DNA from: Magnetovibrio blakemorei
GTDB lineage: Bacteria > Pseudomonadota > Alphaproteobacteria > Rhodospirillales > Magnetovibrionaceae
Direction: 5' to 3'
DNA length: 57,729 nucleotides
Assembly (NCBI RefSeq): GCF_001746755.1
Contig: NZ_MCGG01000072.1
Span: forward strand, 1 to 57,729
Made by a program: the position numbers and the translations under genes
Shown: positions 1-57,729 of the stretch, in pieces
Position numbering within the stretch: position 1 is the first letter of the stretch
How the letters are laid out: every line of letters begins with the position of its first letter
The notes under the pieces: generated by a model
What the model was told of the DNA's origin: nothing
What the model saw: only the letters and a program-made list of their open reading frames with translations
The model's database searches: none

Positions 1-4
1 AATC

Positions 5-50
5 AAAAAAGCGGCGCGCAAATTTTCATTTGCGCGCCGCTCATTTTTTT
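5..50. terminator. Bidirectional rho-independent terminator
   Basis: A perfect 13-bp inverted repeat (11-23 with 28-40) closes a 4-nt loop. It is flanked by an A-run on the left (5-10) and a T-run on the right (44-50), so it can terminate transcription in both directions. On the minus strand it ends the 2-hydroxyacid dehydrogenase transcript. A converging gene probably lies just outside the window to the left. Confidence 0.85.
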
Positions 51-61
51 CTGCAAATAAA

Positions 62-1048
62 TTAGATATCCGCCAAAACCCGATCAGGTGGGGAGTGCCC
101 ATCGGCGAAGGTTTTGATGTTGATCAGCACTTTTTCGCCCATGTCGATGCGACCTTCGCAGGTGGCCGAACCCATGTGCGGCAACAGCGTCACATTGGTG
201 AGGCTGAGAAATTTCGGATTGATGGCGGGCTCATTTTCGTAAACGTCCAAACCCGCACCCGCGATGTCGCCTGCCTTCAACATGCGGATCAGCGCATTTT
301 CGTCGATGATTTCACCGCGTGCGGTGTTGACGATGTAGGAATGCGGCTGCATCAGCTTCAAGCGCCGGGCCGACAACAAATGGTACGTCGCGGGCGTGTG
401 CGGGCAGTTCACCGAAATGATGTCCATACGCGCCAGCATCTGGTCGAGGCTTTCCCAATAGGTGGCCTCCAATTCCCGTTCGACGTCGGCGTGCACACGG
501 TTGCGGTTGTGATAGTGGATCGACAAGCCAAAGCCTTTGGCCCGTTTGGCCACCGCGCGTCCAATGCGGCCCATGCCGACAATGCCCAAACGCTTGCCGT
601 GAATGCGATGACCCAACATCCAGGTGGGTTTCCATCCGGTCCACAGGCCATCGCGAAGCGCGCGTTCCCCTTCGACCAAACGCCTGGGCACCGCCAGCAA
701 CAACGACATGGTCATGTCGGCGGTGTCTTCGGTGAGAACGTCCGGGGTGTTCGTGACCATGATGCCGCGCTGGCGGGCGGTTGCCAGATCGATGTGATCG
801 ACGCCTGTACCGTAATTGGCCACCAGACGAAACTGTTCGCCAGCCTGAGCCAGGACGCCTGCGTCAATGTTGTCGGTAACGGTCGGCACAAGCACGTCAC
901 AGGTGCGCACGGCGTCGGCCAATTCGGCCTGCGTCATGGGGACATCGTCCAAGTTCAGGCGAACGTCGAACAATTCCATCATGCGGGTTTCGACCGGATC
1001 GGGAAGCTTGCGTGTAACGACCACTTTGGGCTTTTGGGTGCTCTTCAT
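62..1048 (-). CDS. D-2-hydroxyacid dehydrogenase (glyoxylate/hydroxypyruvate reductase type)
   Basis: This 328-aa cytosolic NAD(P)-dependent oxidoreductase belongs to the D-isomer 2-hydroxyacid dehydrogenase family, which interconverts 2-oxoacids such as glyoxylate or hydroxypyruvate and D-2-hydroxyacids. The Rossmann motif GMGRIG is at about 158-163. The catalytic trio is visible as R244 (NTARGE), E273 (ENEP) and H291 (LPHMGSAT). Length is typical of GyaR/GhrA-like members. It stands alone and ends at a strong terminator. The preceding ribosome-binding site is weak. Substrate cannot be fixed from sequence; the family name is secure, the glyoxylate reductase assignment is inference. Confidence 0.9.
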   Translation of the reverse strand: MKSTQKPKVVVTRKLPDPVETRMMELFDVRLNLDDVPMTQAELADAVRTCDVLVPTVTDNIDAGVLAQAGEQFRLVANYGTGVDHIDLATARQRGIMVTNTPDVLTEDTADMTMSLLLAVPRRLVEGERALRDGLWTGWKPTWMLGHRIHGKRLGIVGMGRIGRAVAKRAKGFGLSIHYHNRNRVHADVERELEATYWESLDQMLARMDIISVNCPHTPATYHLLSARRLKLMQPHSYIVNTARGEIIDENALIRMLKAGDIAGAGLDVYENEPAINPKFLSLTNVTLLPHMGSATCEGRIDMGEKVLINIKTFADGHSPPDRVLADI

Positions 1049-1323
1049 TTTGGCCCGCCCTGATGTAGGGCTCTTTCATCTCTACCTGGGGATAAAGCGC
1101 CTCCTCCCAGAAGCGCACGTCCTTGTTTGGGTACCAGCAAAGTCAAAGACTGTCCAGAACCATAACGCTTTTTTTGTCGTGTCCGTTTCTGGTGCCCGAA
1201 TATTTTTATAGATACACGCGTTTCCTCCTTACAAATGAGGTTTTCGTCCTGCCCAAACGTCACGTTTATGAGCCCGCGTTAACCTGCTCTTCATGCGCTT
1301 GTGGTAAGCCGTTGAGGTATATC

Positions 1324-1896
1324 ATGCCGTTACTCGACCAGCCCATGGGAGGGCTTTACCCCGTGTTTCGCTTCCGCACTCAATTCTTCTGTACCAAATC
1401 CGTTTTGCTCGTCTTTGCACTCAACGCCGCTGTCGGAATGGGTTTTGCTTTTCAGGCCCAGGCGCAAACGGCCGGGTCTGGCTTACCGCTGCCGCGCTTC
1501 GTGTCGTTGCGGGCCGGGGAAGTCAATTTGCGCACCGGACCGGGCGTTCAATATCCGGTCGAATGGGTGTATCGCAAATCGGGTCTGCCGCTGGAAATCA
1601 TCGCCGAGTACAAAACCTGGCGCAAGGTCAGCGACTGGGAAGGCAGCCAGGGTTGGGTCCACCAAACCATGTTGTCATCCAAACGCAGCTTCATCATCAC
1701 CGGCGGGACCCGCACCATTCACACCCAAGCCGATTCCAAGTCGCACCCGGTCGCCAGCGTGCAAGTGGGCGTGTCCGGTCAATTGATCGCGTGCCCCAGC
1801 GGAAACGAATTTTGTCGCATCGATGTCGAGGGCTTCGAGGGATGGCTCAATCGCGCAGATTTCTGGGGAATTTTGAAGGGCGAAGACTTTGAATAA
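1324..1896 (+). CDS. Exported SH3-domain protein
   Basis: The ATG at 1324 gives 190 aa. The frame stays open upstream to 1123, but that part is compositionally unlike a protein start. A hydrophobic stretch at about residues 20-45 ending in AQAQT looks like a Sec signal peptide. The mature part resembles two bacterial SH3 repeats of the SH3_4/DUF1058 type: one begins near VNLRTGPG and contains the WRKV and GWVHQ signatures, the second is more degenerate. Such proteins sit in the periplasm and often bind envelope glycans or peptides. It is monocistronic; the exact role is unknown. Confidence 0.8.
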   Translation: MPLLDQPMGGLYPVFRFRTQFFCTKSVLLVFALNAAVGMGFAFQAQAQTAGSGLPLPRFVSLRAGEVNLRTGPGVQYPVEWVYRKSGLPLEIIAEYKTWRKVSDWEGSQGWVHQTMLSSKRSFIITGGTRTIHTQADSKSHPVASVQVGVSGQLIACPSGNEFCRIDVEGFEGWLNRADFWGILKGEDFE

Positions 1897-2512
1897 AATT
1901 TTCTTATGATTTTTTCCGGTCCATAAGCATCACCAATAAAATATTGAATATATTGATAGATTCACTCTTTAGCCACAATCCCCATTTGATCCAGTCTCGC
2001 GCGACGCAGCGGCAATAGACAGTCCGCTTCCAGCCAACCGTTACCCGCAGATTTTATGGTTAATAATCCGTTAATTTTTGCATATTCGCCGTGTACAGGA
2101 AGCAACTGACGAGCAACCCCGTCACCGCCATTATGTTTTGACAACAGACTTTCCAAACTGCACCATGGATATTTATAAATTCGTTACAACCCTAATTTCA
2201 ATGGGTTAGAGACCACCACCGCCACCAAATCTGGGCCAGAATTTTCCCTCAGGCCCTTGTCAAAGATCGCTTCGATCCCGCAATCATTGTTGTGAGCGCA
2301 CGGGTGCCGCCGCGAGCTGAGGTCGGATATAGCGGCTAACCGATGGCAAAGATACTGACCCAGCAGGACACCCCCAATACGCCCCGAGCAGCCTTTTTGA
2401 ACAGGCTATTCACGCTTTACGTTGAGGGTGCCGATGACGATGACGCAACTGGAGTGTCTGAATCTTTAGCGCAGAGATTCCGTAAACAGCCGATAAAGAC
2501 TCGCGAAAACCC
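1897..2512. other. 616-bp region without a confident gene
   Basis: This stretch is more AT-rich than the flanking genes and holds no convincing gene. A minus-strand reading frame at 1962-2156 (64 codons) has a C-terminus that weakly recalls the end of a histidine-kinase-type ATPase domain (a glycine-rich G-x-G near a final LPL). The same loose resemblance continues upstream on that strand but is broken by a stop near 2190, so a decayed gene remnant is possible. A plus-strand frame at 2343-2570 has no ribosome-binding site and runs into the DUF3501 gene. Confidence 0.4.
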
Positions 2513-3121
2513 TCAGTCCAAATCAGCCGCCAAGGCGGCGCGCACGGGATTGGGCAGCTTGACCATATGACCGTAAGCGTCGTGACCGATGGCGAGGATG
2601 GCGACGGCATCGGATTGTTTGAAGGCTTCGGCCTGGGCATCGGTGAAGGGAAAATGCAGGAACTGGATGGACGACGCTTTGCCCTCTGCCGTGGTGCGGT
2701 CCACGTCGGCTTCCGGGACGGCGTCGATCTTAAAGGTCGCCCCCGCTGCGTCCGTCACAGACAAGCTGACCGTGTTTTCAACACCGCCCAATCCGGCCAG
2801 AAACTTGGCGCGACGGACTTCATCGTCAATTTCGAACATCAGCGTGCAGATCAACTCGCGGCCATTCGGAACAAGCGGATTGTAGGCTCTGAGTTCGTCT
2901 TCAATTTGAGCGTCGCCGCCTTTTTCAATGAACAGCATTTCATGGATTTGATGCCACATGGTGTCGTAGCTTTCAAAATACGCGGTGGCGTCCGGACCGA
3001 TGTGCAAACGGCGATCTTTTTTCAGCACCGTTACGGCTTTGCGGCGCTCTTTGCGCACCGGTTCGTAGTCGGCCATGGGCATGATATCGTCGCGGGTGAT
3101 TTCGTGGGCTTCACGGGACAT
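2513..3121 (-). CDS. DUF3501 family protein
   Basis: This 202-aa soluble protein matches the DUF3501 family, with the typical opening (ITRDDIMPMADYEPVRKERR) and an acidic middle containing FESYDTMWHQI and EDELRAYNPLVPNGRELI. The function of the family is not established. It starts one base after the stop of the Fe-S protein gene upstream, so the two are translationally linked. Rubrerythrin, the Fe-S protein and this protein form a gene set that recurs in proteobacteria, which points to a shared role in peroxide or redox defence. That role is inference from context. Confidence 0.85.
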   Translation of the reverse strand: MSREAHEITRDDIMPMADYEPVRKERRKAVTVLKKDRRLHIGPDATAYFESYDTMWHQIHEMLFIEKGGDAQIEDELRAYNPLVPNGRELICTLMFEIDDEVRRAKFLAGLGGVENTVSLSVTDAAGATFKIDAVPEADVDRTTAEGKASSIQFLHFPFTDAQAEAFKQSDAVAILAIGHDAYGHMVKLPNPVRAALAADLD

Positions 3122-3122
3122 C

Positions 3123-4481
3123 TTAAGATTCCTCCGTCGTCAGACCATAGGCGCGGGCCAAAAGTTGCACCGGATGGCGCAACGCCTTGCCGGGGCCTTC
3201 AATGGTTTTGTCTTTGCGTTCCAAGCCTTGAAGGATTTGATCGCGGGCCAAGGGGCATTCGGACACCACATAGGCGTTATCGACTTTGGCCGCATCACGA
3301 AACACCGGCGCGCCGATTTTCATGCCGACTTCAAAAAATTCTTTGGTGACGCCCCAAGACCCGCCATGGCCGGAGCACCGCTCAATGACGGTGATGTCCA
3401 TTTCCGGGATCAGTTTCAGCAATTCTTGCGCCTTGCGGCCCATATTTTGCGCCCGCGCATGACACGCGATGTGCGCTGTCACGCCACCTTTCAAGGGTTT
3501 AAGACCATCGGCCAAGCCCTGTTTGGCAGCCAAATCGACCACGTATTCGGTGACGTCGAAGGTCGCCTGGCTCAAGGCTTTCACGTTTTCATCGTCCGGC
3601 TCAATCAACGGCCATTCGAATTTCAGCATCAACGCGCAGCTGGCCACCGGCACAACGATATCGTAACCTTCTGTAACATATGGCTTAAGCGACAAGGCAA
3701 TGGCGCGGGCCTTGCCCGCCACCCGGGCCAAATCACCCTGTTCCAGTTGCGGCATGCCACAGCATTCGGGGTAGACGATTTCGGCATCAATGCCGTTTTT
3801 CGCCAGCACGGCGCGGGTGTCCAAAACAATGGCCGGATCGTTGTATTCGCCGAAACACGACGCATAAATCACCGCTTTGCGCACCCCATGGGCCGGGGCC
3901 GTTGTGTTGATTTCAAGGACTTGCGCTTTGGCTTGGGTGCGGCAGGTTTGCTTGGCAAAGGTTGGCAGCGCGGCGTCTTTGTGAACGCCGTGGGTGACTT
4001 GCATCACCGTGCGCGTCATGGTGTTGGAGCGTTCGGTTGCCCAGTTCGCCAGACCGGAAAGCTTGACGCCCAGGGGACCATTTTTGTCCATTTCGCCAAG
4101 CTGCTCTTGCTTTTTGTGGCCTTTGCCGTGCTTAAACTGATACGCGCGGGCGCGCAGCATCAAGTGCGGGAAATCCAAATCCCATTCATGGGGCGGGACG
4201 TAGGGACATTTGGTCATGAAGCACAAATCGCACAAGGTGCAGGCATCCACGACCTTCCAGTAATCGGCCTTGGCCACCCCGTCGATTTCTTCCGAGGGCG
4301 AATTGTCGATCAGGTCAAACAAGCGGGGAAAACTGTCACAAAGGTTAAAACAGCGCCGACACCCGTGACACAGGTCGAACACCCGTTCGAGTTCCGTGAA
4401 CAATTTGGTTTCATCGACGAAATCCGCGTCACGCCATTTGATCGTATGACGTGTCGGTGCACCCATGCTGCCTTCGCTCAT
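3123..4481 (-). CDS. GlpC/HdrD-like Fe-S oxidoreductase subunit
   Basis: The 452-aa protein has an N-terminal dicluster ferredoxin region, with CHGCRRCFNLC at about 39-49 and a second cysteine set CTLCDLCFMTKCP at about 81-93. These are the usual ligands of two [4Fe-4S] clusters. Two CCG-type domains follow (ECCGMPQLEQGD and CSGHGGSWG). The second has a CSGHGG form rather than a double cysteine, as in GlpC-like proteins. No membrane helix is obvious. It follows the rubrerythrin gene with a good ribosome-binding site (GAGGTGGGG). It probably passes electrons to rubrerythrin or a partner enzyme; substrate is unknown. Confidence 0.88.
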   Translation of the reverse strand: MSEGSMGAPTRHTIKWRDADFVDETKLFTELERVFDLCHGCRRCFNLCDSFPRLFDLIDNSPSEEIDGVAKADYWKVVDACTLCDLCFMTKCPYVPPHEWDLDFPHLMLRARAYQFKHGKGHKKQEQLGEMDKNGPLGVKLSGLANWATERSNTMTRTVMQVTHGVHKDAALPTFAKQTCRTQAKAQVLEINTTAPAHGVRKAVIYASCFGEYNDPAIVLDTRAVLAKNGIDAEIVYPECCGMPQLEQGDLARVAGKARAIALSLKPYVTEGYDIVVPVASCALMLKFEWPLIEPDDENVKALSQATFDVTEYVVDLAAKQGLADGLKPLKGGVTAHIACHARAQNMGRKAQELLKLIPEMDITVIERCSGHGGSWGVTKEFFEVGMKIGAPVFRDAAKVDNAYVVSECPLARDQILQGLERKDKTIEGPGKALRHPVQLLARAYGLTTEES

Positions 4482-4533
4482 ATCCCCACCTCAAAAACTC
4501 TAAAATAAATGTGATCTCAAGCTTAAACGCAGC

Positions 4534-4562
4534 GCGGGGGACTTTGCAACAAAGCCCCCCGC
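4534..4562 (-). terminator. Hairpin between rubrerythrin and Fe-S protein genes
   Basis: A 13-bp, nearly perfect, GC-rich inverted repeat (4534-4546 with 4550-4562, one mismatch) lies after the rubrerythrin stop. It lacks a strong T-run on the minus strand, so it is more likely an mRNA stabiliser or partial terminator that makes rubrerythrin more abundant than the downstream products. Confidence 0.5.
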
Positions 4563-4587
4563 ACTCAGAACCATTCAACCGAAGAAC

Positions 4588-5004
4588 TTAATCCAGGTTG
4601 TCGAGCGCTTTTTGGAAGCGTCCGGCGTGTGATTTTTCGGCTTTCGCCAAGGTTTCAAACCAATCGGCGATTTCGTCAAAACCTTCATCGCGTGCGGTTT
4701 TCGCCATACCCGGATACATGTCGGTGTATTCGTGGGTTTCGCCAGCAATCGAAGCCTTCAGGTTTTCGCCGGTGGCGCCGATGGGCAGACCGGTTGCAGG
4801 ATCGCCGGTTTCTTCCAAAAATTCCAGGTGGCCGTGTGCATGACCGGTTTCGCCTTCAGCGGTGGAACGGAAAACCGTTGCGACATCGTTGTAACCTTCA
4901 ATGTCAGCCTTTTGAGCAAAATACAAATAACGGCGATTTGCCTGGGATTCACCGGCAAATGCCGCTTTCAGGTTTTCTTCGGTTTTGCTGTCTTTTAAGC
5001 CCAT
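4588..5004 (-). CDS. rbr: Rubrerythrin (di-iron domain only)
   Basis: The ATG at 5004 is preceded by GAGGAGG at ideal distance, giving 138 aa; the upstream ATG at 5049 has no such site. The sequence is a four-helix ferritin-like di-iron protein. Iron ligands are expected in [38 protein letters not shown] and AEKSHAGRF. There is no C-terminal rubredoxin domain (no CxxC pair), so electrons must come from another protein, plausibly the Fe-S protein encoded next. Members reduce hydrogen peroxide in the cytosol. It is the first gene of the operon and lies beside irr, suggesting iron or peroxide control. Confidence 0.93.
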
Positions 5005-5047
5005 AGTGGCCTCCTCTGAACGCATGAATGCAAATAATAAGATTGGC

Positions 5048-5065
5048 ACGCCATTATGATGGCGT
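5048..5065. promoter_or_regulatory. Operator-like inverted repeat in the rubrerythrin leader
   Basis: A perfect 7-bp inverted repeat (ACGCCAT with ATGGCGT, 4-nt spacer) lies just downstream of the predicted -10 box of the rubrerythrin operon. The position suits a repressor site. It does not match the Irr ICE consensus, so the regulator is unknown. Confidence 0.45.
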
Positions 5066-5075
5066 CCATCCCAGA

Positions 5076-5103
5076 ACTATAACCCTTTGAGTGAATGGGT
5101 CAA
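5076..5103 (-). promoter_or_regulatory. Predicted sigma-70 promoter of the rubrerythrin operon
   Basis: On the minus strand a -35 box TTGACC (5103-5098) and a -10 box TATAGT (5081-5076) are separated by 16 bp, a good match to the housekeeping consensus. Transcription would start about 65 bases before the rbr start codon. Confidence 0.55.
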
Positions 5104-5139
5104 CAAAAAGATAGAGCGCCTCTAAAAAGGCGCTCTATC
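5104..5139 (-). terminator. Rho-independent terminator of irr
   Basis: A perfect 12-bp stem (5110-5121 with 5128-5139) with a 6-nt loop is followed on the minus strand by a run of five T. It ends the irr transcript immediately before the rubrerythrin promoter. Confidence 0.85.
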
Positions 5140-5158
5140 CATTGAAATTAAATAGTTT

Positions 5159-5566
5159 TTAAGCTGCAGCCAAGCGAATCACAACGTCAATACCGGCAAT
5201 CTTTGTGCCTTCGGGAACGTTGGGGAGCTGTGACAGCTGGACCTGACCACCGGGAATGTCTTCCAAATAGCCTGAACCTTCATGGAAAAAATGGCCGTGC
5301 TCGGTGGTTGTGGTGTCGAAATACGACCGGGTCGGGTCAACCACGATTTCGCGCAAAAGACTTGCTTCCGTAAACTGGTGCAGGGTGTTGTAAACCGTGG
5401 CAAGCGAAACGCGAATGGCGCTATCTTGGGCTTCGGCGTGAAGCATTTCAGCCGTGACGTGGCGTGCGCCATTTTCAAACAACAGCTTGGCTAACGCCAA
5501 GCGTTGGCGGGTGGGCCGCAAACCTGCGGAGCGAAGCTGTTCGAGGACTTGTGCGTAAGGTCTCAT
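5159..5566 (-). CDS. irr: Irr-type Fur family transcriptional regulator
   Basis: A GGGAG five bases before the ATG at 5566 fixes the start (135 aa). The protein has the Fur winged helix (LRPTRQRLALAKLLF, then VSLATVYNTLHQF) followed by YFDTTTTEHGHFFHE, the histidine-rich segment typical of Irr. It lacks the extra cysteine zinc site of many Fur proteins. In alphaproteobacteria Irr senses haem status and represses or activates iron genes under iron limitation. Its position beside the rubrerythrin operon fits an iron/peroxide response; whether it controls that operon is not shown. Confidence 0.87.
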   Translation of the reverse strand: MRPYAQVLEQLRSAGLRPTRQRLALAKLLFENGARHVTAEMLHAEAQDSAIRVSLATVYNTLHQFTEASLLREIVVDPTRSYFDTTTTEHGHFFHEGSGYLEDIPGGQVQLSQLPNVPEGTKIAGIDVVIRLAAA

Positions 5567-5765
5567 GATAACTCCCATCTGACTGACGGCATTATGCTTG
5601 ATCCTGACCCCCCCTGGCCTTGACCCGGATCAAACACACTCCACTTTCTCAAAGTTCTAAACAGGTACCTTGAGATTATACTCATTGTAGTTCACTTAAG
5701 CATATATTGATTTACCACGCAAAAATAAAAAACCATTATTAATTTATGGTTATTTGCGGAACCAA

Positions 5766-7166
5766 TCAATCGCCCGTGACGATCCGATCCACCAACTGCT
5801 TAACGGTGGGAATAAAGCCGTTCGCATAAAATGGATCCTGAGCAAATTTGTAGGCATTGTGACCTGCAAACATCAAACTTTTGTCCAGATCACCGCCATG
5901 AGCCGCCAATTGCAGAGCTTTTTGAATGCAAAATGAGCGCGGGTCGGCGCGTTTGCCGGTGGTGCCTTCGGCGTTGTCAGCCCAATTGGAAAACCGGCAC
6001 TGGCTCAAACAACACATGCATTCCGCTTGGCTTTTCAATATTTCTTGAGATTTCTCCGGGGTCACAAACACCATGGTCTCGTCCGGCGTTTTCATGGCTT
6101 CGGACTGGCCCGCTGCAATCCAGGCTTGGGCGCGGGGCAGATCTTCAGGCTTCACATAATGAATGCGCTGGCGCGGGCCCAACGGCAATTCTGCCGTAAA
6201 GGGCGCTTCGCCGGCCTTGGCCCGGTATTCAATCTGGCGCTCGGAACGTTCCACCAAATCTTGCAGGAACGGATTTCGCACGGCGGACGAATAAAAGCCC
6301 GTCGGACTGAATTGATTTAGGTACACATCGCCATCTTTAAGCGTCAAAAGACGATCTTTCCACGCCTGCATGATCGGGCTTTCCTGGGTCAACAGCGGAC
6401 GGGTGCCAAATTGGAACGCCACCGGGCCCAGCTCGTCATTGTCCAACCAGTTTTCCCAGTCGCGCAGGAACCACACCCCGCCCGCCATGACGATGGGCAC
6501 GCGGTTCAAGCCATAGCCGTTCATCACCTTGCGCAAATCGACACAGCGCTGATACGGGTCTTGCGGCTCATTGGGGTTTTCGGCGTTGGACAGGCCATTA
6601 TGGCCGCCAGCCAGCCACGGGTCTTCGTAGACCACGCCGCCCAACAGCTCTGCATAATCTTTGTAAGAGCGCCGCCACAAGGCATTGAACGCACGCCCGG
6701 ACGAAACGATCGGATAATAATGAATGCCGTATTGCGCAGCGATTTCAGCCACTTTGTAAGGCATCCCCGCACCGCACGTGATGCCGTGGACCAATTCGCC
6801 CACTTGTTCCAAAACGCCGTGCAAAATCGGCACGGTGCCGCCGGCTTCCCACAACACGTTCATATGGATACGGCCTGCACCGCCGGAGACGTCGCGGGCA
6901 ATCTTCGCTTGTTCGATACCGCCTTGAATGGCGTAGGTTTTCAGCTCTTCAAACCGCTCAGAGCGGGTTTTTCCATGATAAACCTGAGGAATATAAGTGC
7001 CGTCTTCGGCATAACTGTCTGGGTTCACGCATGAAAATGTGCCAATGCCACCTGCCTTGGCCCACGCCCCGGCCGTTGTTCCATTGGACACGGCAACACC
7101 TTTGCCGCCTTCAACCAGGGGCAAGACTTCTTTTCCCGACATTTTAAAGGAATTGAGCGTTTTCAC
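5766..7166 (-). CDS. Nitronate-monooxygenase-like FMN enzyme with cysteine-rich tail
   Basis: This 466-aa protein starts at a GTG (7166) with GGAGG four bases before it. The barrel is of the nitronate monooxygenase / 2-nitropropane dioxygenase type (FMN-dependent), with glycine-rich phosphate-binding segments such as VMAGGVWFL and VAFQFGTRPLL. It differs from ordinary members by an N-terminal segment and a C-terminal extension carrying the cluster CMCCLSQC and a later SFCIQK. These could bind metal or an Fe-S centre. It stands alone downstream of pnp in transcription order. The exact substrate is unknown. Confidence 0.8.
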   Translation of the reverse strand: MKTLNSFKMSGKEVLPLVEGGKGVAVSNGTTAGAWAKAGGIGTFSCVNPDSYAEDGTYIPQVYHGKTRSERFEELKTYAIQGGIEQAKIARDVSGGAGRIHMNVLWEAGGTVPILHGVLEQVGELVHGITCGAGMPYKVAEIAAQYGIHYYPIVSSGRAFNALWRRSYKDYAELLGGVVYEDPWLAGGHNGLSNAENPNEPQDPYQRCVDLRKVMNGYGLNRVPIVMAGGVWFLRDWENWLDNDELGPVAFQFGTRPLLTQESPIMQAWKDRLLTLKDGDVYLNQFSPTGFYSSAVRNPFLQDLVERSERQIEYRAKAGEAPFTAELPLGPRQRIHYVKPEDLPRAQAWIAAGQSEAMKTPDETMVFVTPEKSQEILKSQAECMCCLSQCRFSNWADNAEGTTGKRADPRSFCIQKALQLAAHGGDLDKSLMFAGHNAYKFAQDPFYANGFIPTVKQLVDRIVTGD

Positions 7167-7269
7167 GGAACCTCCGGGTCATCGGCCCCTTCCTCTGAAG
7201 GGGGGTCACAGTATGAGCATACATAACTATGACAATAGAATGTGGTCACTTTTCGGCTATGTCCATAAA

Positions 7270-7306
7270 ATACGGGGCGGCCACCTTTATCATAGGAAGC
7301 CGCCCC
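7270..7306 (-). terminator. Terminator-like hairpin after pnp
   Basis: An 8-bp GC stem (7274-7281 with 7299-7306) lies just after the pnp stop on the minus strand, followed by a short T/A-rich tail (GTATTTTAT). It is a plausible end of the long translation operon, though the tail is weak. Confidence 0.5.
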
Positions 7307-7321
7307 ACACTTTTCTACGGA

Positions 7322-9457
7322 TCAATCGGCTTTTTGTTCCGGCACAATTTCGAGGCCAGTTTCTTGATCGACCACTTTCATGGACAGCTTCACTTTGCCG
7401 CGATCGTCGATTCCGATCAACTTGACCTTAATCTGCTGGCCTTCGCTCAGCACGTCGGTGACTTTTTCGACCCGGCGGTTGGCCAGTTCGGAAATGTGCA
7501 CCAGGCCATCGCGCGGACCCATGAAGTTCACAAACGCGCCAAAGTCCATGATTTTCACGACTTTGCCGTTATAGATCGCGCCGACTTCCGGCTCTGCCAC
7601 AATGCCTTTGACCCAATCGATGGCCGCTTGCATGGCGGTGGCGTCAACAGCGGCAACTTTCACGGTGCCGTCGTCGTCGAGATCAATTTTAGCGCCGGTG
7701 GTTTCGCAAATTTCGCGAATAACCTTGCCGCCCGCGCCGATAACGTCGCGGATTTTGTCTTTGTTGATCTTGAAGGTTTCGATGCGCGGTGCCGTCGCGG
7801 CAACGCTGTCACGGCCATGATCGATGGTGTGACCCATTTCGCCAAGGATGTGCATACGCCCAGCCTTCGCTTGATCCAAAGCATCTTCCATGATTTTCGG
7901 CGTGATGGACGTGATTTTGATGTCCATCTGCAAGGACGTGATGCCCTTTTCCGTACCGGCAACCTTGAAATCCATGTCGCCCAGGTGATCTTCATCACCC
8001 AAGATGTCCGACAAAATCGCAACGCCGGTTTCTTCTTTGATCAAGCCCATGGCGATACCCGCCACCGGACGCAGCAGCGGAACGCCCGCATCCATCAGCG
8101 CCAAAGAGGCCGAGCACACGGAAGCCATCGACGAAGAGCCGTTGGATTCGGTGATTTCAGACACCACGCGGATGGTGTAGGGGAAATCTTCCTTGGACGG
8201 CAACACCGGATGGATGGCACGCCAAGCGAGCTTGCCATGGCCGACTTCACGACGACCCGTTGCGCCAAAGCGCCCCGCTTCACCGACCGAGTAGGGCGGG
8301 AAGTTGTAGTGCAGCATGAAGTTGGTGCGATACGAACCTTCGAGGGAATCGATGATCTGCTCGTCCGAACCCGTGCCCAGCGTCGCAACGCCAATGGATT
8401 GGGTTTCGCCACGGGTGAACAACGCCGAACCGTGCGAACGCGGCAACACGCCGACTTCGGTCACGATGGGACGCACCGTCTTGGTGTCGCGGCCATCGAT
8501 GCGCACGCCGGTTTCCAGGATGGACAAACGCACAATGCTTTTTTCCACGGACTTAAAGGCATCGCCCAAAGTCGTTTCGAGCAATTCTTTGGCAAAATCG
8601 CCAGATTCGCTGACGGTTTGGGTAACGGTGTCTTTGACCGCGGCCACAGCGCCTTGACGTTCGAGCTTATCGGAAATCGTGTAAGCAGAACGCAAGCCAG
8701 CTTCGGCCAATTCTTTAACTTTGGCTTTGAGGCCATCGACGCCTTCGGGAGCACCGGGGATTTCCATCGGTTCTTTGGCACAATGTTCGGCCAATTCGAT
8801 GATGGCTTCGATCACCGGCTGGAAGCCTGTGTGACCAAAAGCCACCGCGCCCAACATCACTTCTTCGCTGAGCTCGGAAGCTTCGGATTCAACCATCAAC
8901 ACGCCGTCTTTGGTGCCCGCGACCACCAGGTCGAGATCGGATTCAGGCAACACGTCCAGCATCGGATTGAGCACGTATTCGCCGTTGATGCGGCCCACGC
9001 GTGCGCCACCGATGGGACCCATGAAGGGCGCACCGGAAATGCACAACGCCGCCGAGGTGCCGACCATGGCCACGATATCGGGATCGTTTTCCATGTCGTG
9101 CTGCATCACGGTGCAGATGACCTGAACTTCATTTTTGAAGCCTTTGGCGAACAACGGACGGATGGGGCGATCGATCAGGCGCGAGGTCAACGTTTCTTTT
9201 TCCGAAGGACGGCCTTCGCGCTTGAAGAAGCCACCCGGAATGCGACCGGCGGCATAGGTTTTTTCTTGGTAGTGAACGGACAAGGGGAAGAAGTCGATGC
9301 CGGGGCGTTCGGTCTTTTCCGCGACCACGGTGCACAACACTTTCGTTTCGCCGTAGGTCACCATCACGGCACCACTGGCCTGACGAGCGATCTTGCCGGT
9401 TTCCAGCACCAGCGTGCGGCCACCCCATTCGAGTTCTTTCCTGAATTCTTTAAACAT
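7322..9457 (-). CDS. pnp: Polyribonucleotide nucleotidyltransferase (PNPase)
   Basis: The start is the ATG at 9457 ([13 protein letters not shown]), with AAGGAAA upstream; 711 aa matches the family. It is a 3'-5' phosphorolytic exoribonuclease of the RNA degradosome. Visible in order are two RNase PH domains (about 10-145 and 310-470) around a helical domain, a KH domain with the GAGG loop ([15 protein letters not shown]) and a C-terminal S1 domain ([18 protein letters not shown]). It is last in the rimP-to-pnp operon, behind an rpsO terminator and a structured leader, so its level is probably set separately, as in other bacteria. Confidence 0.97.
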
Positions 9458-9480
9458 ACTTAGCTTTCCTTCATAAGAAT

Positions 9481-9550
9481 AAGGCAGGCCTATTGCTGTT
9501 TTGCCTACCAATGGTTCCTGCCTTGCCCGTCCCGGCCATCCGGTAACGGG
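9481..9550 (-). promoter_or_regulatory. Structured 5' leader of pnp
   Basis: Two hairpins lie between the rpsO terminator and pnp: an 8-bp stem (9481-9488 with 9517-9524) and a branched GC stem (9526-9535 with 9540-9550, containing CCGG paired with CCGG). In E. coli a double-stranded pnp leader is cut by RNase III and mediates autoregulation. The same is possible here but is inference. Confidence 0.4.
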
Positions 9551-9655
9551 TGCGACTATTCAGGCCATAACCCTTTGGGGTCCATACCCTGCAGGTCCTG
9601 GCCATCCAAGTCTTGGTCTTTTCATTCGGGCTGAAGTGTTAAATGCCGCGCGTCA

Positions 9656-9695
9656 ACAAAAAGACCAACGGCCAGCTCCTTTGGAGAGCTGGCCG
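9656..9695 (-). terminator. Rho-independent terminator after rpsO
   Basis: A 10-bp stem (9669-9678 with 9686-9695) and 7-nt loop are followed on the minus strand by TTGGTCTTTTT. It lies right after the rpsO stop, so it separates rpsO from pnp at least partly. Confidence 0.8.
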
Positions 9696-9703
9696 CAAGC
9701 ACC

Positions 9704-9973
9704 TTAACGGCGCAGGCCGAGGCGCTTGATCAGGGTCTGATAGCGCGTTTGGTCTTTCCGTTTGGTGTAATCCAAAAGGCGACGGCGCAGACCAACCATG
9801 ATCAGCAACCCGCGGCGCGAGTGGTGATCTTTTTTGTGGATCTTGAGATGTTCGGTCAAGTTCAAAATCCGTTCGGTGAGAACAGCGACTTGAACTTCGG
9901 GAGAACCGGTATCTTCCGGCTTAATGGCGTATTCTTTGATGAGCTCTTGTTTGCGCTCTGCGGTAATCGACAT
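9704..9973 (-). CDS. rpsO: 30S ribosomal protein S15
   Basis: The 89-aa length and sequence ([57 protein letters not shown]) are those of S15, which binds 16S rRNA at the three-way junction of the central domain and is a primary binder in 30S assembly. A GGAG site precedes the ATG. It follows truB closely in the translation operon and is followed by a terminator. Confidence 0.98.
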
Positions 9974-9988
9974 CGTGTACTCCTATAT

Positions 9989-10939
9989 TTAAAGATTAAG
10001 GACACGGATCGGACGGATTTCCCCGCCTTCGATCCTAGCCAGAGCCAGCGGCACAGTGCCCTCCATAACAACAACGGTTTGTCCAAACGCCACCTTCACA
10101 TCGGGTGATCGACTGAGAACCGCCATTGCCGGAGCGGGCATGCCGTGTCGCATGTTTCCGGCCTCGGCTTCCGTCAAGGCCAGCGCCGGGATGTCGTCCA
10201 GCGCGGTCATAATCGGAAGCACAGCTTCTTCGAGGCGCGCACTATGCCCCATGGACTCTAAGGAATCCAGCGAAATAACTTGGTTTTCGGTGAACGGACC
10301 GGCTTGGGTGCGACGCAAATCGGCAACATAGCCAACAGTCCCCAGGCGCGCCGCCAAATCGCGGGCTAACGACCTGATATAAGTACCTTTTCCACATTTT
10401 ACATCGATCACGGCCAGATCCGCCTCGGGCATCTCAACCAAGGTGATTTTGTCGATGTGCACGGCGCGGGACTTCATTTCCAGCGCGGGTTCGTCCCCAT
10501 TTTGCGCGTGGGCCAATTTTCGGGCCAGTTTATAGGCGCGCTCGCCATCAATTTTGAGGGCCGAGAAAATGGGAGGAACTTGTTCAATATCGCCTTCGAA
10601 CTCGGGCAACACGGCTTCGATTTCTTCTGCCGTCGGACGCACGTCGGAGGTTTCGGTGACTTGGCCTTCCGCATCCAAGGTGGTGCGGGCCTCGCCAAAC
10701 CGCACCCAGCAGCGATAGGCTTTTTGACCGTCCATCACAAACGACATGGTTTTGGTGGCTTCGCCCAGCGCAATGGGCAACACGCCGGTTGCCAGCGGGT
10801 CAAGGGTGCCGCCGTGGCCGGCCTTTTGCGCATTCAGCAAAAACCGCACCTTGCCCACCGCCTGGCTGGAACTCATGCCCTTGGGTTTGTCGAAAGCGAC
10901 CCAACCGTGAACCGGCAGGCCTTTGCGTTTACGCGCCAT
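9989..10939 (-). CDS. truB: tRNA pseudouridine(55) synthase
   Basis: The 316-aa protein converts U55 of the T-loop of tRNAs to pseudouridine. The catalytic aspartate lies in GGTLDPLATGVLPIALGEATK (about residues 39-59). The conserved KGTYIRSLARDL segment and a short C-terminal PUA-like region (ending IRPIRVLNL) are also present. The start is supported by the standard N-terminus (GWVAFDKPKGMSSSQAVGKV). It lies between rbfA and rpsO, the usual place. A palindromic repeat separates it from rbfA. Confidence 0.97.
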   Translation of the reverse strand: MARKRKGLPVHGWVAFDKPKGMSSSQAVGKVRFLLNAQKAGHGGTLDPLATGVLPIALGEATKTMSFVMDGQKAYRCWVRFGEARTTLDAEGQVTETSDVRPTAEEIEAVLPEFEGDIEQVPPIFSALKIDGERAYKLARKLAHAQNGDEPALEMKSRAVHIDKITLVEMPEADLAVIDVKCGKGTYIRSLARDLAARLGTVGYVADLRRTQAGPFTENQVISLDSLESMGHSARLEEAVLPIMTALDDIPALALTEAEAGNMRHGMPAPAMAVLSRSPDVKVAFGQTVVVMEGTVPLALARIEGGEIRPIRVLNL

Positions 10940-11015
10940 GAATTTTATCTCTGCCCCAAATGCGTGGGCCGCACGGTCGGCGGCAGGTCACAAACATCGC
11001 ATTAAATCGCTATAT

Positions 11016-11057
11016 GGATTGCGTCGTCATTGCGAGGAGCAACGCGACGAAGCAATC
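11016..11057. repeat. REP-like palindromic element between rbfA and truB
   Basis: A 13-bp inverted repeat with one mismatch (GGATTGCGTCGTC at 11016-11028 with GACGAAGCAATCC at 11045-11057) encloses the unit ATTGCGAGGAGCAACGC. The pattern resembles intergenic palindromes that occur in many copies in proteobacterial genomes. Only one copy was noticed in this window. It may form an RNA hairpin within the operon mRNA. Confidence 0.6.
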
Positions 11058-11070
11058 CAGAGCCGAACTC

Positions 11071-11514
11071 TTACTCTTCTTCATTCGCCCCATCGTCGAG
11101 CTCGTCGTCGTGATGAAGATCGCGCGCGACCTCTGGGCTGTGCAGCAACGCGTCGATGTGACCGGCAAAATCAAACGACGGGTCGTGTTCGAAATGCAAG
11201 ATCGGGGCGTAGCGCAAGTTCACCTTGCGCACCACTTCGTGGCGCAAGAATTTTGACGCCCGACGGAGCGCGTCGAGAACTTCTTTCACCGCTTCCCCAT
11301 CACCGCCGCCCAACGGCGTCACAAAACAGGTGGCGTGCTTCAAATCGGGACTGGTGCGCACTTCGGTGACGGTGACCGGCGTGCTCGCCAAGGTCGGATC
11401 GCGCAAATCGCCGCGCTCCAAAATCCATGCCAACGCATGGCGCACTTCTTCGCCCACGCGCAACTGGCGCTGGCTGGGGCCTTTGGCCGTATGATGGGTG
11501 CCGTGGCGGGTCAT
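11071..11514 (-). CDS. rbfA: Ribosome-binding factor A
   Basis: The start at 11514 ([28 protein letters not shown]) gives 147 aa; the frame is open upstream but without family similarity. RbfA is a KH-fold protein that helps late maturation of the 30S subunit and the 5' end of 16S rRNA. Recognisable parts are [33 protein letters not shown] and the tail with [16 protein letters not shown]. The C-terminus is extended and acidic. The ribosome-binding site is weak. It sits between infB and truB as expected. Confidence 0.95.
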
Positions 11515-11565
11515 GACGATTGCCCTATCGATTGCTCTGGCGGTGAATGCCTGAGCACATGTTCG

Positions 11566-11613
11566 CAGCGAAAACGCTGTGAGCTCCGCATCCGAACCGG
11601 TTGCGGAGCTCAC
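11566..11613 (-). other. Strong RNA hairpins between infB and rbfA
   Basis: A perfect 12-bp stem (11579-11590 with 11602-11613, 11-nt loop) is followed on the minus strand by a second 5-bp stem with an AAAA/TTTT loop (11566-11579). There is no terminal T-run, so this is more likely an mRNA processing or stability structure within the operon than a full terminator. Confidence 0.55.
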
Positions 11614-11623
11614 GACGTCTAAA

Positions 11624-14266
11624 TTATTCTTCAAGCTTGCGTGCCACTTCGATCACGTCGAAGCACTCAATGATATCGCCTTGTTTGATGTCATCGTAGT
11701 TGGCGAAAGACATCCCGCATTCGGTGCCTTCTTTCACTTCCTTCGCATCATCCTTAAAGCGTTTGAGCTGGCTCAACTCGCCTTCATGAATAACCACATC
11801 GTTGCGCAGCAAGCGAACCTTGGAGCCGCGCTTGACCATGCCGTCGGTGACCATACAGCCGGCAACCTTGCCAACCTTGGACACCGCAAACACTTCGCGA
11901 ATTTGGGCGTAGCCGAGGAATTGTTCTTTCAACGTCGGCGCCAACATACCGCTCAACGCGTTGCGCATGTCGTCAATGGCGTCATAGATGATCGAGTAGT
12001 AGCGAATATCGACGCCATCGCGCTTGGCCAAATCACGGGCCTGCGCATTGGCGCGCACGTTGAAGCCCATGATGAAGCCCCCCGATGCGCGGGCCAAAAT
12101 GACGTCCGATTCGTTGATGCCGCCGACCGCACCGTGGAGAATTTGCGCTTTGACTTCGTCGGTGCCCATTTTTTCCAAGGCCGCAGAAATGGCTTCCAAA
12201 GACCCGTGCACGTCGGCTTTGACGACGATCGGCAAGGTTTGGGCTTCGCCTTCTTTGATCTTTTCGAACATTTGTTCCAAGGTTCCGCGACGTCCCGCAG
12301 CAGAACGCAGATCACGTTTTTTGCGGGTGCGGTATTCGGTGACTTCACGGGCGCGCGCTTCGTCGACGACCACAACCACTTCATCGCCTGCGTCAGGGGT
12401 GCCGTTGAGGCCGAGAATTTCCACCGGCATCCCAGGCACGGCTTCTTCGATTTGCTGGCCGTGATCATCGATCAAGGCGCGCACACGGCCCCATTCGGAA
12501 CCTGCAACAAAGATATCGCCGCGCCGCAAGGTGCCGCGTTGAATAAGCGCGGTGGCAACCGAGCCACGGCCCTGTTCAACTTTGGCTTCAACAATAACGC
12601 CTTCGGCAGGACGGTTCGGGTTGGCCTTAAGATCAAGGATTTCCGCCTGCAACAAAATCGCTTCTTCCAGCTTGTCCAAGCCGGTGCGCGATTTCGCCGA
12701 AACGTCCACGGCCAACACTTCGCCGCCCATTTCTTCCACCACGATTTCGTGCTGCAACAACTGTTGGCGCACTTTGCCCGGGTTGGCGTCGGGCTTGTCG
12801 CATTTGTTGATGGCGACGATGATCGGCACGTTTGCGGCCTTGGCGTGGTGAATGGCTTCAATGGTTTGTGGCATCACGCTGTCGTCAGCTGCCACCACCA
12901 AAATAACGATATCGGTGACTTTGGCGCCACGTGCACGCATGTCGGTGAACGCGGCGTGACCCGGCGTATCGACGAAGGTGATCTTCGCGCCACTTTCCAG
13001 TCTCACCTGATAGGCACCGATGTGCTGGGTGATGCCGCCCGCTTCGCCGCCCGCCACATCGGTGGTGCGCAGCGCATCAAGCAAGGACGTTTTACCATGA
13101 TCGACGTGACCCATAACGGTGACCACCGGAGGACGGCGGATCATGTCCGCATCCTCATCAACGATCCCGCCGAGGCCGGTTTCAACGTCGGCGTCGGAAA
13201 CGCGTTGCAGGTTATGACCGAATTCCGTCACAACCAGTTCCGCAGTGTCGGCGTCGATGATTTGATTGACGGTCGCCATGACCCCCATCTTCATCAGTTC
13301 ACGCACCACGTCCACGCCCCGCTCGGCCATACGATTGGCCAGCTCTTGCACGGTGATGGTTTCGGGAACGACCACGTCACGGACGATTTTCTTGTTTTCC
13401 GCGCGCGCCATTTGCTGGCGCTGTTTTTCTTTTTCACGCTTGCGTTTGACCGACGCCAAAGACCGCTGACGTTCTTCGGTCGCGCCTTCGCTCAAAGCCG
13501 ATGAAATGGTCAGCTTGCCCGCACGACGGCGTTCATCGCCACGGCTGCGCGACGGCGGCACAACGGCACCTTCGCCCTTGTTGTCGCCTTTGGCATCACC
13601 TTTCGGCTTTTTGACTTTTTTGGCTTTTTTGGCGTCTTCTTTGGCTTTTTCCGGATCGGGCAAAGAGGCCGGATCAACGTCTTGGGAACGCGGTGCCGGG
13701 CGCGCAGGAGCCGCACGCACCGGGCCGCTCGCAGCCGCCGGAGCCTCGTTAACAACGGGCTCAGCGCTCTGGCTTCCCTCGGCTTTCGCCTGGGCCGCTT
13801 CGGCCGCGGCTTGTTTGGCTTTTTCAGCTTCTTCGATGGCGCGACGTTCGGCTTCTTCGGCAGCACGCTTTTGTTCTTCGATGGCGCGGATCTTGGACCC
13901 TTCAAGCGCCTTGGCGCGGGCTTCGCGTTCGCTGTCGGTCAGATTGTCGTCATGCTGAACGGGCGGCGTCGGCGGGGTCACATGAGCCGGCTGCTGAACG
14001 GGCGCCGCAGGGGCCTCGATCGGGGCAAAGGGCGACGGTTCGCGAACCTGCGCCATCTTGCCGTTGGCGTCCTGAGCGTAGGTGCGTTTTTTCTTCACCT
14101 CAACCGCGACCATTTTGGAGCGGCCATGCGAAAAACTCTGCTTCACCGTCCCGGCGTCAACAGTCTTTTTCAGCTCGAGCGTGCCGGGCCGCTTAAGAGT
14201 CAGCGGTTTTTTTCCGGTTTCGCCTGCTTCGCTGCCGTTTGTCTTGCTGTCGTTTGTATCGCTCAT
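11624..14266 (-). CDS. infB: Translation initiation factor IF-2
   Basis: The 880-aa GTPase positions initiator fMet-tRNA on the 30S subunit and promotes 50S joining. A long N-terminal part (about 1-300) is rich in Ala, Lys, Glu and Pro with a charged coiled-coil stretch, as in alphaproteobacterial IF-2. The G domain has GHVDHGKT at 386-393, DTPGHAAF near 435 and NKCDKP near 488. Domains II, III and the fMet-tRNA-binding C-terminal domain follow ([11 protein letters not shown] near the end). It begins two bases after the ylxR stop, in the canonical nusA operon order. Confidence 0.98.
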
Positions 14267-14267
14267 G

Positions 14268-14936
14268 TCACTCCGTTTTCGAGCTTAGCCCGAATTGGTC
14301 GGCTTTATTTTCTGGTCCGCCCAGGTTCACGTTACCTGCGAGCGGTTGGTCCAAAACACCTGCCAAGCGGCGGGCGTCTTGCAAAAATGCTTTGGCCATT
14401 TTGCCCTGCGATATCACCGCATGCACGGCATTATCGCGGCCAATGGCCCGGCCTATTTCTTCGGCCGTAAACAACGCCACAACCGCCACACCGGGGGCCA
14501 GGCGCATCACTTTTTCACGTCCGTCTTCACCGCCATCGGCGGCTTCGATCAAAACACCAGGGGCGTTGCCCTTGGCTGTACCTTTGCCTTTGACGCTGGC
14601 GCGGACATTGTCATAGCCCTGCACCAAGTCACCGGCGCGGCGCGCCAGACCGATCCGGTCCAAACAGCGCGCCCGCAACAACCGGGCGACATCGGCAACC
14701 AACGTATCGGTCACTTTGGCCCGAGCCTTCGCCGCACGGGCAAAAGACCCTTTGGCTGCCGCCGTTTTTAGCATATCCAGCCGCGCGGACAACCATAATC
14801 CCCGACCCGGCAGTTTTCCGGCAACATCAAACACCACAACGTCGTCCGGTCCGATGACAAAACGAAGCATTTCTGCGCACGGTTTTGTCTCTCCCGAAAC
14901 GAGGCAGCGACGCTCTGGACCAAGAGCCTTGCTCAC
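14268..14936 (-). CDS. ylxR: YlxR (DUF448)/L7Ae-like RNA-binding protein
   Basis: A GTG at 14936 with GGAGGG seven bases upstream gives 222 aa and removes the 50-bp overlap with nusA that an upstream ATG (15014) would need. The N-terminal DUF448/YlxR domain has [10 protein letters not shown] and the GRGLWLSAR signature. A second half with [17 protein letters not shown] and [16 protein letters not shown] looks like an L7Ae/L30e-type RNA-binding domain. The pairing of both domains is common in alphaproteobacteria. It probably works with NusA or ribosomal RNA; the molecular role is not settled. Confidence 0.88.
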
Positions 14937-14964
14937 TCTTGAACCCTCCGCCCTGCCAGGTGCC

Positions 14965-16533
14965 TTATTCGCCTTCACCTTCGCTGGCGGCTTCACCAGC
15001 ATTTTCGTCTTCAAACCAGTGCGCGCGCGCCAACATGATGATCGCGTTGGCTTGCTCTTCGTTCAATTTCACCAGCGGCGGCATCATTTCGACCAGCTCG
15101 TCACCGGCCAAATCGGCCAAGTCGTCACGGGTTTTGACACCCTTTTCGCCGAGCGCCACGGCAATTTCCGCCGTTACGCCTGCGATTTCGAACAACTCAT
15201 CGGCAACACCCAAATCCCGGCGCTTTTCGTTCAGTTCTTCGTCGCGACGTTCCAGGTAGCCCCGTGCGCGCATGCGCAGCTCTTCGGCCACATCTTCGTC
15301 AAAGCCTTCGATGGAGGTCAATTCTTCCACCGGCACGAATGCCACTTCTTCGATGGACGTGAAGCCTTCGGTCACCAACAGGTGGGCAATCACATCGTCC
15401 ACGTCGAGCGCTTCGATGATCAACTGGGTGCGGGCTTGGAATTCAAGCTGACGACGTTCAGATTCTTCGGCCTCGGTCAGAATGTCGATGTTCCAACCCG
15501 AAAGCTGGGACGCCAAGCGCACGTTCTGGCCGCGCCGCCCGATGGCCAGGCTCAACTGATCGTCGGGCACCACCACTTCGATGGTGTTCTTTTCTTCGTC
15601 CAACACCACCTTGACCACTTCTGCCGGGGCCAAAGCGTTGACGATGAAGGTCGCGGGATCGGGGGAATACTGGATGATGTCGATTTTTTCACCCTGCAAT
15701 TCGCCCACCACGGCCTGCACGCGCGAACCGCGCATACCGATACACGGACCGACCGGATCGATGGAGCTGTCGTTGCTTTTCACGGCGATTTTCGCACGCG
15801 ATCCGGGATCGCGGGCGGCGGACATGATTTCGATCACGCCGTCATAAATTTCCGGGACTTCCTGGGCAAACAATTTGACCATGAAATCGGGATGGGTGCG
15901 CGACAGGAAAATCTGCGGACCGCGTTGTTCTTCGCGCACGTCCATGATGTAGGCACGAACCCGGTCGCCATTGTTGAAATGTTCGCGCGGAATTGTTTCA
16001 TCGCGGCGCATCAACGCTTCGCTGCGGCCCAAATCGACCACCACATTGCCAAATTCGATGCGCTTGACGATGCCGTTGACCACTTCGCCGATGCGATCTT
16101 TGTATTCTTCGTATTGACGCTTGCGTTCGGCTTCACGCACTTTTTGCACGATCACTTGCTTGGCGGTTTGTGCGGCAATGCGGCCAAAATCGATAGGCGG
16201 CAAAGGATCGATGATAAATTCGCCAACCACGGCATCGGGCTTTTTGCGCAGCGCGCGCGCCAATGGCTGCTGGGTATGATCGTTTTCGATTTCCGCATCA
16301 TCAGCCACCACTTCCAAGTAGCGCGCCAGCGTGATCTCACCGGTGTTCCTGTCAATGTGGGCGCGAATGTCGTGCTCGTGGCCGTATTTTGAACGACCTG
16401 CACGTTGAATCGCTTGCTCCATAGCGTCCAAAACTTCGTCGCGATGAATGCCTTTATCGCGGGCCACCGTATCGGCGACGGTCAAAAGTTCGGGGCGCAC
16501 GTGAACGCCGGTGGTCTGAATGGTGTTGCTCAT
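14965..16533 (-). CDS. nusA: Transcription termination/antitermination protein NusA
   Basis: The 522-aa protein binds RNA polymerase and nascent RNA and modulates pausing, termination and rRNA antitermination. It has the N-terminal polymerase-binding domain (about 1-130), an S1 domain (GEVVNGIVKRIEFGNVVVDLG), KH1 and KH2 (CIGMRGSRVQAVVGEL; AIGRRGQNVRLASQL) and a C-terminal helix-hairpin-helix region (VKTRDDLADLAGDELVEM) of the alphaproteobacterial type. Its ATG overlaps the rimP stop as ATGA, a sign of coupled translation. Confidence 0.98.
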   Translation of the reverse strand: MSNTIQTTGVHVRPELLTVADTVARDKGIHRDEVLDAMEQAIQRAGRSKYGHEHDIRAHIDRNTGEITLARYLEVVADDAEIENDHTQQPLARALRKKPDAVVGEFIIDPLPPIDFGRIAAQTAKQVIVQKVREAERKRQYEEYKDRIGEVVNGIVKRIEFGNVVVDLGRSEALMRRDETIPREHFNNGDRVRAYIMDVREEQRGPQIFLSRTHPDFMVKLFAQEVPEIYDGVIEIMSAARDPGSRAKIAVKSNDSSIDPVGPCIGMRGSRVQAVVGELQGEKIDIIQYSPDPATFIVNALAPAEVVKVVLDEEKNTIEVVVPDDQLSLAIGRRGQNVRLASQLSGWNIDILTEAEESERRQLEFQARTQLIIEALDVDDVIAHLLVTEGFTSIEEVAFVPVEELTSIEGFDEDVAEELRMRARGYLERRDEELNEKRRDLGVADELFEIAGVTAEIAVALGEKGVKTRDDLADLAGDELVEMMPPLVKLNEEQANAIIMLARAHWFEDENAGEAASEGEGE

Positions 16534-17027
16534 TTGGTCTGCTCCGTGGCGGCCGCCGCGATCAATTCGTCGGTCAGCATCAGTTTCGCACGTTGTACGT
16601 CTTCGAATGCGAGCGTGTGTGGTTCATCTTCTTCGCACTCGATTAAAATTCTTTGCTCTTCATCAAGCCCCAACAGGCGCCCTAAATAACGTTTGCGCCC
16701 ATCAATGCCCGTCTTCAATTCAATCTTCACATCAAACCCAGCCCAGGTCTGATAGTCTTGCAAACGCGTCAGCGGACGATCGATGCCCGGAGAACTGACC
16801 TCTAAGGTAAATTCCCCTTCGATCGGGTCTTCCACATCCAAAACAGCCGATATGGACCGGCTGATGGTGGCGCAATCTTCGACATCTATGCAGGTGCCGT
16901 CGGCGCGTTCCGCCATGATTTGCAGCCTTGGATGCTTGGCCCCCGTGATCTGCACGCGCACGATTTCATAACCCTGATCTTTAATCGTGGGCGTGATCAT
17001 CTTTTGAATGCGTTGGGCCAGATCCAT
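16530..17027 (-). CDS. rimP: Ribosome maturation factor RimP
   Basis: RimP acts early in 30S assembly. The ATG at 17027 (MDLAQRIQKMITPTIKDQGYEIV) gives 165 aa and matches the family start; an in-frame ATG at 17060 would add 11 residues. Neither has a strong ribosome-binding site, so the start is uncertain by 33 bases. The N-terminal alpha/beta domain has CIDVEDCATISRSISAVLD and EVSSPGIDRPL. An SH3-like C-terminal domain follows (YLGRLLGLDEEQRILIE). It is the first gene of the operon and overlaps nusA by 4 bp. Confidence 0.95.
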   Translation of the reverse strand: MDLAQRIQKMITPTIKDQGYEIVRVQITGAKHPRLQIMAERADGTCIDVEDCATISRSISAVLDVEDPIEGEFTLEVSSPGIDRPLTRLQDYQTWAGFDVKIELKTGIDGRKRYLGRLLGLDEEQRILIECEEDEPHTLAFEDVQRAKLMLTDELIAAAATEQTK

Positions 17028-17081
17028 GAGTGCCGAGTGCCTTAACGTTTTAACGAACATTCACGCTGTCGTTTAGGTAAC

Positions 17082-17113
17082 AAAAAAGGCGGGGCCCTTT
17101 CGGGACCCACCCC
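17082..17113 (-). terminator. Rho-independent terminator after trmB
   Basis: On the minus strand a GC stem of about ten pairs with one mismatch and a GAAA loop ends in six T (17087-17082). It closes the metK-trmB transcript and insulates the rimP operon that starts just beyond it. Confidence 0.85.
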
Positions 17114-17227
17114 ATTGTCTGATCCCTGCCAGACAGCGAGACTTGATTAACGTGAGGGGTTTCTACACCCAAGACAGGCGAAACGCAAGAGCTTGTTGCA
17201 CGGTACTCTGGCCCCTCAGCCCCTGCG

Positions 17228-17929
17228 TTATCCGGTTCGGGGCTTACGGCGAAAGCGCAGATACACAATGGTGTCACCCGCCAGACGCTTTTGTTCGTAG
17301 CGGGTACCGATCCAGTCTTCGGGCGGTTCGCGCCAATCTTCGGGGCCTTCGGCCATCCACTCAAAATCCGGGTGGCGGCTGACGTGGGCCAAGGCCCAAC
17401 GCACATAGCCCATATGATCAGAGGCCAGGCGAAATTCGCCGCCGTCTTCAAGCATCCGCGCCAGATCGTCCAAAAACGGCGTCTGGATCAAGCGCCGCTT
17501 GTGATGCTTGGTCTTGGGCCACGGATCGGGAAACAGTACAAACACCCGCGCCAGAGAACCGTCTGGAAAGTCCGGAAAAATATCGCGCGCGTCATCGGCG
17601 TGGATGCGCACGTTTTCGGAACCGTCGTTATCGAGCTGGCTCAAAAGCTTGCCGACCCCGTTCAAAAACGGTTCACAGCCGATAAAGCCGATGTCGGGAT
17701 GGGCTTTGGCTTGCTGAGACAGATGTTCACCGCCGCCAAAACCGATTTCCAGCCACAACGCTTTTGTGCCGGGCGGAAATTGATCGGGTATCGGCGTGCC
17801 GCTTTTCACTTGAAGACGCGGCAACAGATCGTCCATCAAACGTTCGCGGCCGGGACGTTGCTTTTTGCCACGCCGCCGGCCGTAGGAACGCAGATATCCA
17901 GGATCTGTGTTAGGGCTGTCGGAAGTCAT
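17228..17929 (-). CDS. trmB: tRNA (guanine-N7-)-methyltransferase
   Basis: The ATG at 17929 gives 233 aa, a normal length, and lies 13 bases after the metK stop; the frame is open further upstream inside metK. The SAM-dependent enzyme makes m7G46 in the tRNA variable loop. The SAM-binding motif EIGFGGGEHL and the catalytic/tRNA-binding segment FPDPWPKTKHHKRR are clear. The basic N-terminus (YGRRRGKKQRPGRE) fits tRNA binding. It is co-transcribed behind metK, so it shares the riboswitch-controlled promoter, which makes sense for a SAM user. Confidence 0.96.
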   Translation of the reverse strand: MTSDSPNTDPGYLRSYGRRRGKKQRPGRERLMDDLLPRLQVKSGTPIPDQFPPGTKALWLEIGFGGGEHLSQQAKAHPDIGFIGCEPFLNGVGKLLSQLDNDGSENVRIHADDARDIFPDFPDGSLARVFVLFPDPWPKTKHHKRRLIQTPFLDDLARMLEDGGEFRLASDHMGYVRWALAHVSRHPDFEWMAEGPEDWREPPEDWIGTRYEQKRLAGDTIVYLRFRRKPRTG

Positions 17930-17942
17930 CAACGGTTCGTTC

Positions 17943-19130
17943 TTAGAACGCCCCTTTGATGGCGTCCGCGATGTCGGTCTTTTCCCATGAGAAGCCGCCG
18001 TCGCCGTCCGGCTGACGACCAAAATGGCCATACGCCGCGGTGCGCGCATAAATCGCCCGGTTGAGCCCTAAATGGGTGCGAATGCCGCGCGGCGACAAAT
18101 CGACCAATTCTTGAAGAATTTTCGACAACTTGTCTTCATCCACGCTTCCGGTGCCATGGGTATCGACATAAACCGACAACGGATGCGACACGCCGATGGC
18201 GTAAGCCAGCTGGATGGTGCACTTGTCGGCCACCCCGGACGCCACCACGTTTTTCGCCAAATAACGCGAAACGTAAGCCGCCGAGCGGTCGACCTTGGTG
18301 GGATCTTTGCCCGAGAACGCGCCGCCGCCATGCGGAGCCGCACCGCCGTAAGTGTCGACGATGATTTTGCGCCCGGTCAGGCCGCAATCGCCATCGGGTC
18401 CGCCGATCACGAACTTGCCGGTCGGGTTGATGTAGATTTCTTCGCGCGGCGGCATCCATCCTTCGGGCAACACATGCTTGATGTGCGGCATCACGATGGC
18501 GGCCACTTCTTCTTGGCTCAACCCTTCGGCGTGCTGGGTCGACACAACGACTGAGGTCGCGCCAACCGGTTTGCCGTTCACATATTGCAGCGTCACCTGG
18601 CTTTTCGAATCGGGACCGATCCCCGCATCCGCGTCGGAATGACGGGCATCCGCCATGGAGCGCAGAATTTCGTGCGAGAAATAAATGGGTGCGGGCATCA
18701 AAACTTCGGTTTCGCGACACGCAAAGCCAAACATGATGCCTTGATCGCCGGCCCCTTCGTCCTTGTTGCCGCTGGCATCCACGCCCTGGGCAATGTCCGC
18801 AGATTGCGCATGCAAGTGAATTTCGACGCTGGCGGTTTCCCAATGAAAGCCATCTTGCTCATAGCCGATGTCTTTCACGCATTCGCGAGCAATTTGTTCG
18901 ATACGGTCTTTGTCGACGTTGCCTTTGGCATCCACCAAGGGAGCCGGGCCACGGACTTCACCGGCCAACACAATGCGGTTGGTGGTGGTGAGTGTTTCGC
19001 AAGCCACGCGGGCTTCTGGGTCGGCAGCCAAAAAAGCGTCGACCACGCCGTCGGAGATGCGATCACAGACCTTATCTGGGTGACCTTCGGAAACGGATTC
19101 GGATGTAAAGAGATAATCGTTTTTAGACAC
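17943..19130 (-). CDS. metK: S-adenosylmethionine synthetase
   Basis: The 395-aa cytosolic tetrameric enzyme makes SAM from methionine and ATP. Signatures include [24 protein letters not shown], and the P-loop-like [19 protein letters not shown]. The start codon is GTG at 19130 with GGGGA upstream; an ATG five bases upstream is out of frame. A SAM-II riboswitch and a sigma-70 promoter lie in the 220-bp leader, so SAM should feed back on its own synthesis. trmB follows in the same transcript. Confidence 0.98.
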
Positions 19131-19210
19131 GGCATTTTCCCCGTCAAAAAGTTAAGTCCAACGGACCCGGGGTGTGTGCTGAATATGAGCCGAAGCCCGG
19201 TGCCATACCA

Positions 19211-19266
19211 CACCCACTTAGCCTTTTTTTACGTGGTGGCAAGCGGTCCAAATCCGTCCACGTCTT
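19211..19266 (-). ncRNA. SAM-II riboswitch upstream of metK
   Basis: On the minus strand a P1 stem ACGTGG (19263-19258) pairs with CCACGT (19236-19231). The loop between has the SAM-II hallmarks GATTTGG, then CCGCTTGC, and the stem is followed by an A-rich linker and GCTAAGTGGG (19222-19213), the 3' arm of the conserved pseudoknot. SAM-II is a small alphaproteobacterial aptamer found before methionine and SAM genes. It begins about ten bases after the predicted transcription start. About 80 bases separate it from the metK start, with a short GC hairpin and TTTTT in between, so control may be by termination; that part is inference. Confidence 0.85.
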
Positions 19267-19282
19267 GTCTTAGGTACACATG

Positions 19283-19311
19283 CAAATACAGCACGAACGC
19301 CGAGGTTTCAA
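19283..19311 (-). promoter_or_regulatory. Predicted sigma-70 promoter of metK
   Basis: A -35 box TTGAAA (19311-19306) and a -10 box TATTTG (19288-19283) are spaced by exactly 17 bp on the minus strand. The expected start near 19276 places the SAM-II aptamer at the 5' end of the RNA. Confidence 0.6.
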
Positions 19312-19351
19312 GCCCGACGCCCGCACTTGTTACATATTTTAAGGCTGTTGA

Positions 19352-19846
19352 TCAATCGTCCAGATCAAGATCCGCCCCGCCGTCAACTCCGGCAGCGTTG
19401 GCAATCGACTTGGTCAATTCAAACACCCGCTTGCGCACTTTGGGATCTTCGATGCGGTAGTAGGCCCGCACCAATTCCAAGGTTTCGCGGCGCGCCATTG
19501 GGTCACCTGCTTGCACGACTTCAATTTCTTCGGCGCGGCTGGCCATGGCGTAATCGCCGCGCGTCTTTTGCACTTCGCCGGGCATTTCCTCGAAAAAGTA
19601 GCTGACCGAAACGTCAAGCACGTTGCTCAACTGGTACAGACGACTGGCACCGATACGGTTTGCGCCGCGCTCGTACTTTTGAATTTGCTGAAACGTCAGA
19701 CCGACAGCCTCGCCCAGCTTTTCCTGGCTCATGCCAAGCAGCGTACGGCGTTGACGGAGACGTGCCCCAACATGAACATCAACGGGACGCGGTGTGCCAA
19801 GGGGGGGCCTATCTTCTGGCTTTAAAGCGGATGAGTTCGCAGCCAT
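19352..19846 (-). CDS. XRE-family helix-turn-helix regulator
   Basis: The 164-aa DNA-binding protein has a Cro/C1-type HTH at about 27-80 (LRQRRTLLGMSQEKLGEAVGLTFQQIQKYERGANRI), followed by a C-terminal extension with a helical segment (ETLELVRAYYRI, VRKRVFELTKSIAN) and an acidic end. This type of regulator commonly lies between lnt and metK in alphaproteobacteria. It follows lnt after a gap with its own -10 box and a palindrome that could be an autoregulatory site. Its targets are unknown; metK downstream is a candidate. Confidence 0.9.
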   Translation of the reverse strand: MAANSSALKPEDRPPLGTPRPVDVHVGARLRQRRTLLGMSQEKLGEAVGLTFQQIQKYERGANRIGASRLYQLSNVLDVSVSYFFEEMPGEVQKTRGDYAMASRAEEIEVVQAGDPMARRETLELVRAYYRIEDPKVRKRVFELTKSIANAAGVDGGADLDLDD

Positions 19847-19886
19847 TTGTGGGGGGATCCTTTTGGTCTATGAGAGTATGCGGTAA

Positions 19887-19907
19887 ATTATAACAACACT
19901 AAAGTGT
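19887..19907 (-). promoter_or_regulatory. Promoter -10 and operator-like palindrome of the XRE gene
   Basis: A consensus -10 box TATAAT (19892-19887, minus strand) is preceded by the perfect palindrome ACACTTTAGTGT (19907-19896). The palindrome lies in the -35/-10 spacer, where a dimeric HTH repressor would block polymerase. Autoregulation by the adjacent XRE protein is inferred. The -35 box is weak. Confidence 0.5.
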
Positions 19908-20015
19908 CTGGCTTTTGGTAGCTTCGTCTTACCCCTGACACGTGTGTTGGTCAAGGACCGTTTCCCTCTCCTGTTCATTATATGGTATGCAATCTTTGGT
20001 TACGCAATGCGTGAT

Positions 20016-21620
20016 TTATACTCTTTTTTGGGCAGGACGTCGGCGGCCCACAAAAATTCCACCCAAGAGCATTGCAATAGACAGCCCCACGGGCAGTCCG
20101 TTTCCCAACTGCGCGTACAATCCCGGATGGTCCAAAGCAACGGGTAAGTCACCGTCGATAAAGCCTTTTTCACTTAAAGGCAGGCTTTCCCGAACCCGCC
20201 CGTAGGCATCGACAATGGCCGAAATTCCCGTAAACGCAACCCGCACCAGAGGCAGGCCTTCTTCAACCGCACGCAGGCGCGCACTCACGAAGTGTTGATG
20301 AGGCCCGGCGGTCTTTCCGTACCAGGCATCATTGGTCAGGTTCAAAATCCACTGGGGTCGCTGCAGTGGATCGGTGATGGCATGGGGAAAAATAACCTCA
20401 TAACAAATCAGCGGCGCCACCGGTGGCAAGCCCTTGAGCATCAGCGTCCGAGGCCCGGCACCCGGCGTAAAACCGCCTTGTCCTTGGGTGATTTTATCCA
20501 AGGGCAGCCAATCGGCAAACGGCACGTATTCGCCGAACGGCACCAAGTGGAACTTGTCATAATGTGCGGTGAGGGCGCCATCACTGTCAAAAGCCAATAG
20601 TGAATTTGCAACCTTAAAGGGTTCTCCTTGGGCCGACACGGCGCGCGGCGCACCCAAAATGGTCAAGCCACCGGGGGGCGTGGTTGAGGCCACCACCTTG
20701 CGCCACTGGGCCTGATTTTCGATGAAAAACGGGGCTGCGGTTTCCGCCCAAATGATGTGAGTGGGTGGCGGCCCGCCGTTCTTGGGCGGGGCCGTCGCCA
20801 AATCAATCTGGGCAAACATATTGCGTTCGCGCAGTTCCGGTTTCCACTTTTCGCGCTGAGAAATGTTGGGCTGGATCAGGCGCAACCGCACGTCGGGCAC
20901 GACGGCCGTACTTACCGGGATCAAACCGGGGGCCAACCGCTGTTCGCCCACACCCCACATGAACACCAAGCCCAACAGTGAAAAGCCCGTAAGCAGCCGG
21001 GCACTGCGTCCCGGCTCTATCAGCGCGGCAAAAGAGGCTGCCACCAGCACGGTGAGCAAACTTTGACCAAAAACGCCCACATACGCCGCCCCTTGCATCA
21101 TCTCAGCGGACACCGCCCAGACGCTGCCCACCGGGTTCCATGGCAGACCTGTAAAGATCCAACTGCGGACCCATTCCAACAGCGTCCACGATCCGGCCAA
21201 AACCAGCGCCTTGGCGCTGAATGTGCCGGGGATCACCTGCACAACCCACGCATTCACGGCCCCAAACAGGCCCAGACCAAAGGCAAAGCCGAACATGGAA
21301 ATCGGAATCAACCAGGCGAACTTATCGGCCTCGACCAACAGCGCGAACGACACCCAATACAGGCTGGCGCCAAAAAAGCCTGCGCCGAACCACCATCCCA
21401 GAACAAACGCCCGCCACCGACTGGACGCATTCCCAATCAGCCACAAGAAACCGCTAAAGGCGGGGATCAAAAGATAAATTTGATACGTTGGCGGCATCGC
21501 CAATACCGCCAGCGCGCCCAACACAAACGCCAGTGCGCGCGCTTGCCAACGACCCAACCCGCGCACCCATGTGTGCACGCGGGACAGCCCCCGAACCAGA
21601 ACCGTGCGCACCTGGATCAA
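20016..21620 (-). CDS. lnt: Apolipoprotein N-acyltransferase
   Basis: The 534-aa inner-membrane enzyme adds the third acyl chain to lipoproteins. An N-terminal region of about six to seven hydrophobic helices (30-220) is followed by a periplasmic nitrilase-like domain. The catalytic Glu-Lys-Cys are seen in WAETAAPFF, YDKFHLVPFGEYVPF and PLICYEVIFP. A final helix (LGNGLPVGLSIAMLLGGIFVG) anchors the C-terminus. The start appears to be TTG at 21620 with GGGGA seven bases upstream, three bases after the corC stop. It is co-transcribed with corC and ybeY. Confidence 0.96.
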   Translation of the reverse strand: MIQVRTVLVRGLSRVHTWVRGLGRWQARALAFVLGALAVLAMPPTYQIYLLIPAFSGFLWLIGNASSRWRAFVLGWWFGAGFFGASLYWVSFALLVEADKFAWLIPISMFGFAFGLGLFGAVNAWVVQVIPGTFSAKALVLAGSWTLLEWVRSWIFTGLPWNPVGSVWAVSAEMMQGAAYVGVFGQSLLTVLVAASFAALIEPGRSARLLTGFSLLGLVFMWGVGEQRLAPGLIPVSTAVVPDVRLRLIQPNISQREKWKPELRERNMFAQIDLATAPPKNGGPPPTHIIWAETAAPFFIENQAQWRKVVASTTPPGGLTILGAPRAVSAQGEPFKVANSLLAFDSDGALTAHYDKFHLVPFGEYVPFADWLPLDKITQGQGGFTPGAGPRTLMLKGLPPVAPLICYEVIFPHAITDPLQRPQWILNLTNDAWYGKTAGPHQHFVSARLRAVEEGLPLVRVAFTGISAIVDAYGRVRESLPLSEKGFIDGDLPVALDHPGLYAQLGNGLPVGLSIAMLLGGIFVGRRRPAQKRV

Positions 21621-21623
21621 GGC

Positions 21624-22595
21624 TTAGTCCCCGCTCATTTTAGCGGGCATGGACTTTAAGGTGTCTGTGATGAGGTCGGGGTTTTCAGGATCGAAGCCCG
21701 ACAAAGAGTCCGGAACGCGGACCCGTAACTTTTTGATGCGACGCGGATCAACGTCCAACACTTCGAATTCCAGGCCGCTGGCATGGGTCAGCAGTTCGCC
21801 CCGCGACGGAACCCGCCCGGCGATGGAAAAAACCAAACCGCCCAAGGTGTCGATTTCGTCTTGCTCGTCTTCACTAAAGACCTTCACCCCCAACGCGGCT
21901 TCCATTTCTTCCAGCGGTGTGCGCGCGCCGGCAATCCAGGTGCCGTCGGCACGTTTTTCCATCGACGGCTTTTCGTCTTCATCAAATTCGTCTTCGATTT
22001 CACCGACGATTTCTTCGACCAAATCTTCAATGGTCAACAGGCCGTCAACACCACCAAATTCGTCAACCACCAACGCCATGTGAACGCGCTTCACCCGCAT
22101 TTCCAAAAGCAGTTCCAAAACATGCATGGACGGCGACACAAACAGCACCGGACGCACAATCGTCGAGGCGCTGAAATCGGCATCGCGCCCCCGCCACACC
22201 AAAACATCTTTGACGTGAACAATGCCGAACGCATCGTCCAAGGTTTCCCGGTACAGCGGCATGCGCGAGTGCGCTTCTTCGGTGATCAACGCGACCAGGT
22301 CGGCCAGAGAGGCATCGACCTTGGCGGCAATGATATCGGCGCGCGGCACCATCACATCGGCAACGGTTTGGTCTTTCAGCTCCAAAATGTTGAGCAGCAG
22401 CTGACGTTCATCAGCGCCGAGCGATTCCTCACCGATTTCGGCATCTTCGATCAGATCTTCCAGCACATCGCGCGCGCTCTCGCCGTTGCGACCCCAAATG
22501 CGGTTGAGCATGGTTTTAAAGGCGGATTTTTCATGCCGACCGTCTTGATCTGTATCAACACGCGTCGGCTCAATAGACGATGGCTCATCGTTCAT
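21624..22595 (-). CDS. corC: CorC/HlyC-type CBS-domain protein
   Basis: The 323-aa cytosolic protein has two CBS domains (about 80-200; start at DVMVPRADIIAAKVD) and a C-terminal CorC_HlyC/transporter-associated domain (EEMEAALGVKV to ELLTHASGLEFEVLDVDPRRIKKLRVR). It has no membrane helices, unlike the longer DUF21 relatives. Family members are linked to Mg2+/Co2+ efflux and adenine-nucleotide sensing. In this operon it sits between ybeY and lnt, the order conserved in proteobacteria. The hemolysin label of the family is historical. Confidence 0.93.
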   Translation of the reverse strand: MNDEPSSIEPTRVDTDQDGRHEKSAFKTMLNRIWGRNGESARDVLEDLIEDAEIGEESLGADERQLLLNILELKDQTVADVMVPRADIIAAKVDASLADLVALITEEAHSRMPLYRETLDDAFGIVHVKDVLVWRGRDADFSASTIVRPVLFVSPSMHVLELLLEMRVKRVHMALVVDEFGGVDGLLTIEDLVEEIVGEIEDEFDEDEKPSMEKRADGTWIAGARTPLEEMEAALGVKVFSEDEQDEIDTLGGLVFSIAGRVPSRGELLTHASGLEFEVLDVDPRRIKKLRVRVPDSLSGFDPENPDLITDTLKSMPAKMSGD

Positions 22596-22655
22596 CGGGT
22601 TCGGGTCGTCCTTTTCTGTCGTCTTGGTCTAAAATAACGTCGTCGTTTAAGGTCT

Positions 22656-23179
22656 TCAATCTTTGTCTTCGTACGGGCTGCTGATCCCGAGGCCCGCCAA
22701 GATGCTCACTTCCAACGGCTCCATCTCTTGGGCCTGAGCCTCGCTTTCATGATCGAAGCCCAACAAGTGCAGCATACCATGAACCATCAGGTGAGAAAAA
22801 TGGTCCGCCAGCGGCTTGCCTTGCTCTTGGGCTTCTTGCACCAACGTCTCAAACGCCAGCACGATGTCGCCCAACAACATCGGTGCGCCGTCGGGCAAGT
22901 CATCGCTGGGCGGTGCCGCAAACGACAGCACGTTGGTCGGTTTGTCTTGCGCGCGCCAGTTTTTGTTCATCACCTGGACGGCGGCGTCATTGGTGAGCAG
23001 CACGCTGATTTCCCACTGCGCTTCGTCTTCGTCTTCAACTTCCGCACCCGCCGCCACGGCGGCGGTGATGGCGACGCGACACCGTTTGTCAAAATCGGGC
23101 AGAGCCTCGCTCCACCCGCCTGCATCAACGGCAATATCAATCCAAAGGTCAGGGGTCGGCGCCAGGTGTGAGGTGGGGT

Positions 23180-23183
<4 letters not shown>
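22656..23183 (-). CDS. ybeY: Endoribonuclease YbeY
   Basis: The 175-aa zinc metalloprotein acts in 16S rRNA 3'-end maturation and ribosome quality control. The zinc motif H-x3-H-x5-H is intact in HGMLHLLGFDHE near the C-terminus. The substrate-region motif NKNWRAQDKPTNVLSF is also typical. Its start overlaps the phoH stop by 4 bp, so translation is coupled. The phoH-ybeY-corC-lnt order is the standard one. Confidence 0.96.
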
Positions 23184-24261
<1,078 letters not shown>

Positions 24262-24271
<10 letters not shown>

Positions 24272-25617
24272 GCTTTCTGGTTATCTTTTTCCAACGTCCC
24301 CAGCAGAGAATTTGGGCCCGCAGACGTTATGGTGACATCAACGATGCGGTTCATCAATGGCTCAGACGTGTTCACCACCACGGCTTGCATATAGGGGCTG
24401 CGACCGATCAGCTGACCGGGTTTTTTGCCCGTTCGGTCCAGCAATACCGGCAAGGTTTTGCCCACACACGCCGCATTGAACGCCAGCGTTTGCGCATTGA
24501 GCACAGCTTGCAATTCGGCCAACCTCTCCGTTTTGACCGCTTCGTCGATTTGTAAATCCATCAGCGCCGCCGGGGTGCCGGGGCGTGGTGAATACTTAAA
24601 TGAATAAGCCTGAATAAAGGTCACGTCTTCGATCAGTTTTAAGGTGGCGCGAAAATCCGCATCCGTTTCGCCCGGAAAGCCGACGATGAAATCCGACGAC
24701 AACGCCAGATCGGGGCGGGCAATACGCAATTTATCGACCAGAGCGCGATACTCATCAACGCTGTGATTGCGGTTCATGGCTTTGAGCACCCGGTCTGATC
24801 CCGCCTGCACCGGCAAATGCAAATAGGGCATCAACTTGGCCACGTCTTTGTGCGCCGCAATCAAATCATCATCGACTTCGGCCGGATAACTGGTGGTGAA
24901 ACGCAACCGTTCCAGGCCATCGATTTCGGCGGCTTCGCGGATCAAACGCGCCAAGCTCCAGGTCGAGCCATCGGATGCTTCGCCGTGATAGTTGTTGACG
25001 TTTTGTCCCAAAAAGGTGATTTCCAGCGCCCCCGCCTGAACCAAATTGCGGGCCTCACTCAACACCGCGCCGGCGGGGCGGGAATATTCGGCCCCGCGCG
25101 TATAGGGCACCACACAATAGGTGCAGAACTTGTCGCAGCCTTCTTGAATGGCCAAAAATGCGGTGGCACCGTCGACCGTGCGGTCTTGGGGCAGAGCGTC
25201 GAATTTGCTTTCTTCGGGAAAGTCCGTATCCAGTTGTTGGCCGCTGGCACGGGTGGCTTCGGCGACCATTTGCGGCAAACGATGATAGGTTTGCGGACCG
25301 AACACCATATCGACATAAGGCGCGCGTTTCAAAACCTCTTCGCCTTCCGCCTGGGCCACGCAGCCGGTCACCGCCAGCACCATACGCCGACCATCGGCGG
25401 CCATGGCTTCTTTTTGTTTGCGCAGCCGACCCAGTTCTGAATACACCTTTTCGGCCGCTTTTTCGCGGATGTGACAGGTGTTCAAGATGACCATGTCGGC
25501 GCCGTCGGTGGTGTCCCACGGGACAAACCCAAGCGGGCTCAAAACCTCGGCGATTCGCTCGGAATCGTAGACGTTCATCTGACAGCCATAGGTCTTTATG
25601 TGGAGCTTCTTCGCCAC
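24262..25617 (-). CDS. miaB: tRNA-2-methylthio-N6-dimethylallyladenosine synthase
   Basis: The 451-aa radical-SAM methylthiotransferase modifies A37 of tRNAs that read UNN codons. The N-terminal UPF0004 domain carries three cysteines for the auxiliary [4Fe-4S] cluster (TYGCQMN, NTCHIREKA, VTGCVAQ). The radical-SAM motif is CDKFCTYCVVPYTRG (about 157-171). A C-terminal TRAM domain follows (VLLDRTGKKPGQLIGRSPYMQAVVV). It heads the miaB-phoH-ybeY-corC-lnt run and lies downstream of fur. Confidence 0.97.
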
Positions 25618-25644
25618 GCCGCTTTTGTCCTCACAAACTCAAAC

Positions 25645-25674
25645 CATAAAAATGCAAATAGGGGCCGAAGCCCC
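25645..25674 (-). terminator. Terminator-like hairpin between fur and miaB
   Basis: On the minus strand the stem GGGGC-TTCG-GCCCC (25674-25661) has the stable UUCG tetraloop and is followed by an A/T-rich tail with TTTTT. It probably ends or reduces fur read-through into miaB. Confidence 0.6.
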
Positions 25675-25752
25675 AGATTTCCGCGAAATTAGCACCCATC
25701 TCACTTAAGTCAAGAGACGTGAAGCCGAAAACACACCCCGCGAATTCTCGCC

Positions 25753-26214
25753 TCAATCGCCGTCCGCATCTTCGCTGGGGCTGGTGTCGGCATTGGCGTC
25801 TAACGGCACACCAAACAGTTCCAACTTGTGGCCCACCAAACGAAAGCCGTTTTCTGCCGCAATTTTTTCTTGCAAAGCTTCGATGGCGGCGTTGTGAAAT
25901 TCAATCACCCGCCCCGATTGGACGTCGATCAAATGATCGTGATGATCGCCACCCGCCTCTTCGTAGCGCGCCCGACCATCGCCGAAATCCAAACGATCCA
26001 AAATGCCCGCTTCTTCGAACAGGCGCACGGTGCGGTAAACGGTGGCGATGGAAATATGAGGATCTTCAAGAATGGCGCGACGGTGCAGCTCTTCCACGTC
26101 GGGATGGTCCGTCGCATTGGACAGCACCCGCGCGATGACCCGACGCTGGCCGGTCATCTTCATGCCTTGTTTGTGGCAGAGATCTTCTATGCGCGATGCC
26201 TGATCGGAACCCAT
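25753..26214 (-). CDS. fur: Fur/Mur family metalloregulator
   Basis: The 153-aa repressor has a Fur winged helix (GMKMTGQRRVIARVL; HISIATVYRTVRLFEEAGIL) and a dimerisation domain with metal ligands in DHHDHLIDVQSGRVIEFHN. The C-terminus is extended and acidic. In alphaproteobacteria the orthologue next to miaB often acts as a manganese-responsive Mur, while Irr handles much of the iron response; with an irr gene also present (5.2 kb) that split is plausible here. It has its own downstream hairpin. Confidence 0.93.
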   Translation of the reverse strand: MGSDQASRIEDLCHKQGMKMTGQRRVIARVLSNATDHPDVEELHRRAILEDPHISIATVYRTVRLFEEAGILDRLDFGDGRARYEEAGGDHHDHLIDVQSGRVIEFHNAAIEALQEKIAAENGFRLVGHKLELFGVPLDANADTSPSEDADGD

Positions 26215-26267
26215 GTTCCGTCCCCCTTCATTTAGCCGTTCTGCAAAAAACGGTTGGTGTCAGCCTG

Positions 26268-26308
26268 ATAAAAAACCAACGGCACCCAGGTTGAAGATGC
26301 CGTTGGTT
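26268..26308 (-). terminator. Rho-independent terminator of mucR
   Basis: A perfect 11-bp stem (26274-26284 with 26298-26308) with a 13-nt loop is followed on the minus strand by TTTTT. It ends the monocistronic mucR transcript ahead of fur. Confidence 0.85.
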
Positions 26309-26361
26309 ATATTTCCATCCCCGCTCGCTCAGGTAAAGCCCAAGTTGGCAACTGGGACAAA

Positions 26362-26814
26362 TTATTTTTTGCGCGCCCGTGTGGCCGAGGCGGCCGCTTT
26401 CGGGGCAGCGGCTTTACGCGGCTTGGTACCCAGACCGATTTTTTTCGCCAACGAACTGCGGTGTTTGGCGTAATTGGGGGCCACCATGGGATAATCCACG
26501 GGCAAACCCCAACGCTCCCGGTAATCTTCCGGGGTCATGTTGTAGGCGGTCTTTAAGTGACGTTTCAGCATCTTCAGCTTTTTGCCGTCTTCGAGACAAA
26601 TGATAAAGTCCGGGGTAACCGATTTTTTCACCGGAACAACAGGGCTGGGGCGTTCCGGCAGCGCCGACTGGGTGCCCAGGTTGGTCAACGTTTTGTAGAC
26701 CTCTTGAATAACGCCAGGCAAGTCTGCGGCAGTCACGGCATTGTTGCTGATGTAAGAAGCAACGATTTCAGTCGTCAGTTCAAGCACGGCAACGGCTTCC
26801 ATTTTGTCGGTCAT
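26362..26814 (-). CDS. mucR: MucR/Ros family transcriptional regulator
   Basis: The ATG at 26814 gives 150 aa; the frame extends upstream to 26847. The conserved core is VTPDFIICLEDGKKLKMLKRHLKTAYNMTPEDYRERWGLP, a Ros/MucR DNA-binding domain. Only one cysteine of the classical zinc pair remains (CLED rather than CLEC), a known variant in MucR-like proteins. The Lys/Ala-rich tail (KPRKAAAPKAAASATRARKK) may bind DNA non-specifically. MucR proteins act as global H-NS-like silencers of surface, motility and cell-cycle genes. Confidence 0.92.
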   Translation of the reverse strand: MTDKMEAVAVLELTTEIVASYISNNAVTAADLPGVIQEVYKTLTNLGTQSALPERPSPVVPVKKSVTPDFIICLEDGKKLKMLKRHLKTAYNMTPEDYRERWGLPVDYPMVAPNYAKHRSSLAKKIGLGTKPRKAAAPKAAASATRARKK

Positions 26815-26906
26815 AATCTTTCTCTCTATCAACTCTAAAGCGCACAAACGAATTCAATTAAGGCGCAATCGACAACGAAGTGTTTATTTAAAGAACTATG
26901 GTGCTT

Positions 26907-26935
26907 ATATAAATGAGCATTACATCAACATGCAA
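26907..26935 (-). promoter_or_regulatory. Possible mucR promoter
   Basis: A TTGCAT (26935-26930) and TTATAT (26912-26907) pair with 17-bp spacing lies about 90 bases before the mucR start on the minus strand. The match is moderate and the region is AT-rich, so other starts are possible. Confidence 0.35.
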
Positions 26936-26955
26936 GGGAAAGTCTCAAAATAAAA

Positions 26956-27225
26956 ATGACCAAAAATACCGCCAATACTCAATCTGATTACTTTATCGAC
27001 ATTACAAATGATGTTTGTCCGATGACGTTTGTGCGCACCAAGCTGTTGATCGAGTCCATGCAACCGGGGCAGACGGCGGAAGTTCGCTTGCAACACGGTG
27101 AGCCGTTACAAAACGTGCCCCGCAGCGTGCGCGAAATTGGTCATGAGATTTTGTCCCTAGAGCCCGAAGACCCGAACGGCCCCGATGATGGTGTGCACCG
27201 ACTGGTTATTCGCACCAAGACGTAG
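26956..27225 (+). CDS. TusA-family sulfur carrier protein
   Basis: The 89-aa protein has the TusA/SirA fold with a single reactive cysteine in DVCPMTFVRTKLLIESM near residue 18 and the LQHGEPLQNVPRSVREIGHEI segment. TusA-like proteins carry persulfide sulfur for tRNA thiolation or other sulfur-transfer routes. The motif is CPMT rather than CPxP, so it may be a paralogue of classic TusA. It is the only plus-strand gene in a long minus-strand run, divergent from mucR. Its partner is not identifiable here. Confidence 0.82.
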   Translation: MTKNTANTQSDYFIDITNDVCPMTFVRTKLLIESMQPGQTAEVRLQHGEPLQNVPRSVREIGHEILSLEPEDPNGPDDGVHRLVIRTKT

Positions 27226-27244
27226 ATGGTGATCCCAGCACCGA

Positions 27245-27763
27245 TTACACCAGCATGAAGGCCATAATCAAGGCGTCCACCCGGGGGCCATTTTCCCGCA
27301 CATAATACCCCGGTCGCCGCCCGGTCTCGACAAAGCCCAAGGTTTGATAAAGCCCGATGGCGTTCCCATTGTCGACGGCCACTTCCAAAAAGATCGTTTC
27401 GATACCAACGCGGCGCGCTTCGCTGAGCGCCGTGTGCATTATGGCTTTGGCGACGCCGGTGCCCCGCGCTGACGGACGGGTCGCGATGCACAGCACCTCC
27501 CCTTCGCCGCCGCCGCCTTCCTCGCAACAGACGCGAAACACACCAAAGCCCAAGGGTTCCTGGTCCTCTGCACGGACGGCGATATAGCCAAAGCTGCCCG
27601 GTGTCTCCAACGTGGCTTGAAACGACGCCGCGCTCCACCCTTCATCAAAACTTTCCGCGTGCAATTCAGCCAACACTTCAGCGTACGTGCCGTCCACCTG
27701 GGTGAGGGCAAACAGAGGAGCCGTCATGGAACCCGTCATGGAACCCGTCATGGAACCCGTCAT
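27245..27763 (-). CDS. rimI: Ribosomal-protein-alanine N-acetyltransferase RimI-like
   Basis: The 172-aa GNAT acetyltransferase shows the acetyl-CoA-binding motif ATRPSARGTGVAKAIM and the IFLEVAVDNGNAIGLYQTLGFVETGRRPGYY end typical of RimI, which acetylates S18. The first ATG at 27763 overlaps the tsaB stop (ATGA). The N-terminus begins with three MTGS units made by a 12-bp tandem repeat, so up to four in-frame ATG codons exist; the last (MTAPLF) may be the original start. The tsaB-rimI pair is conserved in alphaproteobacteria. Confidence 0.9.
   Translation of the reverse strand: MTGSMTGSMTGSMTAPLFALTQVDGTYAEVLAELHAESFDEGWSAASFQATLETPGSFGYIAVRAEDQEPLGFGVFRVCCEEGGGGEGEVLCIATRPSARGTGVAKAIMHTALSEARRVGIETIFLEVAVDNGNAIGLYQTLGFVETGRRPGYYVRENGPRVDALIMAFMLV
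27728..27763. repeat. Three 12-bp tandem repeats at the rimI start
   Basis: Three exact copies of GGAACCCGTCAT (plus strand) lie in tandem, with a degenerate fourth copy at 27716-27727. On the minus strand each unit reads ATGACGGGTTCC, so each adds an in-frame start codon and the residues MTGS. Copy-number change would not shift the frame. Confidence 0.9.
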
Positions 27764-28464
27764 GGTCTGGCGCGACCTTCGTTCTTGGGCATCTTGGCGT
27801 CGGGGGGGCGCAGGTAAAGCGGCGCAGGGGCCGGGGCTTTTGTGTGTGCGTCAAACCGGGTTGCCGCCAAGGTGGCCACGATGCGGGTATCGGGCAAGGC
27901 CGCCGCCGTGCTCATCTCGGCCTCAATCCCTTCACTTCGCAACATATCGATGGCGCGCAAACCGCCATCGCCAACCACCAAGACGGCTTCCGCCGTACCC
28001 ACCAAGGCGGCAAGCCCCGGTGCGTCGGCGGCCAGCGGTTTGCTTAAAGGGTTGAGCGCATCGTCAAAGGTCTGCACGTACAAATCTTCGCGTTTGCTTT
28101 CCACCGCCGCCAGGACGGTCTTGCCGTGACGATCTTGGCCGCTGACGCCGTGGGCGATGACTTCCAAGGTCGTCACGCCGATGCACGGTATCCCCAACGC
28201 CAGGGCCAAACCGCGCGCCGCCGCCAGTCCGATGCGCAGGCCCGTGAACGCGCCCGGTCCGCGGGTGATGGCAATGGCGTCTAAATCTTGGGGCGCAAGG
28301 CCCGCTTGGCGCAGCGCCTCAACCGCCATGGGCAGCAAAACTTGGGCCTGACCGCGGCTCATGTCGCGGGCGTCATGGACCAGCACGTCGTCGCCGCAAC
28401 ACAGGGAAACCGAACAACCCGTCGTCGCGGTATCAAGTGCCAATATGCGCAGTGGTGCGTGCAT
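27760..28464 (-). CDS. tsaB: tRNA threonylcarbamoyladenosine biosynthesis protein TsaB
   Basis: The 234-aa protein (YeaZ) is the ASKHA-fold partner of TsaD in making t6A37. The N-terminal motif ILALDTATTGCSVSLC and the stretch IAITRGPGAFTGLRIGLAAARGLALAL are diagnostic. It lacks the TsaD metal-binding histidines, as expected. tsaD itself is not in this window. The ATG lies close to AAGGCGGA. rimI overlaps its stop. Confidence 0.95.
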   Translation of the reverse strand: MHAPLRILALDTATTGCSVSLCCGDDVLVHDARDMSRGQAQVLLPMAVEALRQAGLAPQDLDAIAITRGPGAFTGLRIGLAAARGLALALGIPCIGVTTLEVIAHGVSGQDRHGKTVLAAVESKREDLYVQTFDDALNPLSKPLAADAPGLAALVGTAEAVLVVGDGGLRAIDMLRSEGIEAEMSTAAALPDTRIVATLAATRFDAHTKAPAPAPLYLRPPDAKMPKNEGRARP

Positions 28465-28557
28465 TCCGCCTTACCCTTTTGTCGGTGCTGTGCAGTGTCA
28501 GGATCTGGTTTATACTCCGGTGCTGATACCAATGCCAGTTGAGGAGTACAAGAACCG

Positions 28558-29118
28558 ATGTCTTTGGTCGAAATCACCGAAGCCAGCCACAACGTGAATC
28601 TGGATTTGAAGTATGCCACGGCGGATAATTTTACCGGAAAGCCCGTGTACGCCCGCGCCGCTTGTTATCTGCATCCCGAAGCCGAAAAGTGCATGATCCT
28701 GGCGCGCGAGCTGGCCGCCATTCAGGGCTATCGCCTGCACATCTTTGACGCCTTTCGCCCCAGCGAAGCCCAGTGGAAATTGTGGCACCACACCCCTGAT
28801 CCGGATTTTCTCGCCGACCCCCGGCGCGGTTCACCCCATTCCCGGGGTGTTGCTTTGGATCTGACGCTGATCGACAGCGCCACCGGTAAGGTTTTGGACA
28901 TGGGCACCGGGTTCGATGCCTTTACCCCGCTGAGTCATCACGGCAACACCGAAATAAGTGCCGCCGCACAAAAGAATCGCATGCTGTTGATGGGGCTGAT
29001 GACCACCGCCGGTTGGGACTTTTACAGAAATGAGTGGTGGCACTATCAGTTGTTCGATGCCCGCGATTTTGCCGTGCTCGGCGACGCGGACCTGTCTGAG
29101 CCGCTCACCGCGCCTTAA
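28558..29118 (+). CDS. ddpX: D-alanyl-D-alanine dipeptidase (VanX/DdpX-like)
   Basis: The 186-aa zinc peptidase cleaves D-Ala-D-Ala. The family zinc and catalytic motifs are present as SPHSRGVALD (SxHxxGxAxD) at about 97-106 and EWWH (ExWH) near 160, plus the substrate arginine in FDAFRPSEAQ. GAGGAG precedes the ATG. No signal peptide is visible, so it acts in the cytosol, most likely recycling peptidoglycan dipeptide. No van resistance genes are nearby, so it should not be read as vancomycin resistance. Confidence 0.93.
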   Translation: MSLVEITEASHNVNLDLKYATADNFTGKPVYARAACYLHPEAEKCMILARELAAIQGYRLHIFDAFRPSEAQWKLWHHTPDPDFLADPRRGSPHSRGVALDLTLIDSATGKVLDMGTGFDAFTPLSHHGNTEISAAAQKNRMLLMGLMTTAGWDFYRNEWWHYQLFDARDFAVLGDADLSEPLTAP

Positions 29119-29129
29119 ACACCCGTCCT

Positions 29130-29717
29130 TTAGACAATCGAGCAGAATTTTTCAAAATCCGGGCGCGGGCTGCGGGGAAACAGATTTTCATCGTTGCCAT
29201 AGCCGATGTTGCACAAGAAGTTCACCTTCACAGATGTGCCGGGGAAAAATTCTTTCGTCACGCCCTCTGGGTTAAAGCCCGACATGGGACCACAATTCAA
29301 ACCCAGTGCCCGCGCCGCCATGATCAAATAGCCGCCTTGCAAGGTGGAATTGCGAAATGCCGTGTCATAAATCAGTTGATCATTGCCGACGAACCAGGAT
29401 TTTGCGTCCGCATGGGGAAACAAGTCGGGCAGATGGTTATAAAATTCCATGTCAAAGCCAATGATAGCGGTGACCGGGGCGGCCATGGTTTTGGCGACAT
29501 TGCCCTCCATCAGGTGCGGTTTTAAGCGCTCACGGCCTTCATCCGAGGTCACAAAAACAATCCGCGCGGGCAGGCAGTTGGCACTGGTGGGGGCCATTTT
29601 GACCAAGTCCCAAAGCGCCACCAACATTTCTTCTGCCACGGGTTTGTTTTGCCAGCCATTGTGAGTGCGGGCTTCGCGGAACAAAACATTCAAAGCATCG
29701 TCGGTGAGCTGGGTCAT
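29130..29717 (-). CDS. Nitroreductase-family protein (RutE/HadB-like)
   Basis: The 195-aa flavoprotein is close to malonic semialdehyde reductase RutE by its sequence landmarks: [53 protein letters not shown] and the C-terminal [16 protein letters not shown]. No other rut genes are present, so the pyrimidine pathway role is uncertain. GAGGAG lies eight bases before the ATG. It converges with ddpX with an 11-bp gap and no clear terminator. Confidence 0.88.
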
Positions 29718-29885
29718 AAAAGGGTCTCCTCAAAAGTGCTACATAAGGTTTGTGTGGTGTGATGAAAATCACTTGTTGTTTGCCCCTAAATGGAAACAAT
29801 AGGGCACAAGGTCAAGGCCAGGACTTTAATTGCAAAATTATTTGTAGACTTAAATGTACGGGGGCGTACAGGCAGGACGTACACA

Positions 29886-30953
29886 ATGTTTAAATCATTT
29901 GGTTTGTGGGTGGCAGCCTTTGTGCTGCTGATTTTATTTGAGATGTTTGCGCAGCCCGCTTGGGCTGAAGAATTGACGCCTGACGATGGCGCGTCTGTCG
30001 TTATGTACCATCGTTTTGGTGAAGACGAATACCCCTCCACCAACACTTTGCTCAGCCAACTCGATGAGCACATCGCCGAGCTCACCAACGGCGAATACAC
30101 CATTTTGCCCTTAAGCGAAATGATCAGCCGCCTTAAATCGCAGGAAGGCTTTCCCTTTCAATCTGTCGGGGTGAGCATCGATGACGCCTATCTTTCAGTC
30201 TACACCGAAGCCTGGCCGCGCTTTAAAAAGGCCGGGATTCCGTTCACCGTCTTTGTTGCCACCGACCCGGTCGACCGGGGCTTTAGCCACTACATGTCAT
30301 GGGCTCAAATCCGCGAGATGGCCGCTGATCCGTTGGTCACCATCGGATCGCAAACCGCCACCCACCTGCACATGATCGACAGCACCACCGAGCAAAATGT
30401 CGCCGACTTGGTCTTGTCCAATCAGCGCTTTCAGGCCGAGTTGGGATTTGTGCCGAACCTTATCGCCTATCCCTATGGTGAGTTTTCCACGCCGGTCATC
30501 GAAGTCGTTAAAAAGGCAGGCTTTATCGCCGGGTTCGGTCAACAATCCGGAGCCTTTGGCACCAACACCAACATCAGCGATGAGCTTTACCGCTTGCCGC
30601 GTTTTGCCCTGAACGAGACCTACGGCGATTTGTCCCGGTTGAAAACCGCAGCCAGCGCCCTGCCCCTGCCGGTTCAAGATGTGAGCCCGCTGGATACCTT
30701 GGTCGATCCAGACGCAAACCCACCCTACATCGGCTTTACGATACCCGACGAGTTCCCACGGTCCGATCAACTGGCGTGTTTTTCCAACACCGAGGGTAAG
30801 CTCGCCATCGAACGATTGGGGCCGCGCATCGAAGTGCGCATGACGCAAAAACTGCCCCAGGGTCGCACCCGCCTCAATTGCACCCAACCTGCATCTGGAC
30901 CCGGAAATGACGGTCGCTGGCGGTGGTTCGGACGACTGCTTTACGTCAAATAA
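29886..30953 (+). CDS. Exported polysaccharide deacetylase-like protein
   Basis: The ATG at 29886 (AGGA upstream) gives 355 aa with a clear signal peptide ending at AWA. The NodB fold follows: GVSIDDAYLSVYTEAWPRF carries the DD metal/catalytic aspartates of motif 1, and VTIGSQTATHLHM is motif 2. In most members motif 2 is H-(S/T)-x-x-H; here the first histidine is glutamine, so the metal site is altered. A C-terminal domain of about 100 residues contains two cysteines (LACFS; LNCTQ) that could form a disulfide. Substrate is unknown; activity is uncertain. Confidence 0.82.
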   Translation: MFKSFGLWVAAFVLLILFEMFAQPAWAEELTPDDGASVVMYHRFGEDEYPSTNTLLSQLDEHIAELTNGEYTILPLSEMISRLKSQEGFPFQSVGVSIDDAYLSVYTEAWPRFKKAGIPFTVFVATDPVDRGFSHYMSWAQIREMAADPLVTIGSQTATHLHMIDSTTEQNVADLVLSNQRFQAELGFVPNLIAYPYGEFSTPVIEVVKKAGFIAGFGQQSGAFGTNTNISDELYRLPRFALNETYGDLSRLKTAASALPLPVQDVSPLDTLVDPDANPPYIGFTIPDEFPRSDQLACFSNTEGKLAIERLGPRIEVRMTQKLPQGRTRLNCTQPASGPGNDGRWRWFGRLLYVK

Positions 30954-31056
30954 AATCCCCCCAAAAGAATACCCGCATACCCTTTTTGTTTTGTTCATAG
31001 ACCCCCGGTTCATTCAGGTTTAAACTTAACGGATCAAACGCCTTAGGGGGGCAATC

Positions 31057-31857
31057 ATGGTCAGCGACTACCTCAAAAACAACCGCACCATCGACGAGCT
31101 TGACGCGTTGTTTGAACAAGACCGTATTGCGGCCATAAAAATTGCGGCAACGGTGCTCAATCACGAAGTCTCGACCGCCATCACCAACATTGGCGAAATC
31201 AATCAAATCGCCAACGCGCGCATTATGGCCGACAGTCAAGTTGCGGCTGCCAAAATGATGACCGATGCGGAAATTGCGTCCACCCATCTGATCGCCAAGG
31301 CCGAACTGGCGGTGCTCGACATCAAGATACAAGATCAACAAAGCGCCGAAGAAATCGCGCTTCAAGCCGATATGATCAGTGAAATTGGTCGCAGCACAAC
31401 CGAAGTCATCACAAACAATGCCCAAGAAGCCGTTCAGGCTATCCAGAATGAGGCGTCAGAGGCCATTACGCACCTTAAACAAAACGCGACGAATGCCATC
31501 TTGATGATCAAAAGCCTGTCTGCTGAAATTTCAACGCGTGTTACCGAAAGTGCTGAAAAGGCAAAGGAAAAGCTAGACCAAGCCAAACGTCATATACGCA
31601 CCACGGAAGAGCTGATTGTCGAAGCCGAAAAACAAAAACAGTTCATCACCGACACCGTCCATGTATCGTCGCTTGAACTGCGTCAAGTGGCCGAGCATTC
31701 CATTGCCAACCTCCACGCCACCACCGACGCGGCCAGCAAGGCCATTACCGATGCTGTCGTTTTATCCCAGGCGCGTATTTTGGAAGCGCGTGACCGGGCT
31801 TTGCGGCGGATTTATGAGATCGTTGGGCCACCTTTGGTCACAGAACCGGTAGCTTGA
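31057..31857 (+). CDS. Orphan helical alanine-rich protein
   Basis: The ATG is preceded by AGGGGGG at ideal distance, so this 266-aa protein is probably well translated. It is predicted to be almost entirely helical: rich in Ala, Glu, Ile, Gln and Lys, with few Pro or Gly until the last residues, no signal peptide and no membrane span. Repeating patterns such as IADS/MADS and EAxxAI suggest amphipathic helix or coiled coil, as in phasins or apolipoprotein-like proteins. I do not recognise a family. It converges with the Bax-like gene with only two bases between stops. Confidence 0.7.
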   Translation: MVSDYLKNNRTIDELDALFEQDRIAAIKIAATVLNHEVSTAITNIGEINQIANARIMADSQVAAAKMMTDAEIASTHLIAKAELAVLDIKIQDQQSAEEIALQADMISEIGRSTTEVITNNAQEAVQAIQNEASEAITHLKQNATNAILMIKSLSAEISTRVTESAEKAKEKLDQAKRHIRTTEELIVEAEKQKQFITDTVHVSSLELRQVAEHSIANLHATTDAASKAITDAVVLSQARILEARDRALRRIYEIVGPPLVTEPVA

Positions 31858-31859
31858 TT

Positions 31860-32942
31860 TTAGATCAGCGGTTCAAAAGCACCATCGCGACTGAGCCGTG
31901 CGCCGTCGAGCATATCAAGCTCATTGCCGCTGATGATGGCGTGCAATTCCGACACATAGTCCGCACCGCGTTCCGAATAGCGATACAACGTGTTCGCCAA
32001 CCGCATACCATCAACGATTTGGCCTTTGGTGCGCATTTCGGCGCGCGCCGCGCGGAATTCCTTATAAGCCCTATGCTTGTTTAAATTATCGACATAAGAC
32101 TCAACCGAATCGCGCAGACTATCAAACGCCCGTACACGGTGCGATTTATCCTCATCGCGCTGGTTCGGTACGATGCCTTTGTGGTCAGTGGCAAAGGTCC
32201 ATTCGCCAAAGATGGCGTTGCCTTCGCGCACAAAGCGCGATGTGCCCCAGGCGCTTTCCGTGGCGGCTTGTGCCAACGCCAAGGACGGCGGCACCACATC
32301 GTGATGGCTCAACAGCGCCCCGATATTGTCCCGATCCGCGCCGTAGCGATCTGCCAGCCCTGCCAGCCACAAGCGATCCAGCGCATTTAGTTTGGACCCA
32401 ACCTGTTTTTGCGTGCGCAAATCCCACAGCCGGGCGCGATCCTCAACGATTTGTTCGTTCACTTGCAAAACCAACGGCAGCACGGATTTAAAAAACACCG
32501 CCTTGCGCTCAGCCGTTTCGCGAATGGATTGCAAATCATCGGGCAAGCTCGCCAAGTTCAAGCGCGGCACGCCCGTGTCGCCTTGAATGACCGCATTCAA
32601 ATCGTAATCCAGACCCCGATCCATGGCCCCATCCAAACCCCCATCTGCGGGTCCGGACGCGGTTTGCATAGACGCAAGCTCCAACGCATCATCGAATTGG
32701 GGGTCAAATTCACCGTCTTGGCCGGCAAACAAACTGACCAGAGAAACATCGCTGGCAATGCTGCGGCCAAATCCATATCCAGAACCATCTGCCGTCGCGC
32801 CTCGCTCTGCGCCGCCATTGGCGGGAAAACTGGCCTGGGCCAAAGACGTTCCGCTGGGGGCCGGCATCAGCCATGCTGTGCCGAACAAGACGCCCACCAT
32901 ACCGACGGTGGCGCCCAATGAGCTCCAATGAAATGTTTTCAT
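31860..32942 (-). CDS. Bax-like glucosaminidase
   Basis: The 360-aa protein has an N-terminal signal/anchor (about 8-28), a Gly/Asp-rich linker (40-130), then a conserved helical segment (RETAERKAVFFKSVLPLVLQVNEQI) and a C-terminal glucosaminidase domain of the Bax type. The probable catalytic glutamate is in ALAQAATESAWGTSRFVREGNAIFGEW. Members cut glycan strands of peptidoglycan. It stands alone and has no obvious operon partner. The preceding promoter could not be identified with confidence. Confidence 0.88.
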   Translation of the reverse strand: MKTFHWSSLGATVGMVGVLFGTAWLMPAPSGTSLAQASFPANGGAERGATADGSGYGFGRSIASDVSLVSLFAGQDGEFDPQFDDALELASMQTASGPADGGLDGAMDRGLDYDLNAVIQGDTGVPRLNLASLPDDLQSIRETAERKAVFFKSVLPLVLQVNEQIVEDRARLWDLRTQKQVGSKLNALDRLWLAGLADRYGADRDNIGALLSHHDVVPPSLALAQAATESAWGTSRFVREGNAIFGEWTFATDHKGIVPNQRDEDKSHRVRAFDSLRDSVESYVDNLNKHRAYKEFRAARAEMRTKGQIVDGMRLANTLYRYSERGADYVSELHAIISGNELDMLDGARLSRDGAFEPLI

Positions 32943-33318
32943 GTTTTAATTCGTCTCGATCTGCCGTTACAAAGGTCTTAAGGCTAATGACCACGTTTGG
33001 GTCGACCACATTGGGCCTATCCTCTTGGATCTGGCCACGTTTGGGCCATCTGCCTGTCCCCTCCTCGATCGGTCTCTTATGACGAGACGTTCGACCGACG
33101 GATCTTCGTTTGCTCACCCATGTCTCATTCGAGATCGTGCTGGGGCAAATCTTGGCCGAACTTCTACGTCAAAAAAATGCGCGATTCCAGCTTCTTTTTT
33201 CCACACCCCAGAAGTACCTGAATTGTATGTGAAAAAGTGAACTGCCCCCGGCTTAATCAACCGGGGGCGGTTTTAGTTTTTTCTAAAATAAGCCGATTCG
33301 CGACCCGTTTAAGCGCAC
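32943..33318. other. 376-bp intergenic region with a strong terminator
   Basis: No protein gene is supported here; several short frames lack ribosome-binding sites. The right end holds a terminator whose better T-run faces the plus strand, although no plus-strand gene precedes it. A short non-coding RNA on the plus strand is therefore possible. The rest is leader sequence for the Bax-like gene. Confidence 0.4.
33244..33282. terminator. GC-rich terminator, better on the plus strand
   Basis: An 8-bp stem GCCCCCGG (33244-33251) pairs with CCGGGGGC (33261-33268), followed on the plus strand by TTTTAGTTTTTT. On the minus strand the tail is AGTTCACTTTTT, which could serve the nfu gene. It is probably bidirectional. 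Confidence 0.7.
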
Positions 33319-33867
33319 TCAGTTAACGGCGCGAACTTCAACAACTTCGGGCACATAATGGCGCAGCATGTTTTCAATGCCGTTTTTCAGCGTCGCGGTG
33401 GAGCTGGGACAGCCCGCGCAGGAGCCTTGCATGTGCAGGTAAACCACGCCCTCTTCAAACGAACGGAAAACGATGTCGCCGCCGTCTTGAGCCACGGCCG
33501 GACGCACCCGCGTTTCAATCAATTCCTTGATTTGCTTGACGGTTTCGGAATCACCCTCACCATCGTCCGCTGCATCGCCAGAGCTGTTCATGACCGCCAA
33601 ACCCTGAGTGAAATGGTCCATGACCGCGGCCAAAACGCGCGGTTTCACCACGTCCCACGCGGCGTCGTCACCCTTGGTCACGGTGACAAAATCACCGCCC
33701 AAGAAAATGCCGTCCACGCCGTCAATTTCGAACAAGCGCAAAGCCAAGGGCGATTGGCTCGCACTGGCCGCGTCGGTAAAATTCGCCGTACCGGACGTCA
33801 TCACCTGGGTGCCAGGCAAAAACTTCAAAGTTGCCGGATTTGGCGTCGCTTCGGTTTGAATGAACAT
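33319..33867 (-). CDS. Nfu-type Fe-S cluster scaffold protein
   Basis: The 182-aa protein has an N-terminal Nfu_N domain (MFIQTEATPNPATLKFLPGTQV, GVDGIFLGGDFVTVTK) and a C-terminal NifU-like domain (EKELIE type, then GGDIVFRSFEEGVVYLHMQGSCAGCPSSTATLKNGIE). The CxxC (CAGC) holds the transferred [4Fe-4S] cluster. It delivers clusters to apo-enzymes in the cytosol. It lies between trpS and a terminator. In many alphaproteobacteria it is near murJ-trpS, as here. Confidence 0.93.
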   Translation of the reverse strand: MFIQTEATPNPATLKFLPGTQVMTSGTANFTDAASASQSPLALRLFEIDGVDGIFLGGDFVTVTKGDDAAWDVVKPRVLAAVMDHFTQGLAVMNSSGDAADDGEGDSETVKQIKELIETRVRPAVAQDGGDIVFRSFEEGVVYLHMQGSCAGCPSSTATLKNGIENMLRHYVPEVVEVRAVN

Positions 33868-33967
33868 AGCCGTACTCTCACTGGTTAAATCTCTGTTGCC
33901 CAGAATATGGGGCCAAACCCCCCGCCAATCAACCCGTTTGGTAGTGGGGGTAAAGCGAGCGCCTCTC

Positions 33968-34969
33968 TTACACGTTCAAAAAGCCCACCGTTTTTTTGAT
34001 GTCTTGCATGATCGGTTCCGAAATCGCGCGGGCGCGCTCTGCGCCGTCTCTCAGCACTTGGTCGACATGATCGGGCGCGGCCATCAGGCGACGCATTTCG
34101 TCTTGGATGGGGCCCAGCTTCGCCACCGCCAAATCGGCGAGGTGTTGTTTGAAGGTGCCAAAGCCTTCACCGGCGAACTTGGTGAGGGTTTCATCCATGG
34201 TGGCATCGGACAGGGCCGCGTAAATGCCCATCAGGTTGGCCACTTCGGGGCGGCCTTCAAAGCCTTTGACGTCGCCCGGCAAGGCTTCCGCGTCGGTTTT
34301 GGCCTTGCGGATTTTTTTCACGATGGTATCGGCGTCGTCGGTCATGTTGATGCGCGACAGGTCTGAAGGGTCGGACTTGGACATCTTTTTGGTGCCGTCC
34401 TTCAAGCTCATCACGCGAGTCGCCGTGCCCAAAATCAACGGTTCGGGCTGGGGAAAAAAGTTTTCCACGCCAAAGTCGTTATTGAATTTTGCGGCAATAT
34501 CACGGGCCAGTTCCAAATGCTGCTTTTGATCTTCGCCAACCGGAACGTGGGTGGCTTTATAGAGCAATATGTCAGCCGCCATCAGGTTCGGGTACGCGTA
34601 CAGCCCCACCGAGGCGTTTTCTTTGTTTTTGCCCGCCTTGTCCTTAAACTGGGTCATGCGGTTGAGCCAGCCCAGCCGCGCCACGCAGTTAAAAATCCAC
34701 GCCAGTTCGGCATGGCCCGACACTTGGCTTTGATTGAAGATGATGTGTTGTTTCGCATCGACGCCGGATGCAATCATCGCCGCCGCCACTTCGCGGGTGG
34801 ACGCGGTCAGCTCGGCGGGCTCTTGCCACATGGTGATGGCGTGCATGTCGACGACGCAAAAAATGCATTCAAAGTCGTCTTGCAGCTTCACCCAGTTGCG
34901 CACCGCACCCAGATAGTTGCCCAGATGAAGATTGCCCGTGGGCTGAATGCCCGAAAAAATGCGTGACAT
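33968..34969 (-). CDS. trpS: Tryptophanyl-tRNA synthetase
   Basis: The 333-aa class Ic synthetase charges tRNA-Trp. The HIGH-type motif appears as [13 protein letters not shown] (about 10-22) and the KMSKS loop as KKMSKSDPS (about 197-205). The tryptophan-pocket region [29 protein letters not shown] is typical. It is transcribed after murJ with a gap of about 117 bases. The murJ-trpS order is conserved in alphaproteobacteria. Confidence 0.97.
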
Positions 34970-35086
34970 AAATCTATGTCCTTCCGTGTGGACCGGATGG
35001 CCGTATGGACCCGATGGTCGTTTAAGGTGAAAAGGTTATGAACCGCTCCGCCAGCCGGGTCAAGATGGCTGCTTTAGGGTCAGGAC

Positions 35087-36661
35087 CTAGACTGGCGGCG
35101 TTTGTTTCGCAGGTCGTCTCATCCAGCGTTTCACATCGCCCAGAGAGGCCGCGCCCAGGACATGAGCAAAAAGTGCATAGCTTGCCATGCCAGATACGAT
35201 GATGACCGCCAATGCGATGGCCTTTTCCGCAGAACCACCGCCCAGCCAACCGCTGAATTTGTCCATCAGCACCCAGTCGCACGCCATCACGACAATCGCC
35301 ATTCCGCCAACCGCCGCCGACGTGCGTGCGGTGCGGCGGAAAAACCGGGCGTCAAAATGAAACTGCCCGCGCCGGATCAAGAAAAACGCCAGCAAGCCCG
35401 CATTCAGCCATTGACTCACCACCGTCGCCGCCGCCAAGCCCACATGCGCCAACGGCCCCATCAGCGCCAGCGCCACGGCGATGTTCACACCCACGCACAC
35501 AGCGCCGATCTTGATCGGTGTGGACATGTCTTCGCGGGCGAAATAGCCCGGCGCAAAGGCTTTCACCAACACGTAAGCCGGCAGGCCACAGGCGAACACT
35601 TTGAGCGCCAAGGCGGTTTTGGCGGTGTCGCTGGGGGAAAATTCGCCGCGTTGAAACAGCACCGAGGTGATGGTTTCGGGCAGCACAAACAACGCCACGG
35701 CGGCGGGCAGGGTCAACAGCAAGGCAAATTCCACGGCGCGGTTTTGACTGTCGATGGCGCTTTTGGTGTCGCCCGCTTTGATCTGACGGCTGAGCAGCGG
35801 CAACAACGCGGTGCCCACCGCCACGCCCACCACGCCCAACGGCAACTGCACCACCCGGTCGGCGTAAAACAGATACGAGATCGATCCCGACACCAACAGG
35901 GAGGCAATGATGGTGTCGATCAGCAAACTGATTTGATAGATCCCGGCACCCACGGCCACCGGGGCGATGCGCTTGAGCAGGCGTTTCACGTCATCGGTCA
36001 AGCGCGGGCGCACCAAGCGCGGCATCCACCCGGCGCGCCAGGTGTGCCACACCATCCAAGCCAATTGCACGCCGCCCGCAATCGACACACCCCAGCTGAG
36101 CGCGTAGGCCGGTGAAGCCATCAACGGGCTGAGGCCAAACACCGCCGCGATCAATGTGATGTTGAGCAAAATCGGCGTCGCCGCCGCGGCCCAAAACTTG
36201 CCCAGCGAATTCAATATGCCCGCCAGCAATGACACCAGCGAAATAAAAATCAAATAGGGAAAGGTGATCCGCACCAGCTCTACGGCCAAGTTGAACTTTT
36301 CCGGCTCATCCACAAAACCCGGCGCGATGGCGCTCACCACCCACGGCATCAACAGTTCAACAACCACCGTAAACACCAGCAACACCACCAGCAAACCGCT
36401 CTGCGCTTGGGCGGCGAACAGCCGGGTGTCATCTCGGCTCTCGGTTTCCAGCTTACCGGCAAAAATCGGCACGAAGGCCAAGTTAAACGCCCCTTCGGCA
36501 AACAGCCGACGAAACAGATTGGGCAATTTGAAGGCGACAAAAAAAACGTCCGCCATCCACCCCGCGCCCAAAATCCATGCCACCGAGACATCGCGCACAA
36601 ACCCCAGCAGGCGCGAAATCAAGGTCATGGACCCAACGGTGGCGATGGAACGGATCAGCAC
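35087..36661 (-). CDS. murJ: Lipid II flippase MurJ
   Basis: A GTG at 36661 with AAAGGAG six bases upstream gives 524 aa, the usual length. The open frame reaches 37273, but that part lies antisense to the next gene and is not MurJ-like. The start VLIRSIATVGSMTLISRLLGFVRDVSVAWILG is characteristic, and about 14 hydrophobic helices follow (MOP fold). MurJ moves lipid II across the inner membrane for peptidoglycan synthesis. It is followed by trpS. Confidence 0.95.
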   Translation of the reverse strand: MLIRSIATVGSMTLISRLLGFVRDVSVAWILGAGWMADVFFVAFKLPNLFRRLFAEGAFNLAFVPIFAGKLETESRDDTRLFAAQAQSGLLVVLLVFTVVVELLMPWVVSAIAPGFVDEPEKFNLAVELVRITFPYLIFISLVSLLAGILNSLGKFWAAAATPILLNITLIAAVFGLSPLMASPAYALSWGVSIAGGVQLAWMVWHTWRAGWMPRLVRPRLTDDVKRLLKRIAPVAVGAGIYQISLLIDTIIASLLVSGSISYLFYADRVVQLPLGVVGVAVGTALLPLLSRQIKAGDTKSAIDSQNRAVEFALLLTLPAAVALFVLPETITSVLFQRGEFSPSDTAKTALALKVFACGLPAYVLVKAFAPGYFAREDMSTPIKIGAVCVGVNIAVALALMGPLAHVGLAAATVVSQWLNAGLLAFFLIRRGQFHFDARFFRRTARTSAAVGGMAIVVMACDWVLMDKFSGWLGGGSAEKAIALAVIIVSGMASYALFAHVLGAASLGDVKRWMRRPAKQTPPV

Positions 36662-36823
36662 AACAGGCTCCTTTAAGAACGGCGAGGGTGAATGAGAATC
36701 CACTGTGTACGGCGCAGTATACGGTTTTAGCGCCCAATTCAGGGCGGAAAAATGGCAACGTCTTGACCGAATGTTTGGCTGCCCGCAAACTGCTGTCTTG
36801 GACCTTTGGAAAGACCCCTTATC

Positions 36824-37924
36824 ATGACGGAAAAAATAGAATGCTTGGTCATCGGCGCCGGGGTGGTGGGATTGGCCATCGCCCGCACTTTGGCGCTGAG
36901 AGGCCACGACGTCATCGTCGTCGAGGCTGAACCCGCTATCGGCACCATCACCAGCGCGCGCAATTCCGAAGTCATTCACGCGGGCCTGTATTATCCGCCG
37001 GGAAGTCTCAAGGGGCAGCTGTGCGTCCAGGGCAACGCGCTGCTCTATGACTATGTCGAACACTCCGGCATCAACCATCAGCGCTGCGGAAAATTGGTGG
37101 TCGCCACATCTGATGATGAAGTTGCCGTGCTCAAAGGCGTGGTGGGCAAAGCCGCCGCCAACGGCTGCACGAAACTCGACTGGCTGGAAGGTCCCGAGGC
37201 CCGTGCGTTGGAACCCGAGCTCACCTGTCTGGCCGCCCTGTCGTCGCCCACCACGGGCATCATCGACACGCACGGTTTTATGCTCAGCTTGCTAGGGGAG
37301 CTGGAAGCCCATGGCGGCTGGGTGGCGCTGTCGAGCCCGGCCCTCAGCGGCGAAGTGCGCAAAGACGGATTTTTGATGACCATCGGCGGTACTGAGCCTA
37401 TGGACATTGAATGCACCACCTTGATCAACAGCGCCGGACTGGACGCCCAAGCCGTTGCCGGGCGGATCAAAGGATTTGATCCCCACCTCATACCCAAGCG
37501 TCATTTGTGCAAGGGCAATTATTTTTCGCTGAGCGGCCGCGCGCCGTTTTCCCGTCTGGTGTATCCGGTTCCGGGCACCGCGTCGCTGGGCTGTCATTAC
37601 ACTCGCGATCTGGGCGGCCAAGGGCGTTTTGGTCCGGACGCCGAATGGGTCGAGGCCATCAACTACGATGTGGACGCCCGACGCGCCGACGCCTTTTACG
37701 CGGAAATTCGCCGCTATTGGCCGGGCCTGAAAGACGGTGCGTTGACGCCCGCGTATTCGGGCATGCGGCCCAAGCTGCAAGCCCCCGGTGAAGGCACCCA
37801 AGATTTTTCCATCCAAGGCCCCGCCGTTCACGGCATCAAAGGTTTGGTCAATTTATACGGTATCGAATCGCCGGGGCTAACGTCGTCGTTGGCCATTGGT
37901 GCGTATGTGGCCGATATGGTTTAA
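36824..37924 (+). CDS. FAD-dependent L-2-hydroxyglutarate oxidase-like protein
   Basis: The ATG at 36824 (GGAAAG upstream) gives 366 aa. The FAD-binding motif VIGAGVVGLAIARTLALRGHDVIVVEAE is at the N-terminus, and SARNSEVIHAGLYYPPGSLKGQLCVQGN is characteristic of the LhgO/L2HGDH group of the DAO family, which oxidises L-2-hydroxyglutarate. The C-terminus has the usual KGLVNLYGIESPGLTSSLAIG. It is divergent from murJ. Together with the MFS gene it interrupts the common glnD-murJ neighbourhood. Substrate assignment is family-based. Confidence 0.88.
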   Translation: MTEKIECLVIGAGVVGLAIARTLALRGHDVIVVEAEPAIGTITSARNSEVIHAGLYYPPGSLKGQLCVQGNALLYDYVEHSGINHQRCGKLVVATSDDEVAVLKGVVGKAAANGCTKLDWLEGPEARALEPELTCLAALSSPTTGIIDTHGFMLSLLGELEAHGGWVALSSPALSGEVRKDGFLMTIGGTEPMDIECTTLINSAGLDAQAVAGRIKGFDPHLIPKRHLCKGNYFSLSGRAPFSRLVYPVPGTASLGCHYTRDLGGQGRFGPDAEWVEAINYDVDARRADAFYAEIRRYWPGLKDGALTPAYSGMRPKLQAPGEGTQDFSIQGPAVHGIKGLVNLYGIESPGLTSSLAIGAYVADMV

Positions 37925-37939
37925 GCCTAGCCCGTCGGG

Positions 37940-39121
37940 TTAACGCACACACCCGCACCTCTCCTCGCGCCACAGCCACACCATCAAACCGGTTCCCACC
38001 GTAACGAAGCCGCCCGCCATCAGCAGGCCGCCGTTGTAGGTGCCGGTGATCTCAGCCAGTGTACCGGTCAGGGCCGGGGCGATGATCTGGGCGGCGCCGT
38101 AGGCTAGGGTCATCTTGCCCATGAGCTTGGCGGGCTTGGTCGGGTAGAAGCGCCCCGCCATGGTCAACACCAGGCTGACGCAGCCGACGAAGGTCGCACC
38201 GAAGATCAATGCGCTCCCCAGCACCGTCCAGAGGTTTTCGAAAAACACCGGCAACACGATGCCAAACACCTGGAGCCCATAGGCCAAGATCAAGGCGCCA
38301 AACATCCCAACCCGCCGCGCCCAGCGATCCCACAGCATCACCGCCATCGCCGCAGCCAAACCGACAATCAAAAAGGTCATCGAGCCGAGCCCGCTCAAGG
38401 CCGGTTGGCGCTCGACAATCGCGACGATAAACGTAGCACTGACGACGTAGCCATATCCGGCGCAGAAATAGCCGGCGAGCAGAATGCCCTGAAAACGTTG
38501 CGACGGCGGGCGGTCGACCAAGGCTTCGCCTGTGCGGGTCATGGCGCTGGTGTCGGGTGGCGGCAACCAGACCCAGGCGGGAACCGCCAGCACCGCCGCC
38601 ATAGTCGCCAGCCAACCCCATTGCTGGTCCCATCGCAAATCAAACCTCAACATGCCCTCGACAGCCAGAGCGGCAAGGACGATGCCAAGCCCGATCCCGG
38701 CGAAATGCAAGCCGAGCTCGCTGCGAAAATGGTGACGCAGCAACCAGTTGAGGATCAGTCCGGCGGCAATCAACATCGCACCGGCGCTGCTGAGGCCCGA
38801 GAAGAACCGCAGCACCAGCCACACAACCATGTTATCTGTGAAACTCATCCCGAAGGTGGTGAGCACAGCAATGATGAGCGCGAGACGATAGAGTGTGTCC
38901 TTGGTCTTTAAGTTACTGACCGAGGCGGCGATCAACGCGCCGACCATGTATCCCATATAGTTGACCGTCGCCAGCCACCCGCCCGAGGCGTCTCCGAGCC
39001 AGGTCTGCTCTTGCATCAACGGCAAAAGCGGGGTGTAGGCGAAGCGGGCGATGCCGACACAGACCAATTGGCTGCACACGCCTGCCAAGAGGACTTTCAA
39101 ACGGACTGCATTGGTCGACAT
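37940..39121 (-). CDS. MFS transporter of the YbfB/YjiJ type
   Basis: The 393-aa inner-membrane protein has about 12 hydrophobic helices. The opening VLLAGVCSQLVCVGIARFAYTPLLPLMQEQ is characteristic of the YbfB/YjiJ group. The substrate is unknown. Its codon choice (many CTC/CTG leucines, few TTG) looks different by eye from the neighbouring genes, which may mean later acquisition. It converges with the LhgO-like gene across 15 bp and lies in front of glnD. Confidence 0.88.
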   Translation of the reverse strand: MSTNAVRLKVLLAGVCSQLVCVGIARFAYTPLLPLMQEQTWLGDASGGWLATVNYMGYMVGALIAASVSNLKTKDTLYRLALIIAVLTTFGMSFTDNMVVWLVLRFFSGLSSAGAMLIAAGLILNWLLRHHFRSELGLHFAGIGLGIVLAALAVEGMLRFDLRWDQQWGWLATMAAVLAVPAWVWLPPPDTSAMTRTGEALVDRPPSQRFQGILLAGYFCAGYGYVVSATFIVAIVERQPALSGLGSMTFLIVGLAAAMAVMLWDRWARRVGMFGALILAYGLQVFGIVLPVFFENLWTVLGSALIFGATFVGCVSLVLTMAGRFYPTKPAKLMGKMTLAYGAAQIIAPALTGTLAEITGTYNGGLLMAGGFVTVGTGLMVWLWREERCGCVR

Positions 39122-39195
39122 GGGGAGGCCTTATCTGGTTGGTGTACGTGCCTTCCGTTCGATTCTAACCACGAGCGAGGCCGTACACTCAAAAC

Positions 39196-41979
39196 TTATT
39201 GGGTTTGTTTGACCTTGGCGATGGGTTCACCTTTGGCCGTGCCGATCGCTTGCATGACGGTCTTTTTCAGAGCCGCAATTTTTGATGGCGAATCGACTTT
39301 TAGGCCAAACACGTCGCGCACATAAAACACGTCGACGGCGCGTTCGCCATAAGTCGAAATGTGCGCAGACGTGATTTGCAAACCAAAGTCCGTGAGCGCC
39401 CGGGTGACGTCGTACAAGAATCCCTGACGGTTTCGCCCGTTCACTTCAATGACCGTCGCAGACTGCGAGGCTTCATTGTTGACCAGCACGCGGGGCGCCA
39501 CTTCAAACACGTTGGTGCGCGACGGCAAACGGCGAATGCGTTCCTCCGCCAATTCACGCGCCGGACGCAATCGTCCGGTCAAGGCCGCTTCGATGCGGTC
39601 TTTAAGACGTTTGATTTTTTCCGGAGCGGCAATGGCGTGCTCTTCACCGTCTTGAACCCAAAACGTATCCAACGCCATGCCGTTGCCCAAGGTGGTGATC
39701 TTTGCATCCACGACGTTTGCCCCCGACAACGACATCGCACCGGCGATAGACGCAAACAAACCCGGATGATCGAGGGTATGAATCAGCACTTCGGTGACAT
39801 CAATGTTTTCCACCGCACGGGTTTCCAAATACAGTTTTGTGTCGCTGTTGTGGGCATTGAGAACGATCTCGGCGTGATGCGCCAATTCTTCTGCCGGATA
39901 AGACAAAAAGTAATTGGCGTGGCCTTGCGCCAAATACCAATCGACATCGGCGTCAGACCAATGATCCAGTTTATCGATGAGCTTTTTGCGCACCCGATCA
40001 GCCCGCGCTTCGCGGCGCTGGGTCGGCAACCCGCCGGTCATGAGTTCTTGCGCGCTGTAATACAGTTCACGCAACAATGAGGCCTTCCAATTGTTCCACA
40101 CCGTCGGTCCCACCGCGCGGGTGTCGGCGACCGTCAGGATCAACAGCAAACGCAATCGTTCCGGCGACTGCACCTGGGCGACAAAATCCTTGATGGTTTT
40201 GGGATCGTCCAAATCGCGTTTATAGGCGGTGCGGTTCATGTCCAAATGGCGCAGCACCAACCATGCAACCGTTTCCGTTTCCCATTCATTCAAACCAAAT
40301 CGGGGACACAATTCGGTGGCGACTTCCGCCCCCACGACGCTGTGATCGCCGCCCCGTCCCTTGGCGATGTCATGCAGCAAAACCGCAACGTACAAGACCC
40401 GGCGCGACTGCAAATCTTTGATGACTTCGGTGCTGAGCGGATGGTCTTTCGCCAACAGACCTTGTTCAATTTTCCACAAAATGTCGATGGCGCGAATGGT
40501 GTGCTCATCGACCGTATAGACGTGATACATGTCATATTGCATCTGCGCCACGACCCGCCCGAAGTCCGGCAAAAAACGCCCAAACACACCCGATTCGTTC
40601 AGCCGCATCAAACCCCGCATGGGACCTTTGATATTGGTCAACAGCTCCAAAAACAACGCGTTGGCCACCGGGTCCTTTTGCACCCTCTTGTTGATTCGCT
40701 TGAGGTTCTTTTGCACCAGGCGCAACGCTTCGGGGTGAATGTCGAGATCATATTTTTCGGCCTCGACAAACAACCGCAACAAGTTCACCGGATCGTCTTT
40801 AAACACATCTTCGTGTTCAACGGTCAGACGCCCGCCGTCCACTTTAAATCCGGCGGATATCCGACGGCGGAAATTAAACGACGGAAACGACAGCATCGGT
40901 TTTTTGGTGTGTTGATCTTCCAGCACCGCACAGATCACGCGGGTCAAATCGCCGACGTCTTTGGCCACCAAAAAATAGTGCTTCATGAACCGCTCAACCG
41001 CGCTGACGCCTTCGCGGTCGGTGTAGTCCATGCGCTGGGCCAAATCGTTTTGCACGTTGAAGCTGATGGTTTCATCGGGGCGACCCGCCAGATAATGCAG
41101 ATGGCAGCGCACCGTCCACAGGAACCTTTGCGCTTTGATGAAACGCCGGGCGTCGGATTTATCCAACACACCCTTGTCCACCAACCCGGCAATGTCATTG
41201 ACGCGGTACAAAAATTTAGCGATCCAAAACAGCGTCTGCAAATCGCGCAAACCGCCTTTACCGTCTTTCAAGTTGGGTTCCAACACGTAGCGCGAATCGC
41301 CCATGCGGTCATGGCGCAGATCGCGTTCTTCCAACTTGGCGCGGACAAATTCCGCCTCTTGTCCCTTGATGGCGTCGCGTTCAAAGCGGGCTTCAAAATC
41401 CGTAAACAAGTCATGATTGCCACAAATCCAACGGGCTTCCAGCAAGCTGGTGGAAATGGTGATGTCGGACTTCGCCATCTTCACGGCTTCTTCAATGCTG
41501 CGGGTCGCGTGACCAACCTTCAGGCCCATGTCCCACAACATGTAGAGCATCCATTCCACCGCGGTGCTGCTCGTCGGGTTCGCCTTCTTGGGCAACAAAA
41601 ACATGATGTCCAAGTCGGACTGGGGTGAAATCTCGGCACGCCCATAGCCCCCGGTCGCGATCAAGCCCATGGCGTCGTCAGGCAAGACGTAAACATGGGT
41701 GATGGTGAATTCGTGCAGGGTGCGGATCAGCTGATCGAGCAAATAGGCCCCCGCCAGCAGGGTGGCCGCGCCCGAGGCCTCTTTTGCTTCAAAGCGACGT
41801 TGAATTTCTGCCCGCCCGTTTTCAAGGCCGTCTTTAAACACTTTGAGGATTTTACCGCGCACCTTGGGCTTTTTGAGATCAATACCTTCACCGCTGGCGG
41901 CATTGGCGATTTCGCACAACGCCAACATAAACGTCTTTCGGTTAATGACCGCGCGCGGGTTTTTGATCTTCAAAAGCAT
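39196..41979 (-). CDS. glnD: [Protein-PII] uridylyltransferase/uridylyl-removing enzyme
   Basis: The 927-aa nitrogen sensor modifies PII proteins in response to glutamine. In order: nucleotidyltransferase domain (TGGYGRAEISPQSDLDIMFL near 107-126), a PII-UTase helical part, an HD hydrolase domain (VAVLLHDIAKGRGGDHS near 515-531), and two C-terminal ACT domains (LIHTLDHPGLFASIAGAMSLSGANVVDAKI; EVNGRNRQGFLYDVTRAL). Length is typical. It is divergent from the PLP-like operon with a 188-bp gap. Confidence 0.97.
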   Translation of the reverse strand: MLLKIKNPRAVINRKTFMLALCEIANAASGEGIDLKKPKVRGKILKVFKDGLENGRAEIQRRFEAKEASGAATLLAGAYLLDQLIRTLHEFTITHVYVLPDDAMGLIATGGYGRAEISPQSDLDIMFLLPKKANPTSSTAVEWMLYMLWDMGLKVGHATRSIEEAVKMAKSDITISTSLLEARWICGNHDLFTDFEARFERDAIKGQEAEFVRAKLEERDLRHDRMGDSRYVLEPNLKDGKGGLRDLQTLFWIAKFLYRVNDIAGLVDKGVLDKSDARRFIKAQRFLWTVRCHLHYLAGRPDETISFNVQNDLAQRMDYTDREGVSAVERFMKHYFLVAKDVGDLTRVICAVLEDQHTKKPMLSFPSFNFRRRISAGFKVDGGRLTVEHEDVFKDDPVNLLRLFVEAEKYDLDIHPEALRLVQKNLKRINKRVQKDPVANALFLELLTNIKGPMRGLMRLNESGVFGRFLPDFGRVVAQMQYDMYHVYTVDEHTIRAIDILWKIEQGLLAKDHPLSTEVIKDLQSRRVLYVAVLLHDIAKGRGGDHSVVGAEVATELCPRFGLNEWETETVAWLVLRHLDMNRTAYKRDLDDPKTIKDFVAQVQSPERLRLLLILTVADTRAVGPTVWNNWKASLLRELYYSAQELMTGGLPTQRREARADRVRKKLIDKLDHWSDADVDWYLAQGHANYFLSYPAEELAHHAEIVLNAHNSDTKLYLETRAVENIDVTEVLIHTLDHPGLFASIAGAMSLSGANVVDAKITTLGNGMALDTFWVQDGEEHAIAAPEKIKRLKDRIEAALTGRLRPARELAEERIRRLPSRTNVFEVAPRVLVNNEASQSATVIEVNGRNRQGFLYDVTRALTDFGLQITSAHISTYGERAVDVFYVRDVFGLKVDSPSKIAALKKTVMQAIGTAKGEPIAKVKQTQ

Positions 41980-42167
41980 CGTGTTTCCTGTGTGCTCGTC
42001 TCAACAAAAGGATAGATTGAGTCTTTGGGGTATATAGGAATTGCGCCCGTGAAACGAGCGGCATTTCTTAAAGTGGAGCTTTCCCGTCCAACTCGACTTG
42101 TTTCAGGGCGCGCTTTTGGTTCTAATGTAACCTCACTTGTTTTTTGTACATCCCTTTTAGGCTCGTT

Positions 42168-43673
42168 ATGTCCAACACCCCCGGCTTGAGCGAATGCAAT
42201 CATCTGAAAGCTCTGGCGAGACGCCTCCAAACCGCCGTGCATTCTGCTGGGGGTGACGAAGCCTTTTTGCGCGATTGGTTCGCCCAAGCCAACACCTTGG
42301 CGAGCAGCCCCACCCTGGAAACGCCTGAAGGCGACCGCGCCCTGGACGTCCTCGCCTTAAATTTGCGCAATCGCTGGTTACAGTACGCCTACGCCCAGTC
42401 GGGGTCCTATTTGATGACGCCACCCCAGGGGCAACGCAAGCTTTTGCCGGTGGGCGAACGCATCGGTTACCCCTATGACCGCTGGATCAAACCGCGCGTG
42501 CTGGAAGAACGTCTCAACGCCCAGCGCCCGGCACCCCGAGGTTGGAGCGGGCGCGCCATCGTGTTCGCCAACGGCATGGCCGCGCTGAGCGCCACCTTGC
42601 AAATGTATCGCAGCCAAACCCACAAAATGTGGAAGCGCCCGCCGGGGCCTTTATCGCTGCATTGGTTTGGCGGCTATTTTGAAATCATCAAATTGCTGCA
42701 ATTGGTCTGTGATGATTTTTTCCACGGCCGTAAACATGCCAAGCAACACGATCTCTGCCGGGTCGTTGAACAGGGCAGCGCCGATCTGGTGTTGATCGAA
42801 CCCGTCGCCGCAGACATATCCCTGGCCGTTTTTGATTTGGACGCCTTCATCGCTGCGTGGCAGCGGCGCAAGGTCAAACGACCTTGCACCATCGTCATCG
42901 ATGCCTCGCTCAGCGGTCCGGTGTTTCCGGTTGAAAAATTGTGTCAATCGTTGCGCGCCGACCCGCCCGCCATGGTCATCATTATGCGCTCCGGCCTGAA
43001 ACTGGACCAACAGGGTTTGGAGTTCGCCAATGTTGGCTTGGTACACGTGTGGCTGCCCGACACCCCCAACGACACAAAGCGTCTGGAGCGCATCGAAGAG
43101 CGCTTCAAAATCACCCGCACAACTTTGGGCGTGGGCGTGTCGCAAGACGAATACGCCGCGCTCACCGTGCCTTTTTTTCTCGACCAGCCCAGCCTTGTTC
43201 AACACACTGAACACGTGTTCGCCAACAACCGCCGTTTCGCCCAGGCCCTGGCGCACACCGTCAAAGCCAATAAAGGCCTGATCGCGGAAATTTCCCACCC
43301 GTGTCTGGGACCGTCGCGCGCTCTGGACTGGGCACAGGCCCCCTTTGTCACGGTGCGCTACCGAGGCGACGAAAACGACGCCCGAGCGTTTATGCGCACT
43401 ATGTTGGAATTTGAAGCGAGAGCCCGCAAGCTGAGCTTCGTTCCCGGCTCAAGCTTTGGCTTTCGCGGCCACCGCTTCGAGATGGGCTTTTCCGGTGACT
43501 TAAAACACACCACCTTGCGGGTTGCCATGGGTGCCCGTGTTGGGCCCTCCATTGAGGGCATCGTCAAGCTGTTCCAGGATTTGTGCGCTTATCCGGACTT
43601 TGCCGCGCTCCGCCAAGCCTATCCTCAACTGGCCAAAGACAAGCCCAAAGACCGTGTCGATGAAGAATCATGA
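42168..43673 (+). CDS. Unusual PLP-dependent fold-type I protein (Cys/Met-enzyme-like)
   Basis: The ATG at 42168 gives 501 aa. Landmarks follow the order of cystathionine gamma-synthase-like enzymes: FANGMAALSA at about 133-142 (cofactor phosphate loop), LIEPVAAD near 209-216, an aspartate in VIDASLSGP (D245, ring nitrogen), and a lysine in MRSGLKLDQQG (K278, the likely Schiff-base residue). A C-terminal small domain ends with LRVAMGAR. Overall similarity to known members is weak and there is an extra N-terminal region of about 120 residues. Its stop overlaps the next gene (ATGA), and an ETHE1-type gene follows, so a role in sulfur or persulfide chemistry is inferred. Activity is unproven. 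Confidence 0.65.
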   Translation: MSNTPGLSECNHLKALARRLQTAVHSAGGDEAFLRDWFAQANTLASSPTLETPEGDRALDVLALNLRNRWLQYAYAQSGSYLMTPPQGQRKLLPVGERIGYPYDRWIKPRVLEERLNAQRPAPRGWSGRAIVFANGMAALSATLQMYRSQTHKMWKRPPGPLSLHWFGGYFEIIKLLQLVCDDFFHGRKHAKQHDLCRVVEQGSADLVLIEPVAADISLAVFDLDAFIAAWQRRKVKRPCTIVIDASLSGPVFPVEKLCQSLRADPPAMVIIMRSGLKLDQQGLEFANVGLVHVWLPDTPNDTKRLERIEERFKITRTTLGVGVSQDEYAALTVPFFLDQPSLVQHTEHVFANNRRFAQALAHTVKANKGLIAEISHPCLGPSRALDWAQAPFVTVRYRGDENDARAFMRTMLEFEARARKLSFVPGSSFGFRGHRFEMGFSGDLKHTTLRVAMGARVGPSIEGIVKLFQDLCAYPDFAALRQAYPQLAKDKPKDRVDEES

Positions 43674-44323
43674 CCACCTCGACTCAAGCCTTGCCTGTTT
43701 TATACAGCTTTCGCCGCTGCCCGTTTGCCATGCGCGCACGCTTAGGACTCTGGGCCAGCGGCATGCCTTATGTGCTGCGTGAAGTGGTGCTGGCGAACAA
43801 GCCCCAGACCATGTTGACCCTGTCGCCCAAGGGCACGGTGCCGGTGTTACACCTTCCCAGCGGCGAAGTGATTGACGAAAGCCTCGACATAATGGCCTGG
43901 GCTTTGACCGAACATGATCCGCTGGGTTGGCGAGACCACCGAGACGACGACCTGATCCGAGCGTGCGATACGGATTTTAAATTTCATCTGGATCGCTACA
44001 AATACGCCACCCGCTATGACAACAGTGATCCCTTAGAACACCGCAGCTTGGGCGAAGCGTTTGTGTTGGGCCTCGACCAACGCCTCACTGCGCAACCTTT
44101 TTTAGGCGGCCTCCACCCACGCCTCACCGACATGGCCATCGCCCCGTTCGTGCGCCAATTTGCCTTGCCGGACTGGGAATGGTTTTTTCACACCCCATAT
44201 GTACACGTACAAGGCTGGCTCAACGCTTTTATCAGCAGCGCCGCGTTTGCCCAGGTGATGGACAAACGCCCCCCTTGGCGCGATGGCGACGAAGACACGC
44301 TGGTCAACCCACCCCCACACTGA
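43670..44323 (+). CDS. Glutathione S-transferase-like protein
   Basis: The 217-aa protein has a thioredoxin-fold N-terminus with a single cysteine in FRRCPFAMRARLGL (C17), as in omega-type GSTs or glutaredoxin-2-like proteins, then GTVPVLHLPSGEVIDESLDIM, the glutathione-binding cis-Pro and ES region. A helical C-terminal domain follows. It overlaps the upstream PLP-like gene by 4 bp and is 12 bases before the persulfide dioxygenase gene. A role in handling glutathione persulfide or mixed disulfides is inferred from this context. Confidence 0.85.
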   Translation: MTTSTQALPVLYSFRRCPFAMRARLGLWASGMPYVLREVVLANKPQTMLTLSPKGTVPVLHLPSGEVIDESLDIMAWALTEHDPLGWRDHRDDDLIRACDTDFKFHLDRYKYATRYDNSDPLEHRSLGEAFVLGLDQRLTAQPFLGGLHPRLTDMAIAPFVRQFALPDWEWFFHTPYVHVQGWLNAFISSAAFAQVMDKRPPWRDGDEDTLVNPPPH

Positions 44324-44335
44324 GGATTTTGAACC

Positions 44336-45088
44336 GTGCTGTTTCGTCAATTGTTTGAGCCACAATCGTCCACCTACACATATCTTTTGGGCTGTGAAGA
44401 GACCCGCAAGGCGGTGCTGATTGACCCGGTTCTGGAAACCTTTTCCCGCGATTTGGACGTGGTGCAAGAGCTTGGCCTGGAGCTGGCGCTCACCTTGGAC
44501 ACCCACATCCACGCCGACCACTTAACGTCCGCGTTAAAACTCAAAAGCCTGACCGGCTGTTTGATTGCCGTGCCCCAAGCGGCGGGCGTCGCCTGCGCCG
44601 ATGTGCAGGTCACCGACAAAGCGCCCATCGAAGTCGGCTATTTGACAATCGACGCCCTGTTCACCCCCGGCCACACCGACCACCACCATTGTTACCACTT
44701 TGACGCCGGAAACACGTCGGCGGTGCTCAGCGGGGATTGCTTGCTGATCGACGGATGCGGCCGCACCGATTTTCAGGGCGGCTCCTCAACGGACCTTTAC
44801 CGTTCCATTCACAGCAAGCTATTCACACTTGCAGACGACACCTTGATCTATCCCGGTCATGATTATCACGGCCGCTTTGTATCCACCGTCGCCCAAGAAC
44901 GCACCCGCAATCCGCGCCTCAAAGACGGCACCGATGTTGAGGCCTTCACCAAAATCATGACCGAGTTGGATTTGGCGTATCCCAAAAAGATGGATTTGGC
45001 CGTACCCGCCAACATGCTGTGCGGGCAATGCCCCGAGCATCTGCCGGCGGATTTAGAACGGCTGTGTGAGATCAGTCATCAGGGCTGA
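44336..45088 (+). CDS. Persulfide dioxygenase (ETHE1/SdoA-like)
   Basis: The 250-aa metallo-beta-lactamase-fold protein has the ETHE1 hallmarks: [12 protein letters not shown] (HxHxDH), [32 protein letters not shown] and [10 protein letters not shown]. These bind one iron and recognise glutathione persulfide, which the family oxidises to sulfite and glutathione. The start is GTG with GAGGA upstream. It is the third gene of a compact operon. It converges with mutS and overlaps its 3' end by 17 bp. Confidence 0.92.
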
Positions 45089-47750
45089 GGGTTTTCAGGC
45101 GATAAAGAAAATCCAACGCTTCACGCGGCGTCATTTCGTCGGGCAACACGTTTTTCACCGCCACTTCGACTTCGGAAGCTTTGCGCGGGCCGGATGCGGG
45201 TGTGGCTGATTGCGCTGGCGCGTGGGAAAACAGCGGCAAGTCGTCGGCCAGTTTGGTGACGGTGCTCGATTGCTCCCCCGCTTCCAGGGATTTCAAAATC
45301 TGTTCGGCGCGCGCCACCACGGCGGCGGGAAGACCCGCCAGCTTGCCCACATGAATGCCGTAGGAGCGGTCCGCAGCCCCTGCGCCGACTTCGTGCAAAA
45401 ACACCACTTCGCCCTGCCATTCTTTGACCTTCATGGCATGGCACGAAAGCCCCGACAGCTTGGCTTGCAGAGCGGTGAGTTCGTGATAGTGGGTGGCGAA
45501 CAACGCCCGACACGTGTTCACTTCGTGCAGGTGTTCGATCACCGCCCAGGCGATGGACAGGCCGTCGAAGGTCGAGGTGCCGCGCCCGATTTCGTCCAAA
45601 ATCACCAACGCGCGCGGTCCCGCTTGATTCAAGATGGCTGCGGTTTCAACCATTTCCACCATGAACGTGGAGCGTCCACGAGCCAAATCGTCGGCCGCGC
45701 CCACGCGTGAAAACAACCGATCGACAACGCCGATGCGGGCGCGTTCTGCGGGCACGAAGGAGCCCATCTGCGCCAACACGGCGATCAGCGCGTTTTGCCG
45801 CAAAAAGGTCGATTTACCCGCCATGTTGGGCCCGGTCAGCAACCACAAGCGGCCCAGGTCGTCGTCTTGACGGCAATCGTTGGCGACGAACTTTTCGCCT
45901 GCACCCGCTTCCAGCGCCGCTTCGACCACCGGATGACGGCCTTGGATGATTTCAAAATCGACACTGTCGTCCACAATGGGCCGGGTGAGGCGGCGGCGCT
46001 GGGCCAATTCCGCCAACCCCATGGCCACGTCCAATTGGGCCAAGGCGCGGGCCGCCAAGGCAATGGCGTCGCCATCCGCAATGACCTGAGCACACAACTG
46101 GTCGAAGATTTCCAGTTCCAGCACCACGCCCCCGTCCGCGGCGCGGGCAATCTTGCTTTCCAGCTCCGACAGCTCAACGGTGGAAAACCGTACAACGTTG
46201 GCCATGGTCTGGCGGTGAATGTACGGCCCTTCCGCGCCCATCAGCTTGTCGGCGTGCTTGGCGGAGACTTCGATGAAGTAGCCCAGCACGTTGTTGTGCT
46301 TCACCTTCAGCGCGGCAAGCCCGGTATGTTTTTGATAATCGCCCTGCAAGCCCGCGATCAAGCGGCGGCTTTCGTCGCGCATCATGCGCAATTCATCCAG
46401 GTCGGGGCGATAGCCGGGACGGATAAAGCCACCGTCGCGCGCCTGGATCGGCAATTCATCGGCCAACGCGGTTCCCAGCGCCCCCACCAAAGCGCCGTGT
46501 GCACCCAATTCGTCCAAGCTTTTGGTGAGGCCCTGGGGAATGTCTTTGGCCCCAAAAAGATCGCGCACGACCGCCGTCAATGCCAAGCCGGTTTGCACGG
46601 CGGCCAAATCCCGCGGTCCCCCCCGGCCCAAGGTCAGGCGCGAGAGCGCGCGTTCCAAATCGGGGCTGTGCGCCAGCTGGGCGCGCACATCTTCGCGCAG
46701 ACGCGTTTGCGTCAAACAAAACTGCACATCGCAAAAGCGATTTTCAATTAAAGCGACATCGGTCAACGGCGCTGCCAAGCGGTCACTCAACAAGCGCGCC
46801 CCGGCCCCCGTTATGGTCAAATCGATGGCCGCCAACAGCGACCCCTTGCGCGCCCCGGTTAAGGTTTGCGACAGCTCCAGATTGCGCCGGGTCGCGGCGT
46901 CGATTTCCATCACCCCGCCCGCCGAGATCCGCACCGGCGGCGATATGCGCGGCAGTTTGCCTTTTTGCGTCAGCTCCACATAATCCAGCAAGCCGCCCGC
47001 CGCCGCCACTTCGGCGCGGCTGAACCCGCCAAAGGCATCCAAGGTCGCCACATGGAAAACGGCCTGCAAGCGTTTTGCGCCGTTGGTGCTGTCGAATCGC
47101 GATGCCGGTTGCGGCGTCAACGCATCGCGCCAGTCATCCAACACATGCAGATAGGCGTCGCGGTTCAGCAAACTGTCCGGATGCAGAACTTCGCCCGGGT
47201 TGAGCCGCGCCAACTGCGCGCCGATGTGTTCGGGTGATGAGCTTTGGGTGAAAAACTGCCCGGTGGACACATCGATCCACGCCAGCCCCAATTCGCCCTG
47301 GGCCTCGGCGATGGCGGCCAGATAATTGTTGGACCGCGCGTCCAGCAGCGAATCTTCGGTGATGGTGCCCGGCGTTACCACCCGCACCACGGCGCGCTTT
47401 ACCACCGACTTGGCACCGCGCTTTTTGGCTTCTGCCGGGTCTTCGGTTTGTTCGCACACGGCGACGCGAAAGCCCTTGCGGATCAGCTTGGACAGATATT
47501 GTTCGTGGGCGTGCACCGGAACCCCACACATGGGGATATCGTCACCGTTGTGCTTGCCGCGTTTGGTCAGAGTGATGTCCAGCGCGCGCGAGGCTTGTTC
47601 GGCGTCCGAAAAAAACATCTCGTAAAAATCGCCCATGCGGTAAAACAGCAGCGCGTCGGGATGGTCTTGTTTAATCGTCAAAAATTGCGCCATCATCGGC
47701 GTGACCGAGGATGGATCTTCAGGCGCGGGTGGAGGCGAGAGCTGGCTCAT
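45072..47750 (-). CDS. mutS: DNA mismatch repair protein MutS
   Basis: The ATG at 47750 gives 892 aa; a further upstream TTG is unlikely. MutS recognises mismatches and recruits MutL. The mismatch-binding [12 protein letters not shown] (Phe-x-Glu) is at the N-terminus, Walker A is [15 protein letters not shown], Walker B is [16 protein letters not shown], and a C-terminal tail ends in [15 protein letters not shown]. Length is typical. It is divergent from a plus-strand group starting at 47.9 kb. Confidence 0.97.
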
Positions 47751-47935
47751 CTTGGCTTTATCGAAATCCGGCGTTAAAAGAAGCCACACCTTACCCAAGC
47801 CGAGCCCCGAAGATCAACACATCATCCCAAGGGGCAATGGGAAAGACAATCACCAAAGCAACTTGGCGTGAGGCCCGAAGGGGCCTAACATAGTCAAGAT
47901 TTTACATAAATACCCGATCTGCCTGGAGGCCACCT

Positions 47936-48427
47936 GTGAACCAAACATCTGAAATCGTCCGCGAAGCCGTCGGCGTGTTCAAAGACCGCCCAACTTTTGA
48001 GAACGCCGTTGAACGACTGTTGAAGGCCGGCTTTGAACGCCCCGATCTTTCGGTTCTGGACGGCCATGAATCCCTGGAAGTCGCAGGCGAACCCGGCAAA
48101 CCGTGGAAAGACGTCTTGACCGCGATGGTGGGTGAAATCAAATACGAAGGGCCGCTGGTTGCAGCCGGGGCAATTTTGCTGGCGGGTGGACCGACCGCGG
48201 CGCTGATCGCCAGCATCATCGGTGCGGCCACCGCAGGCGTTGCCGCCAAAGAGGTTTTGGACGAAGTCACCTCCACCCCCGACAGCGCCGATTTCGCCAA
48301 TGCCTTGGCGGCAGGCGGCTTGATCTTGTGGGTCCGCTGCAATGATTTTTCACAAGAAGCCGAAGCCCTTTTGACCTTACAGCAAAGCGATGGCAGCAAC
48401 GTCCATGTGACCGAACGCACCGTATAA
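47936..48427 (+). CDS. Small YflT-like stress protein with glycine-rich hydrophobic segment
   Basis: The GTG at 47936 with GGAGG seven bases upstream gives 163 aa. The N-terminal half (EAVGVFKDRPTFENAVERLLKAGFERPDLSVLDG) resembles the general stress protein YflT/17M domain. It is followed by a Gly/Ala-rich segment (LVAAGAILLAGGPTAALIASIIGAATAGVAA) that could insert in or associate with a membrane. The function is unknown. It precedes maeB by 52 bases and may share its transcript. Confidence 0.75.
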   Translation: MNQTSEIVREAVGVFKDRPTFENAVERLLKAGFERPDLSVLDGHESLEVAGEPGKPWKDVLTAMVGEIKYEGPLVAAGAILLAGGPTAALIASIIGAATAGVAAKEVLDEVTSTPDSADFANALAAGGLILWVRCNDFSQEAEALLTLQQSDGSNVHVTERTV

Positions 48428-48479
48428 CCCAAACTTTTCCCTGAGCCCTACCGAACTTCTCCTTGAAAGCCCCCGCACC

Positions 48480-50756
48480 ATGAGCGACCCCATGAACGAC
48501 GACACCATGAGCTCCATCGACAAAGAATCCTTGATCATGCACGCCCGTGGTCGGCCCGGTAAATTTGAAATTCATCCAACCAAGCCGCTCACCACCCAAC
48601 ATGACCTGGCCTTGGCTTACAGCCCCGGTGTCGCCGCGCCGTGTCGTGAAATCCAGCGCGACCCGCAACTGGCCTATGACTACACCGCCAAAGGCAACTT
48701 GGTGGCGATCATTTCCAACGGCACCGCCGTTTTGGGCCTGGGCGATTTGGGGGCCCAAGCGTCCAAGCCCGTCATGGAAGGCAAGGCCGTGTTGTTTAAG
48801 CGCTTCGCCGACATCGACGGCATCGATCTGGAAGTCGACACCCGCGACGTTGACGAATTCATCAACTGCGTCAAATTGCTGGGGCCGACCTTTGGCGGCA
48901 TCAATCTGGAAGACATTGCCGCACCCGATTGCTTCATCATCGAACAACAACTGCGCGAGCTGATGGACATTCCGGTGTTTCACGACGACCAGCACGGCAC
49001 CGCCATCATCACAGCCGCCGGCCTCATCAACGCATGCGATTTAACCGGGCGCGACATGAAGGATCTGAAAATCGTCGTCAACGGCGCGGGCGCAGCGGCC
49101 ATTGCGTGTATTGAATTGGTGCAATGCTTAGGCGTTCGTTCTGAGAACACCATCATGTGCGATTCCAAGGGAGTCATTTTCCAAGGCCGAGAAGTCGGCA
49201 TGAACCAGTGGAAAGCAGCGCACGCCGCCGCCACAGATGCCCGCACCTTGGAAGAAGCGCTAAAGGGCGCAGACGTCTTTTTGGGTCTGTCGGTCAAGGG
49301 CGCCTTGACGGCCAAAATGGTCGAAGGCATGTCCGACAACCCGATCATTTTCGCCATGGCCAACCCGGATCCGGAAATCACCCCCGAAGAAGCCAAGTCG
49401 GTGCGGCCCAACGCCATCATCGCCACCGGGCGATCGGATTATCCCAACCAGGTGAACAATGTGTTGGGTTTTCCCTACATCTTCCGTGGAGCCTTGGACG
49501 TGCGCGCCACCACCATCAATGAAGAAATGAAAATGGCCGCCGCCCACGCCATTGCATCGTTGGCCCGCGAAGACGTTCCCGATGAAGTCGATATGGCCTA
49601 TGCGGGTCTGCATCTCCGCTATGGCCCGGAATACATTATTCCCGCACCGTTTGATCCGCGCCTGATCACCACCGTACCACCCGCCGTTGCTTATGCCGCC
49701 ATGGATTCCGGTGTGGCGCTGCGCCCGATCATCGACATGGATGCTTATCGTAACGAACTGTCCGCTCGCCTGGACCCCACCCAGCCGTCCTTGCAAGCCA
49801 TTTTCGAAGAGATTCATCTGAACCCTAGGCGCGTGGTGTTTGCCGAGGGCGAAGAGGAAAAATCCATCCGCGCCGCCGTTGCCTTTTACAATGCTGGCTA
49901 TGGTTTTCCCGTCTTGGTGGGTCGCGAAAACCAGGTTCTGGAAAAGTTACGCGAACTGGGTCTGCCCAAGCTGGATGGCGTCACCATCACCAACGCCAAA
50001 CTGTCCGACGCGACGGAACGCTACGTCAGTGACGTCTACGACCGCTTGCAACGTCACGGCAAACTGTTTCGCGATTGTCAGCGCATGGTCAACCAAAACC
50101 GCAACACCTTTGCCGCATGCATGGTGGCCCAAGGCGATGCCGACGCCATGGTGACGGGGTTGACCCGCAACTACCACGCCGCGTTAAGCGAAATTAAGCA
50201 AATCATCGAACCCAGTGTTGATCAGTCGGTGGTCGGTTTGACATTGCTGGTGGCTCAAGGACGCACGGTGTTTTTATCCGACACCGCCGTCAACGTCATG
50301 CCCGATGCCCAACAGTTGGCCGACACCGCCATTCAAGCCGCAGCCAAGGTCCGCCAGTTGGGTCAAGAACCGCGCGTGGCGTTGCTGTCCTTCGCCAATT
50401 TCGGCAATCCCATGCCGGAACGCACCCGCGTGGTGCGCGAAGCGATGCAGATTCTCGACGACAGCAAGGTGACGTTTGAATATGAAGGCGAAATGGCCGC
50501 CGATGTGGCGCTCAATTACGAACTGCAACGCCGCGTGTATCCGTTCACACGGTTGTCGGCGGCGGCCAATGTGCTGGTTCTGCCAGGGCTCAATTCCGCC
50601 AGCATCGCGTCCGGCCTGGTTCAACAGTTGGGCGGCGGCACGGTCATCGGTCCATTGTTGTTGGGTCTTTCCAAGCCGGTGCAAATTGCCCACATGAGCG
50701 CGACCGTGTCCGATCTGGTCAACTTGGCCGCTCTGGCGGCGCACGACGCAATTTAA
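48480..50756 (+). CDS. maeB: Hybrid NADP-dependent malic enzyme
   Basis: The 758-aa protein fuses an N-terminal malic enzyme (about 1-430; AYSPGVAAPCREI, FHDDQHGTAIITAAG, NGAGAAAIACIELVQ) to a C-terminal phosphotransacetylase-like domain (about 440-758; FAEGEEEKSIRAAVAF). Malic enzyme decarboxylates malate to pyruvate. The PTA-like part of this well-known hybrid class is usually regulatory, sensing acetyl-CoA. No strong ribosome-binding site precedes the ATG at 48480, so a nearby downstream ATG could be used. It is in the usual neighbourhood of mutS. Confidence 0.96.
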   Translation: MSDPMNDDTMSSIDKESLIMHARGRPGKFEIHPTKPLTTQHDLALAYSPGVAAPCREIQRDPQLAYDYTAKGNLVAIISNGTAVLGLGDLGAQASKPVMEGKAVLFKRFADIDGIDLEVDTRDVDEFINCVKLLGPTFGGINLEDIAAPDCFIIEQQLRELMDIPVFHDDQHGTAIITAAGLINACDLTGRDMKDLKIVVNGAGAAAIACIELVQCLGVRSENTIMCDSKGVIFQGREVGMNQWKAAHAAATDARTLEEALKGADVFLGLSVKGALTAKMVEGMSDNPIIFAMANPDPEITPEEAKSVRPNAIIATGRSDYPNQVNNVLGFPYIFRGALDVRATTINEEMKMAAAHAIASLAREDVPDEVDMAYAGLHLRYGPEYIIPAPFDPRLITTVPPAVAYAAMDSGVALRPIIDMDAYRNELSARLDPTQPSLQAIFEEIHLNPRRVVFAEGEEEKSIRAAVAFYNAGYGFPVLVGRENQVLEKLRELGLPKLDGVTITNAKLSDATERYVSDVYDRLQRHGKLFRDCQRMVNQNRNTFAACMVAQGDADAMVTGLTRNYHAALSEIKQIIEPSVDQSVVGLTLLVAQGRTVFLSDTAVNVMPDAQQLADTAIQAAAKVRQLGQEPRVALLSFANFGNPMPERTRVVREAMQILDDSKVTFEYEGEMAADVALNYELQRRVYPFTRLSAAANVLVLPGLNSASIASGLVQQLGGGTVIGPLLLGLSKPVQIAHMSATVSDLVNLAALAAHDAI

Positions 50757-50787
50757 TCTTGGTCCTTTTGAGGTTAGAGGATTTGAC

Positions 50788-51345
50788 GTGGCTACTTTTT
50801 ATGACGCTCTGACGGACTCCCAACAAGCGTGGATCGTTCAGCAGAAAATCTATTTCGTCGCCAGCGCGCCCGATGCGGGTCGGGTCAACCTGTCACCCAA
50901 GGGCATGGACAGTTTTACCATCCTCGGACCCAATCGCGTCGCCTATCTGGACCTGACCGGAAGCGCCAATGAGACCTCGGCGCATCTGCGTCAAAATGGT
51001 CGCATCACAGTGATGTTTTGTGCCTTCGAAGGGGGCCCAAGGATTGTGCGTTTGTTCGGTCAAGGCCGCGTCGTAACCCGCCATGATACCGATTGGCCCC
51101 AGTTTGCACCGCTTTTTCCAGACTTCCCCGGCACCCGTCAGATCATCGTTATCAATGTGGACAAGACCCAAGACAGCTGCGGCATGACCGTTCCGCTGTA
51201 CCGTTTTGAAGCGCAGCGCAACCAGTTGGTCGATCACTGGGACAAGCTTGGACCCGACGGGGTTAAGGACTATTGGACCAAGAAAAATACTGTGAGCATG
51301 GATGGACTTGAAGCCGTTCCGCTGACCGATTCTGACGCCGATTGA
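50788..51345 (+). CDS. Pyridoxamine 5'-phosphate oxidase-like FMN protein
   Basis: The 185-aa protein begins at GTG 50788 with AGAGGA at good distance. The split-barrel FMN fold of the PNPOx-like superfamily is suggested by VNLSPKGMDSFTILGPNRVAYLDLTGSANETSAHL and RITVMFCAFEGGPRIVRLFGQGRVV. It does not carry the substrate motif of true PdxH, so it is probably another flavin oxidoreductase. It lies directly after maeB, 31 bases downstream, and may be co-transcribed. The substrate is unknown. Confidence 0.85.
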   Translation: MATFYDALTDSQQAWIVQQKIYFVASAPDAGRVNLSPKGMDSFTILGPNRVAYLDLTGSANETSAHLRQNGRITVMFCAFEGGPRIVRLFGQGRVVTRHDTDWPQFAPLFPDFPGTRQIIVINVDKTQDSCGMTVPLYRFEAQRNQLVDHWDKLGPDGVKDYWTKKNTVSMDGLEAVPLTDSDAD

Positions 51346-51512
51346 GCCTCACTTTACATAGTCAGCATTGTATATTTTAAGGCCTCATTTCAGGCTTACG
51401 ATTCCCGCTGGTCTCCGTGTCATATATTTGTTACAAATCGGGACATTCCTGCCGCTTGGCAGGTCATTATTTTGGGCGCGTGAACGGTGCCTGTTGAGGG
51501 AAATTTTTGATT

Positions 51513-53156
51513 ATGACCGACACGCCCCCATCAAACACGCCCACAAACGACACGACACCTTCAGCGGCTCCGACATCTTCATCGGCAGCAGCATCGACGC
51601 CCCATCCGTCTAAACACAAAACCACCCTCGACAAAGATCTCAAAAAAATCACCAAGGTCGAAACTGCGGCTTTGGTTCAAGGACAGGTGTTTGCGCGCAT
51701 CGGATTGTCCGTTTTGTTTTTGGTCGCGGTGTGGATTTTCACCTCGACCCAAGGGTTAACCGGCCAAGGTCTGGTGGTGAGCCCGTTTGTGGTCGCGGCA
51801 GCCGTCATTGGCGGCTACATGGCCATGAACATCGGGGCCAACGACGTCGCCAACAACGTCGGTCCGGCGGTGGGCTCCAAGGCGCTGACGCTGACAGGCG
51901 CCATCATCATTGCCGCCATTTTTGAAGCGGGCGGTGCGTTGATTGCGGGCGGCGACGTGGTCTCGACCATCAAAAGCGGCATCATCGATCCCAGTCTGAT
52001 GCCCGACGCCGCAACCTTTATGACGTCCATGATGGCGGCCCTGTTGGCGGCGGCCTTGTGGTTGAATCTGGCGACCTATTTGGGCGCACCCGTATCCACC
52101 ACCCATGCCATCGTCGGTGGCGTGATGGGTGCAGGCATCGCCGCCACGGGATTTGGCGCTGTCAACTGGCCGACCATGAGCAAGATCGCTGCCAGCTGGG
52201 TGATTTCGCCATTGATGGGCGGCATCATCGCGGCGGCGTTTTTGTATTTCTTGAAAGTCAACGTGCTGCACAAAGTCGATAAAATCAAAGCGGCTGAAAA
52301 GTGGGTGCCGTTGGTGGTGGCGGTCATGGCGGGCGCGTTCACCATGTACATCATGAACAAAGGCATCAAGCATCTTTATAAATCCAGCTGGACCGAAATC
52401 GTCATCGCTGGCGTGGTGGTTTATGCCTTAGCCTGGTTTGCGTCGCGCGCGCGCGTTCGGGTGCGCTCTAAAAATATGGAAAATCGCCGCAAGTCGGTCA
52501 ACGCGTTGTTCGTCATGCCGCTGATCATTTCCGCAGCCCTGTTGTCGTTTGCCCATGGGGCCAACGATGTGGCCAACGCGGTGGGCCCATTGGCGGCGAT
52601 CGTGTCGGCTGCCGACAGCGGTCAAATCGTCACCAAGGCGGGCATTCCTTTGTGGGTGATGCTGGTGGGCGCGGTGGGCATTTCCATCGGCTTGATGCTG
52701 TTCGGCCCGCGCTTGATCAAAACCGTCGGTCAGGAAATCACCAAGCTCAACCCGGTTCGGGCCTTTTGCGTGGCCCTGTCTGCGGCCATAACGGTGATCA
52801 TAGCGTCGGCCCTGGGTCTGCCTGTCAGCTCGACCCATATTGCGGTGGGCGGCGTGTTCGGGGTTGGATTCTTGCGCGAGTACCTGGCGCACCGCGAAAC
52901 CAAACGCAACCGCTTGAGCGCCATCGCGGCGATGGCCGTCGGCACCACCGAAGGCCTGCACGCGGTCGAAAATGCGACCCCCGAATTGCAACATATGCCC
53001 AAAATTCATTCGGAACAAAAAGCCCGCAACCGCATGCTGGTGCGCCGCCAACACGCCTGGACCATCGCCGCCGCGTGGATCATCACGGTCCCGCTCGCCG
53101 CCGCCCTGGCCGCCGGATTGTACTTCATCATGATGGCGCTGGGCGTGAAGCCGTAA
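51513..53156 (+). CDS. pitA: PiT-family inorganic phosphate transporter
   Basis: The inner-membrane permease has two copies of the PHO4 signature, GANDVANNVGPAVGSKALT (first half) and GANDVANAVGPLAAIV (second half), with about 10-12 helices. About 45 N-terminal residues are Thr/Ser/Pro-rich and probably disordered in the cytosol. The start is ambiguous: an in-frame TTG at 51507 is better spaced from GAGGG, while the ATG at 51513 is more usual. No PhoU-like DUF47 partner gene is adjacent. Phosphate rather than sulfate specificity is family-based. Confidence 0.93.
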   Translation: MTDTPPSNTPTNDTTPSAAPTSSSAAASTPHPSKHKTTLDKDLKKITKVETAALVQGQVFARIGLSVLFLVAVWIFTSTQGLTGQGLVVSPFVVAAAVIGGYMAMNIGANDVANNVGPAVGSKALTLTGAIIIAAIFEAGGALIAGGDVVSTIKSGIIDPSLMPDAATFMTSMMAALLAAALWLNLATYLGAPVSTTHAIVGGVMGAGIAATGFGAVNWPTMSKIAASWVISPLMGGIIAAAFLYFLKVNVLHKVDKIKAAEKWVPLVVAVMAGAFTMYIMNKGIKHLYKSSWTEIVIAGVVVYALAWFASRARVRVRSKNMENRRKSVNALFVMPLIISAALLSFAHGANDVANAVGPLAAIVSAADSGQIVTKAGIPLWVMLVGAVGISIGLMLFGPRLIKTVGQEITKLNPVRAFCVALSAAITVIIASALGLPVSSTHIAVGGVFGVGFLREYLAHRETKRNRLSAIAAMAVGTTEGLHAVENATPELQHMPKIHSEQKARNRMLVRRQHAWTIAAAWIITVPLAAALAAGLYFIMMALGVKP

Positions 53157-53224
53157 GTTCCGGCCTCACCACCCCACACCAGACCCCACATAAACAACCG
53201 AGGTTAAGCGCCCTGCGCTTAGGT

Positions 53225-54193
53225 TTAGTTTGTTCCTGTGACTTCGATTTTTTGCACGATAACGTCGGCGCCTGAGTTGTGCAGGGTGACGGCGTCGAAC
53301 GGATCGCGGAAGGAGGTATCGCGGGAGCTGAGGATTTTTTTGCCGTCCAGGTTTACCTGCATCTGGCCGTACTTATCGCGCATCCATTCCAAGCTATGGT
53401 TTTTCTGATCTTCCAGTTCGGTGATGGAGGCGCTGTCGAGCGTGCTTTCACCGCGGCTGGTGAAGCGCACCAACTGCAAGGTTGCGGCGCGGGCGGTTTG
53501 TTTGGGGCCGTAGACCACCCGGTATCCAGCCCCCGAGGTGCCTTGCGCGACGCCGTAAGCAAAGCTGCCCATTCCTGTCCATGACGAAAAAGTGGAGGTC
53601 AACGCAAAGGCGTTGGAGACACGGGCCCCGGCGCTGAGCACGGCGGGGGCGGCGGGTTCCGCGTTGGTCGTGGTGGTCGCCGGAGCCGTATCGTTGGTGT
53701 TTTTGTTCCGCCCTTGCAGCACCGCACCCAAGATCGACAGGGCCAGTTGTTCCTTGGAGACTTTTTGCGGTTCCGGTTGAGCCGCTGCGGTTTCGCTCAT
53801 TTTAGAGCGCAAGCCGTAGCCCTGCTGGACCCAGAATTCACCCGATTGGATCGTCCAGGTGGGGTTGCGGGTGATGTCGCCATCGGAAAAATCGTCGATC
53901 AGGATTTGCATGGTTTGCGGGGTCGCCGCACCGGTGACCGAATACCGCGCCATCAAATCGCGCAAGTCACGCAAAAACACGCCATCCGCAGCACGGGCCT
54001 TTTCGGCCTCATCCACCAGGGCTTTAAGGTCTTTCAACAAGCCCTCCGTTTGGGCCTGCGTTCCCGCCGTTGGCGGCGTCCACGCTGTATAGCGACTATC
54101 AGCCAAGGCGGGACCGGGCAGAGCCGACAACGCGGGCAACACAGCCATAAAGGAGGTGGAGATCAAAAGACGGCGCAGGGTGGATTTGGTCAT
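53225..54193 (-). CDS. Exported LamG-like protein of unknown function
   Basis: The ATG at 54193 gives 322 aa with a signal peptide (hydrophobic core then ALADS). A coiled helical stretch (LLKDLKALVDEAEKARAADGVFLRDLRDLMARY) is followed by IDDFSDGDITRNPTWTIQSGEFWV, the opening of a laminin-G/concanavalin-like beta-sandwich. A Thr/Asn/Pro-rich linker splits the domain near residue 190-215. The rest (YGVAQGTSGAGYRVVYGP to VTLHNSGADVIVQKIEVTG) continues the beta fold. It probably binds a glycan or envelope ligand in the periplasm. I do not recognise a named family. Confidence 0.75.
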   Translation of the reverse strand: MTKSTLRRLLISTSFMAVLPALSALPGPALADSRYTAWTPPTAGTQAQTEGLLKDLKALVDEAEKARAADGVFLRDLRDLMARYSVTGAATPQTMQILIDDFSDGDITRNPTWTIQSGEFWVQQGYGLRSKMSETAAAQPEPQKVSKEQLALSILGAVLQGRNKNTNDTAPATTTTNAEPAAPAVLSAGARVSNAFALTSTFSSWTGMGSFAYGVAQGTSGAGYRVVYGPKQTARAATLQLVRFTSRGESTLDSASITELEDQKNHSLEWMRDKYGQMQVNLDGKKILSSRDTSFRDPFDAVTLHNSGADVIVQKIEVTGTN

Positions 54194-54264
54194 AGGCGAA
54201 AAACTCCCGATTGGTTTTGGGAAGTTTAGCAAGCCTTGACGAGAAACGGCCAAAAAAATGGACC

Positions 54265-54303
54265 CCAAAAAAAAGGCGGCCCCACAAGGTACCGCCTTTT
54301 TAG
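54265..54303 (-). terminator. Rho-independent terminator of ppa
   Basis: On the minus strand a stem AAGGCGG with CCGCCTT encloses a 12-nt loop and is followed by a long T-run (54280-54267 region). It ends the ppa transcript, just before the LamG-like gene. Confidence 0.85.
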
Positions 54304-54320
54304 CAGATCGAGAACACGCG

Positions 54321-54854
54321 CTATTTTTCGGCTTTGGCGCGCTCAATGCCTTCAACAATCAAAGCTTTGGCGCGCTCGGGGCCTTCCCAGCCCGTCACCT
54401 TCACCCATTTGCCTTCTTCCAAATCTTTGTAGTGGGCAAAAAAGTGGGCGATTTGTTCGACCAAGATGGGGCGCACGTCGGTATAAGATTCAACGTTTTC
54501 ATAATAAGGGTGCAAGCGGTGCACCGGCACGCAGAGAATCTTTTCATCGATGCCGCTTTCGTCTTCCATGATCAACACACCGATGGGGCGCGACGGAATG
54601 ACGGTGCCCGGGGCAACCGTGTGCTGACCCAGCACGGCGGCGTCAACGGGGTCGCCATCGTCAGAAAGCGTGTGGGGGATAAAGCCGTAATTACACGGAT
54701 AATGCATGGCGGTGTGCAAAAAGCGGTCGACAAACATGGCGCCAGATTCTTTGTCCATTTCGTATTTCACCGGGTTGCCGCCCATGGGCACTTCGATGAT
54801 TACGTTGAATTCGTCGGGGGCGTTTTCGCCGATGGAAAGCTTTGTGATGTCCAT
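54321..54854 (-). CDS. ppa: Inorganic pyrophosphatase
   Basis: The 177-aa cytosolic enzyme hydrolyses pyrophosphate to drive biosynthetic reactions. It is a family I soluble PPase with the signature DDGDPVDAAVL (metal-binding aspartates) and EVPMGGNPVKYEMDKESGAMFVDRFLHTAMHYPCNYGFIP. Length is typical of bacterial hexameric forms. It is monocistronic with its own terminator. Confidence 0.97.
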   Translation of the reverse strand: MDITKLSIGENAPDEFNVIIEVPMGGNPVKYEMDKESGAMFVDRFLHTAMHYPCNYGFIPHTLSDDGDPVDAAVLGQHTVAPGTVIPSRPIGVLIMEDESGIDEKILCVPVHRLHPYYENVESYTDVRPILVEQIAHFFAHYKDLEEGKWVKVTGWEGPERAKALIVEGIERAKAEK

Positions 54855-54977
54855 GATTTTATGCCGCTCTTCTGGTGGGTTCTGAGGGGATTTCGAAGGC
54901 AGGCTGCATGTATGCTGCAGCGCACAAATGGCTATATGCCACGGATTATCGGGGGCGTCTAGTTTTTTAGACCGATT

Positions 54978-56537
54978 TTAGCGTTGCAACGCGGCACGGC
55001 CTTTCCACGCCACCACCAAGATCAGCACCAGCGGCACCAGCCCCATCAACGCGGTGCCGATGAAAAACGCCACATAACCAAACGCATCCACGGCAACCCC
55101 GGAATAGCCCGCAATCAATTTGGGCAGCAACATCATCAGGGAACTGAACAACGCATATTGAGTGGCGGTGAAGCTTTTTGACGTCAGACCTGACAGGTAA
55201 GCCACGAACGCCGCCGACGAAATGCCGCCCGATAAATTGTCAGCGCTGATCACCGCCATCAACACCCAGATGTGCGGGCTGACCCCGACCATGACCGCGA
55301 ACAACGCGTTGGACGCCACCACCAAAATGCCGCCCATCCACATGGTCTTCATCACGCCGTAGCGCACCGTCACCAGCCCGCCGATGAAACCGCCGACAAT
55401 GGTGGCCCCCAAGCCAAAGCCCTTGGAGATGAGGCCGATCTGTTCCTTGTCGAAACCCAAATCCAAATAAAACACGTTTGCCATGACACCCATGACAATG
55501 TCGGAAATGCGGTACGTCATGATCAGCGCCAAAATGACCAACGCGGTGCGGCCATAACGGGTGAAAAAATCGGCAAACGGGGCAACGTAAGTTTCATACG
55601 CCATATCCTTGGCGACCAATCCCAGCTGCACCAGTGCCACACCCGCCACCACCGCTGCGGCCAACGCGCCGCTGAGACGCAAGGCGCCGGAGACAAACCC
55701 GGCCAACGCTTCGCCCAACGGCTCCGTTAGCCCTGCGGACACATCGGGCATCACGATAAAGCCCCCGGCGAAGGCCGCCGCAACCAATCCAAACAAGACG
55801 ATGAAGCGCAGATAATCTTCGCCCTTGTCCATCACCACGCCCAAGGGTTTGACGTAGGGCGGCTCTGAAATGACAAACGTGGTGAGGATGCCGATGCCCA
55901 TCACACCCGCCATGGCGAAATAGGTCCCCCGCCACGCCGCGTAGTCATAGCCTTGAACGTGGTCCAGGAACCCCGCCAGCTCCAACGCCCCCGCGCCCGC
56001 CACAAGCATGCCCAATCGATAGCCGGCAATGTATGTGGCCGACATCAAACCTTGCAGATCTTCGTCGGCGCTTTCGATGCGGTAAGCATCAATAACGATG
56101 TCTTGGGTGGCAGAACAAAATGCCAGCCCCACCGCGCCCAGCGCCATGGCCACCAAATGGGTCTCGGAACCGGACGGGTCGGTCAACGCCATAAAGCTCA
56201 GCGCCCCGATGATGCCCGCCTGCGCCACCAACAACCACGCCCGTCTGCGCCCCAACCACCGGGCCAACACCGGCACCGGAAGGCGGTCGATCAGCGGCGA
56301 CCACACAAACTTAAAACCGTAAGCCAGCGCCGCCCAGCTGAAAAAGCCGATGGTGGCGCGCTCGATGCCCGCCTCGCGCAGCCACACGGAAAGCGTGGAA
56401 AACACCAAATACAGCGGAACCCCCGCCGAAAAGCCCAAAAATAACAGCGCCAAAACCTTTGGGTGCAAAAACGCACGGGCACTTTCCGCCCAAGACCGGC
56501 GCGGCTTATCATTCAATAATTCAAGCCCATCCGTCAT
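54978..56537 (-). CDS. ampG: AmpG-like muropeptide permease
   Basis: The 519-aa inner-membrane MFS-type protein has about 14 hydrophobic helices. The N-terminus (LALLFLGFSAGVPLYLVFSTLSVWLREAGI) and the LDRLPVP-like loop (WSPLIDRLPVPVLARWLGRRRAWLL) are characteristic of AmpG, which imports GlcNAc-anhydroMurNAc peptides for peptidoglycan recycling. ATQDIVIDAYRIE is another family signature. AAGGACG lies before the ATG. The D-Ala-D-Ala dipeptidase at 28.6 kb may also act on recycled wall material; this link is inference. Confidence 0.94.
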   Translation of the reverse strand: MTDGLELLNDKPRRSWAESARAFLHPKVLALLFLGFSAGVPLYLVFSTLSVWLREAGIERATIGFFSWAALAYGFKFVWSPLIDRLPVPVLARWLGRRRAWLLVAQAGIIGALSFMALTDPSGSETHLVAMALGAVGLAFCSATQDIVIDAYRIESADEDLQGLMSATYIAGYRLGMLVAGAGALELAGFLDHVQGYDYAAWRGTYFAMAGVMGIGILTTFVISEPPYVKPLGVVMDKGEDYLRFIVLFGLVAAAFAGGFIVMPDVSAGLTEPLGEALAGFVSGALRLSGALAAAVVAGVALVQLGLVAKDMAYETYVAPFADFFTRYGRTALVILALIMTYRISDIVMGVMANVFYLDLGFDKEQIGLISKGFGLGATIVGGFIGGLVTVRYGVMKTMWMGGILVVASNALFAVMVGVSPHIWVLMAVISADNLSGGISSAAFVAYLSGLTSKSFTATQYALFSSLMMLLPKLIAGYSGVAVDAFGYVAFFIGTALMGLVPLVLILVVAWKGRAALQR

Positions 56538-56889
56538 CTAAGCGGCGTCCTTAATGGTGCAAAAAAGTCAGTGTGCGATGGCGGGAGTTGAAATCGGGTT
56601 AAGGGGCAGGAGTATAAAGTGTGCCGATTCCCCGTCAGAACCCACATCCATAACGAGTCCTTTGCTAAAGATAGGTGCAATAAACCGTAAGTACTAAGTA
56701 TTCCAAATTCATATTTCTGATATTATCTAGCCTAAGAGGTTGGATTCAAAAAGAGATTCAAAAACAATGATTTATGCCCTTTAATTAGCAAATAACCTCT
56801 TGCGAATCCCGGATAAAGATTCAATGCTGCTTTCTGTCTTTCTAATCAAATTGTGCATCTTTATGTGGAAAAGCTGTGGACACAATTTA
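56538..56889. other. 352-bp AT-rich intergenic region
   Basis: No gene is supported. The left part is the ampG leader; from about 56640 the sequence becomes clearly AT-rich. This region ends at the TA target site of the insertion sequence. AT-rich intergenic DNA is a usual target for such elements. Confidence 0.5.
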
Positions 56890-56904
56890 GGGTCCAGACT
56901 CATT
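56890..56904. repeat. Left terminal inverted repeat of the IS
   Basis: GGGTCCAGACTCATT matches the inverse of the right end in 12 of 15 positions (three mismatches in the middle). It is preceded by TA at 56888-56889, the apparent target duplication. Confidence 0.85.
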
Positions 56905-57353
56905 CAAATCCAGTAGCAAATGAGTGCTGCGAGGCATAGTGCAGCGAGAAAGTTTTCAGCATTCTTGTCGTATCGCGTGGCAATGCGACGGAAGTCCTTA
57001 AGACGGCCAAACATTCTCTCAATGACGTTGCGTCCTTTGTATCGGGCCTTGTTGAACGGGTGCGGCTGCTTTCTGTTGGACTTGTTTGGGATCACCGGCA
57101 GGATACGTTGGGATTTCAGGTAGTCCCTCCAATGATCGGCGTCATAGGCTTTATCGGCGAGCAGGTATCGGGTGTTTGGCAGTGATGCGCCGAGCATGAC
57201 AGCGCCCTTGATATCGTGGACGTGACCAGGTGTCAGGTAAAAGGCCAGAGGGCGGCATTGCTCGTCGCTTATGGCATGAACCTTGGTGTTGCGACCTCCT
57301 TTTGTGCGACCGATGGCCTGAGCAGAAGCCCCCCTTTTCCGCCGCCAGCGCAA
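56904..57353 (-). CDS. IS5-family transposase, C-terminal frame (orfB)
   Basis: This 149-codon frame carries the second catalytic aspartate (YLLADKAYDAD) and the glutamate region (NVIERMFGRLKDFRRIATRYDK) of the DDE transposase. It is expressed mainly as a fusion with orfA by frameshifting at 57335-57338; its own start is not convincing. The stop lies inside the left inverted repeat. Confidence 0.88.
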   Translation of the reverse strand: MRWRRKRGASAQAIGRTKGGRNTKVHAISDEQCRPLAFYLTPGHVHDIKGAVMLGASLPNTRYLLADKAYDADHWRDYLKSQRILPVIPNKSNRKQPHPFNKARYKGRNVIERMFGRLKDFRRIATRYDKNAENFLAALCLAALICYWI

Positions 57354-57661
57354 CGGTGGGCTTTGACATGAGAGGCGTCGATGGAGATTTGTTCTGGTGT
57401 TCCCGACAGGGCTGCCGTCAGTTCCGCAAACATGTACTGCCAGATCCCTTTCTGCGACCAGCGGTTATAACGGTTGTAAACCGTCGTCGATGGTCCGTAT
57501 TCCGGCGGACAATCCTGCCAACGGCAACCGGATTGCAGAACATGAATGATACCACTGATAATGCGCCGATCATCCTTGCGACGCTTGCCGGCGGCACGGT
57601 AAGGTAAATGCGGTTCAATCAGTGAAAATTGTTCGTCAGAGAGCCAGAAATTGCACTTCAT
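57269..57661 (-). CDS. IS5-family transposase, N-terminal frame (orfA)
   Basis: The 130-codon frame begins MKCNFWLSDEQFSLIEPHLP and contains the DUF4096-like N-terminal region (IISGIIHVLQSGCRWQDCPPEYGPSTTVYNRYNRW) and the first catalytic aspartate (ISIDASHVKAHR). The -1 shift near codon 108 gives a 252-aa full transposase with orfB. Without the shift it ends as a short product that may regulate transposition. Confidence 0.88.
   Translation of the reverse strand: MKCNFWLSDEQFSLIEPHLPYRAAGKRRKDDRRIISGIIHVLQSGCRWQDCPPEYGPSTTVYNRYNRWSQKGIWQYMFAELTAALSGTPEQISIDASHVKAHRCAGGGKGGLLLRPSVAQKEVATPRFMP
57329..57338 (-). other. Programmed -1 frameshift site of the transposase
   Basis: On the minus strand AAAA followed by GGGGGG lies where orfA and orfB overlap. 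A slip of one base back on A-AAA-G moves the ribosome from the orfA frame to the orfB frame, and the joined length is a whole number of codons (252 aa). Confidence 0.75.
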
Positions 57662-57712
57662 AGCCTGAAAATCTCCTTTTTGAGCTTCAAGCTATTGAAT
57701 CACTGAAAGGTT

Positions 57713-57727
57713 AATGAGTTCTGACCC
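57713..57727. repeat. Right terminal inverted repeat of the IS
   Basis: AATGAGTTCTGACCC is the inverse partner of the left end (12 of 15 matches) and is followed by TA, the last two bases of the window. Confidence 0.85.
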
Positions 57728-57729
57728 TA

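Follow-up and report, generated by a model that had tools for sequence, protein, structure and literature searches.

Locus organisation

The window, meaning the whole stretch of 57,729 nucleotides analysed here, holds three plus-strand genes between two minus-strand genes that we take, from their translations, to be glnD (39196-41979) and mutS (45072-47798). The three genes, and the codons of gene 1 that matter below, are as follows.

42168..43673, plus strand: gene 1, predicted diverged CGS-like fold-type-I PLP enzyme (ATG start, TGA stop, 501 aa)
42474..42482, plus strand: Y103-D-R105 codons of gene 1, aligned with the Y-x-R arm of the PF01053 profile
42900..42902, plus strand: D245 codon of gene 1, predicted partner of the PLP pyridine nitrogen
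42999..43001, plus strand: K278 codon of gene 1, within S275-G-L-K278, predicted PLP Schiff-base lysine
43670..44323, plus strand: gene 2, Cys-type glutathione transferase with an R-C-P-F motif (ATG start, 217 aa)
44336..45088, plus strand: gene 3, putative ETHE1-like persulfide dioxygenase of metallo-beta-lactamase fold (GTG start, 250 aa)

Genes 1 and 2 share four bases (ATGA) and gene 3 starts 12 bases past the GST stop, the positions and spacing that the initial annotation had given for these ORFs. The start of gene 1 at 42168 coincides with the starts of its nearest homologues.

Gene 2 matches GST_N_2 in Pfam (2.4e-15), and its best PDB matches are DHAR1 (1.5e-9) and GST omega-1 (1.8e-9). 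Gene 3 matches bacterial and human ETHE1 persulfide dioxygenases over its full length (8zbd, 2e-88; human 4chl, about 1.4e-66 to 1.9e-66). Its GCGRTDFQ, THxHADH and HDYHG stretches align with 4chl, bearing out the ETHE1 motifs claimed for it earlier, and presumably contain the metal- or GSH-binding residues. By homology gene 3 is thus a putative ETHE1-like persulfide dioxygenase, and we saw nothing unusual in it.

Gene 1 belongs to a diverged family of predicted PLP enzymes

Sequence searches of Pfam, PHROGs and the PDB were not enough on their own to assign gene 1. Pfam returned no family at E<=10, the locus is absent from the PF01053 matches of the window genome, and NCBIfam PRK07049 matched it at 1.4e-4 with 20.7 bits, far below the cut-off of 504 bits. 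Local alignment with the PF01053 profile, in an analysis that could use an ORF from 14 of 24 loci, reached a probability of only 27%. An AlphaFold2 model of the product (pLDDT 88.8, pTM 0.90) has the type I fold of the CGS/CGL/MGL enzymes, and a Foldseek search of the PDB matched it to 6ovg at an E value of 2.1e-15. TM scores by target lie between 0.60 and 0.69 among the 50 Foldseek matches listed (0.65-0.69 for CalE6, 4u1t/4u2h), where sequence identity is 14-19%. The additional N-terminal region noted in the initial annotation is real; in the model it forms three helices (5-26, 31-45 and 53-78).

Conservation was counted over 66 homologue rows, the same set used for the tree, after dropping four fragment loci (L037, L065, L076 and L099) and leaving out three plasmid proteins. 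D245, which ends strand 241-245 of the model and aligns with the aspartate of the PF01053 D-N-T motif, is kept in 66/66 rows; K278, which follows strand 269-275, is kept in 65/66, and only the global profile alignment pairs it with the S-A-T-K lysine. Sequence alignment, with that limit on K278, thus places both a Schiff-base lysine and a pyridine-nitrogen aspartate in gene 1. E211 (66/66) and P212 (63/66) are similarly constant, whereas within the GMAA loop G136 is kept in 59 rows and M137 in 32. These landmarks, all claimed for gene 1 beforehand, persist in homologues down to 33% identity. Y103 and R105 are each present in 65 rows; in PF01053 enzymes this Y-x-R arm binds the PLP phosphate from the neighbouring subunit. 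At the position of the PLP-stacking tyrosine, which we take to be Y114 of MGL, gene 1 has F167 and only 1/66 rows has tyrosine, while Y170, three residues further on, is tyrosine in 65/66. Model, Foldseek, profile alignment and conserved residues agree on the diverged cystathionine gamma-lyase/synthase-type fold proposed in the initial annotation, and gene 1 is predicted to be a catalytic PLP enzyme with a cystathionine gamma-synthase fold. Its family is patchy and fast-diverging, and has no Pfam model.

The three genes separate in near relatives

The initial annotation had joined the three genes into one pathway, in which a CGL-like gene 1 would make cysteine persulfide or H2S, the GST would pass it to glutathione and the ETHE1 enzyme would oxidise it. 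The fold of gene 1, the ETHE1-like character of gene 3 and the overlap of genes 1 and 2 speak for such a pathway, as does the presence of all three genes between glnD and mutS in the window genome (G000) and in G002 and G005. Across G001 and the family's 11 genomes with gene 1, however, linkage with ETHE1 is not conserved. The uninterrupted run occurs in the window only, among the genomes examined; in G002 and G005 an opposite-strand gene stands between gene 1-GST and ETHE1. G004 has gene 1-GST, its genome matches to gene 3 being distant metallo-beta-lactamases only; in G003 the glnD-mutS site holds GST-ETHE1, and gene 1 lies at another locus; and the partners are separate in G001 too. Five genus-g4 genomes carry gene 1 at the glnD-mutS site without GST or ETHE1, four of them encoding a GST and giving an ETHE1-type match at other loci. 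Moreover, around GST or ETHE1 relatives of other genera (ten loci) no neighbour matched a window protein, canonical PF01053 enzymes are already encoded in the window genome (three matches score above 350 bits), and elsewhere the family is partnered by decarboxylase-like and peptide-cluster genes.

Because gene order is not kept in near relatives, where the glnD-mutS site holds either gene 1 with no GST/ETHE1 beside it or GST-ETHE1 with no gene 1, we reject the persulfide operon as a conserved unit and regard the pathway as very unlikely. The PLP fold of gene 1 and the ETHE1 likeness of gene 3 stand; the pathway joining all three genes does not, and GST and ETHE1 are neighbours of gene 1 rather than demonstrated partners. 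The enzyme family of gene 1 is more interesting than the pathway first proposed for it.

A type III PLP decarboxylase-like gene recurs beside relatives of gene 1

A type III PLP decarboxylase-like gene lies in 27 of the 72 relative loci of gene 1 (three plasmid records included) and in 24 of the 66 tree rows, a lysA-type neighbour in L045 being excluded from the count. Partnered loci come from actinobacteria, Bacillota plasmids, Magnetococcales, Rhodospirillales and gammaproteobacteria, with one Paracoccaceae record and Rhodobacter and Bradyrhizobium records as well. Twelve partner rows keep the lysine (K54) and a G-x-x-C-x-x-x-D motif. In the other 42 rows, the whole window clade among them, no partner was seen in the flanks, which run short at contig ends in several loci (e.g. 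L040, L057, L065), so that partners lying further out would escape notice. Because relatives were scanned for with two peptide patterns, more diverged members will also have been missed; gene calls in the neighbour survey were mechanical, and some ORFs are shadows. On the tree the partner label changes 8 times, against 19.6 when shuffled, and the loci are therefore not independent. Relatives of gene 1 also occur as fusions with a protein kinase and with an FGE-type domain.

Position 451 divides the family: it is lysine in 22/24 partnered rows and arginine in 33/42 unpartnered ones, the window enzyme and its clade carrying R451, which we take to match the usual carboxylate-binding arginine. The branches may therefore use different substrates. 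This distribution of R451, together with the lack of any constant neighbour in the unpartnered loci among those listed, would fit a metabolic or detoxifying enzyme that has a small, free amino acid as substrate and catalyses gamma- or beta-elimination or replacement, with no peptide link and with the peptide-cluster branch as a separate recruitment. We consider this possible, if somewhat doubtful: partnered clades surround the window clade on the tree, and gene 1, at 46-58% within the genus against 76-84% for flanking glnD and mutS, diverges faster than they do, unlike a housekeeping enzyme.

Eight partners were scanned against family models; nspC was best for the two proteobacterial ones (3e-71 and 1e-77) and lysA for six, all below the cut-offs. 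In seven loci giant RTX-type genes adjoin the CGS-like/type III pair; in L031 and L047, where no partner was seen, they adjoin the CGS-like gene. Their proximity and the nspC matches would suit a pair that makes free carboxy-polyamines and polyamines (norspermidine-like) for surface or biofilm use rather than peptide-bound groups. We find this improbable, since the nspC scores (240 and 261 bits) fall far below the cut-off of 409 and the GSRP peptides and the arginase, lasso or ThiF genes described below would be left unexplained. The giant RTX-type protein was also considered as a substrate; its C-terminus presumably resembles a secretion signal, and that of the L031 protein differs.

Peptide-cluster context of the relatives

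An arginase-family gene is present in 12 of the 72 loci, all of which also have the type III partner and an Arg-containing precursor-like ORF. Ten of the 12 encode a short peptide with (G/M)GSRP(R/V) and two have Arg-rich repeat ORFs; GGSRPR lies within an ORF in nine, and no ORF of at least 20 aa carries this motif in the other 60 loci. Further loci hold a lasso-cyclase-like gene (L068), ThiF-like genes (L157 and L158) or GNAT genes (L156, L158 and L051). By eye, the arginase-family proteins appeared to have a PqqD/RRE-like N-terminus; Pfam scans of three of them (E<=0.01) matched Arginase alone, with no PqqD/RRE match. A literature search, in which subscription journals were thinly covered, found no related paper on the CGS-like/type III pair or on these peptides.

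At the window locus itself no type III gene adjoins gene 1, and no precursor-like peptide was recognised by eye among the small ORFs at 41900-42250. Elsewhere in the window genome, a one-protein search found no decarboxylase partner at 1e-10, and a profile search found two type III genes, both on contigs other than that of gene 1. One scores 484 bits with the lysA model, above its cut-off of 297.9, and is lysA; the second, whose best model is lysA below the cut-off, is ODC-like as read by eye and has a counterpart in G006, which lacks gene 1. Its type III proteins being lysA and a common ODC-like one, the window genome shows no coupled decarboxylase partner.

Proposed reaction

We know of no reaction reported for any member of the gene 1 family. 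From the combination of enzymes in partnered branches we infer a reaction, a donor and an acceptor, and tentatively favour aminopropylation by a PLP route, with gene 1 as a gamma-replacement enzyme that stops at the amino-acid stage. The CGS-like enzyme would form a vinylglycine-type ketimine from activated homoserine, to which an amine (e.g. the side chain of an ornithine that the arginase produces, lysine, or a diamine) would add. The product would be a 3-amino-3-carboxypropyl group, as in the acp step of microcin C, which the type III enzyme would decarboxylate to aminopropyl. With the family's PLP residues and R451, but with no coupled decarboxylase found in its genome, the window enzyme would most likely perform the same kind of gamma-replacement on some acceptor and end at the amino-acid stage. 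Several results tell against the proposal: the 42 unpartnered rows, the clustering of the partner label, the split at position 451, F167 in place of the stacking tyrosine, the 27% local profile match, and the window locus, where neither a coupled decarboxylase nor a precursor was seen.

A more specific version, which we judge rather unlikely as a whole, would make the family a PLP-based, SAM-free aminocarboxypropyl transferase that, together with the type III decarboxylase, puts aminopropyl (polyamine-like) side chains on ribosomal peptides. The arginase clusters would attach them to ornithine derived from the arginine of GGSRPR cores, and gene 1 would be an orphaned member leaving 3-amino-3-carboxypropyl on a peptide, protein or small molecule. 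If true, this would be a bacterial route to aminopropylated peptides without SAM, and the family would be a handle for mining such clusters. In any case, a PLP-fold family missed by Pfam occurs in several peptide-cluster contexts: arginase with GGSRPR, lasso-like, and ThiF/microcin-like.

Comparison with known systems

Gene 1 resembles the PF01053 enzymes (CGS/CGL/MGL) in its type I fold, Y-x-R arm, GM phosphate loop, aspartate on the pyridine nitrogen and S-x-x-K lysine, and differs from them in its three-helix N-terminal extension, its lack of a Pfam match and its family's own motifs, RSGLKLDQxGLE and SFGFRxxR.

Microcin C offers a precedent for acp transfer followed by PLP decarboxylation (PMC10491745, PMC12250964). 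Some peptide clusters of the relatives recall its MccD/MccE system in having a ThiF-type enzyme, a type III PLP decarboxylase-like gene, a GNAT and a transporter-like gene. However, the acp donor enzyme of microcin C is the SAM-dependent MccD, which a CGS-like PLP enzyme would replace in the relatives, and the window genome shows no such cluster context.

In the loline system, LolD is an ODC-type decarboxylase. For LolC, a gamma-substitution joining proline and homoserine is proposed in PMC4274035 and PMC10367076. LolC belongs to a fungal small-molecule pathway, and it is likened to gene 1 here by its proposed reaction.

Gene content and conservation of the locus

The three genes lie on the plus strand as follows.

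42168-43673, plus strand, gene 1, ORF for a cystathionine gamma-synthase-like (CGS-like) PLP protein
43670-44323, plus strand, gene 2, ORF for a GST
44336-45088, plus strand, gene 3, ORF for an ETHE1-like protein

Gene 2 overlaps gene 1 by four bases and is followed, after 12 bases, by gene 3; the set is flanked by two minus-strand genes that, from their translations, we take to be glnD and mutS. The coordinates and landmarks of the initial annotation are correct, and its identification of gene 3 is borne out by full-length alignment with human ETHE1 (4chl, 1.9e-66) and bacterial relatives. Gene 2, a GST, has a Cys-Pro-Phe motif and is closest among PDB entries to DHAR1 and GST omega.

The same annotation had joined the three genes in one pathway, with gene 1 making persulfide, the GST transferring it to glutathione and ETHE1 removing it, and neighbourhoods in relatives leave this part of the interpretation unsupported. 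Of 60 related genomes 12 have gene 1, as do 3 of 289 drawn from the class (the window's own included in both), and it is present in 11 of the 18 genomes of the window's taxonomic family. In nine of these 11 it occupies the glnD-mutS site (spread over two contigs in G014), the exceptions being G003 and G007. All five genomes of genus g4 carry gene 1 at this site without GST or ETHE1, and in four of them a GST and an ETHE1-type match occur at another genomic place. Within the window's genus, an opposite-strand gene separates gene 1-GST from ETHE1 in G002 and G005; G004 has gene 1-GST and no close ETHE1 in its genome; G003 has GST-ETHE1 at the glnD-mutS site, its gene 1 lying in another place; and G001, a genome 67% complete, shows glnD-GST and lacks gene 1. 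The set of three is thus not kept in G001, G003, G004 or genus g4. Outside the genus, none of ten loci with GST/ETHE1 relatives (L121-L129, L131) has a neighbour matching any window protein. Gene 1 also diverges faster within the genus (46-58% identity) than the GST (58-64%), ETHE1 (67-71%) or mutS and glnD (76-84%). Because the partners separate among relatives, gene order gives one conserved pathway no support; such a pathway may still exist in the window species.

Near the GST and ETHE1 of three genus mates, a small opposite-strand protein with a YKSP(T/S)CGCC motif, presumably DUF411-like, was also seen (L022:7618-8079, L023:7480-7995, L120:3900-4382); it is absent between genes 1-3 in the window.

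Fold and conserved residues of gene 1

A Pfam scan of gene 1 returned no match at E<=10, and among PDB sequences the best match, at E 0.28, was to a putative cystathionine gamma-synthase. An NCBIfam cystathionine gamma-synthase family model matched residues 90-253 at 1.4e-4, far under its cut-off, and a 12-homologue profile reached the Cys/Met PLP enzyme 5ijg at 0.0057. An AlphaFold2 model built from the same 12 rows (mean pLDDT 88.8, pTM 0.90) gave 615 Foldseek matches in the PDB (E<=0.001). The 50 matches listed are all to entries for cystathionine gamma-lyase, methionine gamma-lyase, O-acetylhomoserine sulfhydrylase and cystathionine gamma-synthase, with 14-19% identity and TM-scores by target of 0.60-0.69. 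Entry 6ovg, whose title lacks an enzyme name, we take to be engineered human cystathionine gamma-lyase.

When the gene 1 family was compared, profile to profile, with a set of 14 PF01053 proteins taken from related genomes, the local alignment (E 6.7e-4, probability 27%) matched Y103/R105, the GM loop and D245, and K278 paired with the S-A-T-K lysine in a forced global alignment (E 1.4e-6, probability 81%). D245, S275, E211, Q281, R433 and R436 are invariant across the 66 rows of the family tree, and K278, Y103 and R105 are each kept in 65. F167 aligns with the PLP-stacking Tyr of PF01053 enzymes, a position that is Tyr in just one row; Y170 is Tyr in 65. The PLP fold proposed for gene 1 is upheld by the model, the Foldseek matches and the conserved K278 and D245, and we take gene 1 as a predicted working PLP enzyme of CGS-type fold, outside all family models tried.

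A recurrent type III PLP partner

Two peptide patterns scanned over 84,980 species genomes gave 69 loci with relatives of gene 1, and a plasmid collection added three (72 in all). A type III PLP decarboxylase-like gene lies nearby in 24 of 66 tree rows, or 27 of 72 loci with the plasmids included. The partner label changes 8 times on the tree vs 19.6 when shuffled, and is therefore clustered. Partnered loci occur in actinobacteria, Magnetococcales, Rhodospirillales, gammaproteobacteria, one Paracoccaceae record, Rhodobacter/Bradyrhizobium records and three Bacillota plasmids. Among eight type III proteins scanned against NCBIfam, nspC was the best model for two (L036, 3e-71; L041, 1e-77) and lysA for six, all under cut-offs. 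A CxxCxxCC (YkgJ-type) domain is fused to the type III protein in L056:2677-4329, by motif, and a similar one precedes and is fused to it in L041:1422-3158, just under Pfam's cut-off.

Position 451 is Arg in 35 rows and Lys in 31: K451 occurs in 22 of 24 partnered rows and R451 in 33 of 42 unpartnered ones, so that substrate use may differ between the two branches.

Peptide clusters and fusions

Loci discussed below include the following.

L097:3537-4418, repeat ORF upstream of an arginase-family gene, eight EVRHRRP units (11 including variants)
L096:1543-2154, repeat ORF upstream of an arginase-family gene, eight RLKDRMRAISALS units
L156:5365-5448, Mammaliicoccus sciuri plasmid, 27-aa peptide with C-terminal MGGSRPRLK
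L068:4416-12474, marine gammaproteobacterium HTCC2148, consecutive HprK-like, CxxCxxCC-like, CGS-like, type III PLP and lasso-cyclase-like genes
L041:3188-6475, L042:3732-7019, L043:3331-6648 and L047:1290-4508, Magnetococcales fusion proteins

An arginase-family gene is found in 12 of the 72 loci, and ten of these 12 have an ORF of 27-134 aa containing (G/M)GSRP(R/V), GGSRPR in nine; in the other 60 loci GGSRPR is absent from all ORFs of at least 20 aa. The remaining two, L096 and L097, have instead Arg-rich repeat ORFs that look like multi-core precursors. The Mammaliicoccus plasmid reads short peptide, type III, arginase, type III, CGS-like, ABC, GNAT, and since its core motif is that of the actinobacterial clusters, the cluster type spans two phyla. 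Loci L157 and L158 have ThiF-like and type III genes (the latter in two frames in L157) and short upstream ORFs picked by eye. The lasso-cyclase-like gene of L068 matches at 4.7e-112, under cut-off. An ABC-transporter-like ORF was noticed by eye on the opposite strand of L068.

Four Magnetococcales proteins, 1072-1105 aa long, begin with the CGS-like domain and continue for over 500 residues beyond it; in this fused part the two proteins scanned match protein kinase (L041, 3.6e-42; L047, 1.3e-39) and FGE-sulfatase (7.6e-53; 5.3e-57). A fifth fusion, L040, ends after the kinase-like part, close to the contig end. Nine loci have giant RTX-type genes next to the pair or to the CGS-like gene. In L036, L038, L041-L044, L047 and L048 the giant protein is encoded upstream of the CGS-like gene and has a shared ITLxDGSxLxFDxIExIxW-like C-terminus; the giant protein so placed in L031 has a different one.

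The window's own case

For type III proteins, a single-protein query of the window's genus gave one match at 1e-10 (G005, 3.7e-11), and a profile search found two in the window genome: lysA (484 bits, above cut-off) and a second, matching lysA under cut-off and ODC-like by eye, whose like also occurs in G006, a genome without gene 1. The six rows of the window clade, none partnered, have as tree neighbours the unpartnered L046 and the partnered L039 and L049, with L036, L038, L044 and L048, all partnered, next out; this placement makes it likely that the clade lost its partner. There is no type III partner in the window's flanks, and no precursor-like ORF was recognised between glnD and gene 1. 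We do not assign gene 1 of the window as a peptide-tailoring enzyme. The family contains candidates for that role, and the interest of the locus lies in this family rather than in a persulfide pathway.

Comparison with microcin C

Nucleophile addition to a vinylglycine ketimine is the chemistry of CGS-type enzymes; PMC10367076 names CGS, CndF, Fub7, AnkD and Mur24, and gives LolC, using proline, as a putative example. In microcin C, according to PMC10491745 and PMC12250964, MccD installs a 3-amino-3-carboxypropyl group and the PLP domain of MccE decarboxylates it; PMC10491745 allows for the reverse order. By analogy, the CGS-like enzyme would add this group, the nspC/lysA-type decarboxylase next door would then decarboxylate it, and arginase would produce the ornithine amine that accepts it. 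We infer that the pair in peptide clusters, with GNAT and twice ThiF, matches microcin C's two steps. In general terms, PMC12250964 notes that ThiF-type peptide genes of Enterococcus and Streptococcus have decarboxylases and PLP-dependent enzymes in their vicinity, so this co-occurrence is partly in print already. For the CGS-like clusters we propose the same two steps, with PLP taking the role that SAM has in microcin C.
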